From NCBI GenBank assembly GCA_020444245.1, contig JAHLLI010000012.1:62001-126000 (forward strand): a stretch of DNA of 64,000 nucleotides, in the 5' to 3' direction. The notes below the pieces were generated by a model. That model did not search any database and had not been told where the DNA came from. It saw only the letters and a program-made list of their open reading frames with translations. Position numbers and translations under genes: made by a program. Shown in pieces: positions 1-64,000 of this stretch; position 1 is the first letter of the stretch, and every line of letters begins with the position of its first letter. This stretch comes from Actinomycetales bacterium. Its GTDB lineage: Bacteria; Actinomycetota; Actinomycetes; Actinomycetales; Cellulomonadaceae.

Positions 1-189
1 CAGCAGCGTCGACTTGCCGCACCCCGACGGTCCGACCACCGCGACGAACTCGCCCGCCCGCACCGACAGGGCGACGTCGTCGAGGATCGTCGGACCCGTC
101 CCACCACGGACGCCCACGGTCAACCGGTCCGCCTCGGCCAGGACGCCGCCGCGCCTGTCGTGCCGGTCAGTGCCGGGGAAGGTAGTCAT
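1..189 (-). CDS. thiZ: ABC transporter ATP-binding protein, ThiZ-like (partial, N-terminus only)
   Basis: Only the first 63 codons lie in the window; the gene runs off its left edge. The segment holds the Walker A loop [12 protein letters not shown], preceded by a beta strand typical of nitrate/sulfonate/taurine-class ABC ATPases. The ATG overlaps the 3' end of the ThiY-like gene by 23 bases, so it is the last visible gene of the riboswitch-controlled importer operon and should energise the ThiX permease at the inner face of the membrane. Assignment to thiamine-precursor import rests on the neighbours and the riboswitch; the fragment alone shows only an ABC ATPase. Confidence 0.8.
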
Positions 190-1180
190 TCGTCCACGCC
201 GCATCCGTGTCGAAACCGTCGTCGAGGAGGCCGTTGGCCTCGAGGAAGCCGACGAACCCGTCCCAGGTCGCCGGGGTCTGCCGCCCCCAGGCCGCGGCGT
301 CGTCGGCGTAGCGGGTGGAGAGGTAGTCGGCGCTCGCCCGCACCAACGTCTCGTCGAGCTCCGGCGCCGCCGCGAGCAGCGCGTCCGCAGCGGCCGAAGG
401 GTCGTCCATCGCCGCCCGGTACCCGCGGGTCAGCACGTCGAGGAACGTCCGGACCATCGCTGGCTCCGCGGCCAGCGTCGACGCCGACGTCGCGAGCAGG
501 GGCGTGTACCAGTCCGGGATGCAGTCGGTGTAGTCGGCGAAGGGCAGCGTGCCGACGTCCATGCCGTCGATGTCGCGCAGACGGATCGCATCCCACGCGT
601 CGAAGACCCAGGCGTAGTCGAACTGGTGCTCGCTGAGACCGATCCGGAAGTCGTCGCTGGCCAACGGCGCCGTGGACATCTCCGGCCCGCCGCCGTCGCA
701 GGCGATGAGCTGCGAGATCAGCGCCTTCTCCAGGTCCGAGCCGTAGGTGCCGTAGACCTTGTCCGCGAGGTCCCGGGGGCGGGTGATGCCCGACGACCTC
801 TCGAAGATCAGGCTGGACGTGTTGTGCTCGACGATCGCCGCGACGGACACGGCGTCCACGCCCTCCGCGCGCGCCGGCACCAGGGACTCGGCGACGGAGT
901 AGGCGAAGTCCGCGTGGCCGGTGGCGAGCAGCTGGAGGCCGGACGTCTCCCCTGGCTCGATGATCTGCACATCGAGACCGGCATCGGCGAACCAGCCGTT
1001 CGCCTCCGCGAGGTAGAGCCCGCCGTGGTTGGTGTTGGGCGTCCAGTCGAGCACGACGGTCACCGGCTGCAGGCCGGTGGCCTGGCCGCCGGCGGCCGTG
1101 GCCGGGCTGCAGCCGGCCAGGAACGCCACTGCCACCGTCGTGGCAGCCATGGCCGTGAGAGGGAAACGGGTCGAGGTCAT
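167..1180 (-). CDS. thiY: ThiY-like thiamine-precursor (pyrimidine) binding lipoprotein
   Basis: A 337-residue NMT1/THI5-fold solute-binding lipoprotein. Residues 1-24 form a lipoprotein signal with lipobox LAGC (21-24). The mature start carries the family signature around [14 protein letters not shown], which in ThiY/THI5 proteins precedes the pyrimidine-binding cleft. It should capture a hydroxymethylpyrimidine-type thiamine precursor outside the membrane and hand it to ThiX. The ATG overlaps the permease stop by 4 bases and the gene overlaps the ATPase gene, so the three are coupled. The exact ligand (formylaminopyrimidine, HMP or thiamine) cannot be read from the sequence; the TPP riboswitch upstream makes a thiamine-related ligand very likely. 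Confidence 0.85.
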
Positions 1181-1989
1181 GGGATCTCCGAGGTCAGGTG
1201 TCGAGAACTGGCAGGTGTCGAAGCGGCACGCGGCCGCCAGGGAGTCGCCGCCCGCTCGATCAGCCCGACGGCACCGACGAGCAGCGCCGTGAGCAACGCC
1301 ACGGCGATCACGCCGACGAGGATCTGGTCGACCGCGTAGGCCTTGCGAGAGCGCTGGATGAACACGCCGAGCCCGGACTGGCCGGCGAGGTACTCGGCCA
1401 CCACGGCGGCGCCGACGGTGTACGTGGCGGCCACCCGAAGCCCGGCCACCGCCCCGGTCACTGCGCCCGGCAGCCGGACGATCACCAGCTGGTCTCGGGC
1501 GTGCCCACCCAGGCCTGCCACGACGTCGAGGAGGTCGGTGTCGGCCGAGCGCATCGCTGACGTGGCCGACACGAACACCGGGAAGAAGACCGTCAGCGCA
1601 ACGAGCAGCACCTTGGGCAGCAGGCCGAAGCCCGCCCACAGGATCAGCAACGGCGCCAGGACCACCGTCGGCACCGTCTGCGTGAGCAGCACGAGCGGCT
1701 CCAGCGCGTCGCCGACCCGTGGCCGGAGCACCACCCCGAGCGCGAGGAGGGTCCCGGCCACCGCACCGAGCAGAAGGCCGAGCACGGCCTCGGCGAGCGT
1801 CGTCGCCACATGGGCAGGCAGCACGTCTGCCGTCCGGACCGCCGCCTGCGCCACCCGTGACGGCGCCGGCAGCACGAACGGCGCGAGGTCGAGCGCCCGG
1901 ACGGCCGCCTCCCACACGAGGAGCAGCGCGAGGACCGACGTCACGGGAAGGAGCACGCGGCGCGTGACGCCGTAGGCGAGGGCGTCCAC
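1177..1989 (-). CDS. thiX: ThiX-like ABC transporter permease
   Basis: A 270-residue integral membrane protein with about six hydrophobic segments and the BPD_transp_1 cytoplasmic loop (around 145-175), the contact site for the ATPase. Size and layout match SsuC/TauC/ThiX permeases. A GTG start is chosen 3 bases after the stop of the thiamine-binding gene; no strong Shine-Dalgarno is visible, so translation may be coupled. The last codons overlap the binding-protein start. Together with ThiY and ThiZ it forms the importer under TPP control. Confidence 0.83.
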   Translation of the reverse strand: MDALAYGVTRRVLLPVTSVLALLLVWEAAVRALDLAPFVLPAPSRVAQAAVRTADVLPAHVATTLAEAVLGLLLGAVAGTLLALGVVLRPRVGDALEPLVLLTQTVPTVVLAPLLILWAGFGLLPKVLLVALTVFFPVFVSATSAMRSADTDLLDVVAGLGGHARDQLVIVRLPGAVTGAVAGLRVAATYTVGAAVVAEYLAGQSGLGVFIQRSRKAYAVDQILVGVIAVALLTALLVGAVGLIERAATPWRPRAASTPASSRHLTSEIP

Positions 1990-1992
1990 GGC

Positions 1993-2286
1993 TCAGGCAC
2001 GGAACTTCGCGACGAGGTCCTCGATGCCCGGGCCCGAGTCGTCGGCGCCCTCGGACACCTTGACGACGCTCGACGTGCCCCGCGCACCCGCTGCGAGCGC
2101 GGCCTCGTGAACCTGGCGCAGCAGCGGCCAGAGCTGGTCGGGCGGCCCTTCGACGACCGTGCCCATCGCGTGCACCTCGTAGGCGAGGCCCGACGCCTGG
2201 ATCACCGCGATCGCGGCATCGACATGGGCGAACGGGGCATCGGGAACCCCAGCAGGGCGGGGCGAGACCTGGATCTCAGCGAGCAT
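1993..2286 (-). CDS. MTH1187/YkoF-family thiamine-binding protein
   Basis: A 97-residue protein of the MTH1187 (DUF77) family: an N-terminal strand MLAEIQVSPRP, then a ferredoxin-like fold with the conserved HAMGTVVEG segment (about 60-68). Family members bind thiamine or its pyrimidine part as small oligomers in the cytoplasm and are often encoded with ThiXYZ importers. It is the first gene after the TPP riboswitch; a clear GGAGG lies 7 bases before the ATG. The partner genes support a role in holding or sensing the imported precursor. The ligand is family knowledge, not visible here. Confidence 0.82.
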   Translation of the reverse strand: MLAEIQVSPRPAGVPDAPFAHVDAAIAVIQASGLAYEVHAMGTVVEGPPDQLWPLLRQVHEAALAAGARGTSSVVKVSEGADDSGPGIEDLVAKFRA

Positions 2287-2405
2287 CGAGTCCTCCGGAC
2301 GTCAGACCGGGGGTCAACCGCACGACAGGAGGCCAGGTCGACGACGAGACCGGGAAGAACCCAGGGCCACGGACCCCGAAGGCACCGAACGTCGGCCACG
2401 ATGCG

Positions 2406-2525
2406 TCCCTACGCTGGCATTACCCAGGTCAGGTTCACGGGTCGACGGCGCCGGACATCAGTCCTGGCCGTCCTCTCAGCTCGACTGGCTCGAGCTCCCC
2501 GGCATGGCAGCCCCAACCCTAGGGC
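2406..2525 (-). promoter_or_regulatory. TPP riboswitch (THI element)
   Basis: Reading the minus strand, the conserved aptamer parts occur in order: GGGGCTGCC, then GCTGAGAGG, then ACCCGTGAACCTGACC, GGGTAATGCCAGCGTAGGGA. These are the hallmark P2/P3 and P4/P5 core sequences of the thiamine pyrophosphate aptamer. P1 can form between CCCTA (2519-2523) and TAGGG near 2407-2411. The 5' strand of P1 overlaps the stop codon of the upstream GGDEF-EAL gene. About 120 bases separate the aptamer from the first ATG; CCTCC in this leader could pair with the GGAGG Shine-Dalgarno, suggesting translational control (inference). Confidence 0.93.
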
Positions 2526-4462
2526 ACCGAACGACCTCGATCGAGCCGCAGCCGAGCAGTCGCGTCGGGTGTCTCCTCGGGGTGCTCCGCGCTGCACCGG
2601 GCAGTGAGCCAGAGCTCGAGCTCGGCAGCGGGGACGGGGCGGGAGATGTAGTAGCCCTGGGCCTGGTCGCAGCCGAGGCGCTTGAGCTGGTCGCAGGCGG
2701 CCCGGGACTCGACGCCTTCGGCGACCATCCGCAGGCCCAGGCTGTGGGCCAGGGCGATCGCGGCAGCGACCAGGGCCGCGGCGCGGGCGTCGTCGGCCAT
2801 GGCGAAGGTGAAGGAGCGGTCGAGCTTCAGCTCGTCGATAGGCAGGTCGCGCAGGTAGGACAGCGAGCTGTAGCCCGTGCCGAAGTCGTCGACCGAGATC
2901 TCGATCCCGATGTCTCGGAAGCGGGCGAGGGCGCCCTTCGCCCGCTCGATGTCGACCATCAGGAACTCCTCGGTGAGCTCCAGCCGGATGCCGCTGGGCG
3001 CGAGCCCCCGGGCGGCCAGCATCGCGGTGACCTGCTCGAAGAGGGTCTCGTCGCTCAACGCGCTGGGCGAGATGTTCACGGCCGCGGAGATCTCCCAGCC
3101 CTGTTCCCCCCACGCCGCCACCTGGTCGAGGGCGTGGGCCACCACCTTGCGGGTCAGGGCCGGCATCAGCCCGGATCCCTCGATGACGTCGATGAAGGCG
3201 TCGGGGTAGACCAGTCCGCGGGTCGGGTGGTCCCACCGCACGAGGGCCTCGACGTCGTGGACCTCGCCGCTGGCCAGGTCGACCTTGGGCTGGTAGTAGA
3301 CGACGAACTGGTCGAGGTCGAGCCCGTTGCGCAGCTCCTGCACCAGCTTCAACCGCGCCGCGACCTCGGCCGGGTCGGCCTCGGAGTAGTGCTTGGCGAG
3401 GTAGAGGGCGTCGTCGGCTTCGGTGAGGATCGCGCGCTGACCCTTGCCGGGGGCCGCGAGGGCGTAGCCGACGCTCCCGCTGATCCGTAGCTCGACGCCC
3501 CCGCGGACGATCGGCTCGAGCAGCGCCGACCGGATCCCTGCGACCACGGCCTCGGTCGCCGAAGCGTGGCGCAGCAGCACGGCGAACTCGTCGCCGCCCA
3601 TGCGGCACACCACGCTCTCGGAGCCCGAGACCTCCTGCAGCCGTCCGGCCACCGCACGCAGCACGTCGTCCCCCGCGGCGTGGCCGTAGCCGTCGTTGAT
3701 CTCCTTGAAGCGGTCGAGATCGACCATGAGCAGGGCGAAGTCGGGATTCGGCCGGCGCAGCTCCGCCTTCAGCTCCTGAGCCAGCAGGGAACGATTCCCC
3801 AGGCCGGTGAGCGCGTCGTGCAGCGCCTTGCGCTCTCCCTCGAGGGCGCGAGCCTTGAACTGCGCCTGCTGGCTGAGGATCACTGCCCAGCACAGCGCGA
3901 TCGCCAGGATCGCGGACGCCAGGGCCCCCGGGGCGAGCATCCACAGCTGTCGGACCAGCGCCTGCTGTTCGGCCGCTGCGTCGGCGGCGTTCCGCGCGCC
4001 ACGCGCGACCGCGCCGTCCACGACGTTCTGCATGGCGTCGAGCGCGGGACCGACCGCGACGACGAGCGCCCCCGCGGAGGGATCCTCACCGGTCTGCCAC
4101 AACGAGGACTCCACGAGTCGCTCGTAGCGGGTGTTGAGGATGAGCAGGTAGTCCGCGGTGCCGCTGTCGCGCGGCGTGCCCAGCTCGTAGACCTTGGCCA
4201 CGGTGGTGTCGAGATCAGCGATCGTCGCCACGAGGCGCGACCTGGACTCCTCGCTGGGCTCGCGCCGATAGGCGGCCTCCGCGAAGGCCTCGGTCGCGAT
4301 GGCCCGCTGCACGCCCTGGTAGGCGTTGAGGGTCGCGATCGCGTCGTCCACGGCCTGCGCGCGCGCCGAGACCCCGGCGACGGCCACCAGCACGCCGGCC
4401 ATCAACCCGCCGAGGACGACGACCAGCACGACCGTGCCGATCACCGCAGCCCGCCCGTGCAT
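2519..4462 (-). CDS. Membrane-bound GGDEF-EAL cyclic-di-GMP protein
   Basis: A 647-residue protein that may both make and break cyclic di-GMP. A transmembrane helix (about 7-30), a mostly helical extracytoplasmic sensor of roughly 140 residues, and a second helix (about 173-196) precede a GGDEF domain with intact GGDEF (289-293) and an EAL domain with EALVRW (405-410), the NIS asparagine near 463, DDFGTG (525-530) and AEGVE (581-585). The key catalytic residues of both domains look present; no RxxD inhibitory site is seen just before GGDEF. The ATG is chosen because AGGAGAG lies just upstream. It is divergent from an orphan solute-binding lipoprotein, a possible periplasmic partner. Its stop codon lies inside the TPP aptamer of the next operon. 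Confidence 0.92.
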   Translation of the reverse strand: MHGRAAVIGTVVLVVVLGGLMAGVLVAVAGVSARAQAVDDAIATLNAYQGVQRAIATEAFAEAAYRREPSEESRSRLVATIADLDTTVAKVYELGTPRDSGTADYLLILNTRYERLVESSLWQTGEDPSAGALVVAVGPALDAMQNVVDGAVARGARNAADAAAEQQALVRQLWMLAPGALASAILAIALCWAVILSQQAQFKARALEGERKALHDALTGLGNRSLLAQELKAELRRPNPDFALLMVDLDRFKEINDGYGHAAGDDVLRAVAGRLQEVSGSESVVCRMGGDEFAVLLRHASATEAVVAGIRSALLEPIVRGGVELRISGSVGYALAAPGKGQRAILTEADDALYLAKHYSEADPAEVAARLKLVQELRNGLDLDQFVVYYQPKVDLASGEVHDVEALVRWDHPTRGLVYPDAFIDVIEGSGLMPALTRKVVAHALDQVAAWGEQGWEISAAVNISPSALSDETLFEQVTAMLAARGLAPSGIRLELTEEFLMVDIERAKGALARFRDIGIEISVDDFGTGYSSLSYLRDLPIDELKLDRSFTFAMADDARAAALVAAAIALAHSLGLRMVAEGVESRAACDQLKRLGCDQAQGYYISRPVPAAELELWLTARCSAEHPEETPDATARLRLDRGRSVP

Positions 4463-4762
4463 GTCCTCTCCTTCGGGGACGACCGCCGGGTGACGCCGCG
4501 CCCGGGCCGCGACCCCCCTTCCACGGACGATGACAGCGGCGCGGAGGACGGTCAAGGCTGCTGGAGGCGAGGTTGCGGGTGATCCTCGACCCAGGTCGCA
4601 GGAGCGTGCCGCCGAACGGGTGAAGCCGGTGGGCGCTACCGGCTGATCGCTTGAACGGACGACCGCCGGACGGCTGAACTGGCACGCGCGTCGCGGCACC
4701 CGCGGCGGCGAGCGCGGGTACCGTCGGAGGAGTCGGAAGGTCCTGAGGCCCGAGGGTCCGCC
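4463..4762. other. Divergent intergenic region with a perfect inverted repeat
   Basis: This 300-base gap separates the divergent GGDEF-EAL and binding-lipoprotein genes and should hold both promoters. The clearest element is AGCCGGT-N7-ACCGGCT at 4624-4644, a 7-base perfect inverted repeat with a 7-base spacer, which looks like an operator for a dimeric regulator. I cannot point to confident -10/-35 boxes, and no protein-like reading frame was found. Confidence 0.4.
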
Positions 4763-6139
4763 ATGAGCAGCAGCGCAGCCCCGCGGCCGGCGTTCACGCG
4801 CATGGCGTCGCCGCTCGCCGCCGTCGCGCTGCTCTCGGCGATCGCGCTGGCCGGCTGTGGCCCGGCCACCCCAGGGACGGCAGGTTCGCCAGGGGCGATC
4901 CAGCTGACGGTGTGGGCGGACACCAGCCCGGACTCGGCCGAGGGGCGCCTCAGGGTTGCGCAGGTCGAGAGCTTCGAGGCGACTCACCCCGGCATCTCGG
5001 TGGACCTGAAGCAGGTCATCGACCCGCAGGACGACTACAACGACTCACTCGAGGCCGCGATCGCCACGGGCACTCTGCCCGACGTCCTCGGCCTCGACGG
5101 GCCGAACATCGCCGCGTACGCCTACCAGGGCGCCCTCACTCCGCTCGACGACTTCCTCGACCCACAGGTCCGGGACCGGATGCTGCCCTCGCTCGTCGCA
5201 CAGGGCACCTGGAACGGTCACCTGTGGGCGATCGGCGCGTTCGACTCCGGTCTGGCGATGTGGGGCGACCGCAGCAAGCTCGAGGCCGCCGGAGTGCGGA
5301 TACCGCGGGGCATCGACGACGCCTGGACCGCCGACGACATGGCCGCAGCACTGTCCGCCCTCGCCGAGCAGGACCCGGATGGCAAGGTGCTCGACATCGG
5401 CAAGAACACCGACACCAGCGAGTGGCTCACGTACGGCTTCGCACCGCTGCTCTACTCCGCGGGGGCCGGCCTCCTCGACCCGGTCACCGGCCGGGCGACC
5501 GGGGCCCTGGACGGCCCTTCCGCGGTCCGGGCGCTGCAGACCCTGCAGGACTGGACGGCGTACACCGAACCCCCCACCGCGGACGCGAAGGCGTTCACCG
5601 AGCGACGGGTGGCGCTGTCCATCGTCGGCCACTGGGCCTACCCCGACTACAGCGCAGCTCTCGGACCTGACCTGGTGCTGCTGCCGCTGCCCGACCTCGG
5701 CAACGGGACCAAGTCCGGCCAGGGCTCGTGGGCCTGGGCGGTCGGCGCCGGCACCGAGCACCCCGCCGAGGCGACCGCCCTGGTCGACTGGTTCACCAAC
5801 GACACGAACGCCGCTGAGACCGCGGCGGTGAACGGCGCCGTGCCGGGCACCCACGCCGCACTCGCGGCTTCCGACAGGTACGGCGCCGGCGGGCCGCTCG
5901 AGCTCTACGCCGACCAGCTCGAGCGCTCCTGCGGGTCGGGTCCCGTCACCACAGCGTGCGTCACGGTCCCGCGCCCGGTGACCCCGGCCTATCCCACGAT
6001 CACCGCTGCCTTCTCGACCGCGGTCCTGGCGATCCTGCAGGGCGCTGACCCCCAGACGGAGCTGGCGACGGCGGCCGCCACCATCGACGAGACGATCGAC
6101 CTCAACTCCGGCTACACCCGGACGTCCACCGCGCCCTGA
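4763..6139 (+). CDS. Orphan family-1 extracellular solute-binding lipoprotein
   Basis: A 458-residue sugar-type (MalE-like) solute-binding protein. A lipoprotein signal ends at the lipobox ALAGC (about residues 28-32), followed by LTVWADTSPDSAEG, the usual first strand of family-1 binding proteins, and a typical PDVLGLDGPNIAAYA segment. No ABC permease or ATPase is encoded nearby, so it either serves a distant transporter or acts as a ligand-presenting sensor. Divergent placement next to a membrane GGDEF-EAL protein favours a sensing partnership (inference). The chosen ATG has a weak ribosome-binding site; an in-frame ATG 13 codons later is possible and would shorten the signal peptide n-region. 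Likely ligand: an oligosaccharide. Confidence 0.85.
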   Translation: MSSSAAPRPAFTRMASPLAAVALLSAIALAGCGPATPGTAGSPGAIQLTVWADTSPDSAEGRLRVAQVESFEATHPGISVDLKQVIDPQDDYNDSLEAAIATGTLPDVLGLDGPNIAAYAYQGALTPLDDFLDPQVRDRMLPSLVAQGTWNGHLWAIGAFDSGLAMWGDRSKLEAAGVRIPRGIDDAWTADDMAAALSALAEQDPDGKVLDIGKNTDTSEWLTYGFAPLLYSAGAGLLDPVTGRATGALDGPSAVRALQTLQDWTAYTEPPTADAKAFTERRVALSIVGHWAYPDYSAALGPDLVLLPLPDLGNGTKSGQGSWAWAVGAGTEHPAEATALVDWFTNDTNAAETAAVNGAVPGTHAALAASDRYGAGGPLELYADQLERSCGSGPVTTACVTVPRPVTPAYPTITAAFSTAVLAILQGADPQTELATAAATIDETIDLNSGYTRTSTAP

Positions 6140-6140
6140 C

Positions 6141-6160
6141 GGCGCGACTCGTGTCGCGCC
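6141..6160 (+). terminator. Hairpin terminator after the solute-binding gene
   Basis: GGCGCGAC-TCGT-GTCGCGCC is a perfect 8-base stem with a 4-base loop starting 2 bases after the stop codon at 6139. There is no T-run, as is common in high-G+C actinomycetes. Confidence 0.6.
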
Positions 6161-6179
6161 CATCCGCCAGCAGCACCGA

Positions 6180-6372
6180 TCAGCCGAGCGGTGCGAACCC
6201 GAGCTCGAGCACCATGGCGATCAGACGGGACTGCCCCTGGCCGGTGAGGTGGAACTGGTCGGCCGCGTCGGTCACCGCACCGTTCATCTCCGCCAGGCGG
6301 AGCGCGCGACGTCGAGGGTGCCGGCGGCCTGGAACGTCGGGTCGAGGAACTGCCAGACGTCCGTCACGTGGG
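6180..6372 (-). pseudogene. Frameshifted gene remnant, family not recognised
   Basis: On the minus strand two adjacent frames carry protein-like sequence. The 5' part, near VTDVWQFLDPTFQAAGTLD, ends at a stop in its own frame. The next frame continues with MNGAVTDAADQFHLTGQGQ and ends at 6180. The two parts read as one domain broken by a frameshift, with no proper upstream coding sequence. I do not recognise the family. Confidence 0.3.
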
Positions 6373-6458
6373 TTGGCGTTCATCGAATCCGCCCCTCTCG
6401 GAGGGTGCACGAGCCGCCCTCGTCCACCTGGACGTGCGGATCGGCGGCCGGGTCGGGG

Positions 6459-7004
6459 TCAGTCGGCCGGCCCGATCTCGCCGACGAGCTGCCACGGACC
6501 GTCCGCGCCGTCGACGATGCGCAGCCTGTACCGGAGCCCGGCGTAGTCACCCTCGCCACGCAGGACGCCGTCGAGGTTGTGCACGTGGATCGGCGAGTCC
6601 GAGGACCAGGTCGTCGTCCCGGTGAAGGTGCCCTGCCACGAGCCGCCGTCGTTGGTGACGGACCGCGTGCCCCAGCACTCCCCGACGACACTCCAGCCTG
6701 CGGCGGTGGCGGACTCGGTCATGTCGCAGCTGAGGACCGCCTCCCCGGGCCCCGTGGCGCGCGCGTCGGACGTGTCGTCGTAGACGGTGTAGGCCGCGTC
6801 GCGCAGCGTGGGGCAGTCGAAGCCCGACAGCGGCAACGGATCGCCCGAGCACACCGCGTCCCGGGTCTGGTTGAGGACCTCCGTGCCGGTCACCTGCACC
6901 ACCTGGGCCACCGGCACGCTCGAGCTGCCGCATCCGGCCAGGGCGAGCACACCACCGGCCACCAGGAGCGCCCCTGACGCCATGCCCGACCCGATCCGCG
7001 TCAT
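6459..7004 (-). CDS. Secreted lipoprotein of the ECF-regulon family
   Basis: A 181-residue lipoprotein: hydrophobic signal and lipobox ALAGC (about 19-23), then an extracytoplasmic domain with four cysteines and the pattern W-x-G-T-x-x-G followed by GEGDYAGLRYRL and a C-terminal GEIGPAD. The same layout occurs in the proteins at 57040-57501 and 61028-61699, the latter a putative anti-sigma factor, so the three form one local family. Function unknown; the pattern suggests a small beta-barrel (inference). The start is placed at the ATG giving a normal lipoprotein signal. The frame stays open upstream through a sigma-factor remnant to an ECF promoter at 7130-7160. Confidence 0.72.
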   Translation of the reverse strand: MTRIGSGMASGALLVAGGVLALAGCGSSSVPVAQVVQVTGTEVLNQTRDAVCSGDPLPLSGFDCPTLRDAAYTVYDDTSDARATGPGEAVLSCDMTESATAAGWSVVGECWGTRSVTNDGGSWQGTFTGTTTWSSDSPIHVHNLDGVLRGEGDYAGLRYRLRIVDGADGPWQLVGEIGPAD

Positions 7005-7118
7005 GACACCCACCTGCCTCCCCGATCCGTCTCGGGCCCCAAGGCCCGCCTGCTGCCCCAACCGGCTCCTCGCGTGGGCCAGGTAGCGCTCGACCGCGCC
7101 CTCGTGCCGCTGTCCCAC
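7005..7118 (-). pseudogene. Remnant of the C-terminal end of a SigE-type ECF sigma factor
   Basis: The frame just upstream of the lipoprotein encodes EGAVERYLAHARSRLGQQ (about 7053-7106). Compared with the region-4 tail of the sigma factor at 61696-62238, EGAVKRYLADARAKLGDR, 12 of 18 residues match. The rest of the sigma gene is absent and the promoter at 7130-7160 lies directly before it. The likely ancestor was promoter, sigma gene, lipoprotein gene, matching the intact locus at 61-62.3 kb, with the sigma gene deleted almost completely. The remnant runs in frame into the lipoprotein and may be partly translated. Confidence 0.5.
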
Positions 7119-7129
7119 ACCCCCACCAG

Positions 7130-7160
7130 GTAGACGCGCGACGGGGCAGGTCGGTTGGGG
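7130..7160 (-). promoter_or_regulatory. ECF-type promoter (CCCCAACC-N17-GTCTAC), copy 1
   Basis: On the minus strand CCCCAACC (7153-7160) is followed after exactly 17 bases by GTCTAC (7130-7135), and the spacer ends in CGCGC. The AAC core is typical of ECF -35 elements. The same boxes, spacing and spacer end recur at 57532-57562 and 62267-62297. This copy should drive the lipoprotein at 6459-7004, with transcription starting near 7122. Confidence 0.75.
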
Positions 7161-7250
7161 GCGAGGCGCGACCGGCCGGGCTCACGCCGGACGCACGGCG
7201 CGTCCCGGGCCTCTCACAGGCCGATGCCGGTTCCGCCCACGCGAGTGTGG

Positions 7251-7269
7251 ATAGGCTCGCCTAACCACC
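7251..7269 (+). promoter_or_regulatory. Possible DtxR/IdeR-like iron box
   Basis: ATAGGCTCGCCTAACCACC matches about 13 of 19 positions of the known DtxR/IdeR consensus and contains the perfect palindrome TAGGCTCGCCTA (7252-7263). It lies about 30 bases before the start of the serine hydrolase gene, where a repressor could act. The match is only partial. Confidence 0.3.
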
Positions 7270-7296
7270 GAGCGCTTGCCCGAGGAGGACGACACG

Positions 7297-8763
7297 GTGC
7301 GGACCCTTCTAGCAACCCTGGCTCTCGGCCTCGTCGCCAGCCTGCCGGCGAGCGCGCCCGACGGATCGATCGAGGACGTCATCGACCGTGAGATGGCTGC
7401 ATCCGGCGTGCCTGGCGTGGCCTACGCCGTCGTCGCCGACGGCGAAGTCACCTCTGCCGGCGCGCGAGGTGTGGTCAGGGCCGGTGGCGACACCGAGGTC
7501 ACGCCGGACACGCCGTTCGTGATCGGTTCGATCTCCAAGAGCTTCACCGCGCTGGCGGTCATGCAGCTGGTCGAGGCCGGCGAGGTCGATGTCGACGCCG
7601 AGGTCTCGCGGTACCTCGACGTCTTCTCGGGCAAGCCGGGGGCTGCCATCACGATCCGGCAGCTGCTCAGCCACACCAGCGGCTTCTCGACGCTGCAGGG
7701 CAACTCCTCGCACACAGGCGCCACCACCGGCCAGGACGACCTGCGCACCCGGGTCGACGGGATCGCTGAGCTGACTCCGGCCTACGCACCCGGCGTCAGG
7801 TGGGAGTACTCCAACACCAACTACCTGGTCCTCGGCCGCCTGGTCGAGGTCGTCAGCGGGCAGGACTACCAGGCGTACATCGCGGCGAACGTCCTCGAGC
7901 CGATCGGGATGACGAACAGCTTCGTGTCCGACGGCGAGATCCACGACACCATGGCGACCGGGCACACCCCGTGGTTCTGGACCAAACGGCCGCTGGCCGA
8001 GAACTCGACCGACCGCGGTGGAGCGCCGGCGGGCGGGGTCGTCGCGAGCGCCAACGACCTGGCGCGCTACCTGCAGGTGATGATGAACGGCCAGGACGAC
8101 GTGCTGAGCGCCGAGGGCAAGGCGCAGATGATGCGTCCGGCGAGCGCCGCCTCGCCGTACTACGGCTTCGGCTGGTACCTGGACCCGCGTGACGCGAGGG
8201 TGTGGCACTCCGGGTCGACGCCCGGCGTGGGGACGCTCGCGACGATGATCCCCGCCGGGAACAAGGCGGTCGTCGTGCTGGTCAACGGCGGGAGCGGACT
8301 CGGCTTCGGAGAGACGGCCCAGCTCGCCAACGCCATCACCGCCACGGCGTTGGGGCTCGATTACGGCGGCGAGGGCTCCCGACTGTCCCAGAAGGCCCTG
8401 TTCCTCGGTCTGGTGCTCCTACCGATCTTCTACCTGCTCAGCATGGCCTGGGCCTGGCGGTTCCGTTCCGCGATCCGCGCCAAGTCACGCGCGGGCTTCT
8501 CCGGCCTGTTCAGCCTGTGGTTCCCGCTGCTCACCACGCTCGCCGCGGGGTGGTTCATCCTCTTCGTGGTGCCGACCATGTTCGGCGCACCGATCCGCAC
8601 GATCGGGCTGTTCGCGCCCGATCTCGGCCTGGCGCTGGTCGCCACCGCGGTGACCGGTGTGCTGTGGTCCGTGTTCAGGCTCGGCGTGGCCTACACCGGT
8701 CGGTCCGCGGCGGATCCGGCGCCGGCCGATCACGAGGGGCTCGCCGAGGCGGCGCGCACCTGA
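7297..8763 (+). CDS. Beta-lactamase-family serine hydrolase with C-terminal membrane helices
   Basis: A 488-residue exported serine hydrolase of the class C beta-lactamase/esterase (Pfam Beta-lactamase) family. A signal peptide (about 1-20) is followed by the SxxK motif S78-I-S-K81, the YSN motif (171-173) and a HSGSTPG segment corresponding to the third motif. About four hydrophobic helices follow (roughly 370-480), so the catalytic domain is anchored outside the membrane. The GTG start is preferred because AGGAGG sits 9 bases before it. The substrate may be a peptide, ester or D-amino-acid cell-wall compound; the sequence does not decide. Confidence 0.88.
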   Translation: MRTLLATLALGLVASLPASAPDGSIEDVIDREMAASGVPGVAYAVVADGEVTSAGARGVVRAGGDTEVTPDTPFVIGSISKSFTALAVMQLVEAGEVDVDAEVSRYLDVFSGKPGAAITIRQLLSHTSGFSTLQGNSSHTGATTGQDDLRTRVDGIAELTPAYAPGVRWEYSNTNYLVLGRLVEVVSGQDYQAYIAANVLEPIGMTNSFVSDGEIHDTMATGHTPWFWTKRPLAENSTDRGGAPAGGVVASANDLARYLQVMMNGQDDVLSAEGKAQMMRPASAASPYYGFGWYLDPRDARVWHSGSTPGVGTLATMIPAGNKAVVVLVNGGSGLGFGETAQLANAITATALGLDYGGEGSRLSQKALFLGLVLLPIFYLLSMAWAWRFRSAIRAKSRAGFSGLFSLWFPLLTTLAAGWFILFVVPTMFGAPIRTIGLFAPDLGLALVATAVTGVLWSVFRLGVAYTGRSAADPAPADHEGLAEAART

Positions 8764-8794
8764 GGACGCGCACCTGACGTGGTGCACCGCGTCC
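8764..8794. terminator. Hairpin between convergent genes
   Basis: GGACGCG (8764-8770) and CGCGTCC (8788-8794) can pair around an inner GCACC/GGTGC stem, directly after the serine hydrolase stop and just before the convergent DUF1048 stop. It may serve both strands. Confidence 0.4.
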
Positions 8795-8798
8795 CTGG

Positions 8799-9167
8799 TC
8801 AGCCCGCCCCGCCCGGCGCGGCGTCCTCGATCGCCTTGACCAGCCGGGCACGCTCCTTGTCGATCCACTGCTTGCCCGTGTACGCCTGCGCGAAGGTTTC
8901 GGCGAACTCGACCGGGTCGTCCCCGACGATGATGCGCACCGGCGTGCCGTCTGCCGCGGCGCGCTCCCACAGGTCGGCGAAGTCGCCCATCATCGTCAGG
9001 GCCGTCTCGCCGTCGACGACGCCGCCGTAGTACACGAAGTACCGCTGGAACGCCTTGGCCACGGTGCCGTACGGCTCGGGCAGGGCGTCGATGCGGGCTT
9101 TGTTCTGCCGGTAGCGCCTCTTCTGGTCCAGCGACCCCGTGAACAGCTCGATCCACTTCGCGGCCAT
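8799..9167 (-). CDS. DUF1048 family protein
   Basis: A 122-residue soluble, helical, charged protein typical of DUF1048 (MAAKWIELFTGSLDQKRRYR at the N-terminus). Members are regularly encoded right after a PadR regulator, as here, one base after the PadR stop. No catalytic motif is visible and the function is unknown. Co-transcription with PadR is nearly certain. A role as partner or effector-linked modulator of PadR is inference from gene order. Confidence 0.85.
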   Translation of the reverse strand: MAAKWIELFTGSLDQKRRYRQNKARIDALPEPYGTVAKAFQRYFVYYGGVVDGETALTMMGDFADLWERAAADGTPVRIIVGDDPVEFAETFAQAYTGKQWIDKERARLVKAIEDAAPGGAG

Positions 9168-9168
9168 G

Positions 9169-9498
9169 TCACGCCCCTCCCTCGTGGAGCCGGTCGATGC
9201 GTTCGGCGAGGAAGCTCCACGTCCGCCAGAACTCCTCGAGCTGCTCCCGCCCCGCGTCGTTGAGCGAGTAGACCTTGCGCGGCGGCCCCTTCTCCGACGG
9301 GACCTTCTCCACGTCCACCAGGCCGCGCTGCTCGACCCTGACCAGCAGCGCGTAGACGGTGCCCTCGGCGATGTCGGCGAAGCCTTGCTCGCGCAGTGAC
9401 GCGGTGATCTCGTAGCCGTAGGCCGGGCGGGCCGACACGATCGCCAGGACGATGCCTTCCAGCGTGCCCTTGAGCATCTCGGTCATCTGCTTGCCCAA
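9169..9498 (-). CDS. PadR-family transcriptional regulator
   Basis: A 109-residue winged-helix repressor of the PadR family, short type (family 2). LKGTLEGIVLAIVSARPAYGYEI starts the first helices, EGTVYALLVRVEQRGLV is the recognition helix and first wing strand, and RKVYSLNDAGREQLEEFWRTW is the dimerisation helix. The TTG start is chosen because GGGAG precedes it and family members begin MGKQMTEMLKG; an ATG four codons later is the alternative. A perfect inverted repeat at 9513-9531 is the likely autoregulatory site. PadR proteins commonly repress drug exporters; a related half-site lies before the DrrAB-like exporter at 24-25.7 kb. Confidence 0.9.
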   Translation of the reverse strand: MGKQMTEMLKGTLEGIVLAIVSARPAYGYEITASLREQGFADIAEGTVYALLVRVEQRGLVDVEKVPSEKGPPRKVYSLNDAGREQLEEFWRTWSFLAERIDRLHEGGA

Positions 9499-9512
9499 GG
9501 TCGGCTCCCAAC

Positions 9513-9531
9513 TACTCAGCCTCACTGAGTA
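9513..9531 (-). promoter_or_regulatory. Probable PadR operator
   Basis: TACTCAG-CCTCA-CTGAGTA is a perfect 7-base inverted repeat with a 5-base spacer, 15 bases upstream of the padR start. Size and position suit a PadR dimer and autorepression. The flanking ACTACTCA half-site recurs before the ABC exporter at 25783-25830. Confidence 0.65.
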
Positions 9532-9686
9532 CTGGGACAACCGTAGCGTGGAAGGGCCGCCCCACACCTGGGCATGGCACAGCGCGCGTCCAGCATGCAA
9601 GACGGCTGCATCTGTCGGGGCCACCGCCCCCGTACCAGCCACGAGGTCCGGAACAGGCCGGGCCCACGTGCACGACGGAGAGTCCC

Positions 9687-9986
9687 ATGCTGAAGAAGAT
9701 CGCGATCGTCACCGCCGCCGTCGCCCTGGGGGCAGGTCTCGGGGCCGCGCCGGCCGCCGCCGCACCGGCCAACGAGGGCGCGGCGTGCGTCCAGGCCGGC
9801 ATCGGAACGCTCAAGGACCTCGGCCTCCTCCAGGCCGCAGCCCAGAAGAAGATCGACTACTCGACGCTGGCGGATCCCACGAGCGGCCCCATCTTCGCGG
9901 ACCTGCCGGAGGGCAGCTACCTCTCGCTCGGCCAGGTGGTCAAGCTGCACAAGACCAACCCCGACCTCTTCGCCTGGTGCCGCTGA
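9687..9986 (+). CDS. Small secreted protein of unknown function
   Basis: A 99-residue protein. Residues 1-26 form a Sec signal peptide (MLKKIAIVTAAVALGAGLG, then several AxA sites). The mature part is about 73 residues with two cysteines that could form one disulfide (near ACVQAG and at the C-terminal WCR). GGAGAG precedes the ATG. It stands alone between divergent padR and a terminator. No family is recognised; nothing suggests an enzyme. Confidence 0.75.
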   Translation: MLKKIAIVTAAVALGAGLGAAPAAAAPANEGAACVQAGIGTLKDLGLLQAAAQKKIDYSTLADPTSGPIFADLPEGSYLSLGQVVKLHKTNPDLFAWCR

Positions 9987-10009
9987 CCGCGTGACCCAGC
10001 CCGACCGCG

Positions 10010-10046
10010 CCGCGGTCTCGCGGAGCTCCCGCCCGCGAGACCGCGG
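10010..10046. terminator. Strong hairpin terminator
   Basis: CCGCGGTCTCGCGG (10010-10023) pairs perfectly with CCGCGAGACCGCGG (10033-10046) around a 9-base loop. It lies between the small secreted protein and the convergent CPBP protease gene and can act for both strands. Confidence 0.7.
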
Positions 10047-10128
10047 GGCGAGCGGTGACCAGTGCTCCGAACTGGAGGGTGGCCTCGAAGGTCCAGGGCA
10101 CGGTCCCCGAGCGGTGCTCGATCCCAGA

Positions 10129-10959
10129 TCAGTCGGCCGGGCCAGGGGCCACCTCGAGCTCGGCGATCAGCCCCACGCGCCGCCGCACCAGCCACAACCC
10201 GTACCCCGCCGCGAGCGCGCCCAGCGCCACGTTGACAGCGCCGTTGGCCAGCAGGTCGGCCGTCGCGACGCGGGTGTCCTCCGTCGGGGCAGCAGCCTGG
10301 ACGGCGTTGGCCAGGTCCATCAGGAAGTGGACGACGATCACCGGCCAGATGGTGCCGGTGGCCAGCACGACGGCCCCGAACCCGATGCCGACCCCGACCG
10401 TCATGAGCACCTGCGCCCCGACGGTGATCGGGGGGCTGTCGTTCGCGAGGTTGACCAGGTGCATCAACCCGAACAGCACCGCGGACCCGAACAGCGCAGG
10501 TCGCAGCCCCCGCGCGAGCAGCACCCGCAGCACCACCCCGCGGAACACGCCCTCCTCGCCGAACGCGACGGTCGCCACGCCGAAGACCCCGAGCGCGACC
10601 TTCCAGCCGGGCCGGTCGGCGAGGCCCGCCCCGAAGACCGCGGGCAACGCCGGCAGCACGAGCAGCGGCAGCGCCGGTCCCACCCGCTTCCAGGTGGGTG
10701 CGGTGAGGAAGCCGGCCGGGCGCCACAGCCCCCAGACGCTGAGGATCACGACCGCGACGACGACCCGGGTCAGGTCGATGCCGAGCACCACGACCCAGCC
10801 CGCGGTCGGCTCCCCCAGGGCCGAGGGCAGCGCCAGCCACAGCGCCAGGCTCGCCACGTAGACGGCCGAGGCGAGGACGGCGGCCCCGGCCGGGTGGCGG
10901 GCGGGCAGGACACGCCAGGTGGGAGCGACGGCGACGGGCGAGCCGGGCGGGACGGTCAT
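10129..10959 (-). CDS. CPBP-family intramembrane metalloprotease
   Basis: A 276-residue membrane protein with about seven to eight hydrophobic helices and the three CPBP (Rce1/Abi) motifs: EEGVFRG (EExxxR), FGLMH (FxxxH) and HFLMD (HxxxD/N). These residues form the intramembrane active site in the family. Members cleave membrane-associated proteins or peptides; the substrate here is unknown. The ATG follows GAGGAGA. It stands alone, downstream of the ECF42 sigma gene on the same strand, separated by about 90 bases, so read-through is possible. Confidence 0.87.
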   Translation of the reverse strand: MTVPPGSPVAVAPTWRVLPARHPAGAAVLASAVYVASLALWLALPSALGEPTAGWVVVLGIDLTRVVVAVVILSVWGLWRPAGFLTAPTWKRVGPALPLLVLPALPAVFGAGLADRPGWKVALGVFGVATVAFGEEGVFRGVVLRVLLARGLRPALFGSAVLFGLMHLVNLANDSPPITVGAQVLMTVGVGIGFGAVVLATGTIWPVIVVHFLMDLANAVQAAAPTEDTRVATADLLANGAVNVALGALAAGYGLWLVRRRVGLIAELEVAPGPAD

Positions 10960-11050
10960 GGGTCTCCTCGGGTGCCGGCCGGCTGCTGCGACCGCGTCCT
11001 GATCCTCGCCACACCGCACGGCCGGATCGGGGACCATCGGCCCCCGCGCC

Positions 11051-12307
11051 CTACCCCGCACCCGCCCCTCCCAGCTGACCGCGCCGCCGTGTCAGGTACG
11101 CGACCTCGCCGGTGTTGCCGGCGAGGTCGATCGCGCGGTCGTACGCCTCGCGCGCCTCCCGCCCGCGCCCGAGCCGGCGCAGCAGCTCCGCCCGGGTCGC
11201 GTGGAAGGCGTGGTACCCGTCCAGCGGGAGCCGGTCGACCAGCGCCAGCGCCACCTCGGGCCCGTCCAGCTCCGCGACGGCGACCGCCCGGTTGAGCGCG
11301 ACCACCGGCGACGGGTCGAGGCGCACCAACCGGTCGTAGAGCGCCACCACCTGCGCCCAGTCGGTGTCCCGCACGTCGCGGGCGTCGGTGTGCACGGCGT
11401 TGATCGCGGCGAGCAGCTGGTACCGGCCCGGCGACGGGCCCCCTGCCGCGACGGCCGCGAGGCGCTCGCGCACCAGGCGGTGGCCCTCGTCGATCAGGTC
11501 GCGGTCCCACGCGCCGCGGTCCTGCTCGTCCAGGGTGACCAGCTCGCCGGTCGCCGAGACTCGCGCCGGGCGACGCGCCTCGGTGAGCAGCATGAGCGCC
11601 AGCAGCCCGGTCACCTCGCCCCGCCCGACGCGATCGTCGTCGACCAGCTCGCGCACCAGGCGGGTCAGCCGGATCGCCTCGCCGGTGAGGTCCGCACGGA
11701 CCGGGTCCGTCCCGGCCCCGGTGGCCAGGTAACCCTCGTTGAACACCAGGAACAGCACCGTGAGCACACCGTCGAGGCGTGCCGGGAGGTCGTCAGCCGT
11801 GGGGACCCGGTACGGGATGTGCGCGGCCCTGATCTTGGCCTTGGCACGGGTGATGCGTTGTCCCATGGTCGCCTCCTGCACCAGGAAGGCGCGGGCGATC
11901 TCGGGCACCGTCAGCCCACCGACCATCCGCAGCGTCAGGGCTATCCGGGCGTCGGGAGCGAGCGCGGGGTGGCAGCAGGTGAAGACCAGTCGGAGCCGGT
12001 CGTCGTCGATCACGCCCGGCGGTTCCGCCGGGCCGTCGTCGGCCAGCATCCGGGCCTCCCGCTGCTTGGCGTCACGGCTCGACTCCCGGCGCAGGCGGTC
12101 GATCGCCTTGCGGGTGGCGGTGGTGGTCAGCCACGCGCCCGGGTTGGGCGGCACACCGTCGCGGGGCCAGCGTTCGACGGCCGTCGCGAAGGCCTCGGCG
12201 GCGGCGTCCTCGGCGGTGTCGAGGTCGCCGAACCGCCGGGCCAGGGCGGCGACCACCCGGGCCCACTCCTCGCGGTGGACCCGGGTGATCGCCTCCGCGA
12301 CGCTCAC
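11051..12307 (-). CDS. ECF42-type sigma factor with C-terminal TPR-like extension
   Basis: A 418-residue sigma factor. Region 2 (about 1-75) and region 4 (about 105-165, with TVPEIARAFLVQEATMGQRI as helix-turn-helix) are followed by a helical extension of some 240 residues with the conserved LTVLFLVFNEGY segment and TPR-like helices. This layout and the two DGPF/YCII neighbours define group ECF42, which lacks a classical anti-sigma factor and is thought to be controlled through its own C-terminal extension. The start overlaps the preceding DGPF stop by 4 bases. Regulatory input and regulon are unknown. Confidence 0.9.
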   Translation of the reverse strand: MSVAEAITRVHREEWARVVAALARRFGDLDTAEDAAAEAFATAVERWPRDGVPPNPGAWLTTTATRKAIDRLRRESSRDAKQREARMLADDGPAEPPGVIDDDRLRLVFTCCHPALAPDARIALTLRMVGGLTVPEIARAFLVQEATMGQRITRAKAKIRAAHIPYRVPTADDLPARLDGVLTVLFLVFNEGYLATGAGTDPVRADLTGEAIRLTRLVRELVDDDRVGRGEVTGLLALMLLTEARRPARVSATGELVTLDEQDRGAWDRDLIDEGHRLVRERLAAVAAGGPSPGRYQLLAAINAVHTDARDVRDTDWAQVVALYDRLVRLDPSPVVALNRAVAVAELDGPEVALALVDRLPLDGYHAFHATRAELLRRLGRGREAREAYDRAIDLAGNTGEVAYLTRRRGQLGGAGAG

Positions 12308-12690
12308 GCGTCGAGCATCGCCTTGATGGACTGCTCGGTGTGGAACGGGCGCACTTCGACCTTGCCGCGGCAGGCCTTCGAGCCCTCGGCGGCGAGCCGC
12401 AGCGCGACATCCAGGTCGGGGGCCTCAATGACCCAGAAACCGCCGAGGTGCTCCTTCGCCTCCAGGTACGGGCCGTCGGTGTACACCGGCTCGTCGCCCT
12501 GGCCGTCGACGACCGTGGCGGTGGTCGCCTGCTCGAGCCCGTCGGCGAACACGAAGTAGCCCTCGGCGACGAGCTTGTCGTTGAAGGCGCCGGTGTCCGC
12601 GAACGCCTGGAGCATGGACTCCTTGTCGGGGTAGTCGCCGAACTGGTTGCGCTCGGTGGGTCCGTAGACGGACAGCAGGTACTTGGGCAT
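12304..12690 (-). CDS. DGPF/YCII-domain protein (ECF42 partner 1)
   Basis: A 128-residue ferredoxin-like YCII/DGPF-domain protein. The eponymous motif reads TDGPYLEAKEHLGGFWV (about 73-89). Such proteins are the conserved partners of ECF42 sigma factors and are usually their targets; biochemical function is unknown. It overlaps the sigma gene by 4 bases and lies 30 bases after a second DGPF gene, so all three are one operon. Confidence 0.9.
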   Translation of the reverse strand: MPKYLLSVYGPTERNQFGDYPDKESMLQAFADTGAFNDKLVAEGYFVFADGLEQATTATVVDGQGDEPVYTDGPYLEAKEHLGGFWVIEAPDLDVALRLAAEGSKACRGKVEVRPFHTEQSIKAMLDA

Positions 12691-12719
12691 GTCAGGTCTC
12701 CTTCATCTGTCGGCGGGGC

Positions 12720-13079
12720 TCAGCGTCCGAGGAACTCGTCCACCATCGGGTCGGGCAGGAACTCACGGACCTCCTGCGCGCACCGGCAGGCGACCGCGAC
12801 CTTCTTGGCCCACGCGACGGCATCGTCCCGGGAGGGGACGTCGACGACCATGACGCCGCCGACCATCTCCTTGGTCTCGGGGTACGGGCCGTCGGTCACG
12901 GTCCCGTCGACGCCGACCAGCGTGGTCGGGTCGTCGTCCCCGATCCCGCCGGTGAAGACGAGTGCCCCCGCGTCGAAGGCCTCGCGGGCCACCGAACGGG
13001 CCGCCTTGGCCACGTCGGGCAGGTCCTCCTCGGGGAACTGCATCCACCCGCGGTCGAACGAGATCAGGTATCGCGCCAC
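12720..13079 (-). CDS. DGPF/YCII-domain protein (ECF42 partner 2)
   Basis: A 119-residue paralogue of its neighbour with the motif TDGPYPETKEMVGGVMVV (about 66-83). The GTG start is chosen because GAGGAGC lies 5 bases upstream and the protein then begins with the family-typical ARYLISFDRG. It is the first gene of the sigma operon and lies about 50 bases downstream of a candidate ECF42 promoter. Molecular function unknown. Confidence 0.87.
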   Translation of the reverse strand: MARYLISFDRGWMQFPEEDLPDVAKAARSVAREAFDAGALVFTGGIGDDDPTTLVGVDGTVTDGPYPETKEMVGGVMVVDVPSRDDAVAWAKKVAVACRCAQEVREFLPDPMVDEFLGR

Positions 13080-13126
13080 GTCTGCTCCTCGGTCCGGCGG
13101 CCCGGATGGCCGCCTCTCACCCGTGC

Positions 13127-13153
13127 AACGAACGGGTCGGCCCGGATCCGACA
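13127..13153 (-). promoter_or_regulatory. Candidate ECF42-type promoter
   Basis: On the minus strand TTGTCGG (with TGTCGG at 13148-13153) is followed after 17 bases by CGTT (13127-13130). TGTCGA-like -35 boxes are known for ECF42 groups. The site lies upstream of the first DGPF gene, where autoregulation is expected. One consensus position differs. Confidence 0.4.
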
Positions 13154-13240
13154 ACCGTCGAGACATTTCTTCCAGACGTTCCGCCAACGCGCGCGGCAAC
13201 ACGTGTGCCACGCCCGCGCTCCCGACAGCGAGGACCAGCG

Positions 13241-13495
13241 CTAGGCGGAGTCGCCCGTGCCGGGCCGGCGCCGCACGATGTCGATGACCGCGAGGGTCAC
13301 GCCCGCACCGATCAGGCTGTAGCCGATCACGCGGTTCTCGCCGAACACCACGGCTGACACGACGAGGGCCATCCCGAGACCCGTCAACGGGCTCAGCCGG
13401 GAGGGCGGCGCCTGCCTCGCTCGCAGTACGACGAGCCCGATGACCGCCAGTGCAGCGACGGCCACGACGAGGTAGAGGACGACCGGAGCGGCCAT
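13241..13495 (-). CDS. Small two-to-three-helix membrane protein
   Basis: An 84-residue protein with hydrophobic helices near 5-24, 37-52 and 58-74, and a basic C-terminus (RRRPGTG). AAGGAAG precedes the ATG. No family is recognised. It is divergent from the ACP/dehydrogenase operon and may be unrelated to it. Confidence 0.65.
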   Translation of the reverse strand: MAAPVVLYLVVAVAALAVIGLVVLRARQAPPSRLSPLTGLGMALVVSAVVFGENRVIGYSLIGAGVTLAVIDIVRRRPGTGDSA

Positions 13496-13612
13496 CGCGA
13501 TCGCTTCCTTCTGCTCACGCAGCCCGTTCGGGCCGCACCTGGGGCCAAGGACGATTGACAGGACATTCTGACACGGGGAGGCTGGATGCACGGCTCCCTC
13601 GCGGAGGGTCCG

Positions 13613-13781
13613 ATGAGTGCAGGTGTCCGGTCGCTCGAGCCGCCGGTCGACGGCTCCCGGGCCGGGCTGCGGCCGTTCGCCGTCGGCGTCGACGTGGTCG
13701 ACGTGGCGCGGCCGCCTTCCGCACGACCAGACACACGCCGTCGCGGTGGTCGTGGCGGCCGGGAGCGGTGATCCGAGATGA
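13613..13781 (+). pseudogene. acpS: Internally deleted holo-ACP synthase (acpS) remnant
   Basis: One frame encodes RPFAVGVDVVDVAR (about 13670-13711), matching the AcpS N-terminal signature, normally close to VGIGIDVVDVARF with the metal-binding Asp. From about 13710 the next frame encodes RLPHDQTHAVAVVVAAGSG, matching the AcpS C-terminus, normally SLSHxxxxAVAVVV. Its TGA (13779-13781) overlaps the ATG of the ligase gene as ATGA, as expected for the first gene of the operon. Around 60-80 central residues and the frame are lost. The two halves together are about 55 residues against roughly 120 in functional AcpS, so it cannot be active. Confidence 0.5.
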
Positions 13782-15550
13782 CCCCCACCCAGATCCACAA
13801 GACGCCGGCCGACTGGCGGGTCCCCCCGCTGCTGCCGCCCGACCCCGCACCGTTCAGCTGGGACGAGGCGCGCACCTGGGTCGACGGCCTGCCCGGCGGC
13901 GCCGGGCTGAACATCGCCCACGAGGCCGTGGACCGGCACGCCGCCGGCCCGCGCCGCGACCACGTCGCGCTGCGCTGGCTCGGGCGGCACGGCGAGCGCG
14001 TGGACCTCACGTACGCCGAGCTGCGCCGCCGCACCAACCGCTTCGCCAACGTGCTCGGCACCCTCGGCCTGACCCGGGGCGACGTGGTGTTCGTGCTCAG
14101 CGGGCGGGTGCCGGACCTGTACGTCGCGGTGCTCGGCACGCTCAAGGCGGGCTGTGTGGCCAGCCCGCTGTTCTCCGCCTTCGGCCCGGAGCCGGTGCGC
14201 CAGCGCATCGAGATCGGCCAGGGCAAGGCCCTCGTCACCACCAAGGCCGCCTATGCGCGCAAGGTCGAGGGCCTGCGCGGCCGGCTGCCCTCTCTGGACC
14301 ACGTGCTGCTGGTCGACGTCCCCGCTGACGCCGAGACCCCCGACGGCACGCTCAGCCTGGCCGCCTTGATGGCCGAGGCGTCAGACGAGTACGCCGTCGC
14401 CGACACCGACCCGGAGACGCCCGCGCTGCTGCACTTCACCAGCGGCACCACCGGCACCCCGAAGGGTGCCGTGCACGTGCACGAGGCGGTCGTGATGCAC
14501 GAGGCGACCGCCCGGTTCGCCCTGGACCTGCACCCCGACGACGTGTTCTGGTGCACCGCCGACCCCGGCTGGGTGACCGGCACGTCCTACGGCATCATCG
14601 CGCCCCTGTCCCGTGGGGTGACGAGCATCGTCGACGAGGCCGACTTCGACGCCGACCGCTGGTACGCGATCCTCCGCGACGAGAGGGTGACGGTCTGGTA
14701 CACCGCACCGACCGCGGTCCGGCGGCTGATGCGCGCCAGTGGTGGCCGGATCGAGGGGCTCGACGCGCTGCGGTTCGTGGCCAGCGTGGGCGAGCCGCTC
14801 AACCCCGAGGCGGTCAGCTGGGGCCTGGAGGCCCTCGGGCTGCCCATCCACGACACGTGGTGGCAGACCGAGACCGGCGGGATCATGATCGCCAACACGG
14901 TCGCCTCCGACATCCGCCCCGGGTCGATGGGGCACCCGCTGCCCGGCGTCGAGATCGCCGTGCTGCGCCGCGGCCCCGCCGGGGTGGTCGTCACCGACGG
15001 CGAGGTCGAGCAGGTGGGCCCGGACGTCGAGGGCGAGCTCGCCCTCAAGCCCGGCTGGCCGTCGATGTTCCGCACCTACCTGGGCCAGCCGGAGCGCTAC
15101 GCGGCGTGCTTCAAGGGCGGCTGGTACTGCACCGGTGACCTGGTCACCCGCGACACGGACGGCTACGTGTGGTTCCTGGGCCGGGCGGACGACGTGATCA
15201 AGTCCTCCGGCCACCTGATCGGCCCGTTCGAGGTCGAGTCGGCGCTGCTCGAGCACCCGGCGGTCGCCGAGGCCGGCGTGATCGGCCTGCCCGACCCGAT
15301 GGCCGGCGAGATCGTCAAGGCGTTCGTCGTCCTCGCTCGCGGGGTGCTGCCCGAGGTCGAGCTGCAGCGCGAGCTGATCGGGTTCGGCCGCAAGCGGCTG
15401 GGCGCCGCGGTGGCGCCACGCGAGCTCACCTTCGTCAGCGACCTGCCGCACACCCGCAGCGGCAAGATCATGCGCCGCCTGCTGCGCGCCCGGGAGCTGG
15501 GCCTGCCGATCGGCGACCTTTCCACCCTGGAGGGAGAGGAGCCGACATGA
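13778..15550 (+). CDS. Acetyl/short-chain acyl-CoA synthetase-like ligase
   Basis: A 590-residue AMP-forming ligase of the ANL superfamily, close to AcsA. It has the P-loop-like [18 protein letters not shown] (about 218-235), the [10 protein letters not shown] motif (about 362-371) in which the Trp restricts the acyl pocket to acetyl or propionyl, the hinge [14 protein letters not shown], and the catalytic lysine in [11 protein letters not shown] near the C-terminus. The start overlaps the AcpS remnant and the stop overlaps E1alpha (ATGA in both cases), so it is coupled to the dehydrogenase genes. It would activate acetate or a similar acid; transfer to CoA is the family reaction, and transfer to the ACP encoded downstream is a hypothesis. 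Confidence 0.88.
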
Positions 15551-16539
15551 CCACCCTCGACCTGAGCCTGGACCTGGACCGCGACGAGGCGCTGCGCCTG
15601 CTCACCCAGATGGTGCGGATCCGGCGCTTCGAGGAGCGCTGCGTCGAGCTGTACAGCGCCGAGAAGATCCGCGGCTTCCTGCACCTGTACATCGGCGAGG
15701 AGGCGGTCGCGACGGGCGTCATGGGCGCGCTGCGGCCGACCGACGCCGTGGTGGCCACCTACCGCGAGCACGGCCACGCGCTGGCCCGCGGCGTCAGCGC
15801 CCGGTCGATCATGGCCGAGATGTTCGGCGTCGTGGAGGGCTGCTCGCGCGGCCGCGGCGGGTCGATGCACCTGTTCGACGCCGAGCAGCGCTTCTACGGC
15901 GGCAACGCCATCGTGGCCGGTGGGCTGCCGCTCGCGGTCGGGCTCGGTCTGGCGGACGCGATGAGCGGGCGCGACGCGGTCACGGCGTGCTTCTTCGGCG
16001 AGGGGGCGGTCGCCGAGGGCGAGTTCCACGAGGCGATGAACCTCGCGGCGCTGTGGTCGCTGCCGGTGGTGTTCTGCTGCGAGAACAACCTCTACGCGAT
16101 GGGCACCGCGCTCGCACGGTCGGAGTCCCAGACCGACCTCGCCCTCAAGGCTTCGACCTACCAGGCGACCTCCTGGGCGGTGGACGGCATGGACGTGGTC
16201 GCCTGCGCCGCCGCGGGGCGGCGCGCCGTGGACATCGCGCGCTCGGGCGGCGGCCCGGTGTTCCTCGAGCTGCGCACCTACCGGTTCCGCGCGCACTCGA
16301 TGTACGACCCCGAGCTCTACCGCAGCAAGGAGGAGGTCGAGCGCTGGCGCGAGCGCGACCCGATCGAGACGTTCGCGACCCGGGCCGAGGAGGCCCACCT
16401 GCTCGACGCGAGCGACCGGGAGCAGATCGAGACCGACGTCGCCGCCGAGATCGACGACGCGGTCGCCTTCGCCGAGGCAGGGACGCTCGAGCCGGTCGAG
16501 GACCTCACCCGCGACGTGTACCGGAGGGCCGTGCGATGA
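15547..16539 (+). CDS. Alpha-ketoacid/acetoin dehydrogenase E1 component, alpha subunit
   Basis: A 330-residue thiamine-diphosphate-dependent E1alpha. It carries the TPP-binding motif [20 protein letters not shown] ending in ENNLYAMGT (about 157-187), and the phosphorylation-loop-like [19 protein letters not shown]. Length fits heterotetrameric PDH, acetoin or branched-chain E1alpha. It decarboxylates an alpha-keto acid (or cleaves acetoin) and passes the acyl group to the E2 lipoyl arm. Overlaps with the ligase and E1beta genes show translational coupling. The SRGRGGSMH segment also occurs in acetoin dehydrogenases; substrate choice between pyruvate and acetoin is not settled. Confidence 0.9.
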
Positions 16540-17570
16540 CCGCGACGACGAAGGGACGCAAGACCACCGCCGCGGACGCCGCACCCGCGACCGTGACCAT
16601 GACGTTCCGCGAGGCCTACCGCGAGGCGCTGCGCGACGCGCTGCACCGGGACCCCACCGCGTTCCTCATGGGCGAGGACGTCGGCCGGTACGGCGGCTGC
16701 TTCGGGGTGAGCCGGGGCCTGTTGGAGGAGTTCGGGCCCGAGCGGGTGCGCGACACCCCGCTGTCGGAGTCCGGCTTCACCGGGGCCGGGATCGGGGCCG
16801 CGCTGGGCGGCATGCACCCGATCGTCGAGGTGATGACCGTCAACTTCAGCCTGCTCGCGCTGGACCAGATCGTGAACAACGCGGCGACGATGCTGCACAT
16901 GTCCGGCGGGCAGCTCAACGTGCCCCTGGTGATCCGGATGACCACCGGAGCCGGTCGCCAGCTGGCCGCGCAGCACTCGCACAGCCTGGAGGGCTGGTAC
17001 GCACACATCCCGGGCATCCGGGTGCTCGCACCGGCGACGCTGGCCGACGCACGCGGCATGCTCTGGACCGCCCTGCAGGACCCCGACCCGGTGCTGATCT
17101 TCGAGAACGGCGCGATGTACGGGGTCTCCGGGGAGCTCGCCGCCGACGCCGGCCCGGTCGAGATCGACCACGCGGCCGTCCGCCGCGAGGGCACCGACGT
17201 GACGGTCGTCGCCTACGGCGGGACCCTGCCGCGCGCGATGGACGCCGCCGAGGAGCTCGCTGCTGACGGGATCTCCGCCGAGGTGGTCGACCTGCGCACC
17301 CTGCGCCCGCTGGACGACGCGACGATCATCGCCTCGGTCGGCCACACCCACCGGGCGGTCGTGGTCGACGAGGGCTGGCGCAGCGGTGGACTGTCCGCCG
17401 AGGTGGTAGCCCGGATCGTCGAGGGCGCCTTCTACGAGCTCGACGCACCGGTCGTGCGGGTCTGCGGCGCCGAGGTGCCCATCCCCTACGCCCGGCACCT
17501 CGAGCAGGCCGCGGTGCCGCAGGTGGACGACGTGGTGCGTGCCACCCGGGAGCTGATGGGTCATGGCTGA
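16536..17570 (+). CDS. Alpha-ketoacid/acetoin dehydrogenase E1 component, beta subunit
   Basis: A 344-residue transketolase-like E1beta. Residues 1-20 are a Lys/Ala-rich tail; the domain starts at [15 protein letters not shown], with [12 protein letters not shown] and [20 protein letters not shown], the strongly conserved pyrimidine-binding region with its catalytic glutamate. It pairs with E1alpha to form an alpha2beta2 unit. It overlaps E1alpha by 4 bases and E2 by 8. An ATG 21 codons downstream (MTFREAY) could be the true start, but the overlap favours the first. Confidence 0.9.
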
Positions 17571-18879
17571 GTTCAGGATGCCGTCGCTGGGTGCCGACAT
17601 GGACGAGGGCACCCTGGTCAGCTGGTTGGTCGGCGTGGGCGACCACGTCGAGCGAGGCCAGGTGGTCGCCGAGGTGGACACCGAGAAGTCCGTGATCGAG
17701 GTGGAGACCTTCGACACCGGCACCGTCACCGAGCTGCTGGTGCAGGAGGGCGAGAGGGTGCCGGTGGGCACCCCGCTCGCGGTCATCGCGGAGGTGGCCG
17801 AGGCGGCCGGACCGGTCCCACGCCGGACGGCGACCCGCACGCGTCCGGCTGCGAAGGCGAGCACGAAGCCCGCGCCGAAGGCAGGCACGAAGCCGGCCGC
17901 CAAGCCGAGGACCAAGCCCGCGGCGACGCCGGCCGCCCCGGCGATGGCAGCCGCGCGGGGCACCGCTCGCGTCGCGGCCTCTCCCCTGGCCCGCCGTCAC
18001 GCGGCTGCGCTCGGGGTGGACCTGTCCACCGTGGCGGGCACCGGCCCGGGCGGCGCCGTGACGACCAGCGACGTCGAGGCCGCCGCGCACGCCACGGCGC
18101 TCGCCACGAGCCCGAGCGCCGCACCGGCCCGGACCGCGGAGCCCGAGCACACCGCGGCCGTCGTCGACGAGCCCGCCCCCGTGGCCCCGGTGGTCCCACG
18201 CAGCGGAGCCGAGCGCCAGGCCTCGATGCGGCACGCCGTCGCCGAGGCGATGGCCAGGTCCAAGCGGGAGATCCCGCACTACTACCTGGCCGCCGACGTC
18301 GACATGGCCCGCGCGACCCACTGGCTCGAGGCGCACAACGCGTCGGTGCCGGTGACCGAGCGTGTGCTGGTCGCCGCGCTCCAGCTCAAGGCGACGGCGT
18401 CGGCCCTGCGCGCGGTACCGGAGCTCAACGGGCACTGGGTCGACGGCGCGCACCGCCCGGCCGAGCACGTGCACCTGGGTGTGGCGATCGCGCTGCGGGG
18501 CGGCGGGCTCGTGGCCCCGGCGATCCACGACGCCGACCAGTTGACCGTGCCCGAGGTCATGGCCGCGCTGCACGACCTGGTCGCGCGGGTGCGGGCCGGC
18601 AAGGTCCGGTCCTCGGAGTACGCCGACCCGACGGCCACCGTGACCAACCTCGGCGACCAGGGCGTCGACGTGGCGTACCCGGTGATCAACCCGCCCCAGC
18701 TCGCGATGGTCGGCTTCGGGCGGGTCCGCGACCGCCCGTGGGCCGTCGACGGGATGCTCACCGTGCGACCCGTGCTCACCGCCACGCTCGCGGCCGACCA
18801 CCGAGCGACCGACGGGCGCCGCGGCGCGACCTTCCTGGCCGCGCTCGACGACCTGCTCCAGCGACCCGACGACCTGTGA
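17563..18879 (+). CDS. Dihydrolipoamide acyltransferase (E2)
   Basis: A 438-residue E2. Lipoyl domain at 1-76 with the lipoyl lysine in [10 protein letters not shown]; an Ala/Pro/Lys-rich swinging linker (about 85-135); a peripheral subunit-binding domain (about 140-178, [15 protein letters not shown] and [14 protein letters not shown]) for E1/E3; a second flexible linker; and a catalytic domain with the active-site motif [11 protein letters not shown] near the C-terminus, where His and Asp match HxxxDG. It moves the acyl group from lipoyl to CoA in known complexes. No E3 gene is nearby, so dihydrolipoamide dehydrogenase must come from elsewhere. The ACP gene follows 9 bases later and may be an alternative acceptor (inference). 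Confidence 0.92.
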
Positions 18880-18888
18880 GGAGCTGCC

Positions 18889-19137
18889 ATGGACGACGCG
18901 GAGCTGCGGGACACGGTGCTGAAGGTGCTGGGCCAGGTGGCGCCCGAGGTGGACCTGGACGACGTCGAGCCCTCGGAGGACCTGCGCGAGCAGTTCGACC
19001 TGGACTCGATGGACATCCTCGACCTCGCCATCGGGCTGTACCAGGCCACCGGCATCGAGGTGCCCGAGCAGGACTACGCCCAGGTGGTCACGGTGGACGG
19101 CGCGGTCGAGTACCTCGCCACGCACGCCGTGCACTGA
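18889..19137 (+). CDS. Stand-alone acyl carrier protein
   Basis: An 82-residue acidic four-helix acyl carrier protein. The phosphopantetheine serine lies in FDLDSMDILDLAIGL (Ser at about 43), matching the DSM motif. It follows E2 by 9 bases with GAGGAG as ribosome-binding site, so it belongs to the ligase/E1/E2 operon, not to a fatty-acid synthase locus; no ketosynthase is nearby. It needs a phosphopantetheinyl transferase, yet the acpS at the head of the operon is broken, so another must act in trans or the ACP stays in the apo form. A specific acyl-carrier role for this complex is inference from gene order. Confidence 0.9.
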   Translation: MDDAELRDTVLKVLGQVAPEVDLDDVEPSEDLREQFDLDSMDILDLAIGLYQATGIEVPEQDYAQVVTVDGAVEYLATHAVH

Positions 19138-19183
19138 GCCCGGCCGGCGCGACCCTCGGAGCCGGCGCGCCTAGGCTCGTGCC

Positions 19184-19825
19184 GTGACCTCCGACTCCGC
19201 AGCCATGCGGTCCGCCGCCGCGATCACCTGGGTGCCGCTCATCGTCATCGGGGTGCTCGTCGCGGCCTGCGGCGGTCTGCTGCTCGCCGCGCCCGGAGCG
19301 ACCGTCACGATGCTGACCGTCGTCGTCGCCCTGTGGCTGGTGGTCACCGGGATCGGCCGCCTGGGTCTGGGGCTGGCGATGGCGGTCTGGCCCGCCGGGC
19401 GGCGCGCGCTCACCGCGCTCACCGGGGCGCTCCTGGCCGTCGCGGGCGTGGCGGCACTGGTCGACATCTCGGGGTCCAAGACCATCCTCGGCTGGGCCAT
19501 CGGGATCGGGCTCCTGATCGGCGCCGCCGGCGACGCCGCGGTGCTCTTCTCGGGCCGCGCGCAGCGCAGCCGGGCCGCGCTCGTGGTGCTCTCCCTCGCT
19601 CAGCTCGTGCTGGGCGTGGTGTTCCTGCTCGAACCCGCAGCCGGTCTGGCGGGCATCGCGATCGCGCTCGGCGCCACCCTGGTCGCGGTGGGCGTCGTCG
19701 CCGTGATCGGCGGCCTGGTCGTGCGCGGCCGGGTCAACAGGTTCGTGGACCGGATGACGGGGCCTGGCGGTGGCGCGGGTGCCGACGGGTCGGGCCCGGA
19801 AGTGATCGAGGGCAGGATCCTGTGA
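19184..19825 (+). CDS. HdeD-like (DUF308) membrane protein
   Basis: A 213-residue membrane protein with about six closely spaced hydrophobic helices, arranged in pairs separated by short basic loops, as in the HdeD/DUF308 family, and a Gly-rich cytoplasmic tail. HdeD of enterobacteria is linked to acid resistance, but most actinobacterial members are uncharacterised. The GTG start lies 46 bases after the ACP stop, so it could be transcribed from the same operon. Confidence 0.75.
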   Translation: MTSDSAAMRSAAAITWVPLIVIGVLVAACGGLLLAAPGATVTMLTVVVALWLVVTGIGRLGLGLAMAVWPAGRRALTALTGALLAVAGVAALVDISGSKTILGWAIGIGLLIGAAGDAAVLFSGRAQRSRAALVVLSLAQLVLGVVFLLEPAAGLAGIAIALGATLVAVGVVAVIGGLVVRGRVNRFVDRMTGPGGGAGADGSGPEVIEGRIL

Positions 19826-19835
19826 GCCGGCCGAG

Positions 19836-19863
19836 CCGGCGCGCCTGAGGGCCCGCGCGCCGG
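19836..19863. terminator. Bidirectional hairpin terminator
   Basis: CCGGCGCGC (19836-19844) pairs perfectly with GCGCGCCGG (19855-19863) around a 10-base loop, between the convergent DUF308 and LuxR genes. Confidence 0.6.
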
Positions 19864-19886
19864 TCACCCGCAGCCCCGGCGCCCGG

Positions 19887-21500
19887 TCAGAGCAGCCCCA
19901 CCTGGAGGGCGTACGCCACAGCCCCGGTGCGCGAGGTCTGGTCGAGCTTGGTGAGGATGTTCGCGACGTGACGGTGCACGGTGTGCTCGCTGAGGACCAG
20001 CGACGCCGCGATCTCCGGGTTGCTCATCCCGCGCGACACGAGCCGTAGCACCTCGCGCTCGCGGGGCGAGAGCGGGCCGCTGTTGGTGCCCGCGGCGTCG
20101 GCGAGCCGGCGAGCGCGGGCAAGGTCCTCCGCGGCGGAGAGCTCCTCGAACACCTCCGTCGCGGACGCGAGGTGGTGCCGGGCCGCTGCCCGGTCACCTG
20201 TCGCCAGGAACGCCTCGGCGAGCGCGAGCCGGGTGTGGGCCTCGTCGAACCGCAGGTTCGCCGCGCTGAACCTCCGCACCGCCTCGGTCAGCAGCGGCAC
20301 GGCGGCATCCGGTGGCGCCAGCGCGGCCTCGGCCGCCGACGCGGTCGCCATCAGCGAGTCGGTGCCGGTGAGCTCCGCGGTCCGGCGCAGCTCGGCCGCG
20401 AAGTCACGCGCCGCCTCGTCCTCGCCGGCGGCCTGGGCGACGAGGACGGCGGCGAGCAGCACGTCGGCCCGCGCCAACCGGGTCTGGCGGGGCAGGCGCT
20501 CCATGAGGCCTCGGATCGTGGCCCACGCGCCCGCCGGGTCGCCCCCGGCCAGCTGCATCCGGGCACGGCCCGCGATGGCCGCCGGGTGGAACTCGGCCTG
20601 CGTGAACAGGCCCTCGGCCTCGTCGAGCCGCCCCTGGCGGCGACGCAGCTCGCCCAGCTGCACCACTGCCTCGAGCCGCGAGGCCCGGCGCGACGACGAG
20701 AGCCGGTCGAGCACCGTCACCAGCTCGCGCTCGGCCTCCGGCCACGCGCCTCGCGCCACCTGGACCGACGCGTACTGGATGCGGCACACGTTGAACAGGG
20801 GGGCGAGGTCGCGCTCGGTGCAGATGGCCTCCACCCGGCGGCACCAGTCCGCCGCCCGCGTCGCATCCTTGGTCTGGTTGCAGGCCACGATGAGCCAGCA
20901 GCAGACCTTCCCCATCCACATCGGGTCCGGCACGTCACCCGAGGTCGCCGCCGCCACCGAGGCGTCCAGCCGCGCCATGCCCTCCTCGACGTCCCCGGCG
21001 TACGTCATGGCGAGGCCCTGCAGCGCCAGGCCGACGACCTCGAGGTCTCCCAGACCGAGGCGTCTCGCGACGGCTACCGCCCGCTCCCCCGCCGCCAACG
21101 CTCGGGTCGGGTCGTGGCCGACCTCGATGGCGAGCTCCGCCTCCCGCACCGCATGCCAGCCGTGCTCGGGCTGCTCGTCGAGCTCGGCGAGGAGCGAGCC
21201 CGCACGGCCCCACCATCCCAGGGCGACGGACTCGCCATGGCCGAACAGCAGCGAGTCCCACGCCAGGGCGGTCGCGGCCCGCGCCGCCCCGAGCGGGTCG
21301 CCGAGCTCGCGGTACCGGCGGTACGCCGCCTCGCGCGCGCCCACGCAGGTGTCGGCGTCGTCGAGCCACCAGGCGACCTGGGCCAGCCCCTCGTGGGCGC
21401 GGGGGTCGTCGGACTCCTGGGCGACGGCCCGGAAGGCGTCCCGGGCCAGGTGCCACGCGCCTGCGTCGAGTGCCGTCAGCGCCGACTCCAAGGAGGCCAT
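19887..21500 (-). CDS. LuxR-type regulator with TPR-like sensor region
   Basis: A 537-residue regulator. The first 460 residues are Ala-rich helical repeats of TPR type with no P-loop, so this is not a full LAL/MalT ATPase regulator. The C-terminal 65 residues are a LuxR (GerE) helix-turn-helix: LSPREREVLRLVSRGMSNPEIA, then LSEHTVHRHVANILTKL. The ATG start sits in a normal N-terminal helix (MASLESALTALDAG). It is divergent from nothing obvious and convergent with the DUF308 gene; the target and signal are unknown. Confidence 0.83.
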   Translation of the reverse strand: MASLESALTALDAGAWHLARDAFRAVAQESDDPRAHEGLAQVAWWLDDADTCVGAREAAYRRYRELGDPLGAARAATALAWDSLLFGHGESVALGWWGRAGSLLAELDEQPEHGWHAVREAELAIEVGHDPTRALAAGERAVAVARRLGLGDLEVVGLALQGLAMTYAGDVEEGMARLDASVAAATSGDVPDPMWMGKVCCWLIVACNQTKDATRAADWCRRVEAICTERDLAPLFNVCRIQYASVQVARGAWPEAERELVTVLDRLSSSRRASRLEAVVQLGELRRRQGRLDEAEGLFTQAEFHPAAIAGRARMQLAGGDPAGAWATIRGLMERLPRQTRLARADVLLAAVLVAQAAGEDEAARDFAAELRRTAELTGTDSLMATASAAEAALAPPDAAVPLLTEAVRRFSAANLRFDEAHTRLALAEAFLATGDRAAARHHLASATEVFEELSAAEDLARARRLADAAGTNSGPLSPREREVLRLVSRGMSNPEIAASLVLSEHTVHRHVANILTKLDQTSRTGAVAYALQVGLL

Positions 21501-21573
21501 TCCTCAGTATGGCGACGCCGGGCCGGGCGGGCTCCCCGAGGGCTCCCGTCCGGCCGGCACGGCGAGGTGGACG

Positions 21574-21798
21574 TCAGGCGCTCACGCCCGCCGCGAGGGC
21601 CTTGACGTCGGCCGTGGTGAGCGGGTTGCCGGCGATCCCCCAGCTGCCGCTGCGGACCTCCTCGACCACGCACCACGTCACCGGGCGCATGTTCTCGCCC
21701 TCGATGCTCACCATCGCGTCGGTGAGGGTCCGGACGATCTGCTGCTTCTGGTCCTCGGTGAAGACGTCCTCGATGACCTTGACCTGGATGAACGGCAT
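21574..21798 (-). CDS. 4-oxalocrotonate tautomerase-family protein
   Basis: A 74-residue tautomerase-fold protein. After removal of Met the N-terminal Pro1 (MPFIQVKVIEDVF) is the expected catalytic base; the following helix FTEDQKQQIVRTLTDAMV is typical. GAGGAGCTCGAG precedes the ATG. Members isomerise dienols or dehalogenate small acids; the substrate is unknown and no degradation pathway surrounds it. A hairpin GCCCCGC/GCGGGGC lies in the leader at 21820-21838. Confidence 0.85.
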   Translation of the reverse strand: MPFIQVKVIEDVFTEDQKQQIVRTLTDAMVSIEGENMRPVTWCVVEEVRSGSWGIAGNPLTTADVKALAAGVSA

Positions 21799-22068
21799 CT
21801 CGAGCTCCTCGTGCCCGTGGCCCCGCCGAGTGCGGGGCGTCTGGGTCAACCCTCGGCTCCGGGCGCCGGTCCGCGCGTCGGCAGGACCGGCCATCTTCGC
21901 CGGGCGGCCGCTGGCCCGAACGGGCCATCGGGGCGCCCGGGTGTCGGTCCCCCTGATGCCATCGAAAACGTTCTCCACTATCGTCGGCGCACCAGAGCGA
22001 CGGCGCTCGCGAGGGCGTCGGCGCCGCGTGACGACGGGTCGAGCCGGCCCCCTGCGAAGGAGATCGCC

Positions 22069-22965
22069 ATGTCCAGCGACCAGCTCACGTTCGACAACCC
22101 CGTCGAGCGCCACGCCCACATCAAGCCGCACGCCTCGTGGCAGCCGCTGCCCGGCCTCGACGCCGAGCTCGACCCCAAGGCCGACCACGGCGAGACCACC
22201 TACCGCGGGACGGGCCGTCTGCCGGGTCGCAAGGCGCTCATCACCGGCGGCGACTCCGGCATCGGTGCGGCGGTGGCCATCGCCTTCGCCCGCGAGGGGG
22301 CCGACGTCGCGCTGTCCTACCTCCCGGAGGAGCAGGTGGACGCCGATGCCATCGCCGAGCACGTCCGCGCCGCGGGCCGGACCTGCGTGCTGCTGCCCGG
22401 CGACATCCGCGACCGAGAGGTCTGCCGCAGTCTCGTGGCCGATGCGGTGGCAGGCCTCGGCGGGCTCGACATCCTGGTCAACAACGCCGCTCACCAGGTG
22501 TACCACCAGACCTTCGACGAGCTCGACGAGGCGGACCTGGACCGCACCATCCGGACCAACCTGTACGCGATGAACTGGATCACCCGCGACGCCCTGCCGC
22601 ACCTGCCGCCGGGGTCGACCATCATCAACAGCACGTCGGTGCAGGGCTACAACCCGTCGCCGATGATCATCAACTACGCGTCGACCAAGTTCGCCATCAT
22701 CGGCTTCACCAAGGCGCTGGCCGCCGACCTCGCACCCCGGGGCATCCGCGTCAACGCCGTCGCGCCCGGGCCGGTGTGGACACCGCTGCAGGTCTCCGAC
22801 GGGCAGCCCGCCGAGAAGCTGGACGGCTTCGGTGAGTCGTCATGGCTCGGCCGCACGAGCCAGCCGGTGGAGCAGGCGCCCGCCTACGTGTTCCTCGCCT
22901 CGCCGGAGTCCAGCTTCGTCGTGGGCGAGGTCATCAACGTCAACGGCGGGGCCAACGTGCCCTGA
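22069..22965 (+). CDS. SDR-family oxidoreductase (YghA/YdaD general-stress type)
   Basis: A 298-residue classical short-chain dehydrogenase with a 50-residue N-terminal extension typical of the YghA/YdaD group (PGLDAELDPKADHGE). The NAD(P)-binding motif is TGGDSGIGAAVA (about 59-70), NNAA follows near 142, and the catalytic YxxxK is YASTK (about 204-208) with an upstream Ser in NSTSVQG. GAAGGAG precedes the ATG. Family members are general-stress aldehyde/alcohol dehydrogenases; the substrate is unknown. Confidence 0.88.
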   Translation: MSSDQLTFDNPVERHAHIKPHASWQPLPGLDAELDPKADHGETTYRGTGRLPGRKALITGGDSGIGAAVAIAFAREGADVALSYLPEEQVDADAIAEHVRAAGRTCVLLPGDIRDREVCRSLVADAVAGLGGLDILVNNAAHQVYHQTFDELDEADLDRTIRTNLYAMNWITRDALPHLPPGSTIINSTSVQGYNPSPMIINYASTKFAIIGFTKALAADLAPRGIRVNAVAPGPVWTPLQVSDGQPAEKLDGFGESSWLGRTSQPVEQAPAYVFLASPESSFVVGEVINVNGGANVP

Positions 22966-23051
22966 CGCTCACCGGCCAGGGCGGTGAGCCGGTGGGCAGC
23001 GCTCACACGGCCCGGGGCGCAGCGTCCGTTCCCCCGGTCTACCGTGACCAG

Positions 23052-23456
23052 GTGGCGGACAACGAGGTGATGGACTTCGAGGGCCGGCCGGCACAGCCGC
23101 GGGTGCCGCACGGCGTCTTCGACGCGGGCAGCGAGCCGGACCCGCTGTACACACTGGCCAACGAGCGCACCTACCTCGCCTGGCTGCGCCTGGCCCTGAC
23201 CCTGCTCGCCGCCGCGGTGGCGGTCGACCGGCTCTACCAGGACCACCCCGGCGGTGCGAGCGAAGGCCTGGCCCTCGGCCTGGTCGTCCTCGCCGTGGCG
23301 ACCTGCGCCCTCGGGGTGCGGCGCTGGTGGTCGACCGAGCGCGCGCTGCGGCTGCGACGCCCCCTGCCGGGCTTCGGGGTGCCCCTGCTGGGCCTGCTCG
23401 CCGTGCTCCTCGTCGGCGCGGGCGTCTGGCTGCTCGTCGCGACCCCCACGGGCTGA
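23052..23456 (+). CDS. DUF202 (YidH-like) membrane protein
   Basis: A 134-residue membrane protein with the DUF202 signature LANERTYLAWLRLALTLLAA and three hydrophobic helices. It is followed 5 bases later by a second three-helix protein, the usual tandem pair (YidH/YidG-like). Function is unknown. The GTG start at 23052 or an ATG six codons later (with GAGGTG close before it) are both possible. Confidence 0.82.
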   Translation: MADNEVMDFEGRPAQPRVPHGVFDAGSEPDPLYTLANERTYLAWLRLALTLLAAAVAVDRLYQDHPGGASEGLALGLVVLAVATCALGVRRWWSTERALRLRRPLPGFGVPLLGLLAVLLVGAGVWLLVATPTG

Positions 23457-23461
23457 CCGGC

Positions 23462-23794
23462 ATGGCCGCCCCGCCCCCCGGACGTGTCTGGGGACGCCAG
23501 CAGCCTTTCGAGCGCCAGCACCTGCAGCGCGCGATCACCCTGATCGGTCTCGGCACGCTCTCCACGGCGCTCGTGGCCCTGCTGGCCGGCGCGCACCCGG
23601 CCCGCGCGCTCGGCAGCGCCCTGGTGAGCGTCGGGCTGATCTGCGCCCTGGCGGCTGCATCCCGGCACCGCTATGTGCGCGAGTCACGGGTGGGCTTCGC
23701 GGTCCTCGCGTCCCGCGACGGCCGGTTCGTGCTCGGCTCGGCGCTGGTCTTCCTGGCCGTGTCCGGGCTCGCCGTCGTCGTCGTGCTCGCGTGA
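23462..23794 (+). CDS. Second DUF202-like membrane protein
   Basis: A 110-residue, three-helix membrane protein beginning with FERQHLQRAITLIGLGTLST, which corresponds to the divergent partner in DUF202 tandem pairs. Only 5 bases separate it from the preceding gene. The two probably form one membrane complex; the function is unknown. Confidence 0.72.
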   Translation: MAAPPPGRVWGRQQPFERQHLQRAITLIGLGTLSTALVALLAGAHPARALGSALVSVGLICALAAASRHRYVRESRVGFAVLASRDGRFVLGSALVFLAVSGLAVVVVLA

Positions 23795-23799
23795 CGGGC

Positions 23800-24009
23800 T
23801 CAGGACCCCGGCGCGTACTTGAACGACAGCTGGAGCCGCACGCGGTAGACCAGGCCGCCGTCGTCCCCGACCACGATGTCCTGCTTGGCCACCTCCGCGA
23901 CCCGCAGGTCGCGGAGCGAGCCCGCCGCGGTGTGGATGGCCTCGGCCGCCGCCTCCTCCCACGAGGTGCTGCTCGTCCCGATGACGTCGATCACTCGGTA
24001 CACGCTCAT
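23800..24009 (-). CDS. Dodecin
   Basis: A 69-residue dodecin: MSVYRVIDVIGTSSTSWEEAA, then the ADVAKQD-like segment RVAEVAKQDIVV and C-terminal YRVRLQLSFKY. Dodecins form hollow dodecamers in the cytoplasm that store or buffer flavins (FMN/FAD) or CoA. It is a single gene convergent with the DUF202 pair. Flavin versus CoA binding cannot be decided by eye. Confidence 0.92.
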   Translation of the reverse strand: MSVYRVIDVIGTSSTSWEEAAAEAIHTAAGSLRDLRVAEVAKQDIVVGDDGGLVYRVRLQLSFKYAPGS

Positions 24010-24085
24010 GCGGACCCCCGTCGCTCCGTTGCGGACCTCCCCATGGTGACCCCGTGCGGCCGCCGCGGCCACAGGAGGCGGACCG

Positions 24086-24847
24086 CTAGGCGATCCGACG
24101 CCGGTAGGCGAGCATCGCCAGCCCGTACGCGACCACCAGGATCCCGGCGCACCACGCCAGCGCGACCCAGATCGCCCCGCCGACCGGCTGCTGGGCGAAC
24201 AGCGCGCGGATCGCATCCACGATCGACGTCACCGGTTGGTGCTCGGCGAAGGCGCGCACCGGGGCCGGCATCGTGTCGGTGGGGACGAACGCCGAGCTGA
24301 GGAAGGGCAGGAAGATCAGCGGGTAGGCGAACGCGCTCGCGCCGTCGACCGTCTTCGCGGACAGGCCCGCGATCACCGCGAGCCAGGTCAGGGCGAGCGT
24401 GAACAGGACGAGGATCCCGGCGACCGCGAGCCACGCCGCGAGCCCGGCCTGCGAGCGGAACCCCATGAGCACGGCGACCCCGACGACCACCGCGAGCGAG
24501 ACGAGGTTCGCGACCAGCGAGGTCAGCACGTGCGCCCAGAGCACCGACGGCCGGGCGATCGGCATGGACTGGAACCGCTCGAAGATCCCGTCCTTGAGGT
24601 CCAGGAACAGCCGGAACGCGGTGTAGGAGATGCCCGACGCGATCGTGATGAGCAGGATCCCGGGCAGCAGGTAGTCCACGTACGGCTGTGACCCCGCCCG
24701 GATCGCGCCGCCGAACACGTAGACGAACAGCAGCAGCATCGCGATCGGCATGATCGCCGTCGTGATGATGGTGTCCGGGCTGCGCAGCACGTGGCGCAGG
24801 GACCGCCCCAGCAGGACGGTGGTGTCGCGGAAGGTTCGCGTGGTCAT
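24086..24847 (-). CDS. DrrB-like ABC-2 exporter permease
   Basis: A 253-residue ABC-2 type permease with six hydrophobic helices and the family motif FLDLKDGIFERFQSMPIARP (about 81-100) and PLIFLPFLSSAFVPTDTMP near 185-203. With the ATPase gene 10 bases upstream it forms a DrrAB-type drug or lipid exporter. Substrate unknown. The promoter region carries an inverted repeat with PadR-like half-sites. Confidence 0.9.
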   Translation of the reverse strand: MTTRTFRDTTVLLGRSLRHVLRSPDTIITTAIMPIAMLLLFVYVFGGAIRAGSQPYVDYLLPGILLITIASGISYTAFRLFLDLKDGIFERFQSMPIARPSVLWAHVLTSLVANLVSLAVVVGVAVLMGFRSQAGLAAWLAVAGILVLFTLALTWLAVIAGLSAKTVDGASAFAYPLIFLPFLSSAFVPTDTMPAPVRAFAEHQPVTSIVDAIRALFAQQPVGGAIWVALAWCAGILVVAYGLAMLAYRRRIA

Positions 24848-24857
24848 CGCGGGGCCC

Positions 24858-25700
24858 CTACTCGTCCGCGCCGGCACCGAGGCCGGCTGATGTGTCACCC
24901 ACGAGGGCGAGGAAGACGTCCTCGAGGGTCGGCTGCTTCTCGACGTACTCGACGGTGGCCGGCGGGAGCAGCGCCTTGAGCTCGGCGAGCGTGCCGTCGA
25001 CGAGGATGCGCCCCCCGTGCAGGACGGCGATCCGGTCGGCCAGCTGCTCCGCCTCGTCCAGGTACTGCGTGGTGAGCAGGACCGACGTGCCGGCGGCGGC
25101 GAGCTCACGCACGGCCTGCCACACCTCGAGACGCGCCTGGGGGTCGAGCCCGGTGGTCGGCTCGTCGAGCACGATCACCGGCGGCTCGCCGACCAGGCTC
25201 ATGGCGAGGTCCAGCCGTCGCCGCATGCCGCCGGAGTACTCCGACACCCGCCGCCCGCCGGCGTCGGTGAGCGAGAACCGCTCGAGCATCGCGTCCGCGA
25301 CCGCGCCCGGGTCGCCCAGGTGCCGCAGTCGCGCGACCAGCACCAGGTTCTCCCGCCCGGTGAGGATCTCGTCGACGGCCGCGAACTGGCCGGTGAGGCT
25401 GAGGGACGCGCGCACGTCGGCGGCCTGGGCACCGACGTCGAAGCCGTTGACGCTCGCGCTGCCGCCATCGGCGCGCAGCAGGGTGGCCAGGATGCGCACG
25501 ACGGTGGTCTTGCCGGCGCCGTTGGAGCCCAGCAGGGCCACGATGCTCCCCCGCGCCACGTCGAGGTCGACGCCACGCAGGACCTCGAGGTCCTTGAACG
25601 ACTTGGTCAGGCCGCGGACCCGGATCGCGGGCGCCTGGTCGGCGGTGGTCGTCTTGTCCCCGATCACCTTCGAGGTGAGCCTCGAGACGTGCACGGTCAT
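24858..25700 (-). CDS. DrrA-like ABC exporter ATPase
   Basis: A 280-residue ABC ATPase: Walker A GSNGAGKTTVVR (about 57-68), Q-loop in SLTGQFAAVDE, signature YSGGMRRRLDLAM, Walker B VIVLDEPTTGLDPQ, and the H-loop replaced by Gln in LTTQYLDEAE, as in DrrA. The C-terminal extension ends in PTLEDVFLALVGD, the DrrA-type regulatory tail. It energises the adjacent permease for drug export. AGGGAG precedes the ATG. Confidence 0.92.
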   Translation of the reverse strand: MTVHVSRLTSKVIGDKTTTADQAPAIRVRGLTKSFKDLEVLRGVDLDVARGSIVALLGSNGAGKTTVVRILATLLRADGGSASVNGFDVGAQAADVRASLSLTGQFAAVDEILTGRENLVLVARLRHLGDPGAVADAMLERFSLTDAGGRRVSEYSGGMRRRLDLAMSLVGEPPVIVLDEPTTGLDPQARLEVWQAVRELAAAGTSVLLTTQYLDEAEQLADRIAVLHGGRILVDGTLAELKALLPPATVEYVEKQPTLEDVFLALVGDTSAGLGAGADE

Positions 25701-25782
25701 CTCCCTTGGTCGTGAAGTCGTTCGCTCCGGTCAGCGAGGAAGCCCCGGCTCGGTCATCTGCCTGCTCACGGCCCGCCTCCCG

Positions 25783-25830
25783 CACTACTCACTGTCGCTG
25801 ACTACCGGTAGATAGTAACACTGAGTAGTG
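25783..25830 (-). promoter_or_regulatory. Interrupted inverted repeat before the DrrAB-like operon
   Basis: CACTACTCA (25783-25791) and TGAGTAGTG (25822-25830) form a perfect 9-base inverted repeat around 30 bases, and a second palindrome CTACCGGTAG lies inside (25802-25811). The outer arms share ACTACTCA with the PadR operator region at 9511-9531. The position, about 85-130 bases before the ATPase start, suits repression of exporter transcription. Confidence 0.5.
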
Positions 25831-25961
25831 CCTACGGGAACGTCCACGAGAACCTGGCGACCGCCGCGAACGCACCCCGCACGGCCACCTGCTCGGGTAT
25901 GCTGTCGTAATTAGTACACCTTCCTCACAAATTGGGCCCGTCCATCGATCGACGGCTCCGT

Positions 25962-26091
25962 GAGCGCTCCGGGGGAGGTCAGGGGGAACGACGGGCGCAA
26001 GCGCCCGACCAGCGCTCCCGGCGGGGTCCGCCGCCGGGTACCTGCCGATCAGGGGGTGATCAGGGCAGACGCCACGGCCGCAGGGGGCCGT
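25962..26091 (+). ncRNA. Structured 5' leader of the chitinase gene
   Basis: Four hairpins can form in succession. Element 1 (25962-26017): a continuous right strand GCGCCC-GACC-AGCGCTC pairs with three left segments GAGCGCT, GGTC and GGGCGC, leaving two left bulges that contain CGGGGGA and AGGGGGA. Element 2 (26018-26037): CCGGCGG/CCGCCGG. Element 3 (26042-26068): CTGCCGATCA/TGATC-AG-GGCAG with loop GGGGG. Element 4 (26074-26091): ACGGCC/GGCCGT with a loop holding most of a GGGGG run. The repeated unpaired G5 tracts suggest a regulatory RNA. I do not recognise a known riboswitch. Confidence 0.4.
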
Positions 26092-26108
26092 TTCGACGTG
26101 ATCAGGGC
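26056..26108 (+). repeat. Direct repeat GTGATCAGGGC upstream of the chitinase
   Basis: GTGATCAGGGC occurs at 26056-26066 and again at 26098-26108, 42 bases apart (four helical turns), and the 8-base core GATCAGGG a third time at 26047-26054. A near copy, GTGATCAAGGC, lies at 27901-27911 before the sensor kinase gene. These could be operator half-sites or part of the leader RNA. Confidence 0.45.
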
Positions 26109-26166
26109 TCGACGCCCGGGCACCGGCACCGCTGCCGGCGCCGGACCACACAGAGAACGAGGACCG

Positions 26167-27804
26167 ATGAGAAGGATTCGTGCAGCACTCGGCGTGATCG
26201 CGCTCGCGATCACCGCGATCGTCCCGGTCGCCGGCGCGCTCGACGCGCAGGCCCGAAGCACCGTGCCGATGGCCGTGACCACCTGTGCAGGTGAGGCGTG
26301 GAACGCCGCCACCGTGTACACCGGCGGGACGGTCGTCACGCACGTGGGACACAGCTGGTCGGCGGGCTGGTGGACGCTCGGCGAGGAGCCCGGCACCACC
26401 GGTGAGTGGGGCGTGTGGCGGGACCTGGGCACCTGCTCCGACACCGGTACGCCCGATCCCACCACCTGCGCGGCCGTGGCATGGGACGCCGCAGCCGTCT
26501 ACACCGGCGGTGCACTCGTGACCTACGCCGACCACACGTGGCGGGCCAGATGGTGGACCCAGGGCGAGGCGCCCAGCACCGCCGGCTCCGGCGTCTGGGA
26601 GGACCAGGGCGCCTGCTCCGGCGCCGACCCGACCGACCCGCCGGACCCCACCGACCCGCCGGATCCCACGGAGCTGCCCACACCGGGTGACGGCACCGGA
26701 CGGGTCGTCGGCTACTTCACCGAGTGGGGCATCTACGCCCGCAACTACACGGTCAAGAACATCGAGACCTCGGGCTCGGCCGACCAGCTCACCCACATCG
26801 TGTACGCGTTCGGCAACGTCCAGAACGGCCAGTGCACCATCGGCGACTCCTACGCCGACTACGACAAGGCCTTCACCGCCGACCAGAGCGTCGACGGCGT
26901 CGCGGACGCCTGGGACGGCTCGCTGCGCGGCAACTTCAACCAGCTGCGCAAGCTCAAGGCCATGCACCCCGGCCTGAAGGTGCTGTGGTCGTTCGGCGGC
27001 TGGACCTGGTCGAACGGCTTCACCCAGGCCGCGGCGAACCCGCAGGCCTTCGCGCAGTCCTGCCGCAACCTCGTCGAGGACCCACGCTGGGCCGACGTGT
27101 TCGACGGGATCGACATCGACTGGGAGTACCCGAACAGCTGTGGCGCCTCGTGCGACACCAGCGGCCGTGAGGCCTACCCGAACCTGATGCGTGCCCTGCG
27201 CGAGGAGTTCGGCTCGGACCTCGTCACGTCTGCGATCACGGCGGACGGCACCGCAGGCGGCAAGATCGACGCCGCTGACTACGCCGGCGCGGCGCCGTAC
27301 GTCGACTTCTTCATGCCGATGACGTACGACTACAACGGTGCGTTCAACGCCACCGGACCGACGGGACCGCACTCGCCGCTCACCTCGTACGCCAACGAGC
27401 CGATCGCGGGCTTCAACTCGACGGCGACGATCGACAAGCTGACGTCCATCGGCATCCCGTCGGACAAGCTGCTCCTGGGCATCGGGTTCTACGGGCGCGG
27501 CTGGACCGGCGTGACCCAGGCGGCCGCCGGGGGCAGTGCGACGGGCCCGGCTCCGGGCACCTACGAGGCCGGCATCGAGGACTACAAGGTCCTCAAGAAC
27601 ACCTGCCCGCCCACCGGGACCGTCGGCGGCACCGCCTACGCGTTCTGCAACGGGCAGTGGTGGAGCTACGACACCCCGTCGACCATCGGCGGGAAGATGA
27701 GCTTCGCCAACCAGCGGGGCCTCGGCGGGGCGTTCTTCTGGGAGCTCTCCGGCGACACCTCGAACGGTGAGCTGATCAGCGCGATCAGCACCGGTCTGGG
27801 CTGA
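26167..27804 (+). CDS. Secreted GH18 chitinase with two CBM5/12 modules
   Basis: A 545-residue exported endochitinase. Signal peptide at 1-30; two chitin-binding CBM5/12 modules (about 38-89 and 99-147), each with an AWNAATVYTGG-like start and paired Trp residues (SAGWWTLGE, RARWWTQGE); a Pro/Asp/Thr linker of PTDPPD repeats; then a GH18 barrel from about 178. The barrel shows SFGGWTWS and the catalytic DGIDIDWEYP, where the final Glu is the proton donor. It hydrolyses chitin outside the cell. The ATG is chosen for its signal peptide; the frame is open upstream, but that stretch is the structured leader. A strong hairpin terminator follows. Confidence 0.95.
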   Translation: MRRIRAALGVIALAITAIVPVAGALDAQARSTVPMAVTTCAGEAWNAATVYTGGTVVTHVGHSWSAGWWTLGEEPGTTGEWGVWRDLGTCSDTGTPDPTTCAAVAWDAAAVYTGGALVTYADHTWRARWWTQGEAPSTAGSGVWEDQGACSGADPTDPPDPTDPPDPTELPTPGDGTGRVVGYFTEWGIYARNYTVKNIETSGSADQLTHIVYAFGNVQNGQCTIGDSYADYDKAFTADQSVDGVADAWDGSLRGNFNQLRKLKAMHPGLKVLWSFGGWTWSNGFTQAAANPQAFAQSCRNLVEDPRWADVFDGIDIDWEYPNSCGASCDTSGREAYPNLMRALREEFGSDLVTSAITADGTAGGKIDAADYAGAAPYVDFFMPMTYDYNGAFNATGPTGPHSPLTSYANEPIAGFNSTATIDKLTSIGIPSDKLLLGIGFYGRGWTGVTQAAAGGSATGPAPGTYEAGIEDYKVLKNTCPPTGTVGGTAYAFCNGQWWSYDTPSTIGGKMSFANQRGLGGAFFWELSGDTSNGELISAISTGLG

Positions 27805-27816
27805 CCCACGACGCCT

Positions 27817-27854
27817 GCGACCCGGCCGGCTCCGCACGGGGTCGGCCGGGTCGC
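27817..27854 (+). terminator. Hairpin terminator after the chitinase
   Basis: GCGACCCGGCCG (27817-27828) pairs perfectly over 12 bases with CGGCCGGGTCGC (27843-27854); the loop is 14 bases. It starts 13 bases after the chitinase stop. Confidence 0.75.
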
Positions 27855-27928
27855 GTACCGGGCACGGCGTGCGCCGCCCCAGCCTTCCGTCCCTACTCGT
27901 GTGATCAAGGCATGCCTAGCATCGGGAC

Positions 27929-29110
27929 GTGGCCGAGGACGGCGTCCTGCTCGCTGAGCTGGTTCGGATCAACGACACGTTGATCTGGTCCCGCGACCGG
28001 ATGGACTCGCTCATCGACGCCGCCGCGATCATCGGTCGGATCACCGGCGCACGGCTGCACCCGGTGTGCCTGCTCAACGCCGTCGGCGACCGGCTCGTGA
28101 TGGTCGCCAGCCCCGAACAGCTCGCCGAGATCGGCGAGGAGTGGGCCACGCTCGCACCGCCGAGCCGCTACATCCGCCCGCCGTGGATCACGCCCAGGGA
28201 GTGGCCCGTCGCGGTCGCTGACCACCTCCACGACGAGGGCTGGACGTCGCTGCCGGACGGCTACCGGGACTGGCTCGGCGAGCACGCGATCGTCGTGTCG
28301 GTGCACGCGGACGGCCGTCACCTCGGCGCCGTGCTGCTGTCCTTCGACGAGCCGTACGAGCTCACGCCCGCCCGCAGCGCGTTCCTCGCCGCAGCCGGCC
28401 GGATCCTGGGCAACGCCGTGTACCGCTGGGAGGTCACCGGCCGCGAGCGCGAGCTCGGCGCGCTCGAGGAGCGCCGCCGACTGTCCGCCGAGCTGCACGT
28501 CGACCTGTCCCAGCAGGTCGCGCTGCTCGGCCTCAAGGCCGACGTGGCCGAGATGGACCTCAAGGACGGCGACCACCATCAGCTCGCGTCCGACCTCCAC
28601 GAGCTCAAGCAGCTGACCACCGTCCTCAAGCACTCCCTGCGCCACCAGATGCTCGGCCTGCGCGCGGACGCCGCGGAGATCGGGCTGGTCCGGCAGGTCA
28701 GGGCGCTGACGGACAGCTTCCGGGAGCAGTACGAGGGCTCGGTCGAGCTCGAGCTCACCACCGGCCTCAAGGACGACACCGTCCCGCTGCCGATCGCCGC
28801 CCAGCTGGTCCGGGTGCTCCAAGAGGCACTGGCGAACGTCCGGCTGCACGCGGATGCCTCGACCGTCGTGGTGCGCCTGGTGGTCTCCAACGTGCTGGTG
28901 CGCCTGGAGGTCGAGGACGACGGCAACGGGTTCGACCCGAGCTCGCTGCCCGACTCGCGCCTCGGGCTCCGGATCATGGCCGAGCGGATGGACCAGGTCG
29001 ACGGCGACCTGTGGCTCGGCCCGCGCCCGGGCGGCGGCACGCTGGTGGTCGCCGAGGCACCGGTCCGCCACACCGACTTCCTCACCGCCCCCGCGGGGGT
29101 GCCGACGTGA
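27929..29110 (+). CDS. Sensor histidine kinase (HisKA_3 type) with altered H-box
   Basis: A 393-residue cytoplasmic kinase without membrane helices. An N-terminal GAF-like region (about 20-165) precedes the dimerisation helix ERRRLSAELHVDLSQQV, where the normal HDxLxQ motif reads HVDLSQQ: the phosphorylated His is kept but the adjacent Asp is Val. The ATPase domain has an N-box QEALANVRLHA, G1 DDGNGFD and GLRIMAERM. The response regulator gene overlaps by 4 bases. The signal is unknown; location after the chitinase and a shared GTGATCA-type site hint at a link (inference). Confidence 0.88.
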   Translation: MAEDGVLLAELVRINDTLIWSRDRMDSLIDAAAIIGRITGARLHPVCLLNAVGDRLVMVASPEQLAEIGEEWATLAPPSRYIRPPWITPREWPVAVADHLHDEGWTSLPDGYRDWLGEHAIVVSVHADGRHLGAVLLSFDEPYELTPARSAFLAAAGRILGNAVYRWEVTGRERELGALEERRRLSAELHVDLSQQVALLGLKADVAEMDLKDGDHHQLASDLHELKQLTTVLKHSLRHQMLGLRADAAEIGLVRQVRALTDSFREQYEGSVELELTTGLKDDTVPLPIAAQLVRVLQEALANVRLHADASTVVVRLVVSNVLVRLEVEDDGNGFDPSSLPDSRLGLRIMAERMDQVDGDLWLGPRPGGGTLVVAEAPVRHTDFLTAPAGVPT

Positions 29111-29766
29111 CCCGAACCCCGATCACGGTGCTCGTGGTCGACGACCACGCGCTGTTCCGGGACGGCCTGTGCTCGCTGCTCCAGCGCTGGCCGGAGTTCC
29201 AGGTCGTGGGGTGCGCCGCCGACGGCGAGGAGGCCGTCCGGCTGTGCACCGAGCGCCACCCGCGGCTGGTCCTGATGGACGTGCGGATGGAGCCGATGGG
29301 CGGCGTCGAGGCGACGAGGGCGATCGCCGCGGTCGAGCCGCAGACCTGCGTCGCCATGCTGACGGTCTCCGAGCTGGGGCACGACGTCTACCAGGCGTTG
29401 CGCAACGGCGCGCACGGCTACCTGTCCAAGAACGAGTCCGCGGACCGGCTGCACGAGGCGCTGCTCAGCCTGGTCGCCGGCGAGACGGTGCTCTCCCCCA
29501 CGATCGCCGCCAAGGTGCTCACCGAGCTGAGCTCACCGGGCCACACCTCGCCGGCCGGCTCGCTCGGCGCACCCCGGCTGTCCCTGCGCGAACGTCAGGT
29601 CCTCGGGCTCCTCGTCGAGGGCCTGTCCAACGCCGAGATCGGCCACGCCCTGCACCTGAGCGAGGGCACCGTGAAGAAGTACCTCGGCACGACCATGATC
29701 AAGCTGCACGCCCGCAACCGCGTCCAGGTCGCCGTGCTCGGCCTGCGCAAGGGCTTCGCCGAGTAG
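29107..29766 (+). CDS. NarL/FixJ-type response regulator
   Basis: A 219-residue regulator. The receiver domain (1-120) has the acidic pocket VVDDHALFRDG and the phosphorylated Asp in LVLMDVRMEPMGG (about 58), Thr in MLTVSE and Lys in YLSKNES. The C-terminal LuxR helix-turn-helix (about 158-215) reads LSLRERQVLGLLVEGLSNAE and LSEGTVKKYLGTTMIKL. The GTG start overlaps the kinase stop (GTGA), so the pair is coupled. Targets are unknown. Confidence 0.92.
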   Translation: MTRTPITVLVVDDHALFRDGLCSLLQRWPEFQVVGCAADGEEAVRLCTERHPRLVLMDVRMEPMGGVEATRAIAAVEPQTCVAMLTVSELGHDVYQALRNGAHGYLSKNESADRLHEALLSLVAGETVLSPTIAAKVLTELSSPGHTSPAGSLGAPRLSLRERQVLGLLVEGLSNAEIGHALHLSEGTVKKYLGTTMIKLHARNRVQVAVLGLRKGFAE

Positions 29767-29935
29767 GTCCTGGGTCCCGCCGGAAGTGGCCGATCGGCCA
29801 CCGGACCGGGCGGATCGGGTCTACGTGCCCACACCTGCCGACGGCTTGGCTGAGAGCCGGGACGACGGGGACCCGCCGTCCGCTCACTGAGCTGTCGGGT
29901 CGCTCCGATCGGGGCCGCCCGAGGAAGGAGCAGGC

Positions 29936-30697
29936 GTGAACCACGACGCGTTCGACTTCACCGGGAAGGTGGCGCTGGTCACCGGTGGCCGCTCGGGCAT
30001 GGGCCAGGCCGCCGCGGTGGCGTTCGCCCGCAACGGCGCGAAGGTCGTCGTCAACGGCCGCACCGGCGCCGACGAGACCCTGCTGCGCATCAGGGAGCTC
30101 GGCGGCGAGGCGACCTTCGTGCGCGGCGACGTCGCCTCCCCCGAGGACGTCCAGAACCTGGTGCGGACCGTCGTCGACACCTACGGCCGCCTCGACATCG
30201 CGTTCAACAACGCCGGCGTGGTGCCCGCGACGGCGCCGCTGACCGAGCAGAGCATCGAGGAGTTCGACCGGGTCATCGGCGCGGACCTGCGCGGCGTCTA
30301 CCTGTGCATGCAGGCGGAGATCCCGGCGATGCTCGCCTCCGGGGGCGGGTCGATCATCAACAACGGCTCGGTGGTCAGCCTGGTGGCCGACCCCGGCATG
30401 GCCCCGTACGTCGCGGCCAAGCACGGCGTGGCCGGCCTGACCAAGGCTGCGGCGCTGGAGTACGCCAAGCAGGGCATCCGGATCAACGCGATCGCACCGG
30501 CGTTCGTGGCCACCGAGATGACCCAGTTCTGGCTGGACGACCCGGAGATGGCCGAGGTGGTCAAGTCCTTCAACGCCCAGGGCCGGGTCGCCACGCCGGA
30601 CGAGATCACCGGCCTGGTGATGCTGCTCGCGTCGGACATGGGCTCGTTCATGACCGGCGGGATCTACCCGCTCGACGCCGGCCAGACCGCGCACTGA
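29936..30697 (+). CDS. SDR-family oxidoreductase
   Basis: A 253-residue classical short-chain dehydrogenase: TGGRSGMGQAAA nucleotide-binding motif (about 16-27), NNAG near 90, catalytic Ser in NNGSVVSLV and YVAAK (about 158-162). The GTG start follows AAGGAGC. It heads an operon with an FAD flavoprotein and a DUF1097 membrane protein, suggesting oxidation/reduction of one imported or exported small molecule. The substrate is unknown. Confidence 0.88.
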   Translation: MNHDAFDFTGKVALVTGGRSGMGQAAAVAFARNGAKVVVNGRTGADETLLRIRELGGEATFVRGDVASPEDVQNLVRTVVDTYGRLDIAFNNAGVVPATAPLTEQSIEEFDRVIGADLRGVYLCMQAEIPAMLASGGGSIINNGSVVSLVADPGMAPYVAAKHGVAGLTKAAALEYAKQGIRINAIAPAFVATEMTQFWLDDPEMAEVVKSFNAQGRVATPDEITGLVMLLASDMGSFMTGGIYPLDAGQTAH

Positions 30698-30747
30698 GCC
30701 CCGCCACCACCCCACAGACGAGCACGACAACCAACGGAGAGAACATC

Positions 30748-32226
30748 GTGAGTGACACCTCGCTCCCCATCGACGCCGAGTACGACGTCGTCGTCATCGG
30801 CTCCGGCGCGTCCGGCAAGTCCGCGGCGCTCGCCGCGGCCCAGGGCGGCCTGACGGTCGCCATCCTGGAGAAGCTGCCCGAGACCGGCGGGACCTCGGTG
30901 TACGCCGAGGGCACCGCCGCCTTCGAGTCCAGCGAGCAGAAGGCTCGCGGCGTACCCGACGCCCCCGGCGCGCACTTCCCCACCAAGGAGGAGGGCTTCC
31001 GCCGGTACACCGACTACAGCCACCACCGCGCCAACCCGGACGTGGTCCGGGTGCAGGTGGAGAACACCGCCGAGACCATCGACCTGTACACGTCGTTGGG
31101 CATCACCTACACGGACGTGTCGATCTACGCCTACGACCAGCCGTACGAGCTGTACACCTTCCACCGCCCCGAGGGCCTGGGCGCCCGGTGCCAGGAGGTC
31201 CTGCTCACGGCCGTCGAGGACGCGGGTGTCGAGATCTTCACCTCCACGCCGGCCAAGCGGCTGGTGATCGAGGACGGCGCGATCACCGGCGTGGTCGCCG
31301 AGGACTCCGACGGCAAGACGCTGCGGATCGCGGCGAAGGCCGTCGTGCTCGCCTCGGGCGGGTTCGGCAACAACCCGGACCTGGTCGCGAAGTACTCGTG
31401 GTTCCCGCGCACCGCGCACGCCATGTACCAGTGCGTGCCGACGGCCAACACCGGCGACGGGCTCGCCATGGCGCTCCAGGCCGGCGCGGACACCGAGGCG
31501 CTCGGCACCGTGATGATCGCCGCGTGCGCGCGGGAGAAGATGCTGACCTCGCACTCCTCGGGCGCCGGGTCTCAGCCCGTGCTGTGGGTCAACAAGACCG
31601 CTCGCCGGTTCGCCAGCGAGGAGGTCGCGATGAGCTTCGCGGACTCCGGGAACACCATGGCGAAGCAGCCGGACGCGACCGTCTACGCGATCATCGACCA
31701 GGCGACCGTCACCCACCTGATGGTCGAGGGCTCGGACATCGGCCTGGGCGACTTCATCCCGTTCCACGCCAAGCTCGACCACCTGCAGGCCGAGCTGGAC
31801 GAGGACGTCGCGATCGGCCGGGCCTGGAAGGCCGACACGATCGACGACCTCGCCCGCGAGGTCGGGCTCGACCCCGAGGTGCTCACCGCAACCGTCGAGG
31901 AGTACAACACGGCCTGCGACAAGGGCGAGGACCCGCTGTTCTTCAAGCCCGCGCGCTTCCTGCGGCCGGTGAGCACGGCGCCGTTCTACGCCATCAACAT
32001 GGCGGCGAGCGTGCTGGTGTCGTGCGGCGGGATCCGGGTCAACGGGAACCTGCAGGTGGTCGACCGCGACTACACGCCGATCCCCGGCCTGTACGCGGTG
32101 GGCATGGAGGCGTCCGGGCTGTTCGGCGACACGTACAACCTCGACGTGCCCGGCACGGCGAACGGCTTCTCCCACGCCTCGGGCCGGGTCGCCGGACGCC
32201 ACGTCGTGGCCACCCTCAAGGGCTGA
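30748..32226 (+). CDS. FAD-dependent fumarate-reductase/ketosteroid-dehydrogenase-like flavoprotein
   Basis: A 492-residue soluble flavoprotein of the FAD_binding_2 family. The N-terminal Rossmann motif is VVVIGSGASGKSAALAAA (about 14-31); a second FAD contact is VVLASGGFGNNPDL; the C-terminal flavin segment reads GLYAVGMEASGLFGDTYNLD then PGTANGFSHASGR. No export signal or haem-binding motif, unlike periplasmic fumarate reductases. It would reduce or dehydrogenate a carbon-carbon bond next to a carbonyl or carboxyl group. It lies between an SDR and DUF1097 in one operon. Its substrate is not apparent. Confidence 0.85.
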   Translation: MSDTSLPIDAEYDVVVIGSGASGKSAALAAAQGGLTVAILEKLPETGGTSVYAEGTAAFESSEQKARGVPDAPGAHFPTKEEGFRRYTDYSHHRANPDVVRVQVENTAETIDLYTSLGITYTDVSIYAYDQPYELYTFHRPEGLGARCQEVLLTAVEDAGVEIFTSTPAKRLVIEDGAITGVVAEDSDGKTLRIAAKAVVLASGGFGNNPDLVAKYSWFPRTAHAMYQCVPTANTGDGLAMALQAGADTEALGTVMIAACAREKMLTSHSSGAGSQPVLWVNKTARRFASEEVAMSFADSGNTMAKQPDATVYAIIDQATVTHLMVEGSDIGLGDFIPFHAKLDHLQAELDEDVAIGRAWKADTIDDLAREVGLDPEVLTATVEEYNTACDKGEDPLFFKPARFLRPVSTAPFYAINMAASVLVSCGGIRVNGNLQVVDRDYTPIPGLYAVGMEASGLFGDTYNLDVPGTANGFSHASGRVAGRHVVATLKG

Positions 32227-32253
32227 GCGACAGGTCGAGGAGAGGAGACCCCG

Positions 32254-32871
32254 ATGCCCGCTCAGGTTCGACGCATGCCGCTGTGGCTCGCCGTCGGCAT
32301 CACCGTGGTGGTCGCCCTGCCCTTCGGGCTGCTGCTCAAGGGCTTCAACCTCGTGCTCTGGATCGCGTTCACCGTCTGGGGTGTGTACCTCGCCATGGGC
32401 GGCACCCCGCAGGCCGCGAAGCGACTCCTGCCGGCCTACGCCGGCGGCGCGGCCTCAGGCGCCCTGGTGCACATGTTCGCCCTGGCGCTGTCCTCGTGGA
32501 TCACGACGCCCCGGTGGACCTTCGACAACGGTGCGCTCATCGTGCCGGTGACGCTCGCCTACTTCGTCGGGTTCTGCGTGGTCGTGTGGTGGATGAGGTT
32601 CTCCGAGCTCGTCCAGACCTCGTCCCTGGCGTACTTCACGGGGATCGCCCTGACGCTCGGCGCGGTCTTCACCGGGATGGGCGACACCGGCTACGTCGGG
32701 CACAGCCCGAACCAGTACGTCTACGTCATCGGCGCGCTGATCGTGTCCGTGCTGTCGAGCGTGCTGGGCTGCGCGATCGCGGCGCTCAGCGTGTGGCTCA
32801 ACGGCGTCCGGCAGCCCGCACCCGAGGCAGCCGCGGCGCCGGTCGGCACCGCCGAGGCCCAACCGGCCTGA
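32254..32871 (+). CDS. DUF1097-family membrane protein
   Basis: A 205-residue protein with about six hydrophobic helices, resembling DUF1097 (YcdZ-like) inner-membrane proteins, with the pattern FTVWGVYLAMGG in the first third. AGGAGAGGAG precedes the ATG. It follows the flavoprotein by 27 bases. It may transport or sense the substrate of the two upstream oxidoreductases (inference). Confidence 0.78.
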   Translation: MPAQVRRMPLWLAVGITVVVALPFGLLLKGFNLVLWIAFTVWGVYLAMGGTPQAAKRLLPAYAGGAASGALVHMFALALSSWITTPRWTFDNGALIVPVTLAYFVGFCVVVWWMRFSELVQTSSLAYFTGIALTLGAVFTGMGDTGYVGHSPNQYVYVIGALIVSVLSSVLGCAIAALSVWLNGVRQPAPEAAAAPVGTAEAQPA

Positions 32872-32885
32872 CGGCGGCGGAGCGG

Positions 32886-32924
32886 GTGGGGGCGGCGGTC
32901 GTTCGGTCCGACCGCCGCCCCCAC
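32886..32924. terminator. Very strong bidirectional hairpin terminator
   Basis: GTGGGGGCGGCGGTCG (32886-32901) and CGACCGCCGCCCCCAC (32909-32924) form a perfect 16-base stem with a 7-base loop, placed between the convergent DUF1097 and LLM genes. Confidence 0.85.
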
Positions 32925-32940
32925 ACCGTCAGCCCGGCGC

Positions 32941-33927
32941 TCAGGCCTTGACCAGCGGCCGCAGGGCCTCGCAGGCCATCGCCACGGCGCCAGGGACGTG
33001 CCCGTTGGTGACCATGTTGAACACGAAGCCGTCGATCCCGGCGTCGAGCACGCGGGTCTTGACCTGCTCGGCGACGTCCTCGGGCGCGCCGATGAACAGC
33101 CGGTCGGTGGCGGCCCGGCGGGTCTCCTCGTCCGCCGTGTCGAGGTCGACGCCCCGGGACGCGAGCAGCTCCTTGCCCATCCGGCGCGCCGCGTCGCCGT
33201 CCTCGTCGACGATGACGAAGCCGAGGAAGCTGGTCTCCAGGGTCGAGCGGTCCCGGCCCTCCTCCTCGCACCGCTGCGCGAGCGCGTCGAGCTTGCGGGG
33301 CACGTCCGACGCGTTGCAGATGATGTTGAGGTGGTCGGCGTGGCGGGCCGCGTAGTGGAACGTCTTCTTCTCGCCGGCCCCGCCGATCAGCAGCGGCAGG
33401 TCGTCGCGCAGGCGCGGCTCGTTCATCGCCTGCTCGGCCCGGTACCACTCGCCGGAGAACGTGGGGCGCTCGCCGCGGAGCATCGGCAGCACGATCGCCA
33501 GCGACTCCTCCAGGCGGTGGAACCGGTCGGTGAACGTGCCGAACTCGAAGCCCAGCTGCTGGTGCTCCAGCTCGAACCAGCCCGCGCCCAGGCCCAGCAC
33601 CGCGCGGCCGCCGCTGACCACGTCGAGCGTGGTGACGACCTTCGCCAGCAGCGTCGGGTTCCGGTAGGTGTTGCCGGTCACCAACGTCGAGAGCTGCACC
33701 CGCTCGGTGGCCGTGGCCAGCGCACCGAGGAGCGTGTAGGCCTCGAGCATCGGCTCGTCCGGCCGGCCGATGCCGGGCAGCTGGTAGAAGTGGTCCATCA
33801 CGAAGACCGCATCCGCGCCGGCCGCCTCCGCCTCACGCGCCTGACGGACCACCGTGGGCATGATCTCGGCCGGGTTGCGGCCCGGGTAGGTGAAGTTCGG
33901 GATCTGGTAGCCGAGTCGGATGCTCAT
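32941..33927 (-). CDS. LLM-class (probably F420-dependent) oxidoreductase
   Basis: A 328-residue TIM-barrel protein of the luciferase-like monooxygenase family: MSIRLGYQIPNFTYPG, FVMDHFYQLPG, LVTGNTYRNPTLLAKVV and VLGLGAGWFELEHQQLG are the typical cofactor-side segments. The actinomycete setting favours F420 over FMN. The substrate is unknown. It is convergent with the SDR/flavoprotein operon, whose chemistry may be related but is separated by a strong terminator. Confidence 0.88.
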   Translation of the reverse strand: MSIRLGYQIPNFTYPGRNPAEIMPTVVRQAREAEAAGADAVFVMDHFYQLPGIGRPDEPMLEAYTLLGALATATERVQLSTLVTGNTYRNPTLLAKVVTTLDVVSGGRAVLGLGAGWFELEHQQLGFEFGTFTDRFHRLEESLAIVLPMLRGERPTFSGEWYRAEQAMNEPRLRDDLPLLIGGAGEKKTFHYAARHADHLNIICNASDVPRKLDALAQRCEEEGRDRSTLETSFLGFVIVDEDGDAARRMGKELLASRGVDLDTADEETRRAATDRLFIGAPEDVAEQVKTRVLDAGIDGFVFNMVTNGHVPGAVAMACEALRPLVKA

Positions 33928-33979
33928 GCCTGCGAGGCTAGGACGGCCGGTCCGGTGACGCCCGGTGGGCGTCGCGCGC

Positions 33980-34789
33980 TCATCGGTACGGCGACGAGGC
34001 CAAGGGGCGGATCCGCGCCTCGGTGACGCCGGCGCGCGCGAGCTCCTCGAGCAGCACCCGGATCTCGGCCCGCGCCATCCGCGGGTAGGGGTTGCCCTCG
34101 ACGTCCAGCCAGAAGCCGAGCGCACCATCGGACTCCTCCAGCGCGCTGACGTAGGGCGGCGTGACGATCTCCACGTCGCGGCCTTCGTCCTCCGCCGCTT
34201 CGAGCTCCTCCCACGTCCACTCCGACCCGTCGGAGTCGATCAGGAGGAAGCGCTCGGCGGCGGCCTCGAGCGCGGCGCGGAGCCGAACCGTGTCCTCGCT
34301 CACGACCTCGACGCTGGTGTCGAGGATGTGCACCATGCCGTCGGTCCAGACCACGGGCGCGAAGGTGTCGGGAGCGCATGAGACCGGGCCTTCGGCGGGG
34401 CACTCCGTGGCCAGGGCGTCGGCCCACACCTCAGCGGCACGGGCACGGCGCGCCGGTATCTGGTCCTCGTACGGCAACCGCCAGTAGTAGTCGGCGACCA
34501 GAGCCTCGGCGCGGCCCCAGGCCTCATCCCCCGTCGCCTCACCGCCCGACGGCTCGACCGGGTCCGGCTCGGCCTGGTCCGTCGGCTCTGCGGTCTGCAC
34601 GGTGGGGTCCTGGGTGCGCGGCTGCACGCTCGGCGTGCTCGGGCTCGCCGACGGGCCGTGGGGCCAGGCCGTCACGCGCCCGCCGCCCGACGGAGCGGTC
34701 GACGCCGGGGCGCCTGGGCCCGCACAACCCGCGAGGAGGACCGCGCACAGGCAGGTGAGCACCACATGCCTGCGACGGGCCCGCGGCAC
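33980..34789 (-). CDS. Secreted lipoprotein of unknown function
   Basis: A 269-residue lipoprotein: basic start (VPRARRRHVV), hydrophobic stretch and lipobox LLAGC (about 23-27), then a long Pro/Ser/Thr/Glu-rich spacer (about 28-85) and an acidic C-terminal domain (about 90-269) with two cysteines (ATECPAEG, VSCAPD). The GTG start is preceded by GGGGAG. No family is recognised. The disordered tether suggests the domain works away from the membrane, near the cell wall. Confidence 0.72.
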   Translation of the reverse strand: MPRARRRHVVLTCLCAVLLAGCAGPGAPASTAPSGGGRVTAWPHGPSASPSTPSVQPRTQDPTVQTAEPTDQAEPDPVEPSGGEATGDEAWGRAEALVADYYWRLPYEDQIPARRARAAEVWADALATECPAEGPVSCAPDTFAPVVWTDGMVHILDTSVEVVSEDTVRLRAALEAAAERFLLIDSDGSEWTWEELEAAEDEGRDVEIVTPPYVSALEESDGALGFWLDVEGNPYPRMARAEIRVLLEELARAGVTEARIRPLASSPYR

Positions 34790-34983
34790 ACCGCTCCCCG
34801 CCACCCGCCACCCCCTGCTGCCGACGCACGCCAAGGGTAGTGGCACCCGTTCAGAGGTGAGCGGGACGGACGGCCGACTCCGAGGCTCAGGCCTGCGAGC
34901 GCAGAACGGCCCGTCGTCGTCGCCCTCGGGCCCGTCGCGCGCGTAGCCTGGCGAACGCCAGCCGTCACCCGTCGAGGTCCGCC

Positions 34984-35454
34984 ATGCACGTGCTCGTCGC
35001 TCACGCCAGTCGCCACGGGTCGACGACCGAGGTCGCCGCGCGCATCGCCGAACGCCTGCGGGAGCTGGGCCACGACGCCACGCTGCGCACCGCCAGGGAC
35101 CGGGCGCCGCTCGACGGGCACGACCTGGTCGTGGTCGGCGGCTCGCTCTACACGGGCCGCTGGCACGCCGACGCGCAACGCTTCCTGCGGCGCCACCGCG
35201 GCGATCTCGGCCGCGTCCCGGTCGCCGTCTTCGCGATGGGTCCCCGGCGCGACGACCCTGACGCGTGGACCGCCGCGCGTGACCAGCTCGAGAGCGCCCT
35301 GGCCAAGCTCGCCTGGCTGGATCCCGCGGCGATCGCGGTGTTCGGCGGCAAGGACCCGAAGCCCAAGCACGGCGTGGTGCGCGACCTGCGCGACTGGGCC
35401 GCCGTCGACGCGTGGGCGGAGTCACTGGTCGGAGGCGGTCCGACGACCCGTTGA
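34984..35454 (+). CDS. Flavodoxin-domain protein (HemG-like)
   Basis: A 156-residue flavodoxin-fold protein. The FMN phosphate loop is ASRHGSTTEVA (8-18), and VVVGGSLYTGRWH is the second flavin-contact segment. It resembles the flavodoxin-like oxidase subfamily of HemG/menaquinone-dependent protoporphyrinogen oxidases, also used in actinomycetes as general redox proteins. A paralogue lies at 36302-36838. The last 33 bases overlap the convergent membrane-protein gene. Confidence 0.85.
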   Translation: MHVLVAHASRHGSTTEVAARIAERLRELGHDATLRTARDRAPLDGHDLVVVGGSLYTGRWHADAQRFLRRHRGDLGRVPVAVFAMGPRRDDPDAWTAARDQLESALAKLAWLDPAAIAVFGGKDPKPKHGVVRDLRDWAAVDAWAESLVGGGPTTR

Positions 35455-36183
35455 ACCGGACAGCAGGTCGCGCCAGCGTTCGCGACGGGCCACGAGGCGT
35501 TCGTACCGCGCCTCGGCGCGCTCGGCCTTGCGGCCCCGGTAGCGCCGCCTGGCCCAGAACGACGAGGGCTTGGCCAGGCGCAGCGCGCCGACGAGCGCGA
35601 TGCCGGGCAGCGGGAGGCCGATGAGCCCCATGAGGATCTTCCCCTTGAGCAGGCACACCACCGTGGTCGCGACGTGCACGACGATCACCGTCGCCGTCAC
35701 GCCCCACCCGTCGCGCGCGACGTCGTCGGAACCGAGGCCCACCGGCGACGTCCCAGCGAGCAGTGCCACACCGACCACGACGGCGATGAGCACGGCGTCG
35801 ATCGACTTGCGACCCTCGGCCGACCAGTAGACGTCCTCGAGGTGCAGCCACAGCGCGAACTCGTCCAGCGCGAGCGCGGCGCCCGCGCCGAACAGCAGCG
35901 CCAGCACCTCCATCCACGGCGACCCCGGCCTGAACCGGAGCTCCAGAAGGCCCACCAGTAGCACCAGGAGGATCCCCCACACCTGGTGGTGGACGTGCAC
36001 GCCACCGATGTGCACGTCCTTGATCGCCGACGCCTTCGCCTCGCCCGCCGGGGCGCGCGCGTTGCGGCGCCGGATCGTGACGGTGATCCACCGGGTGATC
36101 CCGAACGTCACCACGAAGCCCACGAGGAGCCAGATCGTCGCCGCACGGCCGCCCTCGACCAGGGCGGCGTACCAGCCGCTCAT
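35422..36183 (-). CDS. Multi-pass membrane protein with histidine-rich motif
   Basis: A 253-residue membrane protein with about six hydrophobic helices. The notable motif is HIGGVHVHHQVWG (about 58-70), four histidines just at a helix start, plus an acidic LALDEFALWLHLEDVYW segment; together these could bind a metal. The C-terminus is highly basic (RRRYRGRKAERAEARYERL). No characterised family comes to mind. Its 3' end overlaps the flavodoxin gene on the other strand. Confidence 0.75.
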   Translation of the reverse strand: MSGWYAALVEGGRAATIWLLVGFVVTFGITRWITVTIRRRNARAPAGEAKASAIKDVHIGGVHVHHQVWGILLVLLVGLLELRFRPGSPWMEVLALLFGAGAALALDEFALWLHLEDVYWSAEGRKSIDAVLIAVVVGVALLAGTSPVGLGSDDVARDGWGVTATVIVVHVATTVVCLLKGKILMGLIGLPLPGIALVGALRLAKPSSFWARRRYRGRKAERAEARYERLVARRERWRDLLSGSTGRRTASDQ

Positions 36184-36301
36184 GACGGCCCCGTGCTGCG
36201 TCGCGACCTCACCGTCGCCTCCCCCCGGTCGAGAGGCGACCAGGGTCGCAGCGCTCGCCGGTGTTCGCCAGGGCACCCGTCCTGCCGTGGCTGACGGCCG
36301 G

Positions 36302-36838
36302 CTACCCGGCGGCGAGCTCCGCGGCGATCTCGCGTGCCCACGCGTCGATCGCGTCCCAGTCCCGGAAGTCGCCGGACGGGATCGCGCCGCGCGCGGCGGC
36401 CGGCATCCGCGCGGCCATCTTCTCGGCGAGCCCGATGGGCGGGGCGTCCTTGTCGTACGCGCCGAAGAACACCTGCTCGCCGCGGGACCCGAGCGTGGCC
36501 GGGAGCTGCTCGAACTCCTTGGGGCGCGAGGCGACCAGGACGTCGTTGCCCTTCGCGTCGACCACGTCGGTGCCGGTCGGGCCGCTGGAGAACAGCCACA
36601 CCGGCCGGGCGGCGAGCTCGGAGCGGTGGCGCTTGGCGAACGCGGTGGCCGGCTTGAGCCAGTGGTACATGTACGCGGCCGCGCCCAGCACGACCGCGTC
36701 GTAGGGCCCGACGTCGGCGACCTCGTCCACCGGGCGCGCCTCGGCGGGGGCGCCCTCGGCGGTCAGGGTCTCGGCGATCCGCTCGGCGATGCCGGCGGTC
36801 GCTCCGTGGCGGGTGGCGTAGGCGACCAGGACGGTCAT
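36302..36838 (-). CDS. Flavodoxin-domain protein, paralogue 2
   Basis: A 178-residue flavodoxin-fold protein with FMN loop ATRHGATAGIAERI (8-21), VVLGAAAYMYHWLKPA as second contact and VWLFSSGPTGTD as third. It is a longer relative of the protein at 34984-35454. GGGGAGG precedes the ATG. It probably reduces or oxidises a partner via FMN in the cytoplasm; the partner is unknown. Confidence 0.85.
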   Translation of the reverse strand: MTVLVAYATRHGATAGIAERIAETLTAEGAPAEARPVDEVADVGPYDAVVLGAAAYMYHWLKPATAFAKRHRSELAARPVWLFSSGPTGTDVVDAKGNDVLVASRPKEFEQLPATLGSRGEQVFFGAYDKDAPPIGLAEKMAARMPAAARGAIPSGDFRDWDAIDAWAREIAAELAAG

Positions 36839-36915
36839 GATCCCTCCCCGGGTGTGCCTCCAGGGTCCCGACCGGGCGGCACCGGCGTCGAGGGCGGAAC
36901 GTCCCGACCGGGCGT

Positions 36916-37557
36916 TCAGCGCCTGCGGTCGCGCGGCAGCTCGCTCGGCCCGACGTGCTGGTGCAGCCAGTCCACCAGCGGTTGCGCCGCAGCGTAGAAC
37001 TCCTCCAGGTGCTCGCGGACAGCGGGCGTGGCCAGCCAGTCCGGGGCACCCCACGAGTGCCAGGCCGCCAGACCCTTGAACCGCAGCAGCTCCACGCGGG
37101 GGTGGTCGCGCGGGTAGCCGCGCGGCGCGGTCGCCAGCCGCCCCTGCGCCATCACCTGGTACGGCATGGCGTCGACGATCCCCGCGAGCGTGCCTCCCCG
37201 GGCGTCGTCGTCCACGGCGGCGCGATACCGGGCCAGCTGGTCGCGGGCCATCTCCCACATCCCGGCGCCGGCGGCCAGCCCGTCGGCGCTGAGCTGCACG
37301 TAGCGGTCATCGCCCACCCGCGCGCCGATGTGCGTCTTGTACGGGGACTTGTCCGCGCTGAACCGCACGTCGCGGTAGGGCCGGAACGCCCGGCCCTCAC
37401 CCCAGTCCGGCCCGATCTCGGCGAGCAGCGCCTCCATCGGGCCGCGGACGGCGTCGTCGTAGGTCGCCCTGTTGGCCTGCCAGTAGGCCTTGGTGTTGTC
37501 CGCCTCGAGGCCCTCGAAGAACGCGAGCGCCTCGTCCCCGAAGCCCTGGAACGTCAT
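36916..37557 (-). CDS. DUF2461-family protein
   Basis: A 213-residue protein with the DUF2461 pattern: MTFQGFGDEALAFFEGLEAD, NTKAYWQANRATYD, and RDVRFSADKSPYKTHIG. Members are single-domain cytoplasmic proteins of unknown function common in actinomycetes. No neighbour gives a clue. Start confirmed by its match to the family N-terminus. Confidence 0.87.
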   Translation of the reverse strand: MTFQGFGDEALAFFEGLEADNTKAYWQANRATYDDAVRGPMEALLAEIGPDWGEGRAFRPYRDVRFSADKSPYKTHIGARVGDDRYVQLSADGLAAGAGMWEMARDQLARYRAAVDDDARGGTLAGIVDAMPYQVMAQGRLATAPRGYPRDHPRVELLRFKGLAAWHSWGAPDWLATPAVREHLEEFYAAAQPLVDWLHQHVGPSELPRDRRR

Positions 37558-37652
37558 CCGGCGAGGATAGGCCGCGGGGCCGACAGCGCCACGTCTCAAC
37601 CCCGCCCCCGCCCTGCCGATTGGTCCGTCGAGCTTCGGCAGAGGCGGACGAG

Positions 37653-39284
37653 ATGGAGCACGACCTGGACGAGCGGGAACCGGCCGACGCGGTCGAGGGT
37701 GTCCCCCGCGGCGTCTTCGTGCGCGCCGCGTCCGCGGCCGAGGCGTCCCGTCGGACGTCCGCCGACGTGCCGACCCCGAGCCGGGGACCCGGGCCGGCAC
37801 CGGACGCGCCCTCCCCCGCCCCGCCCGGGCGCACGAGCTTCCCCCGACTGATCGGCCTGACCATCTTCGGCCTGGTCGCGATCGCCGCCGTCACCCTGCT
37901 GCTCGCGGCGAGCATGATCGGCCCGCCGGTGGGCATCGCGCCCGCAGAGGGCCTCTTCCTCGGGGTCTGGAACGTGCTGTACGCGACCGAGGCGCCGACC
38001 CCTCGCGTCGCCCTGGCCGCCGTCGCGCTCGCCGTCCTGCTCGCCGCCGCGGTCGCGGCGCTCGAGCTGCGGATCTCCAACCGGTCGCGGCGTTCGACCG
38101 ACACCCGGACCGACCCGCTGGCCCCGAAGATCGTGATGGCCGCCACCGCCGACACCTTCGCCGGCCCCGTGACCGTCACCGTCCTGGTCCCCGCGCACAA
38201 CGAGGAGGTGTCGCTGCCCGGCACCCTCGCCTCCCTGGTCGGCCAGTCGCACCGACCCGAGCGGATCGTGGTCGTCGCCGACAACTGCACGGACCGGACC
38301 GTCGAGGTCGCCCGCTCCGCCGGGGTCGAGGTGGTTGAGACCGTGGGCAACACCCGCAAGAAGGCCGGTGCGCTCAACCAGGTCCTGCGTGACCTGCTCC
38401 CCCACCAGGGCGACAACGACGCCGTGATGGTCATGGACGCCGACACCCGCCTGGACGACGGGTTCCTCGAGACGGCCGTGCGACGGCTCACCGCGGACCG
38501 CGCCCTGATGGCGATCGGTGGCCTGTTCTACGGCGAGGAGGGGGCCGGGCTGCTGGGCCAGTTCCAGCGCAACGAGTACAGCCGCTACAGCCGCGACATC
38601 CGTCGGCGGCGAGGGCGGGTCTTCGTGCTCACCGGCACCGCGTCGCTGTTCCGCCCGGCGGCGCTGCGGGCCGTGGCCGGGGCGCGCGGATCATCCCTGC
38701 CCGGCGTGCACGGCGACGTGTACGACACCGCCGCGCTGACCGAGGACAACGAGCTCACGATCGCCCTGAAGTCGCTCGGCGCGCTGATGATCTCCCCGAG
38801 CGAGTGCACCGTGGTGACCGAGATGATGCCGACCTGGCGTGCTCTGTGGAACCAGCGGCTGCGCTGGCAGCGCGGCGCCCTGGAGAACCTCGGCGCGTAC
38901 GGCCTGACCCCCAAGACGTTCCGGTACTGGGCCCAGCAGCTGGGCATCGGCTACGGGGTGGTCGCGCTCGCGTCCTACTTCCTGCTCCTCGCCGTGACGG
39001 CGCTCGCCGTGGACTCCTGGATCTGGTTCCCGTTCTGGATGGGCCTCGGTGTGCTGTTCTCGGTCGAGCGGGTGGTCACCGCGTGGGACGGCGGGTGGCG
39101 AGCGCGCCTCGTGGCAGCGGCGCTGATCCCCGAGCTGGTGTACGCGACCTTCCTCGACGTGGTCTACGTCAAGGGTGTGCTCGACATCCTGCTGGGCAGG
39201 CAGGCCGGCTGGGGGCACGTGGTCCGCACGCCCGTGGAGCAGACCACGCCGGACGCCGGCACGCCGGTGGAGGTCGGACTATGA
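37653..39284 (+). CDS. Membrane-bound family 2 glycosyltransferase (cellulose/hyaluronan synthase-like)
   Basis: A 543-residue processive-type GT2. Two N-terminal membrane helices (about 65-88 and 112-132) precede the catalytic domain: VTVLVPAHNEEVSLPGTLAS, the UDP-sugar DxD in MVMDADTRLDDG, TEDNELTI (acceptor TED) and the processive signature QRLRWQRG. Three C-terminal helices follow. It should polymerise a sugar chain and extrude it across the membrane. It overlaps by 4 bases with a small membrane-protein gene, the probable partner. No PilZ domain is present. The polymer (cellulose, N-acetylglucosamine or other) cannot be determined. Confidence 0.9.
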   Translation: MEHDLDEREPADAVEGVPRGVFVRAASAAEASRRTSADVPTPSRGPGPAPDAPSPAPPGRTSFPRLIGLTIFGLVAIAAVTLLLAASMIGPPVGIAPAEGLFLGVWNVLYATEAPTPRVALAAVALAVLLAAAVAALELRISNRSRRSTDTRTDPLAPKIVMAATADTFAGPVTVTVLVPAHNEEVSLPGTLASLVGQSHRPERIVVVADNCTDRTVEVARSAGVEVVETVGNTRKKAGALNQVLRDLLPHQGDNDAVMVMDADTRLDDGFLETAVRRLTADRALMAIGGLFYGEEGAGLLGQFQRNEYSRYSRDIRRRRGRVFVLTGTASLFRPAALRAVAGARGSSLPGVHGDVYDTAALTEDNELTIALKSLGALMISPSECTVVTEMMPTWRALWNQRLRWQRGALENLGAYGLTPKTFRYWAQQLGIGYGVVALASYFLLLAVTALAVDSWIWFPFWMGLGVLFSVERVVTAWDGGWRARLVAAALIPELVYATFLDVVYVKGVLDILLGRQAGWGHVVRTPVEQTTPDAGTPVEVGL

Positions 39285-39526
39285 CGCTCGCCCAGACCCT
39301 GGCCGACGGTGCGCTGCGCACCGGGATGCTGCTGCCCGAGTCGGTCATCCACGCCGACGCCTTCAAGGTGCTCGCGACCTTCGTCGCGCTCAACACCCTG
39401 ATGTACGCGACGCTCGCGGTGGTCAAGATCCTGCCGAGGGCCCATCGGCCCGCCTGGCTCGCCGACCGCAACCGCCGCGCCCAGGACCGCAGCATCTACG
39501 CCGGCCGGACCGGCCGGGAGCCCTGA
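39281..39526 (+). CDS. Small membrane protein coupled to the glycosyltransferase
   Basis: An 81-residue protein with one clear hydrophobic helix (about 29-50, VLATFVALNTLMYATLAVVK) and a very basic tail (RPAWLADRNRRAQDRS). ATGA overlap with the glycosyltransferase gene shows translational coupling, so it is likely an accessory subunit of the synthase. Family not recognised. Confidence 0.72.
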   Translation: MTLAQTLADGALRTGMLLPESVIHADAFKVLATFVALNTLMYATLAVVKILPRAHRPAWLADRNRRAQDRSIYAGRTGREP

Positions 39527-39533
39527 CCGAGGT

Positions 39534-39962
39534 TCAGTCCGGCTGCCGGCCCGAGCGCAGCTGCTTGACGATCGACCGCTGCTTCTTGGCCGCCAGACGG
39601 CGCTCCTTCGAGCCACGGGTCGCACGGGTCGCCCGACGCTGCCGGGCCGGCGGCGCGATCCCGGAGGCGACCAGGGCGGCCAGCCTGCGCTCCGCCGCCG
39701 CGCGGTTGCGCAGCTGCTCGCGGTGCTCGGACGCCGTCACCGTGAGGACCCCACCCACCAGCCGGGTCCCGAGTCGCTCGACGAGCCGCTCGCGCTGCAC
39801 CGCGGTGAGCACTGCGGAGGAGGCGACATCCCAGGACAGCTCGACCCGCGAGTCCGTCGTGTTCACGCCCTGCCCCCCGGGGCCGGAGGATCGGCTGAAC
39901 CGGACCGTCAGCTCGGCTCTGGGGATGACGAGCGACGGCCCGACCGCGATGCCGCTGTCCAT
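39534..39962 (-). CDS. arfB: ArfB-like peptidyl-tRNA hydrolase (ribosome rescue)
   Basis: A 142-residue class-I release-factor-like protein without stop-codon recognition domains. The catalytic GGQ lies in SSGPGGQGVNTTDSRVEL (about 25-42); the C-terminal tail is long and basic (RRLAAKKQRSIVKQLRSG), as needed to probe an empty mRNA channel. It releases stalled peptides from ribosomes lacking a codon in the A site. Start at the ATG matching the family length. Confidence 0.92.
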   Translation of the reverse strand: MDSGIAVGPSLVIPRAELTVRFSRSSGPGGQGVNTTDSRVELSWDVASSAVLTAVQRERLVERLGTRLVGGVLTVTASEHREQLRNRAAAERRLAALVASGIAPPARQRRATRATRGSKERRLAAKKQRSIVKQLRSGRQPD

Positions 39963-40021
39963 GCCCCGATCGTCCCACGGCGCCTGCCTGGGGCCCACGC
40001 GGTCGCCGCTAGCATCGCCGG

Positions 40022-40981
40022 GTGACGACGAGCCGACCGGCCACCGCGACGCTCGTCGTCCCGGCGGTCCTGGTCTCCGCCCTGGTCGGTGCGCTCATCG
40101 CCGCGCAGGGCCGGTTCAACGGCGACCTCGCGGTCGCGGGCGCCGGCACGCTGACGGCGGGCTGGCTGTCGTACCTGGGCACGCTCGTGACGATCGCGGT
40201 CGTGGTCCTGGTGCGGGGCCGGGCCGCGCGTACCGCGGTGGTGCTGCGCGATCGCGGCCGCTGGTGGTGGTACGCGATCGGGCTGTGCGGGATCCCCATC
40301 GTGCTGGTGTCTGCGTACGGCATCCCGATCGTCGGCCTCGCGGTCGCCTCGGTGGCGTCGGTCGCCGGCCAGACGGTCGCCGGGCTCGCGCTGGACGCCC
40401 GCGGGGTGGGGCTGCCCGGGCGGCTGCCGATGACCGGTCGGCGCACGCTCGCCGCGGCGACCGCGATCGCCGGGTTGGCCCTGGCGATGGTCGCCGGGTC
40501 GGGCGACGCGGGCGTCGGGGGCGGGCAGTCCGCGCTGATCGGGGTGCTGTTCTTCGTGGCGGGGGCGACGCTCGCCGGGCAGAACGCGGGCAACGGCGCC
40601 GTGGCGCAGGCCTCGGGTGACCCGACCATCGCCGGTCTGGCCTCGGCGACCGGCGGGACGGTGGCGATCTCGCTGCTGGTCGGGGTCGCGGCGATGACCG
40701 GTGGTCTCGCCGGGGTCGCGCTGCCCGACGCGCCGGGCGACTGGTACCTGTACCTCGGCGGCCCGCTGGGCGCCGGGATCGTCGTCGCGGCCGCCTGGGC
40801 GGTGCGCCACCTGGGCACGTTCGCCCTCACCCTCACCGTGGTCGGCGGTCAGCTGGTCACGGCCATGGTGGTGGACGTGAGCCGCGGTCTCGGCACGCCG
40901 TGGACCACCGTCGCGTCGGTGCTGGCGATCGTGGCGGCCACCGCACTGGGCGTCAGTCGGAGGGCTCCAGCAGCAGCCTGA
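40022..40981 (+). CDS. DUF606-family DMT transporter
   Basis: A 319-residue protein with ten hydrophobic helices in two similar halves (SALVGALIAAQGRFNGDLA near the start, GVLFFVAGATLAGQNAGNGA in the second half), the fused DUF606 (YdcZ) form of the drug/metabolite transporter superfamily. Substrate unknown. The 3' end overlaps the convergent TetR gene by 29 bases. Confidence 0.87.
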   Translation: MTTSRPATATLVVPAVLVSALVGALIAAQGRFNGDLAVAGAGTLTAGWLSYLGTLVTIAVVVLVRGRAARTAVVLRDRGRWWWYAIGLCGIPIVLVSAYGIPIVGLAVASVASVAGQTVAGLALDARGVGLPGRLPMTGRRTLAAATAIAGLALAMVAGSGDAGVGGGQSALIGVLFFVAGATLAGQNAGNGAVAQASGDPTIAGLASATGGTVAISLLVGVAAMTGGLAGVALPDAPGDWYLYLGGPLGAGIVVAAAWAVRHLGTFALTLTVVGGQLVTAMVVDVSRGLGTPWTTVASVLAIVAATALGVSRRAPAAA

Positions 40982-41600
40982 TCCAGGTGTCGGCCAGGTG
41001 CGCGCCGAACCGCTCGGGGCTCCAGCCCCGCCGGGTCAGCACCGTGAAGTACTCCGCGCTGTTCATCGACCAGACCACGTCCGCGACGTGCCGGTCGTCG
41101 AGGTCGTCACGCAGCTGGCCCGTGCTGCGCAGGTCCGCCGCGAACAGCAGCATGTTGCCCGCGCGCCGTTCGTCCAGGTCCGCCCAGGCCCGTGCGCACC
41201 CGGGGTCGGTGGCGCCGGCCTCCCGCAGGGCCTCCTGGAGCGGGGCGACGACGGGCAGCAGGTGGGCGAGGGCGTCGGCGTAGATCCGGATCTTCGCGGC
41301 GGCGGTGGGTGCCTCGCGGATGCGCCGGACGTAGCCGCGCTGCTCGGCCGGCAGCGGGTCGTCGGAGTCGGCGAGCACCATGTCGATCACGGCGCGGATC
41401 AGCTCCGGCTTGCGGCCGACGCTCGCGTACACCGTGTCCACGGCGACCCCGGCCGCCTCGGCGATGCGGGCGACCGGGCACGCGTAGCCCTCGGCGGTGA
41501 ACAGGTCCCGAGCAGCGGTCAGCACGGCCGTGCGGGTCGAGGCGGCCTGGGCCGCCCGGCTCGGCGACCGGTAGCGACGTCTTGTGCCTGAGGACGACAT
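40953..41600 (-). CDS. TetR-family regulator
   Basis: A 215-residue TetR protein. The N-terminal helix-turn-helix (about 20-66) includes AARDLFTAEGYA and VARIAEAAGVAVDTVYASVGRK. The C-terminal helical ligand domain is variable. It is divergent from an FAD monooxygenase-like gene with a palindrome in the 66-base gap, so it most likely represses that gene and itself. Its inducer is unknown. Confidence 0.9.
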   Translation of the reverse strand: MSSSGTRRRYRSPSRAAQAASTRTAVLTAARDLFTAEGYACPVARIAEAAGVAVDTVYASVGRKPELIRAVIDMVLADSDDPLPAEQRGYVRRIREAPTAAAKIRIYADALAHLLPVVAPLQEALREAGATDPGCARAWADLDERRAGNMLLFAADLRSTGQLRDDLDDRHVADVVWSMNSAEYFTVLTRRGWSPERFGAHLADTWIRLLLEPSD

Positions 41601-41619
41601 GGGCCTATCTTAGGTTAAT

Positions 41620-41634
41620 CCGAAGCCGATTCGG
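41620..41634 (+). promoter_or_regulatory. Candidate TetR operator
   Basis: CCGAA-GCCGA-TTCGG is a perfect 5-base inverted repeat with a 5-base spacer, centred between the divergent TetR and monooxygenase starts. A related CGAATTCG palindrome follows at 41636-41643. Confidence 0.5.
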
Positions 41635-41666
41635 GCGAATTCGGGATCGTGTCCCGAGGAGGAACG

Positions 41667-42800
41667 ATGGTCACGGAGCGGATCGACACCGCCGTCATCG
41701 GCGGCGGGCAGGCTGGTCTGGCCATCGGGTACCACCTCGCGGCGCGCGACGTGCCGTTCGTGGTCCTGGACGCCCAGGACCGCATCGGCGACGCGTGGCG
41801 ACACCGCTGGGACTCCCTGCGGCTGTTCACGCCCGCGCGGTTCAGCGGGCTCCCCGGCAGCCCCTACCCCGGCTCGCCGTGGGACTTCCCGCACCACGCG
41901 GCGTTCGCCGACTACCTCGAGGGCTACGCCGCCGAGCACTCCCTGCCGGTGCGCACCGGGACCAGGGTCCGCCGGCTCGGCAGGGACGGCGAGCGCTTCG
42001 TCCTCGAGACCACGTCCGGTCCCCTGCTCGCGGACCGGGTGGTGCTCGCCGCGGGCTTCGACGCCCGGCCGCGGGTACCGGCGTTCGCCGCGGACCTCGA
42101 CGAGTCGGTCACCCAGCTGCACTCGGCCGACTACCGCAACGCCGGACAGCTGCCTCCGGGCGACGTCCTGGTGGTCGGGGCCGGCAACTCCGGGGCCGAC
42201 ATCGCGCTCGAGCTCGCCCGCACGCACCGGGTGGTGCTCGCCGGGCGGCACCCGGGGCAGATCCCGTTCCGCATCGAGAGCCGGACGTCGCGCCTGCCGA
42301 GCCTCATGGTCTTCACGGCCTTCTCGCGCGTGCTCACGGTGCGCACCCCGATCGGTCGGCGCGCACGGTCACGCGTGCAGGCCCACAGCGGGCCGCTGAT
42401 CCGGGTCAAGACCCGCGACCTCGCCGACGCCGGGGTGGAGCGCACGGCCCGGATCGCGGGCGTCCGCGACGGGCAACCGCTCACCCAGGACGGGCGGCGG
42501 CTCGACGTCGCGTCGGTGGTGTGGTGCACCGGGTTCGACCCCGACCTGTCATGGGTCGACCTGCCCGGGATCGGGGCCGACGGCCTGGTCCCGAACGACC
42601 GCGGCGTGGTTCTGGACGTGCCCGGGCTGTACGTGCTGGGCCAGCTGTTCCAGTACTCGCTCGCCTCGTCGATGGTCCACGGCGTCGGCAGGGACGCGGC
42701 CCACCTCGCCGAGCACATCGACCGCGCCCGACGCGCCGCCCCGCACCGCGACCTGCCTCCCGGGCCCCTGCCGCGCGACCCGGAGCTCACCGCACCCTGA
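41667..42800 (+). CDS. CzcO/YUC-like flavin monooxygenase-family oxidoreductase
   Basis: A 377-residue flavoprotein with FAD motif VIGGGQAGLAIGYHL (about 10-24), a WRHRWDSLRLFTPARF segment typical of CzcO/YUCCA-like enzymes, and the NADPH motif VVGAGNSGADIALELA (about 170-185). It probably oxygenates a small hydrophobic substrate or acts as an NADPH oxidase. The ATG follows GAGGAGG. A divergent TetR gene is its likely repressor. Confidence 0.87.
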   Translation: MVTERIDTAVIGGGQAGLAIGYHLAARDVPFVVLDAQDRIGDAWRHRWDSLRLFTPARFSGLPGSPYPGSPWDFPHHAAFADYLEGYAAEHSLPVRTGTRVRRLGRDGERFVLETTSGPLLADRVVLAAGFDARPRVPAFAADLDESVTQLHSADYRNAGQLPPGDVLVVGAGNSGADIALELARTHRVVLAGRHPGQIPFRIESRTSRLPSLMVFTAFSRVLTVRTPIGRRARSRVQAHSGPLIRVKTRDLADAGVERTARIAGVRDGQPLTQDGRRLDVASVVWCTGFDPDLSWVDLPGIGADGLVPNDRGVVLDVPGLYVLGQLFQYSLASSMVHGVGRDAAHLAEHIDRARRAAPHRDLPPGPLPRDPELTAP

Positions 42801-42858
42801 ACCGCTCGCGCGGGAATCACCTTGGGTGCGGCCGCCCGCCGCGCCAGACTCTCCCCCC

Positions 42859-44541
42859 GTGGGTCATGTCGACGTCGCCGGGGTGCGCTACGAGCTCCCC
42901 GACGGACGCGTGCTCCTCGACGACGTGTCGTTCCGGGTGGGCGACGGCGCCAAGGTGGCCCTCGTCGGGGCGAACGGCGCCGGCAAGACCACCCTGCTGA
43001 GGATCGTCACCGGCGAGGTCGCGCCCCACGCGGGTGCGGTGACCCGCTCCGGCGGCCTGGGCACCATGCGCCAGCTCGTGGGCCACGGGGGCGACGACGA
43101 GACGGTGGCCGACCTGCTGCTCTCCCTCGCCCCCGAGCGCGTCCGGGCCGCCCAGGCCGCGGTCGACGAGCTCGAGCTGGCGCTCATGGAGACCGAGGAC
43201 GAGACGACCCAGCTCCGCTACGCGTCGGCGCTCGCCGAGTACGCCGAGGCCGGCGGTTACGACCTCGAGGTGGTCTGGGACGTGTGCACCACCGCCGCGA
43301 TGGGCGTGCCGTTCGAACGGGCGAAGCACCGGGCGCTGGGCACGCTGAGCGGCGGCGAGCAGAAGCGCCTCGCCCTGGAGTACCTGCTGCGCGGCCCCGA
43401 CCAGGTGCTGCTGCTCGACGAGCCGGACAACTACCTCGACGTGCCGGGCAAGACCTGGCTCGAGGAGCGGATCCGCGAGTCGGCCAAGACGATCCTGTTC
43501 GTCTCGCACGACCGCGAGCTGCTGGCGAACACCGCGACCCGCGTGGTCACCGTCGAGCTCGGCGCGGCGGGCAACCAGGTGTGGACGCACGCGGGCGGGT
43601 TCGCGACGTACCACGAGGCGCGCGAGGACCGGTTCGCGCGGCTGGACGAGCTGCGTCGGCGCTGGGACGAGGAGCGCGCCAAGCTGCGGGACCTGGTCGC
43701 GATGTACAAGCAGAAGGCCGCGTACAACGACGCCATGTCCAGCCGCTACCAGGCGGCGCAGACCCGCCTGCGCAAGTTCGAGGAGGCCGGCCCGCCCACC
43801 GAGCAGCCCCGCGAGCAGCGGGTCCGGATGCGCCTGGGCGGCGGGCGCACCGGCAAGCGTGCGGTGGTGTGCGAGGGCCTCGAGCTCACCGGCCTGATGC
43901 GGCCGTTCGACCTCGAGGTCTGGTACGGCGAGCGGGTCGCGGTGCTCGGCTCGAACGGCTCGGGCAAGTCGCACTTCCTGCGGCTGCTGGCCGCCGGCGG
44001 CACCGACCCGGAGCGCGAGCACCTGCCGGTGGGCGACGTCGCGCCGGGCCCGGTCCGGCACGCCGGGCGGGCGAGGCTGGGCGCGCGCGTCCGCCCAGGC
44101 TGGTTCGTCCAGACCCACGACCACCCCGAGCTGGTGGGCCGGACGTTGCTGGAGGTCCTGCACCGCGGTGACGAGCACCGGACGGGCCTGCCGCGCGAGC
44201 AGGCGGCGCGCGTGCTCGACCGCTACGAGCTGGCCCGCTCGGGCGAGCAGCGGTTCGAGACCCTGTCCGGCGGCCAGCAGGCGCGGTTCCAGATCCTGCT
44301 GCTCGAGCTGTCCGGCGCCACGCTCCTGCTGCTCGACGAGCCGACCGACAACCTCGACCTGCAGAGCGCCGAGGCGCTCGACGATGGTCTCGCGGCCTTC
44401 GAGGGCACAGTGCTGGCCGTCACCCACGACCGCTGGTTCGCGCGCGGGTTCGACCGGTTCCTGGTGTTCGGGGCGGATGGCGCGGTGGTCGAGTCGCCGG
44501 AGCCGGTGTGGCACGAGGGCCGGGTGCGCCGGGACCGGTGA
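42859..44541 (+). CDS. ABC-F family ATPase
   Basis: A 560-residue soluble protein with two ABC domains and no membrane helices. Domain 1: Walker A GANGAGKTTLLR, signature LSGGEQKRLALE, Walker B VLLLDEPDNYLD. A charged linker (about 250-330) follows. Domain 2: GSNGSGKSHFLR, LSGGQQARFQIL, LLLDEPTDNLD. ABC-F proteins act on ribosomes in translation or antibiotic protection. The GTG start gives the usual N-terminus; the frame is open 11 codons upstream. A strong hairpin follows. Confidence 0.9.
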   Translation: MGHVDVAGVRYELPDGRVLLDDVSFRVGDGAKVALVGANGAGKTTLLRIVTGEVAPHAGAVTRSGGLGTMRQLVGHGGDDETVADLLLSLAPERVRAAQAAVDELELALMETEDETTQLRYASALAEYAEAGGYDLEVVWDVCTTAAMGVPFERAKHRALGTLSGGEQKRLALEYLLRGPDQVLLLDEPDNYLDVPGKTWLEERIRESAKTILFVSHDRELLANTATRVVTVELGAAGNQVWTHAGGFATYHEAREDRFARLDELRRRWDEERAKLRDLVAMYKQKAAYNDAMSSRYQAAQTRLRKFEEAGPPTEQPREQRVRMRLGGGRTGKRAVVCEGLELTGLMRPFDLEVWYGERVAVLGSNGSGKSHFLRLLAAGGTDPEREHLPVGDVAPGPVRHAGRARLGARVRPGWFVQTHDHPELVGRTLLEVLHRGDEHRTGLPREQAARVLDRYELARSGEQRFETLSGGQQARFQILLLELSGATLLLLDEPTDNLDLQSAEALDDGLAAFEGTVLAVTHDRWFARGFDRFLVFGADGAVVESPEPVWHEGRVRRDR

Positions 44542-44569
44542 CCGCGAGGACGCCGGCCACGGCGATCGG

Positions 44570-44605
44570 CGACGGGCCGGGTGCCGTGCGGCACCCGGCC
44601 CGTCG
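44570..44605. terminator. Bidirectional hairpin terminator
   Basis: CGACGGGCCGGGTGCC (44570-44585) and GGCACCCGGCCCGTCG (44590-44605) form a perfect 16-base stem with the tetraloop GTGC, between the ABC-F gene and the convergent gene at 44611. Confidence 0.85.
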
Positions 44606-44610
44606 TCGTC

Positions 44611-45291
44611 TCAGGCTGCGGTGAGCAGGGACGCGGCGTCGCGCGTCAGGTCCCCGGCCGCCCTGGCCAGCGTCTGCGACGACGGCACCACGACGCTCGG
44701 GGTGCCGGCACCACGGCCGGTCGCCTCGAGCACGGAGCCGTCCGGGTCGGCGACGACGTACGCGCCGTCGGTGAGCAGACCGAGGTGCCACGTGCTGTCG
44801 CCGGCGAGCACCATCCGCACGGACTGGGCGGCCACGCCGTGGCGTGCAGCCCAGGCGGAGTCGCCCACCCGCTCGGCGGTCATGGTGAGCAGGGTGGTCG
44901 CCGCGGACGACAGGTCGTCGAGGTCGATCACCCAGCAACGCTCAGGCGTCGCCTGGTAGAACACCGCGGCGCTGCCACCGGAGGCGTGCGGCTGGACGTG
45001 GAGCACCAGGCCACCGGCGAGCGCGACCTGGATCTCGACGACGGCGTCCACGACGGACGGCGCCGGCGGCCGCTCGGCGGGCAGGGTGCGGATGCGGGCG
45101 TGGCCCGCGATCCGCAGCGCGCGGAGCGCGGTGAGGGTCTCACCGGCCGCGGCGAGGGCGCGGCGGTGGGCACGGTCGGTGTGGGCGGTGGCCCAGTCGT
45201 CGCCGTCGATCGTGAGGACGGGAAGGGTGGTGCCGGCGCCCCGGAGGGCGTCGAGCTCGGTCCGTCGGTTCGTGAAGGCGTGCATGGGCAT
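44611..45291 (-). CDS. Conserved-looking hypothetical protein
   Basis: A 226-residue soluble protein with no membrane helix or signal. It mixes helices with beta segments such as WHLGLLTDGAYVVADPDGSV, giving the impression of an ESX-secretion-associated EspG-like or nucleotide-free alpha/beta fold, but I cannot assign a family. GGAAGAGGT precedes the ATG. A palindrome at 45333-45347 may be its operator. Confidence 0.6.
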   Translation of the reverse strand: MPMHAFTNRRTELDALRGAGTTLPVLTIDGDDWATAHTDRAHRRALAAAGETLTALRALRIAGHARIRTLPAERPPAPSVVDAVVEIQVALAGGLVLHVQPHASGGSAAVFYQATPERCWVIDLDDLSSAATTLLTMTAERVGDSAWAARHGVAAQSVRMVLAGDSTWHLGLLTDGAYVVADPDGSVLEATGRGAGTPSVVVPSSQTLARAAGDLTRDAASLLTAA

Positions 45292-45332
45292 ACCTCTTCC
45301 AAGGTTGCGTCATCGGGGGTGTGCCAGGACTG

Positions 45333-45347
45333 CTGGCGGATCGCCAG
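45333..45347 (-). promoter_or_regulatory. Palindrome in a divergent promoter region
   Basis: CTGGCG-GAT-CGCCAG, a perfect 6-base inverted repeat with a 3-base spacer, about 40 bases upstream of the gene at 44611-45291. The 239-base gap also holds the promoter of the sulfatase gene; no other element stands out. Confidence 0.35.
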
Positions 45348-45530
45348 TTCGGCTGGCACCACCAGCGTAGGCCGCCGACGCCCGGATGTCCACAATTCAT
45401 GGGATGACTCGCCCGCGAGGTGGCACCCCAGCCTCCGCCGGCCCGGCCGGACGGGCGACACTCCCCTGATGACGGCGTGAGGTTCCGGAGCTACTGTCGG
45501 GGCACGGCAGGTCTTCAAAGGGGAAGCGCT

Positions 45531-47021
45531 ATGCCACACGACAAGCCGAACATCCTCGTCCTGTGGGGCGACGACATCGGGATCACCAACCTGAGCTGCT
45601 ACTCGGACGGTCTGATGGGCTACCGGACGCCCAACATCGACCGGGTCGCCACCGAGGGCGCACGGTTCACCGACTACTACGGCGAGCAGAGCTGCACCGC
45701 CGGCCGAGCGGCGTTCATCACCGGCCAGAACCCGTACCGCACCGGCCTGACCAAGGTCGGCATGCCGGGGGCGGACCTCGGCCTGCGGGACGAGGACCCC
45801 ACCATCGCGACAGCGCTCAAGGAGCTCGGGTACGCGACCGGGCAGTTCGGCAAGAACCACTTCGGGGACCGCGACGAGTTCCTGCCGACCGAGCACGGCT
45901 TCGACGAGTTCTTCGGCAACCTCTACCACCTCAACGCCGAGGAGGAGCCCGAGGATGCCGACTACCCGGACCCGGAGGAGTTCCCGAACTTCCGCGACCG
46001 CTTCGGGCCGCGCGGCGTCATCCACAGCTGGGCGGACGGGCGCGTCGAGGACACCGGTCCGCTGACCAAGAAGCGCATGGAGACGATCGACGACGAGATC
46101 ATCGACCCCGCGCAGCGCTTCATCCGTGACGCCGTCGACGCCGAGCAGCCGTTCTTCCTGTGGTTCAACACCACCGGGATGCACTTCCGCACCCACATCG
46201 CGGAGGAGATCCGCGGCCAGGCCGGTCGGTGGCAGTCCGAGTACCACGACGCGATGGTCGAGCACGACAAGCGGATCGGCCGGATGCTCGACCTGCTCGA
46301 CGAGCTGGGCATCGCCGACGACACGATCGTGCTCTACAGCACCGACAACGGCCCGCACATGAACACCTGGCCGGACGGCGGCATGACGCCGTTCCGCAAC
46401 GAGAAGAACTCCAACTGGGAGGGCGCGTACCGGGTCCCGTCCCTGGTCAGGTGGCCGGGGAAGATCGCGCCGGGGACCGTGCTCAACGGCATCGTCAGCC
46501 ACAACGACTGGTTCGTGACGCTGCTGGCCGCGGCGGGCGAGCCCGACATCGCCGCGAAGCTCAGGGCCGGGCACGAGCTGGCCGGGACGCGCTACAAGGT
46601 CCACCTCGACGGCTTCAACCAGCTGCCGTACCTCACCGGTGAGGTGGACAGCAGCCCGCGCCGGTACTTCTTCTACGTGTCCGACGACGGGGACCTCACA
46701 GCACTGCGGTTCGACAACTGGAAGCTCGTGTTCCTCGAGCAGCGTGCGAAGGGGACGCTCCAGGTCTGGGCCGAGCCGTTCACCGAGCTCAGGGTGCCCA
46801 AGATCTTCAACCTCCGCACCGACCCGTTCGAGCGGGCCGACGTCACCTCGAACTCCTACTGGGACTGGGTGCTCTCGCGGGCCTACCTGGTGGTGCCCGC
46901 GCAGGCGTTCGTCGCCGAGATGGCGGCGACCCTCGGCGAGTTCCCGTCCCGCCAGGAGCCGTCGAGCTTCACGATCGGGAAGATGCTGGAGAAGCTCAAG
47001 GCCGGCATGCCGAGCTCGTGA
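45531..47021 (+). CDS. Arylsulfatase (cytoplasmic, Cys-type)
   Basis: A 496-residue type I sulfatase. Metal-binding acidic pair in LWGDDIGITNLSC; active-site formylglycine motif CTAGR within EQSCTAGRAAFITGQ (about 55-69), fitting C-x-P/A-x-R; later LYSTDNGPHMNTWPDGG holds the Asp/Asn metal ligands. There is no signal peptide, so it acts in the cytoplasm on an imported sulfate ester. The Cys must be oxidised to formylglycine; an anSME-type radical-SAM maturase is encoded 1 kb away on the other strand. The next small gene overlaps its stop as GTGA. Confidence 0.93.
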   Translation: MPHDKPNILVLWGDDIGITNLSCYSDGLMGYRTPNIDRVATEGARFTDYYGEQSCTAGRAAFITGQNPYRTGLTKVGMPGADLGLRDEDPTIATALKELGYATGQFGKNHFGDRDEFLPTEHGFDEFFGNLYHLNAEEEPEDADYPDPEEFPNFRDRFGPRGVIHSWADGRVEDTGPLTKKRMETIDDEIIDPAQRFIRDAVDAEQPFFLWFNTTGMHFRTHIAEEIRGQAGRWQSEYHDAMVEHDKRIGRMLDLLDELGIADDTIVLYSTDNGPHMNTWPDGGMTPFRNEKNSNWEGAYRVPSLVRWPGKIAPGTVLNGIVSHNDWFVTLLAAAGEPDIAAKLRAGHELAGTRYKVHLDGFNQLPYLTGEVDSSPRRYFFYVSDDGDLTALRFDNWKLVFLEQRAKGTLQVWAEPFTELRVPKIFNLRTDPFERADVTSNSYWDWVLSRAYLVVPAQAFVAEMAATLGEFPSRQEPSSFTIGKMLEKLKAGMPSS

Positions 47022-47224
47022 CCGTCCCGGGCACCGGGCGACACCGGTCGGACGGCTCGCCCGAGGTGGACCTGCTGCACGACGACGCCGAGCGCGAGCT
47101 CGCCTACCGCAGCGAGGCGGTGTCGTCCGGCTCCGCCGAGCCGGTCACCGAGGCGGCGACCCGCCTCGGCTGGACGACGGTGAGCATGCGGGACGACTGG
47201 GCGACGATCTTCCCCGAGGCCTGA
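47018..47224 (+). pseudogene. C-terminal remnant of a HAD-type phosphatase
   Basis: A 68-codon frame overlapping the sulfatase stop by 4 bases (GTGA). Its second half, HDDAERELAYRSEA to LGWTTVSMRDDWATIFPEA, resembles the very C-terminus of HAD-family acid phosphatases (typically HHxDAEREYAYD, then GWTVVSMKxDWxxIFP), which often accompany sulfatases. All catalytic HAD motifs (DxDxT, the lysine and GDxxxD) are absent. The likely history is an internal deletion that left start and tail. It may still be translated. Confidence 0.5.
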
Positions 47225-47262
47225 CCGGCACCGACGACCGCCTGCGCCCCGCCGTCAGGAGA

Positions 47263-48060
47263 TCACCTCAGCTCCAGGTAGCCCGCGCGTTCGCACGCCT
47301 CGACCATGCGCCTGACGTCGTCGTAGCTCTGCGGTCCCACGGCGACGAAGCGATCGATCACGCCCCGAGCCAGGGCCCGCCCGGTCGCGGGGTCCAGGTG
47401 CATCGACACCAGGGCGTCCTGGATCCGCGAGCGCAGGGCCGGGTCGATCCTCCTGCTGACGGCGACCGGCTGGATGGTCGACGGCCCGAGGGCCTCCAGC
47501 ACGCGCAGCCGCGCCGCCAGCTCGGGGTGGTCGCGCAGCTCGACCTCCAGCACCTGCGAGTCGATGGCCGATGCGTCGACCTCGCCCTCGGCGACGAGCC
47601 GGATCGCGGCCTCGTGGAGGCCCGCCTCGACGACCTCGCCGAAGAAGCCGCCCGTGAGCCCCCGCTCGACCATCGTGTACCGCGTGATCCCGTAGCCGGA
47701 CTGCGACAGCCGCTCGTTGTACGCCCACGAGCGGCCCCGCAGGTCGGCGAACGACCGGACAGGGCTGTCCCGTCGGACGATCACGTCCGAGTAGTAGATC
47801 GGCCGACCGCCGTAGCGGGCCCCGGCGAGCACCGGTGCGGCCACGGGGATCGCCAGGTCGACGCCCTCCCGCTCGAACATGACGTAGGGCAGGCTGCACA
47901 CGAAGCAGACGTCGTCGACGTCCGCGCGGCAGGACTCGTAGTCCGTCTCGACGACGAGCTCGGTGGAGCACTCCAGGACCTCGCCGACCCGGTCCGTGAT
48001 GGCCTGGTAGACGTCCAGCATGTCGGGCGCGAGGTAGGTGCCGAAACGCAGGTCGGCCAT
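47263..48060 (-). CDS. PhnD-like solute-binding-fold protein without signal peptide
   Basis: A 265-residue protein of the PhnD/SsuA/transferrin-like periplasmic-binding fold: ADLRFGTYLAPDMLDVYQAI, CSLPYVMFEREG, YYSDVIVRRDSPVRSFADLRG and RSWAYNERLSQSGYG match the phosphonate-binding branch. Yet the protein starts directly with the first strand and lacks a signal peptide or lipobox, and no transporter genes are nearby. GGAGGTG lies 6 bases before the chosen ATG. It follows the sulfatase maturase by 27 bases and is likely co-transcribed. It may bind an oxyanion or sulfate ester in the cytoplasm as a sensor or carrier (inference). Confidence 0.8.
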   Translation of the reverse strand: MADLRFGTYLAPDMLDVYQAITDRVGEVLECSTELVVETDYESCRADVDDVCFVCSLPYVMFEREGVDLAIPVAAPVLAGARYGGRPIYYSDVIVRRDSPVRSFADLRGRSWAYNERLSQSGYGITRYTMVERGLTGGFFGEVVEAGLHEAAIRLVAEGEVDASAIDSQVLEVELRDHPELAARLRVLEALGPSTIQPVAVSRRIDPALRSRIQDALVSMHLDPATGRALARGVIDRFVAVGPQSYDDVRRMVEACERAGYLELR

Positions 48061-48087
48061 CGGCGTCACCTCCGGGAGCGGCCGCGC

Positions 48088-49512
48088 TCAGCCTTGCTCG
48101 GCTGCCCGCGCGCCCGTCGCACGACGACCCCGTTCGGTGACCGGACGGCGAGGGATGCCGACCTCCGGCGGCTCCGGCCCCGGACCGGAGCCGGGCCGTG
48201 CGCCGCGTCGCGCCGTCTCCTGGTTCCAGTCGTCGACGAGCTGCTGCCCACCCCGGGCGAGGATCTCCATCACGTCGGTGGCCGGGTGCCCGCGCCGCAT
48301 CAGCCCGAGCATGATCTTCATGGGCACGTCCACGTGGTGGAAGAAGTCCTTGAACCCGGCGCACAGGTAGTTCAGGCCCGGCTCGCCGTCCGGCGTCGTC
48401 AGGAACCGGTTCTTCGGGCACTCGCCGTGACATGCGAACCGGACGTCGCACTCGCGGCAGTAGGCCGGCAGCGAGTCGCGCTCGTCCTGGCCGAACGCGT
48501 GCTGGCGCCGGCTGGAGACCAGGTCGTCGATGGAGGTCTCGCCGATGTTGCCCACCAGGTACTCCGGGTCGACGAAGTGGTCGCACGAGTACAGGTCGCC
48601 GTTGTGCTCGAGCGCCATGCCGAGCCCGCACGTCTCGTCGAAGACGCACATCCCCGAGCTGCCCAACCCCGCCCAGTTGCGGGCCGCGGCCTCGAAGGTC
48701 TGCACGAACACCCGGCCGACGTCGTGCTGCACCCACTCGTCGAACACGGTGGTGAGGAAGGTGCCGAACTGCTCGGGCCCGACCGACCGCGACGAGGCGT
48801 GCAGGCCGCGCAGGTCGGCCGGTGCACCGTGCTCGTCGACCCGCTCGACCACCGGGATGAACTGCATCCACGCGGTGCCCACCTCGTCCCGCAGGAACCG
48901 GTAGACCTCCAGCGGGTGGTCGCCGTTGACCCGGTTCACCGTGGTCAGGACGTTGTGCTCGACGCGGTGCTTCTGGAGCAGCCGCAGCCCCCGCATCACC
49001 TGGTCGAACGTCCCCCGGCCGGCCTTGTTGACCCGGAACGCGTCGTGCAGCTCCCGCGGGCCGTCGATGCTGATCCCCACGAGGTACTCGTGCTCGGCGA
49101 GGAACGCGCACCACTCGTCGTCGAGCAGGGTCCCGTTGGTCTGGATCGTGTTGAGGAACGTCATCCCGGGGCGGCGGTAGCGGTCCTCGAGCGCGACGAC
49201 CTTCCGGAAGAAGTCCAGGCCCATCAGCGTCGGCTCGCCGCCCTGCCAGGCCACGGTGACCTGCGGGGTCCGGTGCTGGTCGATCAGCGAGCGGAGGTAG
49301 GTGTCGAGCACCTCGTCCGACATCCGGAACGTGTCGCCCTCGTACAGCTGCTCCTTGTCCAGGAAGAAGCAGTAGCTGCACCCGAGGTTGCAGATCGCTC
49401 CGGTGGGCTTGGCCAGGACATGGACGCTCGGCGGCGACCAGGCGCGCTCGCCGCCGTCCCCGCCGGACGGGCGGACCGTGGGCGTGGGCAGCGGCGTGCG
49501 GGAGTCCGTCAC
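48088..49512 (-). CDS. Radical-SAM anaerobic sulfatase-maturating enzyme (anSME type)
   Basis: A 474-residue radical-SAM protein. The S-adenosylmethionine cluster motif is CNLGCSYC (about 41-48) in KPTGAICNLGCSYCFFLDKE, followed by QGGEPTLMG. The C-terminal SPASM region has CGLGMALEHNGDLYSCDHF and CRECDVRFACHGECPKNR plus a last Cys in NYLCAGF, binding two further Fe-S clusters. Such enzymes oxidise an active-site Cys or Ser of sulfatases to formylglycine without oxygen. The target is presumably the sulfatase at 45531. The C-terminal 60 residues are a disordered Pro/Arg-rich tail unlike typical anSMEs. Confidence 0.92.
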   Translation of the reverse strand: MTDSRTPLPTPTVRPSGGDGGERAWSPPSVHVLAKPTGAICNLGCSYCFFLDKEQLYEGDTFRMSDEVLDTYLRSLIDQHRTPQVTVAWQGGEPTLMGLDFFRKVVALEDRYRRPGMTFLNTIQTNGTLLDDEWCAFLAEHEYLVGISIDGPRELHDAFRVNKAGRGTFDQVMRGLRLLQKHRVEHNVLTTVNRVNGDHPLEVYRFLRDEVGTAWMQFIPVVERVDEHGAPADLRGLHASSRSVGPEQFGTFLTTVFDEWVQHDVGRVFVQTFEAAARNWAGLGSSGMCVFDETCGLGMALEHNGDLYSCDHFVDPEYLVGNIGETSIDDLVSSRRQHAFGQDERDSLPAYCRECDVRFACHGECPKNRFLTTPDGEPGLNYLCAGFKDFFHHVDVPMKIMLGLMRRGHPATDVMEILARGGQQLVDDWNQETARRGARPGSGPGPEPPEVGIPRRPVTERGRRATGARAAEQG

Positions 49513-49591
49513 GATGCCGACCCCCGCGCCGCGGCCATGCCAGCGATGCTAACCCGCGGTGTTCAGGGCGCCGCGGAGAGCGCCCTCGGCG

Positions 49592-50659
49592 TCAGCTCCC
49601 TGGGCGGGCCCGCAGGTACTGGTCGGGCCAGTAGACGTCGGCGCCGAGCTCGGCGGCCGCGCGCTGCGCAAAGCTCGGGTCGCGAAGCAGCTCGCGGCCC
49701 AGGAACACCGCGTCCGCGCGGCCGCTGGCGACGATCTGCTCGGCCTGCTCGGGCTCGGTGATGAGCCCCACGGCCGCGACGGGCAGCCCGGAGACCTCCT
49801 TGATCCGGGTGGCGAGCGGCACCTGGTACCCGGGGCTCGGGCTGATCTGCTGCTCGGGCGAGTTGCCGCCGCTGGACACGTCGACCAGGTCGACGCCGTG
49901 GTCCGCGAGCGTCCGCGCCACGCGGGCCGTCTCGTCGAGGTCCAGGCCGCCGTCCGCCCAGTCCGTCGCGCTGACCCGCACCAGGAGCGGCCGGTCGTCC
50001 GGCCACACGGCGCGCACGGCGTCGACCACGTCAAGCAGCAGGCGGCTGCGGCCGGCGAGGTCACCGCCCCAGGCGTCGGTGCGCAGGTTGGTCAGCGGGG
50101 ACAGGAACTGGTGCAGCAGGTAGCCGTGCGCGGCGTGCACCTCGGCCACCTCGAAGCCGGCGTCCAGCGAACGACGCGCCGCGTCGGCCCATGCCTGAGG
50201 GAGGGCGCGGAGCTCGTCGGCGGTGAGCTCGCGCGGCGCCGGCCAGTCCGCGTAGCCCACGGCCGACGCGCCGACGGTGGGCCACCCGCCCTCCTCGACG
50301 GGCGCGTAGCCGCGGCCCCGCCATGGCGCCCGGGTCGACGCCTTCCGCCCGGCGTGGGCCAGCTGGATCGCCGGCACGGCGCCCTGCGACCGGAGGAAGT
50401 CGGTGATCCGCCGGTAGTCGGCAGCCTGCTCGTCGTTCCAGATCCCGGCGTCCTGCGGGGAGATCCGACCCTCGGGCACCACGGCCGTCGCCTCGCTCAT
50501 CACGAGCCCGGCACCGCCCCGTGCGAAGGAGCCCAGGTGGACCAGGTGCCAGTCCGTCGGGCGGCCGTCGACGGACGAGTACTGGCACATGGGCGAGACC
50601 CACACCCTGTTCCGGATCGTCGTGCCACGCAGGGTCAGGGGCGAGAAGAGGGTGCTCAC
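49592..50659 (-). CDS. Old yellow enzyme-family NADH:flavin oxidoreductase
   Basis: A 355-residue FMN TIM-barrel of the YqjM type: LFSPLTLRGTTIRNRVWVSP and MCQYSS (redox-modulating Cys), AIQLAHAGRKAS, and the substrate-binding HAAHGYLLHQFLSPLTN (His pair as HxxH). YqjM-like enzymes reduce activated C=C bonds of enones and nitro compounds with NADPH. The GTG start matches the family N-terminus. Divergent from the DUF2252 gene. Confidence 0.9.
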   Translation of the reverse strand: MSTLFSPLTLRGTTIRNRVWVSPMCQYSSVDGRPTDWHLVHLGSFARGGAGLVMSEATAVVPEGRISPQDAGIWNDEQAADYRRITDFLRSQGAVPAIQLAHAGRKASTRAPWRGRGYAPVEEGGWPTVGASAVGYADWPAPRELTADELRALPQAWADAARRSLDAGFEVAEVHAAHGYLLHQFLSPLTNLRTDAWGGDLAGRSRLLLDVVDAVRAVWPDDRPLLVRVSATDWADGGLDLDETARVARTLADHGVDLVDVSSGGNSPEQQISPSPGYQVPLATRIKEVSGLPVAAVGLITEPEQAEQIVASGRADAVFLGRELLRDPSFAQRAAAELGADVYWPDQYLRARPGS

Positions 50660-50777
50660 GACGGTCGCAACCCGCGGCGGCCCCGTGATGTTCCGCGGGC
50701 GCCGGAGCCGCCCCGATGCCCGCGCCGGGGGACGGCGATACGGTCGGGCCAGGACAGTCGACGCACCGAGGTGTCGC

Positions 50778-52202
50778 ATGCAGCCCGACCTCACGCCACG
50801 AGGGCACGTGGTGCTCGCCGACGCGGACAGCCGCTCGTTCGCCTCGCTCCGCCGCCGGCCCACCACCCGCGCCGAGCGCTACGCGATCGGGCGCGGGCTC
50901 CGCAAGACCGTGCCACGGTCCTCGCTCGGCGAGTGGGCCCCGCCGGTCGGTCGCCCGGACCCGATCACCCTGGTCATGGAGTCGCACGAGGGCCGGCTCG
51001 ACCGGCTGATCCCGGTGCGCGTGGGCCGCATGGTGGCCTCGCCGTACGGGTTCCTGCGCGGCACGGCGATCGTCATGGCCGACGACGTCGCCCACCTGCC
51101 CGCGACCGGCATCACCCCGGTGGTGTGCGGGGACTCGCACCTGGGCAACTTCGGGTTCTACGCGTCGCCGGAGCGTGACCTCGTCATCGACCTCAACGAC
51201 TTCGACGAGGCGCACCCGGGCGCCTGGGAGTGGGACCTGCGCCGACTGGTCGCGAGCATCTGGGTCGCCGGGCGGCAGAACGGCGCGACCGAGGACGACT
51301 GCCGCGACGCCGTGCTGTCCTGCGCGCGCTCCTACCGCGAGGAGATCCGGCACCTCGCCGACCTCCCGCTGATGCTGCGCTCGTTCGAGCGGCTCGACGC
51401 GGACCGGCTGCACGCCCACGCCACGCAGGACACCCTCGTCGCCGAGATCGACCGGGCCGCCGCGCGGGCCCGCACCCGGACCAGCGACCGCGCGCTGCCA
51501 CGCTTCACGCAGGAGACCGACGGCGAGCGCCACATCGTCGAGGAGCCGCCCCTCATCACGCGCGTCGACGGCCCGGCCGCGGAGCAGATCGCCGAGGCCC
51601 TCGACGACTACCTGGAGACGCTCGCCCCGCACTGGCGGCGCGTGCTCGGCGGCTACACGCTGCTCGACGTGGCGCACAAGGTGGTCGGCGTCGGCTCGGT
51701 GGGGCTGCGCGCGTACGTGGCCCTGCTCGAGGGCTCCAGCCCGGAGGACGTCGTGTTCCTCCAGCTCAAGCAGGCCAGGCGGTCGGTGCTGGCCAAGTAC
51801 GTGCACGGCGACAGCGCCTGGCACGCGCACCAGGGCCAGCGGGTGGTCGAGTACCAGCAGGCGCTGCAGACCGTCTCCGACCCGCTGCTCGGCTGGACGA
51901 CGGTGGACGGGCGCCAGTACTACGTGCGGCAGTTCCGCAACATGAAGGGCACGGTCGCGCTGGACTCGATCGACGCCGCGGCCCTCACCGACTACGCGGG
52001 GATCGTGGGCCACCTGCTGGCCAAGGGGCACGCCAGGACCAGCGGCGCCTCGATGATCGCGGGCTACCTCGGGCGGTCGGACAAGGTGGACCGGGCGATG
52101 GCCCGCTTCGCGCGCAGCTACGCCGACCAGACCGAGGCCGACCACGCGGAGCTGGTCCGGGCGGTCGACCGCGGCGTCCTGCCGATCGAGAGCGGCGTGT
52201 GA
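50778..52202 (+). CDS. DUF2252-family protein
   Basis: A 474-residue protein of DUF2252, distantly like aminoglycoside/choline kinases: VVCGDSHLGNFGFY (the HxGN catalytic-loop-like motif), LNDFDEAHPGAWEWDL (the DFD metal site), and KQARRSVLAKY. A kinase-like activity is plausible but unproven in the family. GAGGTG precedes the ATG. The AraC gene overlaps its stop (GTGTGA). Confidence 0.9.
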   Translation: MQPDLTPRGHVVLADADSRSFASLRRRPTTRAERYAIGRGLRKTVPRSSLGEWAPPVGRPDPITLVMESHEGRLDRLIPVRVGRMVASPYGFLRGTAIVMADDVAHLPATGITPVVCGDSHLGNFGFYASPERDLVIDLNDFDEAHPGAWEWDLRRLVASIWVAGRQNGATEDDCRDAVLSCARSYREEIRHLADLPLMLRSFERLDADRLHAHATQDTLVAEIDRAAARARTRTSDRALPRFTQETDGERHIVEEPPLITRVDGPAAEQIAEALDDYLETLAPHWRRVLGGYTLLDVAHKVVGVGSVGLRAYVALLEGSSPEDVVFLQLKQARRSVLAKYVHGDSAWHAHQGQRVVEYQQALQTVSDPLLGWTTVDGRQYYVRQFRNMKGTVALDSIDAAALTDYAGIVGHLLAKGHARTSGASMIAGYLGRSDKVDRAMARFARSYADQTEADHAELVRAVDRGVLPIESGV

Positions 52203-52630
52203 CCGGGGACGAGCGGCTGCGCGACCTCGCGCGGCTGCGCCGGGTGCGGGACCGGATCGACCGCGAGTACGCCCAGCCGCTCGACGTCGAGGCGCTCGCG
52301 CGGGGCGAGCACATGTCGGCCGGGCACCTGAGCCGGGAGTTCCGGCGCGCGTTCGGCGAGACGCCGTACAGCTACCTCATGACCCGCCGGATCGAGCGCG
52401 CGATGGCCTTGCTGCGCCGCGGCGACCTGAGCGTGACCGAGGTGTGCTTCGCGGTCGGCTGCCAGTCGCTGGGCACGTTCTCGACACGGTTCTCCGAGCT
52501 GGTCGGGATCCCGCCGAGCGTCTACCGCCGGCGCGCCTCGGACGCCACGGCCGGGCTGCCGACCTGCGTCACCAAGCAGGTCACCCGACCGGTCAGGAAT
52601 CGAGAAGCACTCCTCACCGACCACGCCTAG
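52199..52630 (+). CDS. AraC-family regulator (DNA-binding domain only)
   Basis: A 143-residue protein made almost only of the AraC double helix-turn-helix: LDVEALARGEHMSAGHLSRE (first) and LSVTEVCFAVGCQSLGTFST (second) with the usual GIPPSVYRRR end. No ligand domain. Such short AraC proteins often precede a VOC (glyoxalase) gene, as here, and regulate it. The start overlaps the DUF2252 stop by 4 bases. Confidence 0.88.
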   Translation: MTGDERLRDLARLRRVRDRIDREYAQPLDVEALARGEHMSAGHLSREFRRAFGETPYSYLMTRRIERAMALLRRGDLSVTEVCFAVGCQSLGTFSTRFSELVGIPPSVYRRRASDATAGLPTCVTKQVTRPVRNREALLTDHA

Positions 52631-52640
52631 CGTGACGGCC

Positions 52641-53051
52641 ATGGACCTCACCATCCACTCCAGCTTCCTGCCGCACACCGACCCGGAGGCCTCGATGGCC
52701 TTCTACCGGGACGTCCTGGGGTTCGAGGTGCGCCTCGACGTCGGTCAGGGCGAGATGCGCTGGATCACCGTCGGGCCGCCCGACCAGCCCGACACGGCGA
52801 TCGTGCTGCACCCGCCGGGCGTCACGCCCGGCCTCACCGACGACGAGCGCCGCACGCTGGTCGAGCTCGTGACCAAGGGCAGCTACTTCGGCGTCAACCT
52901 AGCGAGCCACGACCTCGACGGCGCTTTCGCCGCGATCGAGGCGAGCGGCGCCGAGGTGGTCCAGGAGCCGACCGACCAGCCCTACGGCCTGCGTGACTGC
53001 GCGGTTCGCGACCCCGCGGGCAACATGATCCGGATCCAGCAGCTGCCGTAG
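52641..53051 (+). CDS. VOC (glyoxalase/bleomycin-resistance-fold) protein
   Basis: A 136-residue vicinal-oxygen-chelate protein: two beta-alpha-beta-beta-beta units, FLPHTDPEASMAFYRDVLGF at the first and DLDGAFAAIEASGAEVVQEP at the second, ending in RDPAGNMIRIQQ. It sits 10 bases after the AraC gene, the usual pairing. Substrate unknown. GTG at 52632 is an alternative start. Confidence 0.88.
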   Translation: MDLTIHSSFLPHTDPEASMAFYRDVLGFEVRLDVGQGEMRWITVGPPDQPDTAIVLHPPGVTPGLTDDERRTLVELVTKGSYFGVNLASHDLDGAFAAIEASGAEVVQEPTDQPYGLRDCAVRDPAGNMIRIQQLP

Positions 53052-53088
53052 CCGGGCGCGTGTCGGACGCCGGGAATACGCTCCGGCG

Positions 53089-53634
53089 ATGGCTGTCACC
53101 CGCAGGACCACCGCGCACCTGTTCTGCTCCGTGAACGGGGTGGTCGAGAACCCGAACCTGCTCCAGTTCGACGCGTTCGGGCCCGAGGAGGGCGCGATGA
53201 TGACCGCGGCGATCGCCCCGGTCACCGACGTGGTCATCGGACGCAAGCTCTGGCACGAGTGGTCCGAGTACTGGCCAGGCAAGGAAGACCCGTTCGGCGC
53301 GTTCATCAACCCGGTGCGCAAGCACGTCATCTCGAGCACGCTCTCCGGCGAGCTGGGGTGGAACAGCACCCTGGTCGAGGCCGACCCGGTGCAGTACGTC
53401 CGCGACCTGCGCGCGCAGGAGGGCGGCGAGATCAGCGTCGTCGGCGGCGTGGAGACGGTCCGGTCGCTCTTCTTGGCCGGCGTGGTCGACGCGCTCACCC
53501 TGACGATGCACGCCGTGGCGACGCCCGAGGGACGCCGGCTGTTCGACGAGTCGGTGCCGCTCACCCGGCTCCGCCTGCTCGAGGGTCGCACCACCTCGAC
53601 GGGGAACGCCGTGCTCACCTACGGCTTGCTCTGA
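53089..53634 (+). CDS. Dihydrofolate-reductase-like (RibD C-terminal domain) protein
   Basis: A 181-residue DHFR-fold protein of the YwjB/RibD-C type: HLFCSVNGVVENPN, TDVVIGRKLWHEWSEYWPG, and ISVVGGVETVRSLFLAGVVD (NADPH-binding GG). Members are reductases of unknown substrate. Stands in a gene row with the VOC and UvrA-like genes, spacing about 40 and 100 bases. Confidence 0.87.
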   Translation: MAVTRRTTAHLFCSVNGVVENPNLLQFDAFGPEEGAMMTAAIAPVTDVVIGRKLWHEWSEYWPGKEDPFGAFINPVRKHVISSTLSGELGWNSTLVEADPVQYVRDLRAQEGGEISVVGGVETVRSLFLAGVVDALTLTMHAVATPEGRRLFDESVPLTRLRLLEGRTTSTGNAVLTYGLL

Positions 53635-53732
53635 CCACGCGGCCAAGGCGGCGGGAACCCACCCGTCGCCCCGGCCGTTCGACTCCCGCCCGCCGGACCA
53701 CCGCCCGGCCGGCCCCGGACCGAGGGAGACCG

Positions 53733-56108
<2,376 letters not shown>

Positions 56109-56142
56109 GCCCGGTCGGCGCGGGAGTTCGGCGCCACCGCGG

Positions 56143-57036
56143 CGCAGGCTCGTCGCGTCGTTCGACCCCGCGGCGATGGAGGGCACCGTCGAGGCCCAGC
56201 GACGCGAGCGCTTCCTCGTGCTGTCGCGTCAGCCGGACGGGACGCTCCTCAAGGGGCGGCTCGACCACCTGTCGGCCGAGGTGCTGCGGACCGCGATCGA
56301 CGCGGTCGGCCAGGCGCCCGACGACGAGCGCACCAAGGCCCAGGCGGACGCCGACGCCCTCGTCGCGCTGGCCGAGCGGGCGACCTCCGGCACCGCCGGG
56401 ATCCGGGCGCGCCGCGCCTCCGAGCGCGGGCAGCTGCTCCCCGACCCGGCGCAGGACGCCGCGGACGCGCGGGTCTCGGGGGTCTCGAACCGACCGACCG
56501 TGTCGGTGCTGGTCCCCGCCGAGACGTTCGCCGAGCTCCATGCCGCGCAGCAGCGCCGTGAGGCCGGGGACACCGACGGATGGCACCCCGTCGAGCCCGC
56601 GACGCTCGAGGACGGCACGCCGCTCGCGATGTCGCAGCTCGCGCGGGTGCTGTGCGACAGCGAGGTGGGTCGGATCGTCATGACCGCGGAGGGCGTGCCG
56701 CTGGACCTGGGCCGGACCGAGCGGCTCTACACCGGCCAGCAGCGCCGAGCCGTGATCGTCCGGGATCGCCAGTGCGCATGGAACGGGTGCGACGTCCCCG
56801 CGGCGTACTGCGAGGTGCACCACATCCGCTGGTGGGATCGAGATCGAGGACCGATCTCGATCGAGAACGGGATCCTGCTCTGCTCCCACTACCATCACGT
56901 CGTGCACCAGCTGGACCTCGCGATCGTTCGGCTCGGCCGTGCGCCGACGCGCGGCCTGACGGGGCTGACGGGCACCCGGGCCGGCCAGGACGGGCCCGTC
57001 AGGCTCGCGACGATCGCGGTGCTGCACTCCGGTGCG
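56143..57036 (+). pseudogene. Truncated DUF222/HNH endonuclease (13E12 type)
   Basis: The frame holds the second half of DUF222 (RLVASFDPAAMEG, then DGTLLKGRLDHLSAEVL) and an HNH nuclease (RDRQCAWNGCD, CEVHHIRWWDRDRGPISIENG, LCSHYHHVVH). The N-terminal half of DUF222, about 150-200 residues, is missing directly after the UvrA-like gene, and no native stop follows the HNH domain: the frame runs on opposite the next gene. Full-length family members have about 450 residues. This is probably a 5'- and 3'-truncated remnant of a repeated actinomycete gene family. Confidence 0.65.
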
Positions 57037-57039
57037 CGG

Positions 57040-57501
57040 CTACCGGCCCGGGGTGAACACGAAGCCGTCCATCACGTCACCGAACGGAGCCCACGCCACG
57101 GTGTAGCGCATCTGCATCCCGGCCAGCTCGCCGAACCCCTGACCCACGCCCCGGCCGGTCCACACGGCCGCGTCACCGGTGAAGGTCCCGGTCCAGTGGG
57201 TGGTGAACCCGCCGTCGAAGGCGTCGGGGAGCTGGGTGCTGGTCCCCCACATCGTCCCGGTCATCGTCACCGGGTCGAGGTTGTAGTTGATCACCACGGT
57301 GACGTCGCCGGCGAGGTACGGGCTGTCACTGACCACCCGCATCTGCCAGACCGAGCCGCGGACGTGGATCTTCCCGGCGCCGTCGACGGTAGTGGTGCCG
57401 TCCACCGCGGAGACCAGGTGGTCCTCGGTCGTGAACGGAAGGTGCGTCACCCTGGCCGACGCCGGTGCGGCGACCACCAGCCCCGCCCGAGCGGACCGCA
57501 C
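57040..57501 (-). CDS. Secreted protein of the ECF-regulon family, member 2
   Basis: A 153-residue protein starting at a GTG placed after the promoter at 57532-57562, which rules out longer starts. Residues 1-17 (RSARAGLVVAAPASA) may be a short export signal. The body is beta-rich: VWQMRVVSDSPYLAGDVTVV, GGFTTHWTGTFTGDAAVWTG, GFGELAGMQMRYTVAWA. The W-x-G-T-x-x-G then GxGxxxGxxxxY pattern links it to 6459-7004 and 61028-61699. Function unknown; an allene-oxide-cyclase-like barrel is a guess. No sigma gene or remnant lies between promoter and start. Confidence 0.65.
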   Translation of the reverse strand: MRSARAGLVVAAPASARVTHLPFTTEDHLVSAVDGTTTVDGAGKIHVRGSVWQMRVVSDSPYLAGDVTVVINYNLDPVTMTGTMWGTSTQLPDAFDGGFTTHWTGTFTGDAAVWTGRGVGQGFGELAGMQMRYTVAWAPFGDVMDGFVFTPGR

Positions 57502-57531
57502 GTCCCGCCGCCCGCGGCCGCCTCCACACAC

Positions 57532-57562
57532 GTAGACGCGCGAGGCGATCGACCGGTTGGGG
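57532..57562 (-). promoter_or_regulatory. ECF-type promoter (CCCCAACC-N17-GTCTAC), copy 2
   Basis: Minus strand: CCCCAACC (57555-57562), 17 bases ending in CGCGC, then GTCTAC (57532-57537). Same boxes, spacing and spacer end as the copies at 7130 and 62267. It precedes the GTG start at 57501 by about 30 bases. Confidence 0.75.
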
Positions 57563-57636
57563 TGGCCCCGCCGCGCGTGCCGAGCGCCGCATCGGTACGT
57601 TGAGCCCACCAGCCCCCAACGGCGGAGGCGCCAGCG

Positions 57637-59190
57637 ATGGACAACCTGTCATCCCTGCTCGAGACCAGCGCGGCTCGCTACCCGGAACGCGACGCGATCG
57701 TCCTCGGCGACACCCACCTCACGTACGCGGCGGTGAACGCCGCGGCGAACCAGGTCGCGAACCTGCTCGTCTCGCGGGGCGTGGCGCCCGGCGACAAGGT
57801 CGCGCTCAGCTGCCCGAACCTGCCGTACTTCACGATCGTGTACTTCGGCATCCTCAAGGCAGGCGCCGCGGTGGTGCCGCTCAACGTGCTGCTCAAGGCG
57901 CGCGAGGTCGCGTACCACCTCACCGACTCCGAGGCGAAGGCCTACTTCTGCTTCCAGGGCACGCCTGAGCTGCCGATCGGCGCCGAGGGGTTCGGCGGGT
58001 TCGGGCAGGTCGATGCGTGCGAGCACTTCTTCATGATCACCGCCGACCCGGCCGCGGCTTCCCCGATCGACGGCACCGAGACGCTCGGCCGGGCCCTGGC
58101 GGGACAGCCTCCTACCTTCGACACGGTGGCGGTCGACGAGGACGACACCGCGGTGATCCTGTACACGTCCGGCACCACCGGCCAGCCCAAGGGCGCCGAG
58201 CTGCGGCACCGCAACATGCGCGACAACGCGCTGATCGGCGAGGCCCTGTTCGACGCGGACGCGGAGAGGCCGGACACGTACCTGTGCGTGCTGCCGTTGT
58301 TCCACTCCTTCGGGCAGACGGTGATCCAGAACGGCGCGTTCGCCTACGGCGGCACCGTGGTGATGCTCCCGCGGTTCGCGCCGGGTCCGGCGCTCGACCT
58401 CATCGCCGAGCACGGCGTGACGTTCTTCGCCGGGGTGCCCACGATGTACTGGGCCCTGCTCGGGGCGCTGGACGACTCCGTCGACGTCGCGGCGATCGCC
58501 CGCCGGCTGCGGGTCGCCGTCTCCGGCGGCGCAGCCCTGCCCGTCGAGGTCCACCAGAACTTCGAGAAGCGGTTCGGCGTCACGATCCTCGAGGGCTACG
58601 GCCTGTCCGAGACCTCGCCCGTCGCCAGCTTCAGCGTGTTCGGTGAACCGGCCAGACCGGGTTCGATCGGGGTGCCCATCCCCGGCGTGGAGATGGCCCT
58701 CGTCCAGCCGGGCGGGTGGGACGAGGTCCCCGACTCCCCCGAGGCGGTCGGGGAGATCGTGATCCGCGGCCACAACGTCATGAAGGGCTACTACCGCCGG
58801 CCCGAGGCGACCGCCGAGGTCATGCACGACGGCTGGTTCCGCACCGGCGACCTCGCCCGGCGCGAGGACGGCTGGTACTACATCGTCGACCGGTCGAAGG
58901 ACATGATCATCCGCGGCGGGTTCAACGTGTACCCGCGCGAGATCGAGGAGGTCCTCATCACCCATCCCGCCGTGTCGCTCGCGGCGGTGGTCGGGGTGCC
59001 GGACGAGCAGCACGGCGAGGAGATCAAGGCGTTCGTCATCCTGGAGAAGGGCGCGTCGCTCCAGCCCGAGGAGCTGATCGCCTGGGCCAAGGAGCAGATG
59101 GCCGCGTACAAGTACCCGCGGCTCGTCCAGGTCGTCGACTCCTTCCCCACGACGGCGACCGGGAAGATCCTCAAGCGCAAGCTGGTCTGA
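57637..59190 (+). CDS. Long-chain fatty-acid-CoA ligase-like enzyme
   Basis: A 517-residue AMP-forming acyl-CoA ligase (FadD type): LYTSGTTGQPKGAELRH (P-loop-like), LEGYGLSETSPVASFS (A5), WFRTGDLARREDGWYYIVDR and MIIRGGFNVYPREIEE (linker), catalytic lysine in TATGKILKRKL. It activates a medium or long fatty acid to the CoA thioester. GGAGG precedes the ATG. Monocistronic; a palindrome and the sigma gene follow. Confidence 0.9.
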   Translation: MDNLSSLLETSAARYPERDAIVLGDTHLTYAAVNAAANQVANLLVSRGVAPGDKVALSCPNLPYFTIVYFGILKAGAAVVPLNVLLKAREVAYHLTDSEAKAYFCFQGTPELPIGAEGFGGFGQVDACEHFFMITADPAAASPIDGTETLGRALAGQPPTFDTVAVDEDDTAVILYTSGTTGQPKGAELRHRNMRDNALIGEALFDADAERPDTYLCVLPLFHSFGQTVIQNGAFAYGGTVVMLPRFAPGPALDLIAEHGVTFFAGVPTMYWALLGALDDSVDVAAIARRLRVAVSGGAALPVEVHQNFEKRFGVTILEGYGLSETSPVASFSVFGEPARPGSIGVPIPGVEMALVQPGGWDEVPDSPEAVGEIVIRGHNVMKGYYRRPEATAEVMHDGWFRTGDLARREDGWYYIVDRSKDMIIRGGFNVYPREIEEVLITHPAVSLAAVVGVPDEQHGEEIKAFVILEKGASLQPEELIAWAKEQMAAYKYPRLVQVVDSFPTTATGKILKRKLV

Positions 59191-59244
59191 CCGCCGCGAC
59201 GCGGACGCCCGCGCAGGTCGGTAACGATCGCCCTCAGTGCCACC

Positions 59245-59272
59245 ACAACGTTCTCGCGCCGTGAGACGTTGT
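59245..59272 (+). promoter_or_regulatory. Inverted repeat / candidate ECF promoter before SigE-type gene 1
   Basis: ACAACGTTCTC and GAGACGTTGT form an imperfect inverted repeat (one extra T on the left) in the 110-base gap before the sigma gene at 59301. Read as a promoter, AAC is followed after 17 bases by CGTT, the same AAC-to-CGT spacing as the three CCCCAACC promoters, but with different flanks. It may thus be an autoregulated promoter of this second sigma factor, an operator, or a terminator of the ligase gene. Confidence 0.4.
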
Positions 59273-59300
59273 GTGATCAGGAGCGCGAGGGGGTGAAGGC

Positions 59301-59864
59301 ATGGGCTGGCGAACGGTGCTCGAGGAAGTGATCCGCGACCGTCGGTCCGACCTCGTCGGCTACGCCTCGCTGTACGCGCCCGACCGCGCCGGTGCCGAGG
59401 ACCTCGTGCAGGACGCCCTCGTGCGGGTCTTCGCCCGGACGAGGAGCCTGCGGACCGTCCCGGCCGCCGAGCAGTACGTACGGCGGGCGATCCGCACGGC
59501 CTTCCTCGACCGCGCCCGCAAGGATCGGACCTGGCGGGCCAACGAGCACCTCCTGGTCCATCCCGTCGCCGCCGACGGGCCCGAGCGTTCGGTGCCGGCC
59601 GTGCTGGACGTCCGCGCCGCGCTGACCCGGCTGAGCCCGCGTGAACGTGCGTGCGTCATCCTCCGGTTCTACGACGACCTCACGGTCGCGGAGATCGCTG
59701 CCGAGATCGGTGTCGGCACGGGCTCGGTCAAGCGCTACCTCAGCGACGGCACGGCGAAGCTCCGCTCGGCCCTCCCGGCCGACGTGGACACGTCCGACCA
59801 CGACGACCGCGGGACGGGAGTGGTCGTCACGATCTCCCAGACCGCCGCAAGGAGAGCCGGATGA
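59301..59864 (+). CDS. SigE-family ECF sigma factor 1
   Basis: A 187-residue ECF sigma factor of the actinobacterial SigE family. Region 2: LVGYASLYAPDRAGAEDLVQ and DALVRVFARTRSL; region 4: LSPRERACVILRFYDDLTVA, then GTGSVKRYLSDGTAKL. The tail of about 25 acidic residues is unusual. It overlaps by 4 bases with a membrane protein gene, the presumed sensor/anti-sigma partner. Confidence 0.92.
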   Translation: MGWRTVLEEVIRDRRSDLVGYASLYAPDRAGAEDLVQDALVRVFARTRSLRTVPAAEQYVRRAIRTAFLDRARKDRTWRANEHLLVHPVAADGPERSVPAVLDVRAALTRLSPRERACVILRFYDDLTVAEIAAEIGVGTGSVKRYLSDGTAKLRSALPADVDTSDHDDRGTGVVVTISQTAARRAG

Positions 59865-60964
59865 GCGAGCACCTGCGTGATGTCCTGGCCGCACTCGTCG
59901 ATCGGGAGGCCCGCGCGACCAAGGCCCCGACCGACCTCGAGCACGAGGTAGCCCAGGTCCGCCGCGTCGTCGCACGCCGACGAGCCGTGCGTGCCACGGT
60001 CGTCTCGGCGCTCACCGCGACGGTGGTCCTCGGCGTCGCCGCCGGAGCGATGTCGTTGGCCTCACGTGCACCCGAGGTGCCTCCGGCGCTCCCGTCGACC
60101 GACGCTCCCCCGACGACCCCGACATCCACGCCGACCACCTCACCGACTCCGTCGGCGACCCAGGTCCCGAGCGCCACCCCGACCGAGACCACCGGCTCGA
60201 CGCCGGACGCCGCCGAGCCTTCGGCCCCCGAGTCGGCGCTGCCGTTCTCGGTCGTCCAGCTCGCCGCCGGCACCGACGGGGTCACCATCGCCGACCGCCT
60301 GCGTCTACGGTCCCAGCCACAGGTCGGCGCCGCGTCCACGGAGCTCGGCTACCTGCCGACCGGGACGACCTTCCGCGTCGTCGAGGGTCCAGTGCAGGGC
60401 TCGGGCTACTGGTGGTACCGCATCACCGACCTCCCGGCGAGCGCCGGCGTCGTCGCCCAGCAGGGCTGGGTCGCCGCGTCGGACCTGGACGGCACGCCGT
60501 GGATCGCCGCCGCGCCGTCATCGACCTGCCCGGACGCCGGCTTCGACGTGAGCGAGCCCACTGCCACCTCCCTCGCCGAGCTGAAGGCCGGCGTCACGGG
60601 CACCTGGGTGGGCTGTGTCATCACGCCCTGGGTGTCGCCGTACGAGGTCACGTTCACGTTCCGCGCCGACGGCACGTACTCGAGCACCGCGTTGTCCATG
60701 CCCGACGGCATCGTCGAGCCGGCGCTCTACTACGGGCTCGACGGTGACGCCCCGGGCAAGACCTACGCGCTCAAGGATCTCCTGGACGACTCCACCGGCG
60801 TGGGGCAGATCGACGTGGTCTTCGACGTCGGCACCGTCGTTCGTGGCGACCTGCGCAACGTCCGGCTCATGGGCGACCGGCTGGAGTTCGAGTTCTTCCA
60901 CCGGTCCACCTACGGCCCGCTCGTCTACCAGCTCACCCGCACCGGGCCCGCGACGACCGGCTGA
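59861..60964 (+). CDS. Membrane protein with extracytoplasmic SH3-like domain, sigma partner 1
   Basis: A 367-residue single-pass protein: cytoplasmic N-terminus of about 42 residues (SEHLRDVLAALVDREARATK), one membrane helix (about 44-66), a Pro/Thr-rich spacer (about 70-125), an SH3b-like domain (about 135-215, DRLRLRSQPQVGAASTELGY to YWWYRITDLP) and a C-terminal beta domain with two cysteines (STCPDAG, WVGCVITPW). ATGA overlap with the sigma gene suggests it restrains or senses for that sigma factor. SH3b domains often bind peptidoglycan. No zinc-binding anti-sigma motif (HxxxCxxC) is present. Confidence 0.8.
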   Translation: MSEHLRDVLAALVDREARATKAPTDLEHEVAQVRRVVARRRAVRATVVSALTATVVLGVAAGAMSLASRAPEVPPALPSTDAPPTTPTSTPTTSPTPSATQVPSATPTETTGSTPDAAEPSAPESALPFSVVQLAAGTDGVTIADRLRLRSQPQVGAASTELGYLPTGTTFRVVEGPVQGSGYWWYRITDLPASAGVVAQQGWVAASDLDGTPWIAAAPSSTCPDAGFDVSEPTATSLAELKAGVTGTWVGCVITPWVSPYEVTFTFRADGTYSSTALSMPDGIVEPALYYGLDGDAPGKTYALKDLLDDSTGVGQIDVVFDVGTVVRGDLRNVRLMGDRLEFEFFHRSTYGPLVYQLTRTGPATTG

Positions 60965-61027
60965 CCCCGGACCATCCCACGCCCTGGCGGACGGCCATCG
61001 GTGGGTGCCGACGCGGTGGCGCCGGCC

Positions 61028-61699
61028 TCAGCCCACGGGCTCGATCCAGCCGACGATGTCGTACCCGCGGTTGTCGCCGTCCATGCGGCCCGCGAAGCTG
61101 TAGGTGAGCTGCAGGCCCTCGAACGCGCCCTCGCCGACGTAGTGCAGCACGCCCATCTGGATGGAGTCGCCGGGTAGCGCCGGGAGGTTCCCGTCCAGGT
61201 CCATGGCGCCGCTGCCGGTGCCACGCCACACGCCACCCTCGGTGGTCAGGACGGCGCTCTGCGTGGTCCACCTGGCGCTGGCCGACGGGCCGTAGAACCT
61301 CGCGTCGACGGTGACGGCCTCGGTCCCCGAGACCCGGGGGTCGGACAGTGTCAGGTCGCAGGTGAACGACATGACCTGCCGGGGCACACCGTCGACCTTC
61401 GTGACGTTCACCAGCCCGAGCGTGCACACCGAGTGGCCGGTCACCGACGTCACCTGCGCCCCGGGCAGCGCCGAGGTCGCGGCGGGCGGCACCGGTGGCG
61501 CGCCACGCTGCACCGCCGCGGAGCTGACCACGACACCGACGACCAGAGCGGCCGCCACGCCTGCCAGGGCGACCTCGCGCCGCCGCCGCGCCCGGCGCAC
61601 CCGGGCGGCCAGCTCCGAGACCCACGTCGCATCCGACCGGTGAACCCGCTCGGCGCTGCGGGACATGTCGCGGAGCTCCGCGACGAACCGCTCGCTCAT
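61028..61699 (-). CDS. Putative anti-sigma/sensor membrane protein, ECF-regulon family member 3
   Basis: A 223-residue single-pass protein: cytoplasmic N-terminus (1-41, SERFVAELRDMSRSAERVHR), membrane helix (about 42-60), and an extracytoplasmic domain with two cysteines and GGVWRGTGSGAMD then GEGAFEGLQLTYSFAGRMDG and GWIEPVG. This domain pattern is shared with the proteins at 6459-7004 and 57040-57501. It overlaps the sigma gene by 4 bases (ATGA). Gene order and topology suggest control of that sigma factor; the usual zinc anti-sigma motif is absent. Confidence 0.78.
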   Translation of the reverse strand: MSERFVAELRDMSRSAERVHRSDATWVSELAARVRRARRRREVALAGVAAALVVGVVVSSAAVQRGAPPVPPAATSALPGAQVTSVTGHSVCTLGLVNVTKVDGVPRQVMSFTCDLTLSDPRVSGTEAVTVDARFYGPSASARWTTQSAVLTTEGGVWRGTGSGAMDLDGNLPALPGDSIQMGVLHYVGEGAFEGLQLTYSFAGRMDGDNRGYDIVGWIEPVG

Positions 61700-62238
61700 C
61701 GAGCCCTCCCCTCGGCCAGCCCGCCGCGGGTGAGCCGCACGGGCACGACGTCGTCCGGCGACTCGGCGAGCCGGTCGCCGAGCTTGGCGCGGGCGTCGGC
61801 GAGGTAGCGCTTCACGGCGCCCTCGCTGAGCCGCAACGCCTCGGCGACCTCGCGGACCGAACGGTCGTCGTAGTAGCGCAGGATCACGCAGGCGCGCTCG
61901 CGCGGGGACAGTGCGCCGAGCGCCCGCTGCAGGTCGACGTGCTCGCTGGCGAGCGTGTCGGGAGGCGGGTCGGCCTGCGCGGCGAGCCGTGGCCGCGCCG
62001 CCAGGAACGTGCCTCGCCTGCGGTAGCCGTCACGGACGCCGTTGAGCACGCACTGGCGCAGGTACGCCGCCACGTGCTCCGGGTCGCGTCGGCCGGTGAA
62101 ACGCGCGAAAGCCCGCACGAAGGCGTCCTGCACGACGTCCTGCGCGGTCGCCAGGTCCCCGGTGAGCAGGTAGGCGTAGCCCACCAGCGCCGGGCCGTGC
62201 TCGCGGGCCGCCGCCTCGACCACGTCGGATGTGCCCAT
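61696..62238 (-). CDS. SigE-family ECF sigma factor 2
   Basis: A 180-residue ECF sigma factor. Region 2: ALVGYAYLLTGDLATAQDVV and DAFVRAFARF; region 4: LSPRERACVILRYYDDRSVR and LSEGAVKRYLADARAKLG. It is a close paralogue of the sigma factor at 59301 (same SPRERACVILR core). It is transcribed from a CCCCAACC-N17-GTCTAC promoter just upstream, so it probably drives itself and the other two copies of that promoter. Start ATG follows GAGGGGGCG. Confidence 0.92.
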   Translation of the reverse strand: MGTSDVVEAAAREHGPALVGYAYLLTGDLATAQDVVQDAFVRAFARFTGRRDPEHVAAYLRQCVLNGVRDGYRRRGTFLAARPRLAAQADPPPDTLASEHVDLQRALGALSPRERACVILRYYDDRSVREVAEALRLSEGAVKRYLADARAKLGDRLAESPDDVVPVRLTRGGLAEGRAR

Positions 62239-62266
62239 GACGCCCCCTCGCGCCGCTCCTTCCAAG

Positions 62267-62297
62267 GTAGACGCGCGAGTGCGCACTGCGGTTGGGG
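62267..62297 (-). promoter_or_regulatory. ECF-type promoter (CCCCAACC-N17-GTCTAC), copy 3, sigma operon
   Basis: Minus strand: CCCCAACC (62290-62297), 17 bases ending in CGCGC, GTCTAC (62267-62272). It lies about 30 bases before the ATG of SigE-type factor 2, the expected site of autoregulation, and matches the copies at 7130 and 57532. Confidence 0.8.
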
Positions 62298-62363
62298 TTC
62301 GAGGGGAGACCGTGTGGAACGGGACGCTGGGCGAGCGCAGCCGGAGACAGGTGCCTAGTGTCG

Positions 62364-63176
62364 ATGAACGTGCACGAGAGTCGGGTCCTCGACCGCCGCA
62401 CGCTCACCCGAGCGACCGGTACGAGCGCCGGTCGCGCGCACCCGGGCGTCCACGCCGCCGCGCCCGGCCGCGCACGACGCGGCCTGCGTGTCGCCCTCGG
62501 CGTCGTCGCGGGCGCCGTCCTGCTCACGGTCGCTGCCGTGGCGGTGCTGTGGCCCGTGACGCCGGCCGTCTCGGACGCGGGCGGCCGGGTGCACGCGATC
62601 CTCGCCGCGCACGGCGCCGATGCCCTGACCGGACTGCCCGAACCGGACCGGGTCGGGCAGGCGCTGATCGCCACCGAGGACTCCCGCTTCCGCTCGACCC
62701 CCGGCGTCGACCCGGTCGCGGTCGCCCGGGTGGTCTGGGCGACGGTGCGCGGGGCCGGCGACGTCGGCGGGGCAGGGCTCGCCCAGCAGCTGGCCAAGAA
62801 CCTCTACCACCCGGGCGGGTCGGCGATCTGGCGTGAGGTCCAGCAGGTCGAGCTCGCGTTCAAGCTCGAGCACGCCTACTCGAAGGACGACATCCTGCGG
62901 ATGTACCTGTCCGCCGTGTACTTCGGGCACGGCTACTACGGCGTGACGCAGGCCGCCCACGGGTACTTCGGCGTCGAACCGTCGCAGCTCACCTGGGGGC
63001 AGGCCGCCCTGCTCGCCGGGCTCGTGCAGGCGCCCAGCGCGGACGACCCGATCGCCCATCCGCAGCGTGCGGCGGCCCGCGAGCAGCACGTCCTGCGGCG
63101 CCTGGTGGCGACCGGCGTCCTCGGCACGGCTCAGGCCGAGGCGATCGCCGCCCGGGGCCTGCAGCTCTCCGCCTAG
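62364..63176 (+). CDS. Monofunctional GT51 peptidoglycan glycosyltransferase
   Basis: A 270-residue protein with a basic N-terminus, one membrane helix (about 42-64) and a GT51 domain. Motif 1 reads IATEDSRFRSTPGVDPVAVA (catalytic Glu kept; the usual HxG is STPG), motif 2 GAGLAQQLAKNLY (usually GGSTITQQLAKN), then EHAYSKDDILRMYLSAVYFGHGYYG. No transpeptidase domain. It polymerises lipid II glycan strands. The altered motif 1 and 2 residues are unusual. Its TAG overlaps the stop of the convergent gene (CTAG). Confidence 0.87.
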   Translation: MNVHESRVLDRRTLTRATGTSAGRAHPGVHAAAPGRARRGLRVALGVVAGAVLLTVAAVAVLWPVTPAVSDAGGRVHAILAAHGADALTGLPEPDRVGQALIATEDSRFRSTPGVDPVAVARVVWATVRGAGDVGGAGLAQQLAKNLYHPGGSAIWREVQQVELAFKLEHAYSKDDILRMYLSAVYFGHGYYGVTQAAHGYFGVEPSQLTWGQAALLAGLVQAPSADDPIAHPQRAAAREQHVLRRLVATGVLGTAQAEAIAARGLQLSA

Positions 63177-64000
63177 CGGGCGTCCTCGACGAGCACCGTC
63201 GTCGTGGGCCCGGTGCCGGCGCGCGGCCAGAAGCCGACCCCACCGGCCACCTCGAACGGCGCGACGAGCCGGTCGACCGGGTGCCACGTGCCGTCGGGCG
63301 TGACCATCCACTGGCGAGGCGTCGCGTAGACGCTCGACCCGTCCAGAGCGGCTCCCACCACCAGGGTCCGGTCCCCCAGGGGCTGAAGTGCCTGCACCCC
63401 GAGGTAGGCGAACCCGTCGGTGGGCCCCTGCCCGAACCGCTGCCACGCCGACCCGTCGGCAGAGCGCTCCAGGTACGGGAGCGGCGGCCACAGGCACCAC
63501 CCGGCGGCGAGCGCGCCGGTCGGGGTGCCCGCCACATCGGTGAGGGGGCAACCGTCCCGGTCGGGAAGGGCGGCGTGCTGCCACTCGAGGCCGTCCTGGG
63601 ACACCCACGCCCTGCCGTCGACGTCGCCCTGCGCACCCGCGGGCGGACCCAGGTACGCGCCCACCGCGACGAGGTCTCGGCCCACGGTCTCCAGGTCGGT
63701 GATCACCGCACCGTCGAACACCCGCGCCGGGTCGTCGCCGAGCGCCGGCCTGGTGCGGTCGCCGGCGCCGAGCCTGGTCCAGGTGTCGCCGTCGGTGGTG
63801 GTCCAGAGGGTGGCGACGGTCAGGGACGTGCCCGTCGTGCGCGTGGTCACCGCCACGACGCGATCGTCCAGCACGCCGACGGCTGGGACCTGCACCACCC
63901 ACCCGGCCTCGCCGGGGTCGAGCTCGACCCCGGTCCAGGTCTCCCCGCCGTCCGTCGACCTCAGCAGCGGACCCCGGTAGTACGTGGTGTCGGTGGCCTG
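63173..64000 (-). CDS. Asp-box (sialidase/BNR-like) beta-propeller protein, 5' end outside the window
   Basis: The visible 275 C-terminal residues carry several Asp-box repeats: RSTDGGETWTGV, TTTDGDTWTRLG, VSQDGLEWQH and RSADGSAWQRFG, the S/T-x-D-G-x-x-W turns of sialidase-like propellers. The N-terminus, where a signal peptide or anchor would lie, is beyond the right edge. Two cysteines (GCPL and WCLW) may form a disulfide, fitting an exported protein. No glycosidase catalytic residues can be confirmed. Confidence 0.75.
   Translation of the reverse strand, partial: QATDTTYYRGPLLRSTDGGETWTGVELDPGEAGWVVQVPAVGVLDDRVVAVTTRTTGTSLTVATLWTTTDGDTWTRLGAGDRTRPALGDDPARVFDGAVITDLETVGRDLVAVGAYLGPPAGAQGDVDGRAWVSQDGLEWQHAALPDRDGCPLTDVAGTPTGALAAGWCLWPPLPYLERSADGSAWQRFGQGPTDGFAYLGVQALQPLGDRTLVVGAALDGSSVYATPRQWMVTPDGTWHPVDRLVAPFEVAGGVGFWPRAGTGPTTTVLVEDAR

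Follow-up and report, generated by a model that had tools for sequence, protein, structure and literature searches.

The window, by which we mean the whole 64,000-nucleotide stretch of DNA analysed here, carries a compact operon in which an AcsA-type acetate ligase, a pyruvate-type E1alpha, an E1beta, a complete E2 and an acyl carrier protein (ACP) follow one another on the + strand (13778-19137). The operon is conserved among relatives, its enzymes bear pyruvate and acetate signatures, and the neighbourhood it occupies in those relatives is of a low-oxygen type. Our preferred interpretation, held at a little less than even confidence, is that of a mobile low-oxygen cassette in which acetyl-ACP is a channelled intermediate common to E2 and the ligase. 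The features are as follows, in window coordinates:

13541..13552, strand not given: conserved block GGGGCCAAGGAC, loosely DosR-box-like, upstream of the acpS remnant (three-way alignment)
13613..13771, + strand: acpS remnant of 52 codons, the N-terminus of a holo-ACP synthase and then out of frame (match to locus L007)
13778..15550, + strand: acetate--CoA ligase (AMP-forming), AcsA-type (NF003313; PDB 9g79; acetate-pocket residues)
15547..16539, + strand: E1 alpha, pyruvate type (TIGR03182, above cut-off)
16536..17570, + strand: E1 beta (NF006667, above cut-off)
17563..18879, + strand: E2 acyltransferase (PF00364, PF02817, PF00198; DTEKS at residue 39, DHRATDG at residue 412)
17686..17688, + strand: predicted lipoyl lysine codon, E2 K42 (T-x-K conserved in every row of the 23-row E2 alignment)
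18889..19137, + strand: ACP, 82 aa, net charge -18 (PF00550; structure model; matches to solved ACPs)
19006..19008, + strand: predicted phosphopantetheine serine codon, ACP S40 (serine conserved; first residue of predicted helix 40-54)

The tightly packed row of ligase, E1alpha, E1beta, E2 and ACP genes described in the first-pass annotation is indeed present, with junction spacings, in cassette order, of -4, -4, -8 and +9 bp. The feature had been taken to begin at 13613, which is not the start of the ligase gene; that position opens a 52-residue frame resembling the beginning of the full-length acpS in the Actinotalea locus L007, with 139 bases at 89% identity followed by 117 bases at 96%, the intervening 267 bp of L007 being missing from the window. 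A Pfam search with the 52-residue frame gave no match. Intact acpS genes head the operon in L007 and in a second Actinotalea locus, L008, where the product scores above the TIGR00516 cut-off (61.7 versus 59.8). Farther upstream, alignment of three Actinotalea-type regions gives a block that reads GGGGCCAAGGAC, GGGACCAAGGGC and GGGACCAAGGGC; its likeness to a DosR-type box is loose, and the window copy, GGGGCCAAGGAC, failed a loose DosR-type pattern.

Both E1 subunits are above the cut-offs of their family models, E1alpha with 443.7 bits on TIGR03182 (cut-off 393.85) and E1beta with 414.2 bits on NF006667 (cut-off 321), and so form the pyruvate-type alpha and beta pair of a pyruvate dehydrogenase complex (PDH). 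The likeness extends to E2, which has the lipoyl (PF00364), E3-binding (PF02817) and catalytic (PF00198) domains of such a complex. The cassette departs from PDH in adding an acetate ligase and an ACP (in some loci acpS too), in its E2 falling under the cut-off of every E2 model listed (best NCBIfam model TIGR01349, 275 bits versus 445), and in having no E3 gene within the operon, as the first-pass annotation had also noted; an lpd gene scoring above its family cut-off lies elsewhere in the genome (C29:144639-145988). The predicted lipoyl lysine of E2 and the histidine of its DHRxxDG motif are conserved in all 23 aligned rows, and the aspartate of that motif, kept in the window E2, is replaced by histidine or glycine in three (L041, L044 and L046). 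These 23-row alignments omit L010 (fragmented ligase and E2), L053 (degenerate), L055-L058 (partial), L063 and L064 (ligase or E2 called short) and L103 (lacking an ACP). Fusions of E1 alpha and beta are present in six loci, and the structure model of E2, with a mean pLDDT of 53.5, is too poor to be used.

The 590-residue ligase belongs with the AMP-forming acetate--CoA ligases both by its family model (NF003313, 841.6 bits versus a cut-off of 729) and by its acetate pocket, the equivalents of W309, V310, T311, V386, W413 and W414 (Salmonella Acs numbering) being kept in 23 of 23 aligned cassette ligases. Its closest PDB chain, and hence its closest solved relative, is the AcsA 9g79 (E 8.5e-153), which bears the name acetyl-CoA synthetase and comes from Bacillus subtilis. 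Loss of a CoA-binding residue was sought at one position, the equivalent of the CoA contact R584 of Salmonella Acs, and none was found in the 23 sequences, all of which align an arginine there. Neither this arginine nor the name of the closest solved relative points to a loss of CoA use by the ligase. We know of no coupling of either 9g79-type AcsA or Syntrophus Acs1 to an ACP.

Nor, to our knowledge, does an ACP belong to any classical ketoacid dehydrogenase complex. The one encoded here matches Pfam PP-binding (PF00550) at 31.7 bits (E 1.9e-7) and passed none of the curated NCBIfam ACP models, AcpP/TIGR00517 included, its best score being 36.6 bits where the 13 models listed have cut-offs of at least 65; the ACPs of four relatives were likewise under cut-off (best 40.1 versus 66). 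The serine of the S40 position, part of a DSM motif in the window, is present in 30 of 30 aligned cassette-family ACPs, which by sequence constitute a distinct subfamily that keeps its serine. The structure model (mean pLDDT 92.8), in which S40 opens a predicted helix spanning residues 40-54, resembles solved ACPs of complex I, of MmpL5 and Emb complexes, and of fatty acid (FAS) and polyketide (PKS) synthases. A serine-bearing carrier is thus found next to the E2, as in E2-to-carrier-protein systems, and the invariance of the serine together with the dedicated acpS of two cassettes suggests that the phosphopantetheine arm matters. That arm may also be required structurally.

Adjacency of the ACP in a single genome would have spoken against a functional association, and what we find is that the order ligase-E1-E1-E2-ACP is common to Actinomycetota and Pseudomonadota. 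It occurs in 15 of the 16 plasmid records examined, drawn from 30 with an ACP match and spanning alpha-, beta- and gammaproteobacteria as well as Rhodococcus; in all four genome contigs fetched, including L010 with its fragmented ligase and E2; and in six further Actinomycetota genomes, in one of which (L063) the ligase is split in two. Found again in other classes and in a further phylum, the order cannot be put down to chance adjacency of the ACP. A 4-bp overlap joins the E2 and ACP genes in 20 of 27 loci, and 2-12 bp separate them in the remaining seven, spacings that depend on the starts chosen, as the later annotated ACP starts in L046 and L048 would give 18 overlaps; each E2 has its own stop, and no E2-ACP gene fusion was seen among the 27 loci. 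Of ten ACP sites outside our own genome that score at least 67 bits in a survey of 296 genomes, nine lie immediately downstream of an E2 or an E2 fragment. Conversely, all eight genomes with an E2 match at a limit of 1e-90 (our own included) also carry the ACP (hypergeometric 3e-14), a limit under which the E2 genes of G078 and G194 escaped notice, as weaker E2 genes that have no ACP might do too. ACP distances follow E2 distances best (r 0.79, partial 0.34), a weak signal. One genome (G025) has the cassette without an adjacent ACP and two ACPs elsewhere. The order kept across two phyla and the acpS genes heading the L007 and L008 operons give good support to the view that the ACP is functionally part of the complex, as judged from gene order and sequence. 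The cassette is best read as horizontally mobile, often plasmid-borne and found in distant bacteria.

What the first-pass annotation did not foresee is that the neighbourhoods in relatives point to low-oxygen persistence, the genes beside the cassette encoding Usp, Hsp20, PEP synthase, PfkB and hydrogenase. Of 11 annotated plasmid loci, 10 have a Usp or Hsp20 gene, as a raw count; neither is among the annotated neighbours of L048. In Actinomycetota, six Usp genes were found among 90 neighbour ORFs versus 0.3 expected at own-genome density, these ORFs having been hand-selected from L059-L064, L103, L105 and L106 with cassette and shadow ORFs excluded; a second neighbour set comprises 71 ORFs from L049-L051, L069 and L070. 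Among the 19 window ORFs scanned outside the operon, none matches the Usp, Hsp20, CBS or PEP-synthase families, and there is no Usp on this contig. In 7 of 13 proteobacterial loci an FNR-type box lies upstream, no more than 150 bp from the ligase start (an estimated position in unannotated loci), where random windows give 0.38 and none of 300 draws reaches 7; each combination of three scan settings and two window lengths gave a count above all but at most one of 300 draws. Actinomycetota show no such enrichment (3 of 14 loci versus 1.98 in random windows). Four overlapping DosR-type patterns, chosen post hoc, match 3, 2, 2 and 9 of the 14 Actinomycetota loci versus 0.32, 0.17, 0.17 and 3.0 in random windows, and 1, 6, 8 and 2 of 500 random draws, in the same pattern order, reach those counts; the window's own locus matches none of the patterns.

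If acetyl-ACP is indeed the shared intermediate, the cassette would constitute a second pyruvate dehydrogenase (E1 alpha-beta and E2) suited to cells that are dormant or short of oxygen, and would borrow its E3 from the housekeeping gene. E1 would decarboxylate pyruvate and charge the lipoyl arm of E2, the core of which may then acetylate the phosphopantetheine arm of the ACP. The ligase would interconvert acetyl-ACP and acetate, spending ATP in acetate salvage and perhaps, when energy is short, running in reverse to make ATP from AMP and PPi; acetyl-ACP would be held apart from the CoA pool as a channelled intermediate, and the motif evidence suggests that oxygen may control the whole. An AMP-forming Acs able to work in the acetate-forming, ATP-making direction is exemplified by Syntrophus Acs1 (PMC4992975). 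It is doubtful that the cassette gives core metabolism an acetyl route free of CoA, in which acetyl-ACP is the physiological PDH product, the ligase converts it to acetate and ATP or reloads the carrier, and the ensemble passes between phyla as a means of surviving oxygen limitation.

The canonical family scores of the ligase and E1, and the arginine retained at the position of a CoA contact, are what one would expect of an ordinary CoA-using second PDH with an acetate ligase, in which the ACP is structural or regulatory and carries no acetyl. The complex I, MmpL5-AcpM and Emb-AcpM assemblies offer parallels, and the ACP model resembles their carriers as well as those of FAS and PKS; we nevertheless regard this as unlikely, as the invariant serine and dedicated acpS suggest a working arm. 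Alternatively, acetyl-ACP, or acetyl passed from CoA to the ACP, might prime lipid or polyester synthesis as a low-oxygen electron sink, and the dedicated lipid step raised in the first-pass annotation does find thin support in the WS/DGAT and two KAS III-like genes that adjoin the ACP in L061, a ketosynthase gene that lies within a few kilobases of the ACP in L059, and fabI, phosphotransacetylase and acetate kinase genes upstream in L052. Such priming is quite improbable, however: among the neighbours listed, in plasmid tables that are incomplete, no single lipid gene stands beside more than one locus, the five genes are also present elsewhere without lipid genes, and the surroundings in relatives indicate low-oxygen persistence instead.

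Octanoyl-ACP is the substrate of LipB, and since E2 requires lipoate and the E2 and ACP genes overlap or adjoin each other, the ACP could be a dedicated octanoyl donor for E2 lipoylation; this is very unlikely, as the annotated neighbourhoods list no lipoate-synthesis gene and another ACP-like frame in the host genome (92 aa, on C33) could do the job. Least probable of all, and only barely credible, is an acetoin dehydrogenase operon, although such operons have the same E1-E1-E2 architecture and may carry an acetate ligase. Here E1alpha passes the pyruvate model, E2 scores 275 bits on the PDH model versus 84.7 on the acetoin E2 model (cut-off 307), and an ACP has been added.

Textbooks give PDH as the source of acetyl-CoA, and if the ACP truly accepts acetyl, central metabolism would have an unusual alternative to coenzyme A. 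The cassette is a widespread PDH variant that nearly always has its own carrier and acetate ligase and, in relatives, sits in hypoxia- or dormancy-type islands, and it would allow a direct test of how aerobes sustain carbon and ATP flow without oxygen and of whether acetyl groups of primary metabolism can stay on protein rather than on CoA. Our full-text search, confined to open-licence papers and to the terms used, found no description of it. Secondary metabolism does have E1/E2-carrier systems, the proteins of the naphthyridinomycin system being named NapB and NapD. For the pepteridine (plu2796), naphthyridinomycin and pristinamycin systems, one account proposes PDH-like E1/E2 proteins, E2-like priming of carrier proteins with phosphopantetheine as the acyl acceptor replacing CoA and, for pepteridine, an E3 thought to be borrowed (PMC5384830). 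As far as that account goes, the precedents for E2-like carrier loading are proposals and belong to secondary metabolism, whereas the cassette has a free-standing ACP, an acetate ligase, neighbourhoods of a low-oxygen type and a wide spread, with no NRPS/PKS gene within it.

In neighbouring genes the cassette loci of relatives resemble the Burkholderia lxa locus and the DosR regulon, which have Usp, Hsp20, PpsA and PfkB in common with them and also share acetate kinase/Pta and two-component or Crp/Fnr regulators (PMC4981469). In the lxa gene table given there (Table 2) neither this cassette nor any PDH or ACP gene appears; the cassette constitutes an additional module in islands of this kind.

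All five genes of the row described by the first-pass annotation are confirmed on the + strand, in close coupling; the start given there, 13613, belongs to a remnant of acpS, and the ligase begins at 13778:

13613-13771, acpS remnant, a 52-codon frame corresponding to the front end of holo-ACP synthase
13778-15550, + strand, AcsA-type acetate--CoA ligase (NF003313)
15547-16539, + strand, E1alpha (pyruvate-type model passed)
16536-17570, + strand, E1beta (pyruvate-type model passed)
17563-18879, + strand, E2 (lipoyl, E3-binding and catalytic domains)
18889-19137, + strand, acyl carrier protein, ACP (Pfam PP-binding match)

From ligase to ACP the junctions are -4, -4, -8 and +9 bp. In the family-model scan the scores of E1 and E2 point to the pyruvate type and away from the acetoin type; E2 falls below the cut-offs of every E2 model listed, and the ACP below those of all 13 ACP models listed. 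AlphaFold models the ACP with confidence (mean pLDDT 92.8); the model matches solved ACPs, and S40, the predicted phosphopantetheine serine, opens a helix in it. Because E2 lies below the cut-off of the PDH E2 model and the operon holds no E3, we file the cassette as a variant of the 2-oxoacid dehydrogenase systems and not as a member of that complex. Its parts are known; no description of their assembly turned up in the open-licence full-text literature searched.

The window cassette is an extra set in its own genome, where further E1/E2-like genes lie on contigs C40 and C12, a ligase homologue (42% identical) at C6:8417 and lpd at C29:144639. A lipoamide-dehydrogenase-like gene about 2.5 kb before the window (C26:58079-59458) scores 373 bits, below the lpd cut-off; the one TGA counted there could be the gene's own stop codon, and a further fragment lies at C26:51720. 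The cassette is accessory, the ACP being present in only 3 of 19 genomes of the genus (the window's own and two Actinotalea, L007 and L008). At the position equivalent to the remnant, Actinotalea lenta (L007) has a full-length acpS, of whose locus 267 bp are absent from the window; in Actinotalea sp. (L008) the acpS gene overlaps the beginning of the ligase gene, and its product passes TIGR00516. With one assembly to go by, the missing 267 bp may reflect either a true deletion or an error of assembly. Two further phosphopantetheinyl transferase genes in the window's genome are above the Pfam cut-off, and either could activate the window ACP.

The arrangement recurs well beyond the genus. All four ACP relatives found in the genome-contig scan (two Actinotalea, an Acidimicrobiaceae MAG and a Microthrixaceae MAG) have the four enzyme genes upstream in the same order, with ligase and E2 in pieces in one (L010). 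On plasmids the ACP is matched in 30 records, and in 15 of the 16 opened the five genes are complete and in order, the hosts being Sinorhizobium, Azospirillum, Methylocystis, Leisingera, Tropicibacter, Sulfitobacter, Ciceribacter, Cupriavidus, Burkholderia, Paraburkholderia, Photobacterium and Rhodococcus; in the sixteenth, R. opacus pLPS8 (L053), the cassette is degenerate. There the ACP is retained and E1beta and E2 are fragmentary (9378-10267), in a stretch that holds Hsp20 and ClpB. A scan of 296 Actinomycetota genomes sets 11 ACP places off from the rest: they score at least 67 bits, and the best of the others 48.7. Ten lie outside the window's genome: six have all five genes (the L063 ligase in two pieces), two sit at contig ends with E2 adjoining, one has an E2 fragment, and one (G025:C58) has no E2 and adjoins a CBS-BON gene. 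In the stretches fetched around four weaker ACP matches, which served as controls (L065-L068), nothing matched E2 above 50 bits. Conversely, an E2 search at 1e-90 reached 8 of 296 genomes, including the window's own, all eight with the ACP (hypergeometric 3e-14, for two genes made non-independent by their adjacency); the exception is a four-gene set at G025:C155 with no adjoining ACP. In G025, a MAG, family ACPs stand beside CBS-BON genes (L056 9544-10562; L057 8884-10167), one with a lone E2 fragment. E1alpha and E1beta are fused in a single frame of 665-677 aa in L044, L046, L048, L049, L051 and L052.

The ligase gene runs into E1alpha in 24 of 25 loci measured, the exception being L010 with its broken ligase. 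In 20 of 27 loci the E2 and ACP genes share 4 bp, the other seven having gaps of 2-12 bp (with the records' own ACP starts, L046 and L048 pass from the 20 to short gaps). Across 23 loci, the distances of every partner correlate with those of the ACP, E2 most strongly (r 0.79); the partial correlations are E2 0.34, ligase 0.24, E1beta 0.21 and E1alpha 0.07. This is weak evidence for an ACP-E2 link, because none of the other three enzymes is as poorly conserved as E2.

A tree built on 23 concatenated cassettes groups the four from Burkholderiales (L042, L045, L050, L070) at support 1.0 with the Rhodococcus cassettes and with L060 and L061, which we presume to be Mycobacteriales-like; the actinobacterial members are L047, L054, L060 and L061. 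This mixed group, with which the plasmid locations agree, implies that the cassette was transferred between phyla.

In 23 of 23 cassettes the ligase retains the residues that form the acetate pocket in Salmonella Acs, the lysine of catalysis, and an arginine at the place of R584, which contacts CoA in that enzyme. The substrate is thus probably acetate, and CoA could still be used. All 23 E2 rows have the lipoyl lysine and the DHRxxDG histidine, and the ACP serine is present in all 30 aligned ACPs. The aspartate of DHRxxDG is replaced by histidine or glycine in L041, L044 and L046, with the catalytic histidine retained. Given pyruvate-type E1/E2 and an acetate ligase, both enzymes would converge on one acetyl thioester. 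Most likely E2 would pass its acetyl group to the ACP, and most likely the ligase would act on the same acetyl-ACP; that the two share one acetyl-ACP is a tentative reading, to which we give slightly less than even weight, and the sequences give no sign that CoA is excluded. The ACP could instead be a structural subunit. The pepteridine paper (PMC5384830) proposes an E2-like subunit that primes a carrier protein instead of CoA, citing pristinamycin and naphthyridinomycin as precedents, and PMC4992975 describes an AMP-forming Acs that can produce ATP from acetyl-CoA, AMP and PPi. A ligase running in that direction, as we infer, would suit energy-starved cells.

Of 13 proteobacterial loci, 7 have TTGAYNNNNRTCAA, with one mismatch allowed, no more than 150 bp from where the ligase begins; random windows of these loci average 0.38, and 0 of 300 draws reach 7. 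In six of the seven it lies 59-96 bp upstream. The pattern is the FNR/ANR-type consensus, which FixK and DNR sites resemble. Such sites are not enriched in 14 Actinomycetota loci, where four overlapping DosR-type patterns match 3, 2, 2 and 9 loci versus 0.32, 0.17, 0.17 and 3.0 expected from random windows. None of the matching loci is that of the window; upstream in the window, as in L007 and L008, a GGGRCCAAGGRC block is conserved.

Of 11 annotated plasmid loci, 10 (all but L048) have Usp or Hsp20 no farther than 10-12 kb from the cassette, a raw, uncontrolled count, and several also have CBS, DUF2267, BON, FtsH or Lon. Nearby genes include ppsA and pfkB (L046, L047), a GAF sensor kinase with a response regulator (L047), Crp/Fnr regulators (L044, L046), and phosphotransacetylase with acetate kinase (L052). 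Five proteobacterial loci without annotation contribute 71 neighbour ORFs, among them at least two Hsp20, two CBS, two PEP-synthase-like, one PfkB and one BON. In Actinomycetota, Usp makes up 6 of 90 selected neighbour ORFs versus 0.3 expected at own-genome density; a PEP-synthase-like gene adjoins the L062 ligase, and a NiFe hydrogenase stands beside the cassette in two genomes of one genus. None of 19 window ORFs scanned outside the operon belongs to the Usp, Hsp20, CBS or PEP-synthase families, and a Usp search found none on the window's contig. The neighbourhoods in relatives are similar in content to the Burkholderia lxa locus, as tabulated in Table 2 of PMC4981469, among whose entries the cassette does not appear, and to the DosR regulon, a comparison drawn in PMC6127331.

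Near the L060 cassette, an erythromycin-esterase domain is fused to a phosphoribosyltransferase domain (892-2934); esterase-family neighbours also occur in L054 and at least once in the proteobacterial set. Elsewhere in the window are a dodecin gene (23800-24216) and, at 45420-47021 and 48088-49512, a sulfatase and an opposite-strand radical SAM/SPASM protein that is perhaps its maturase.
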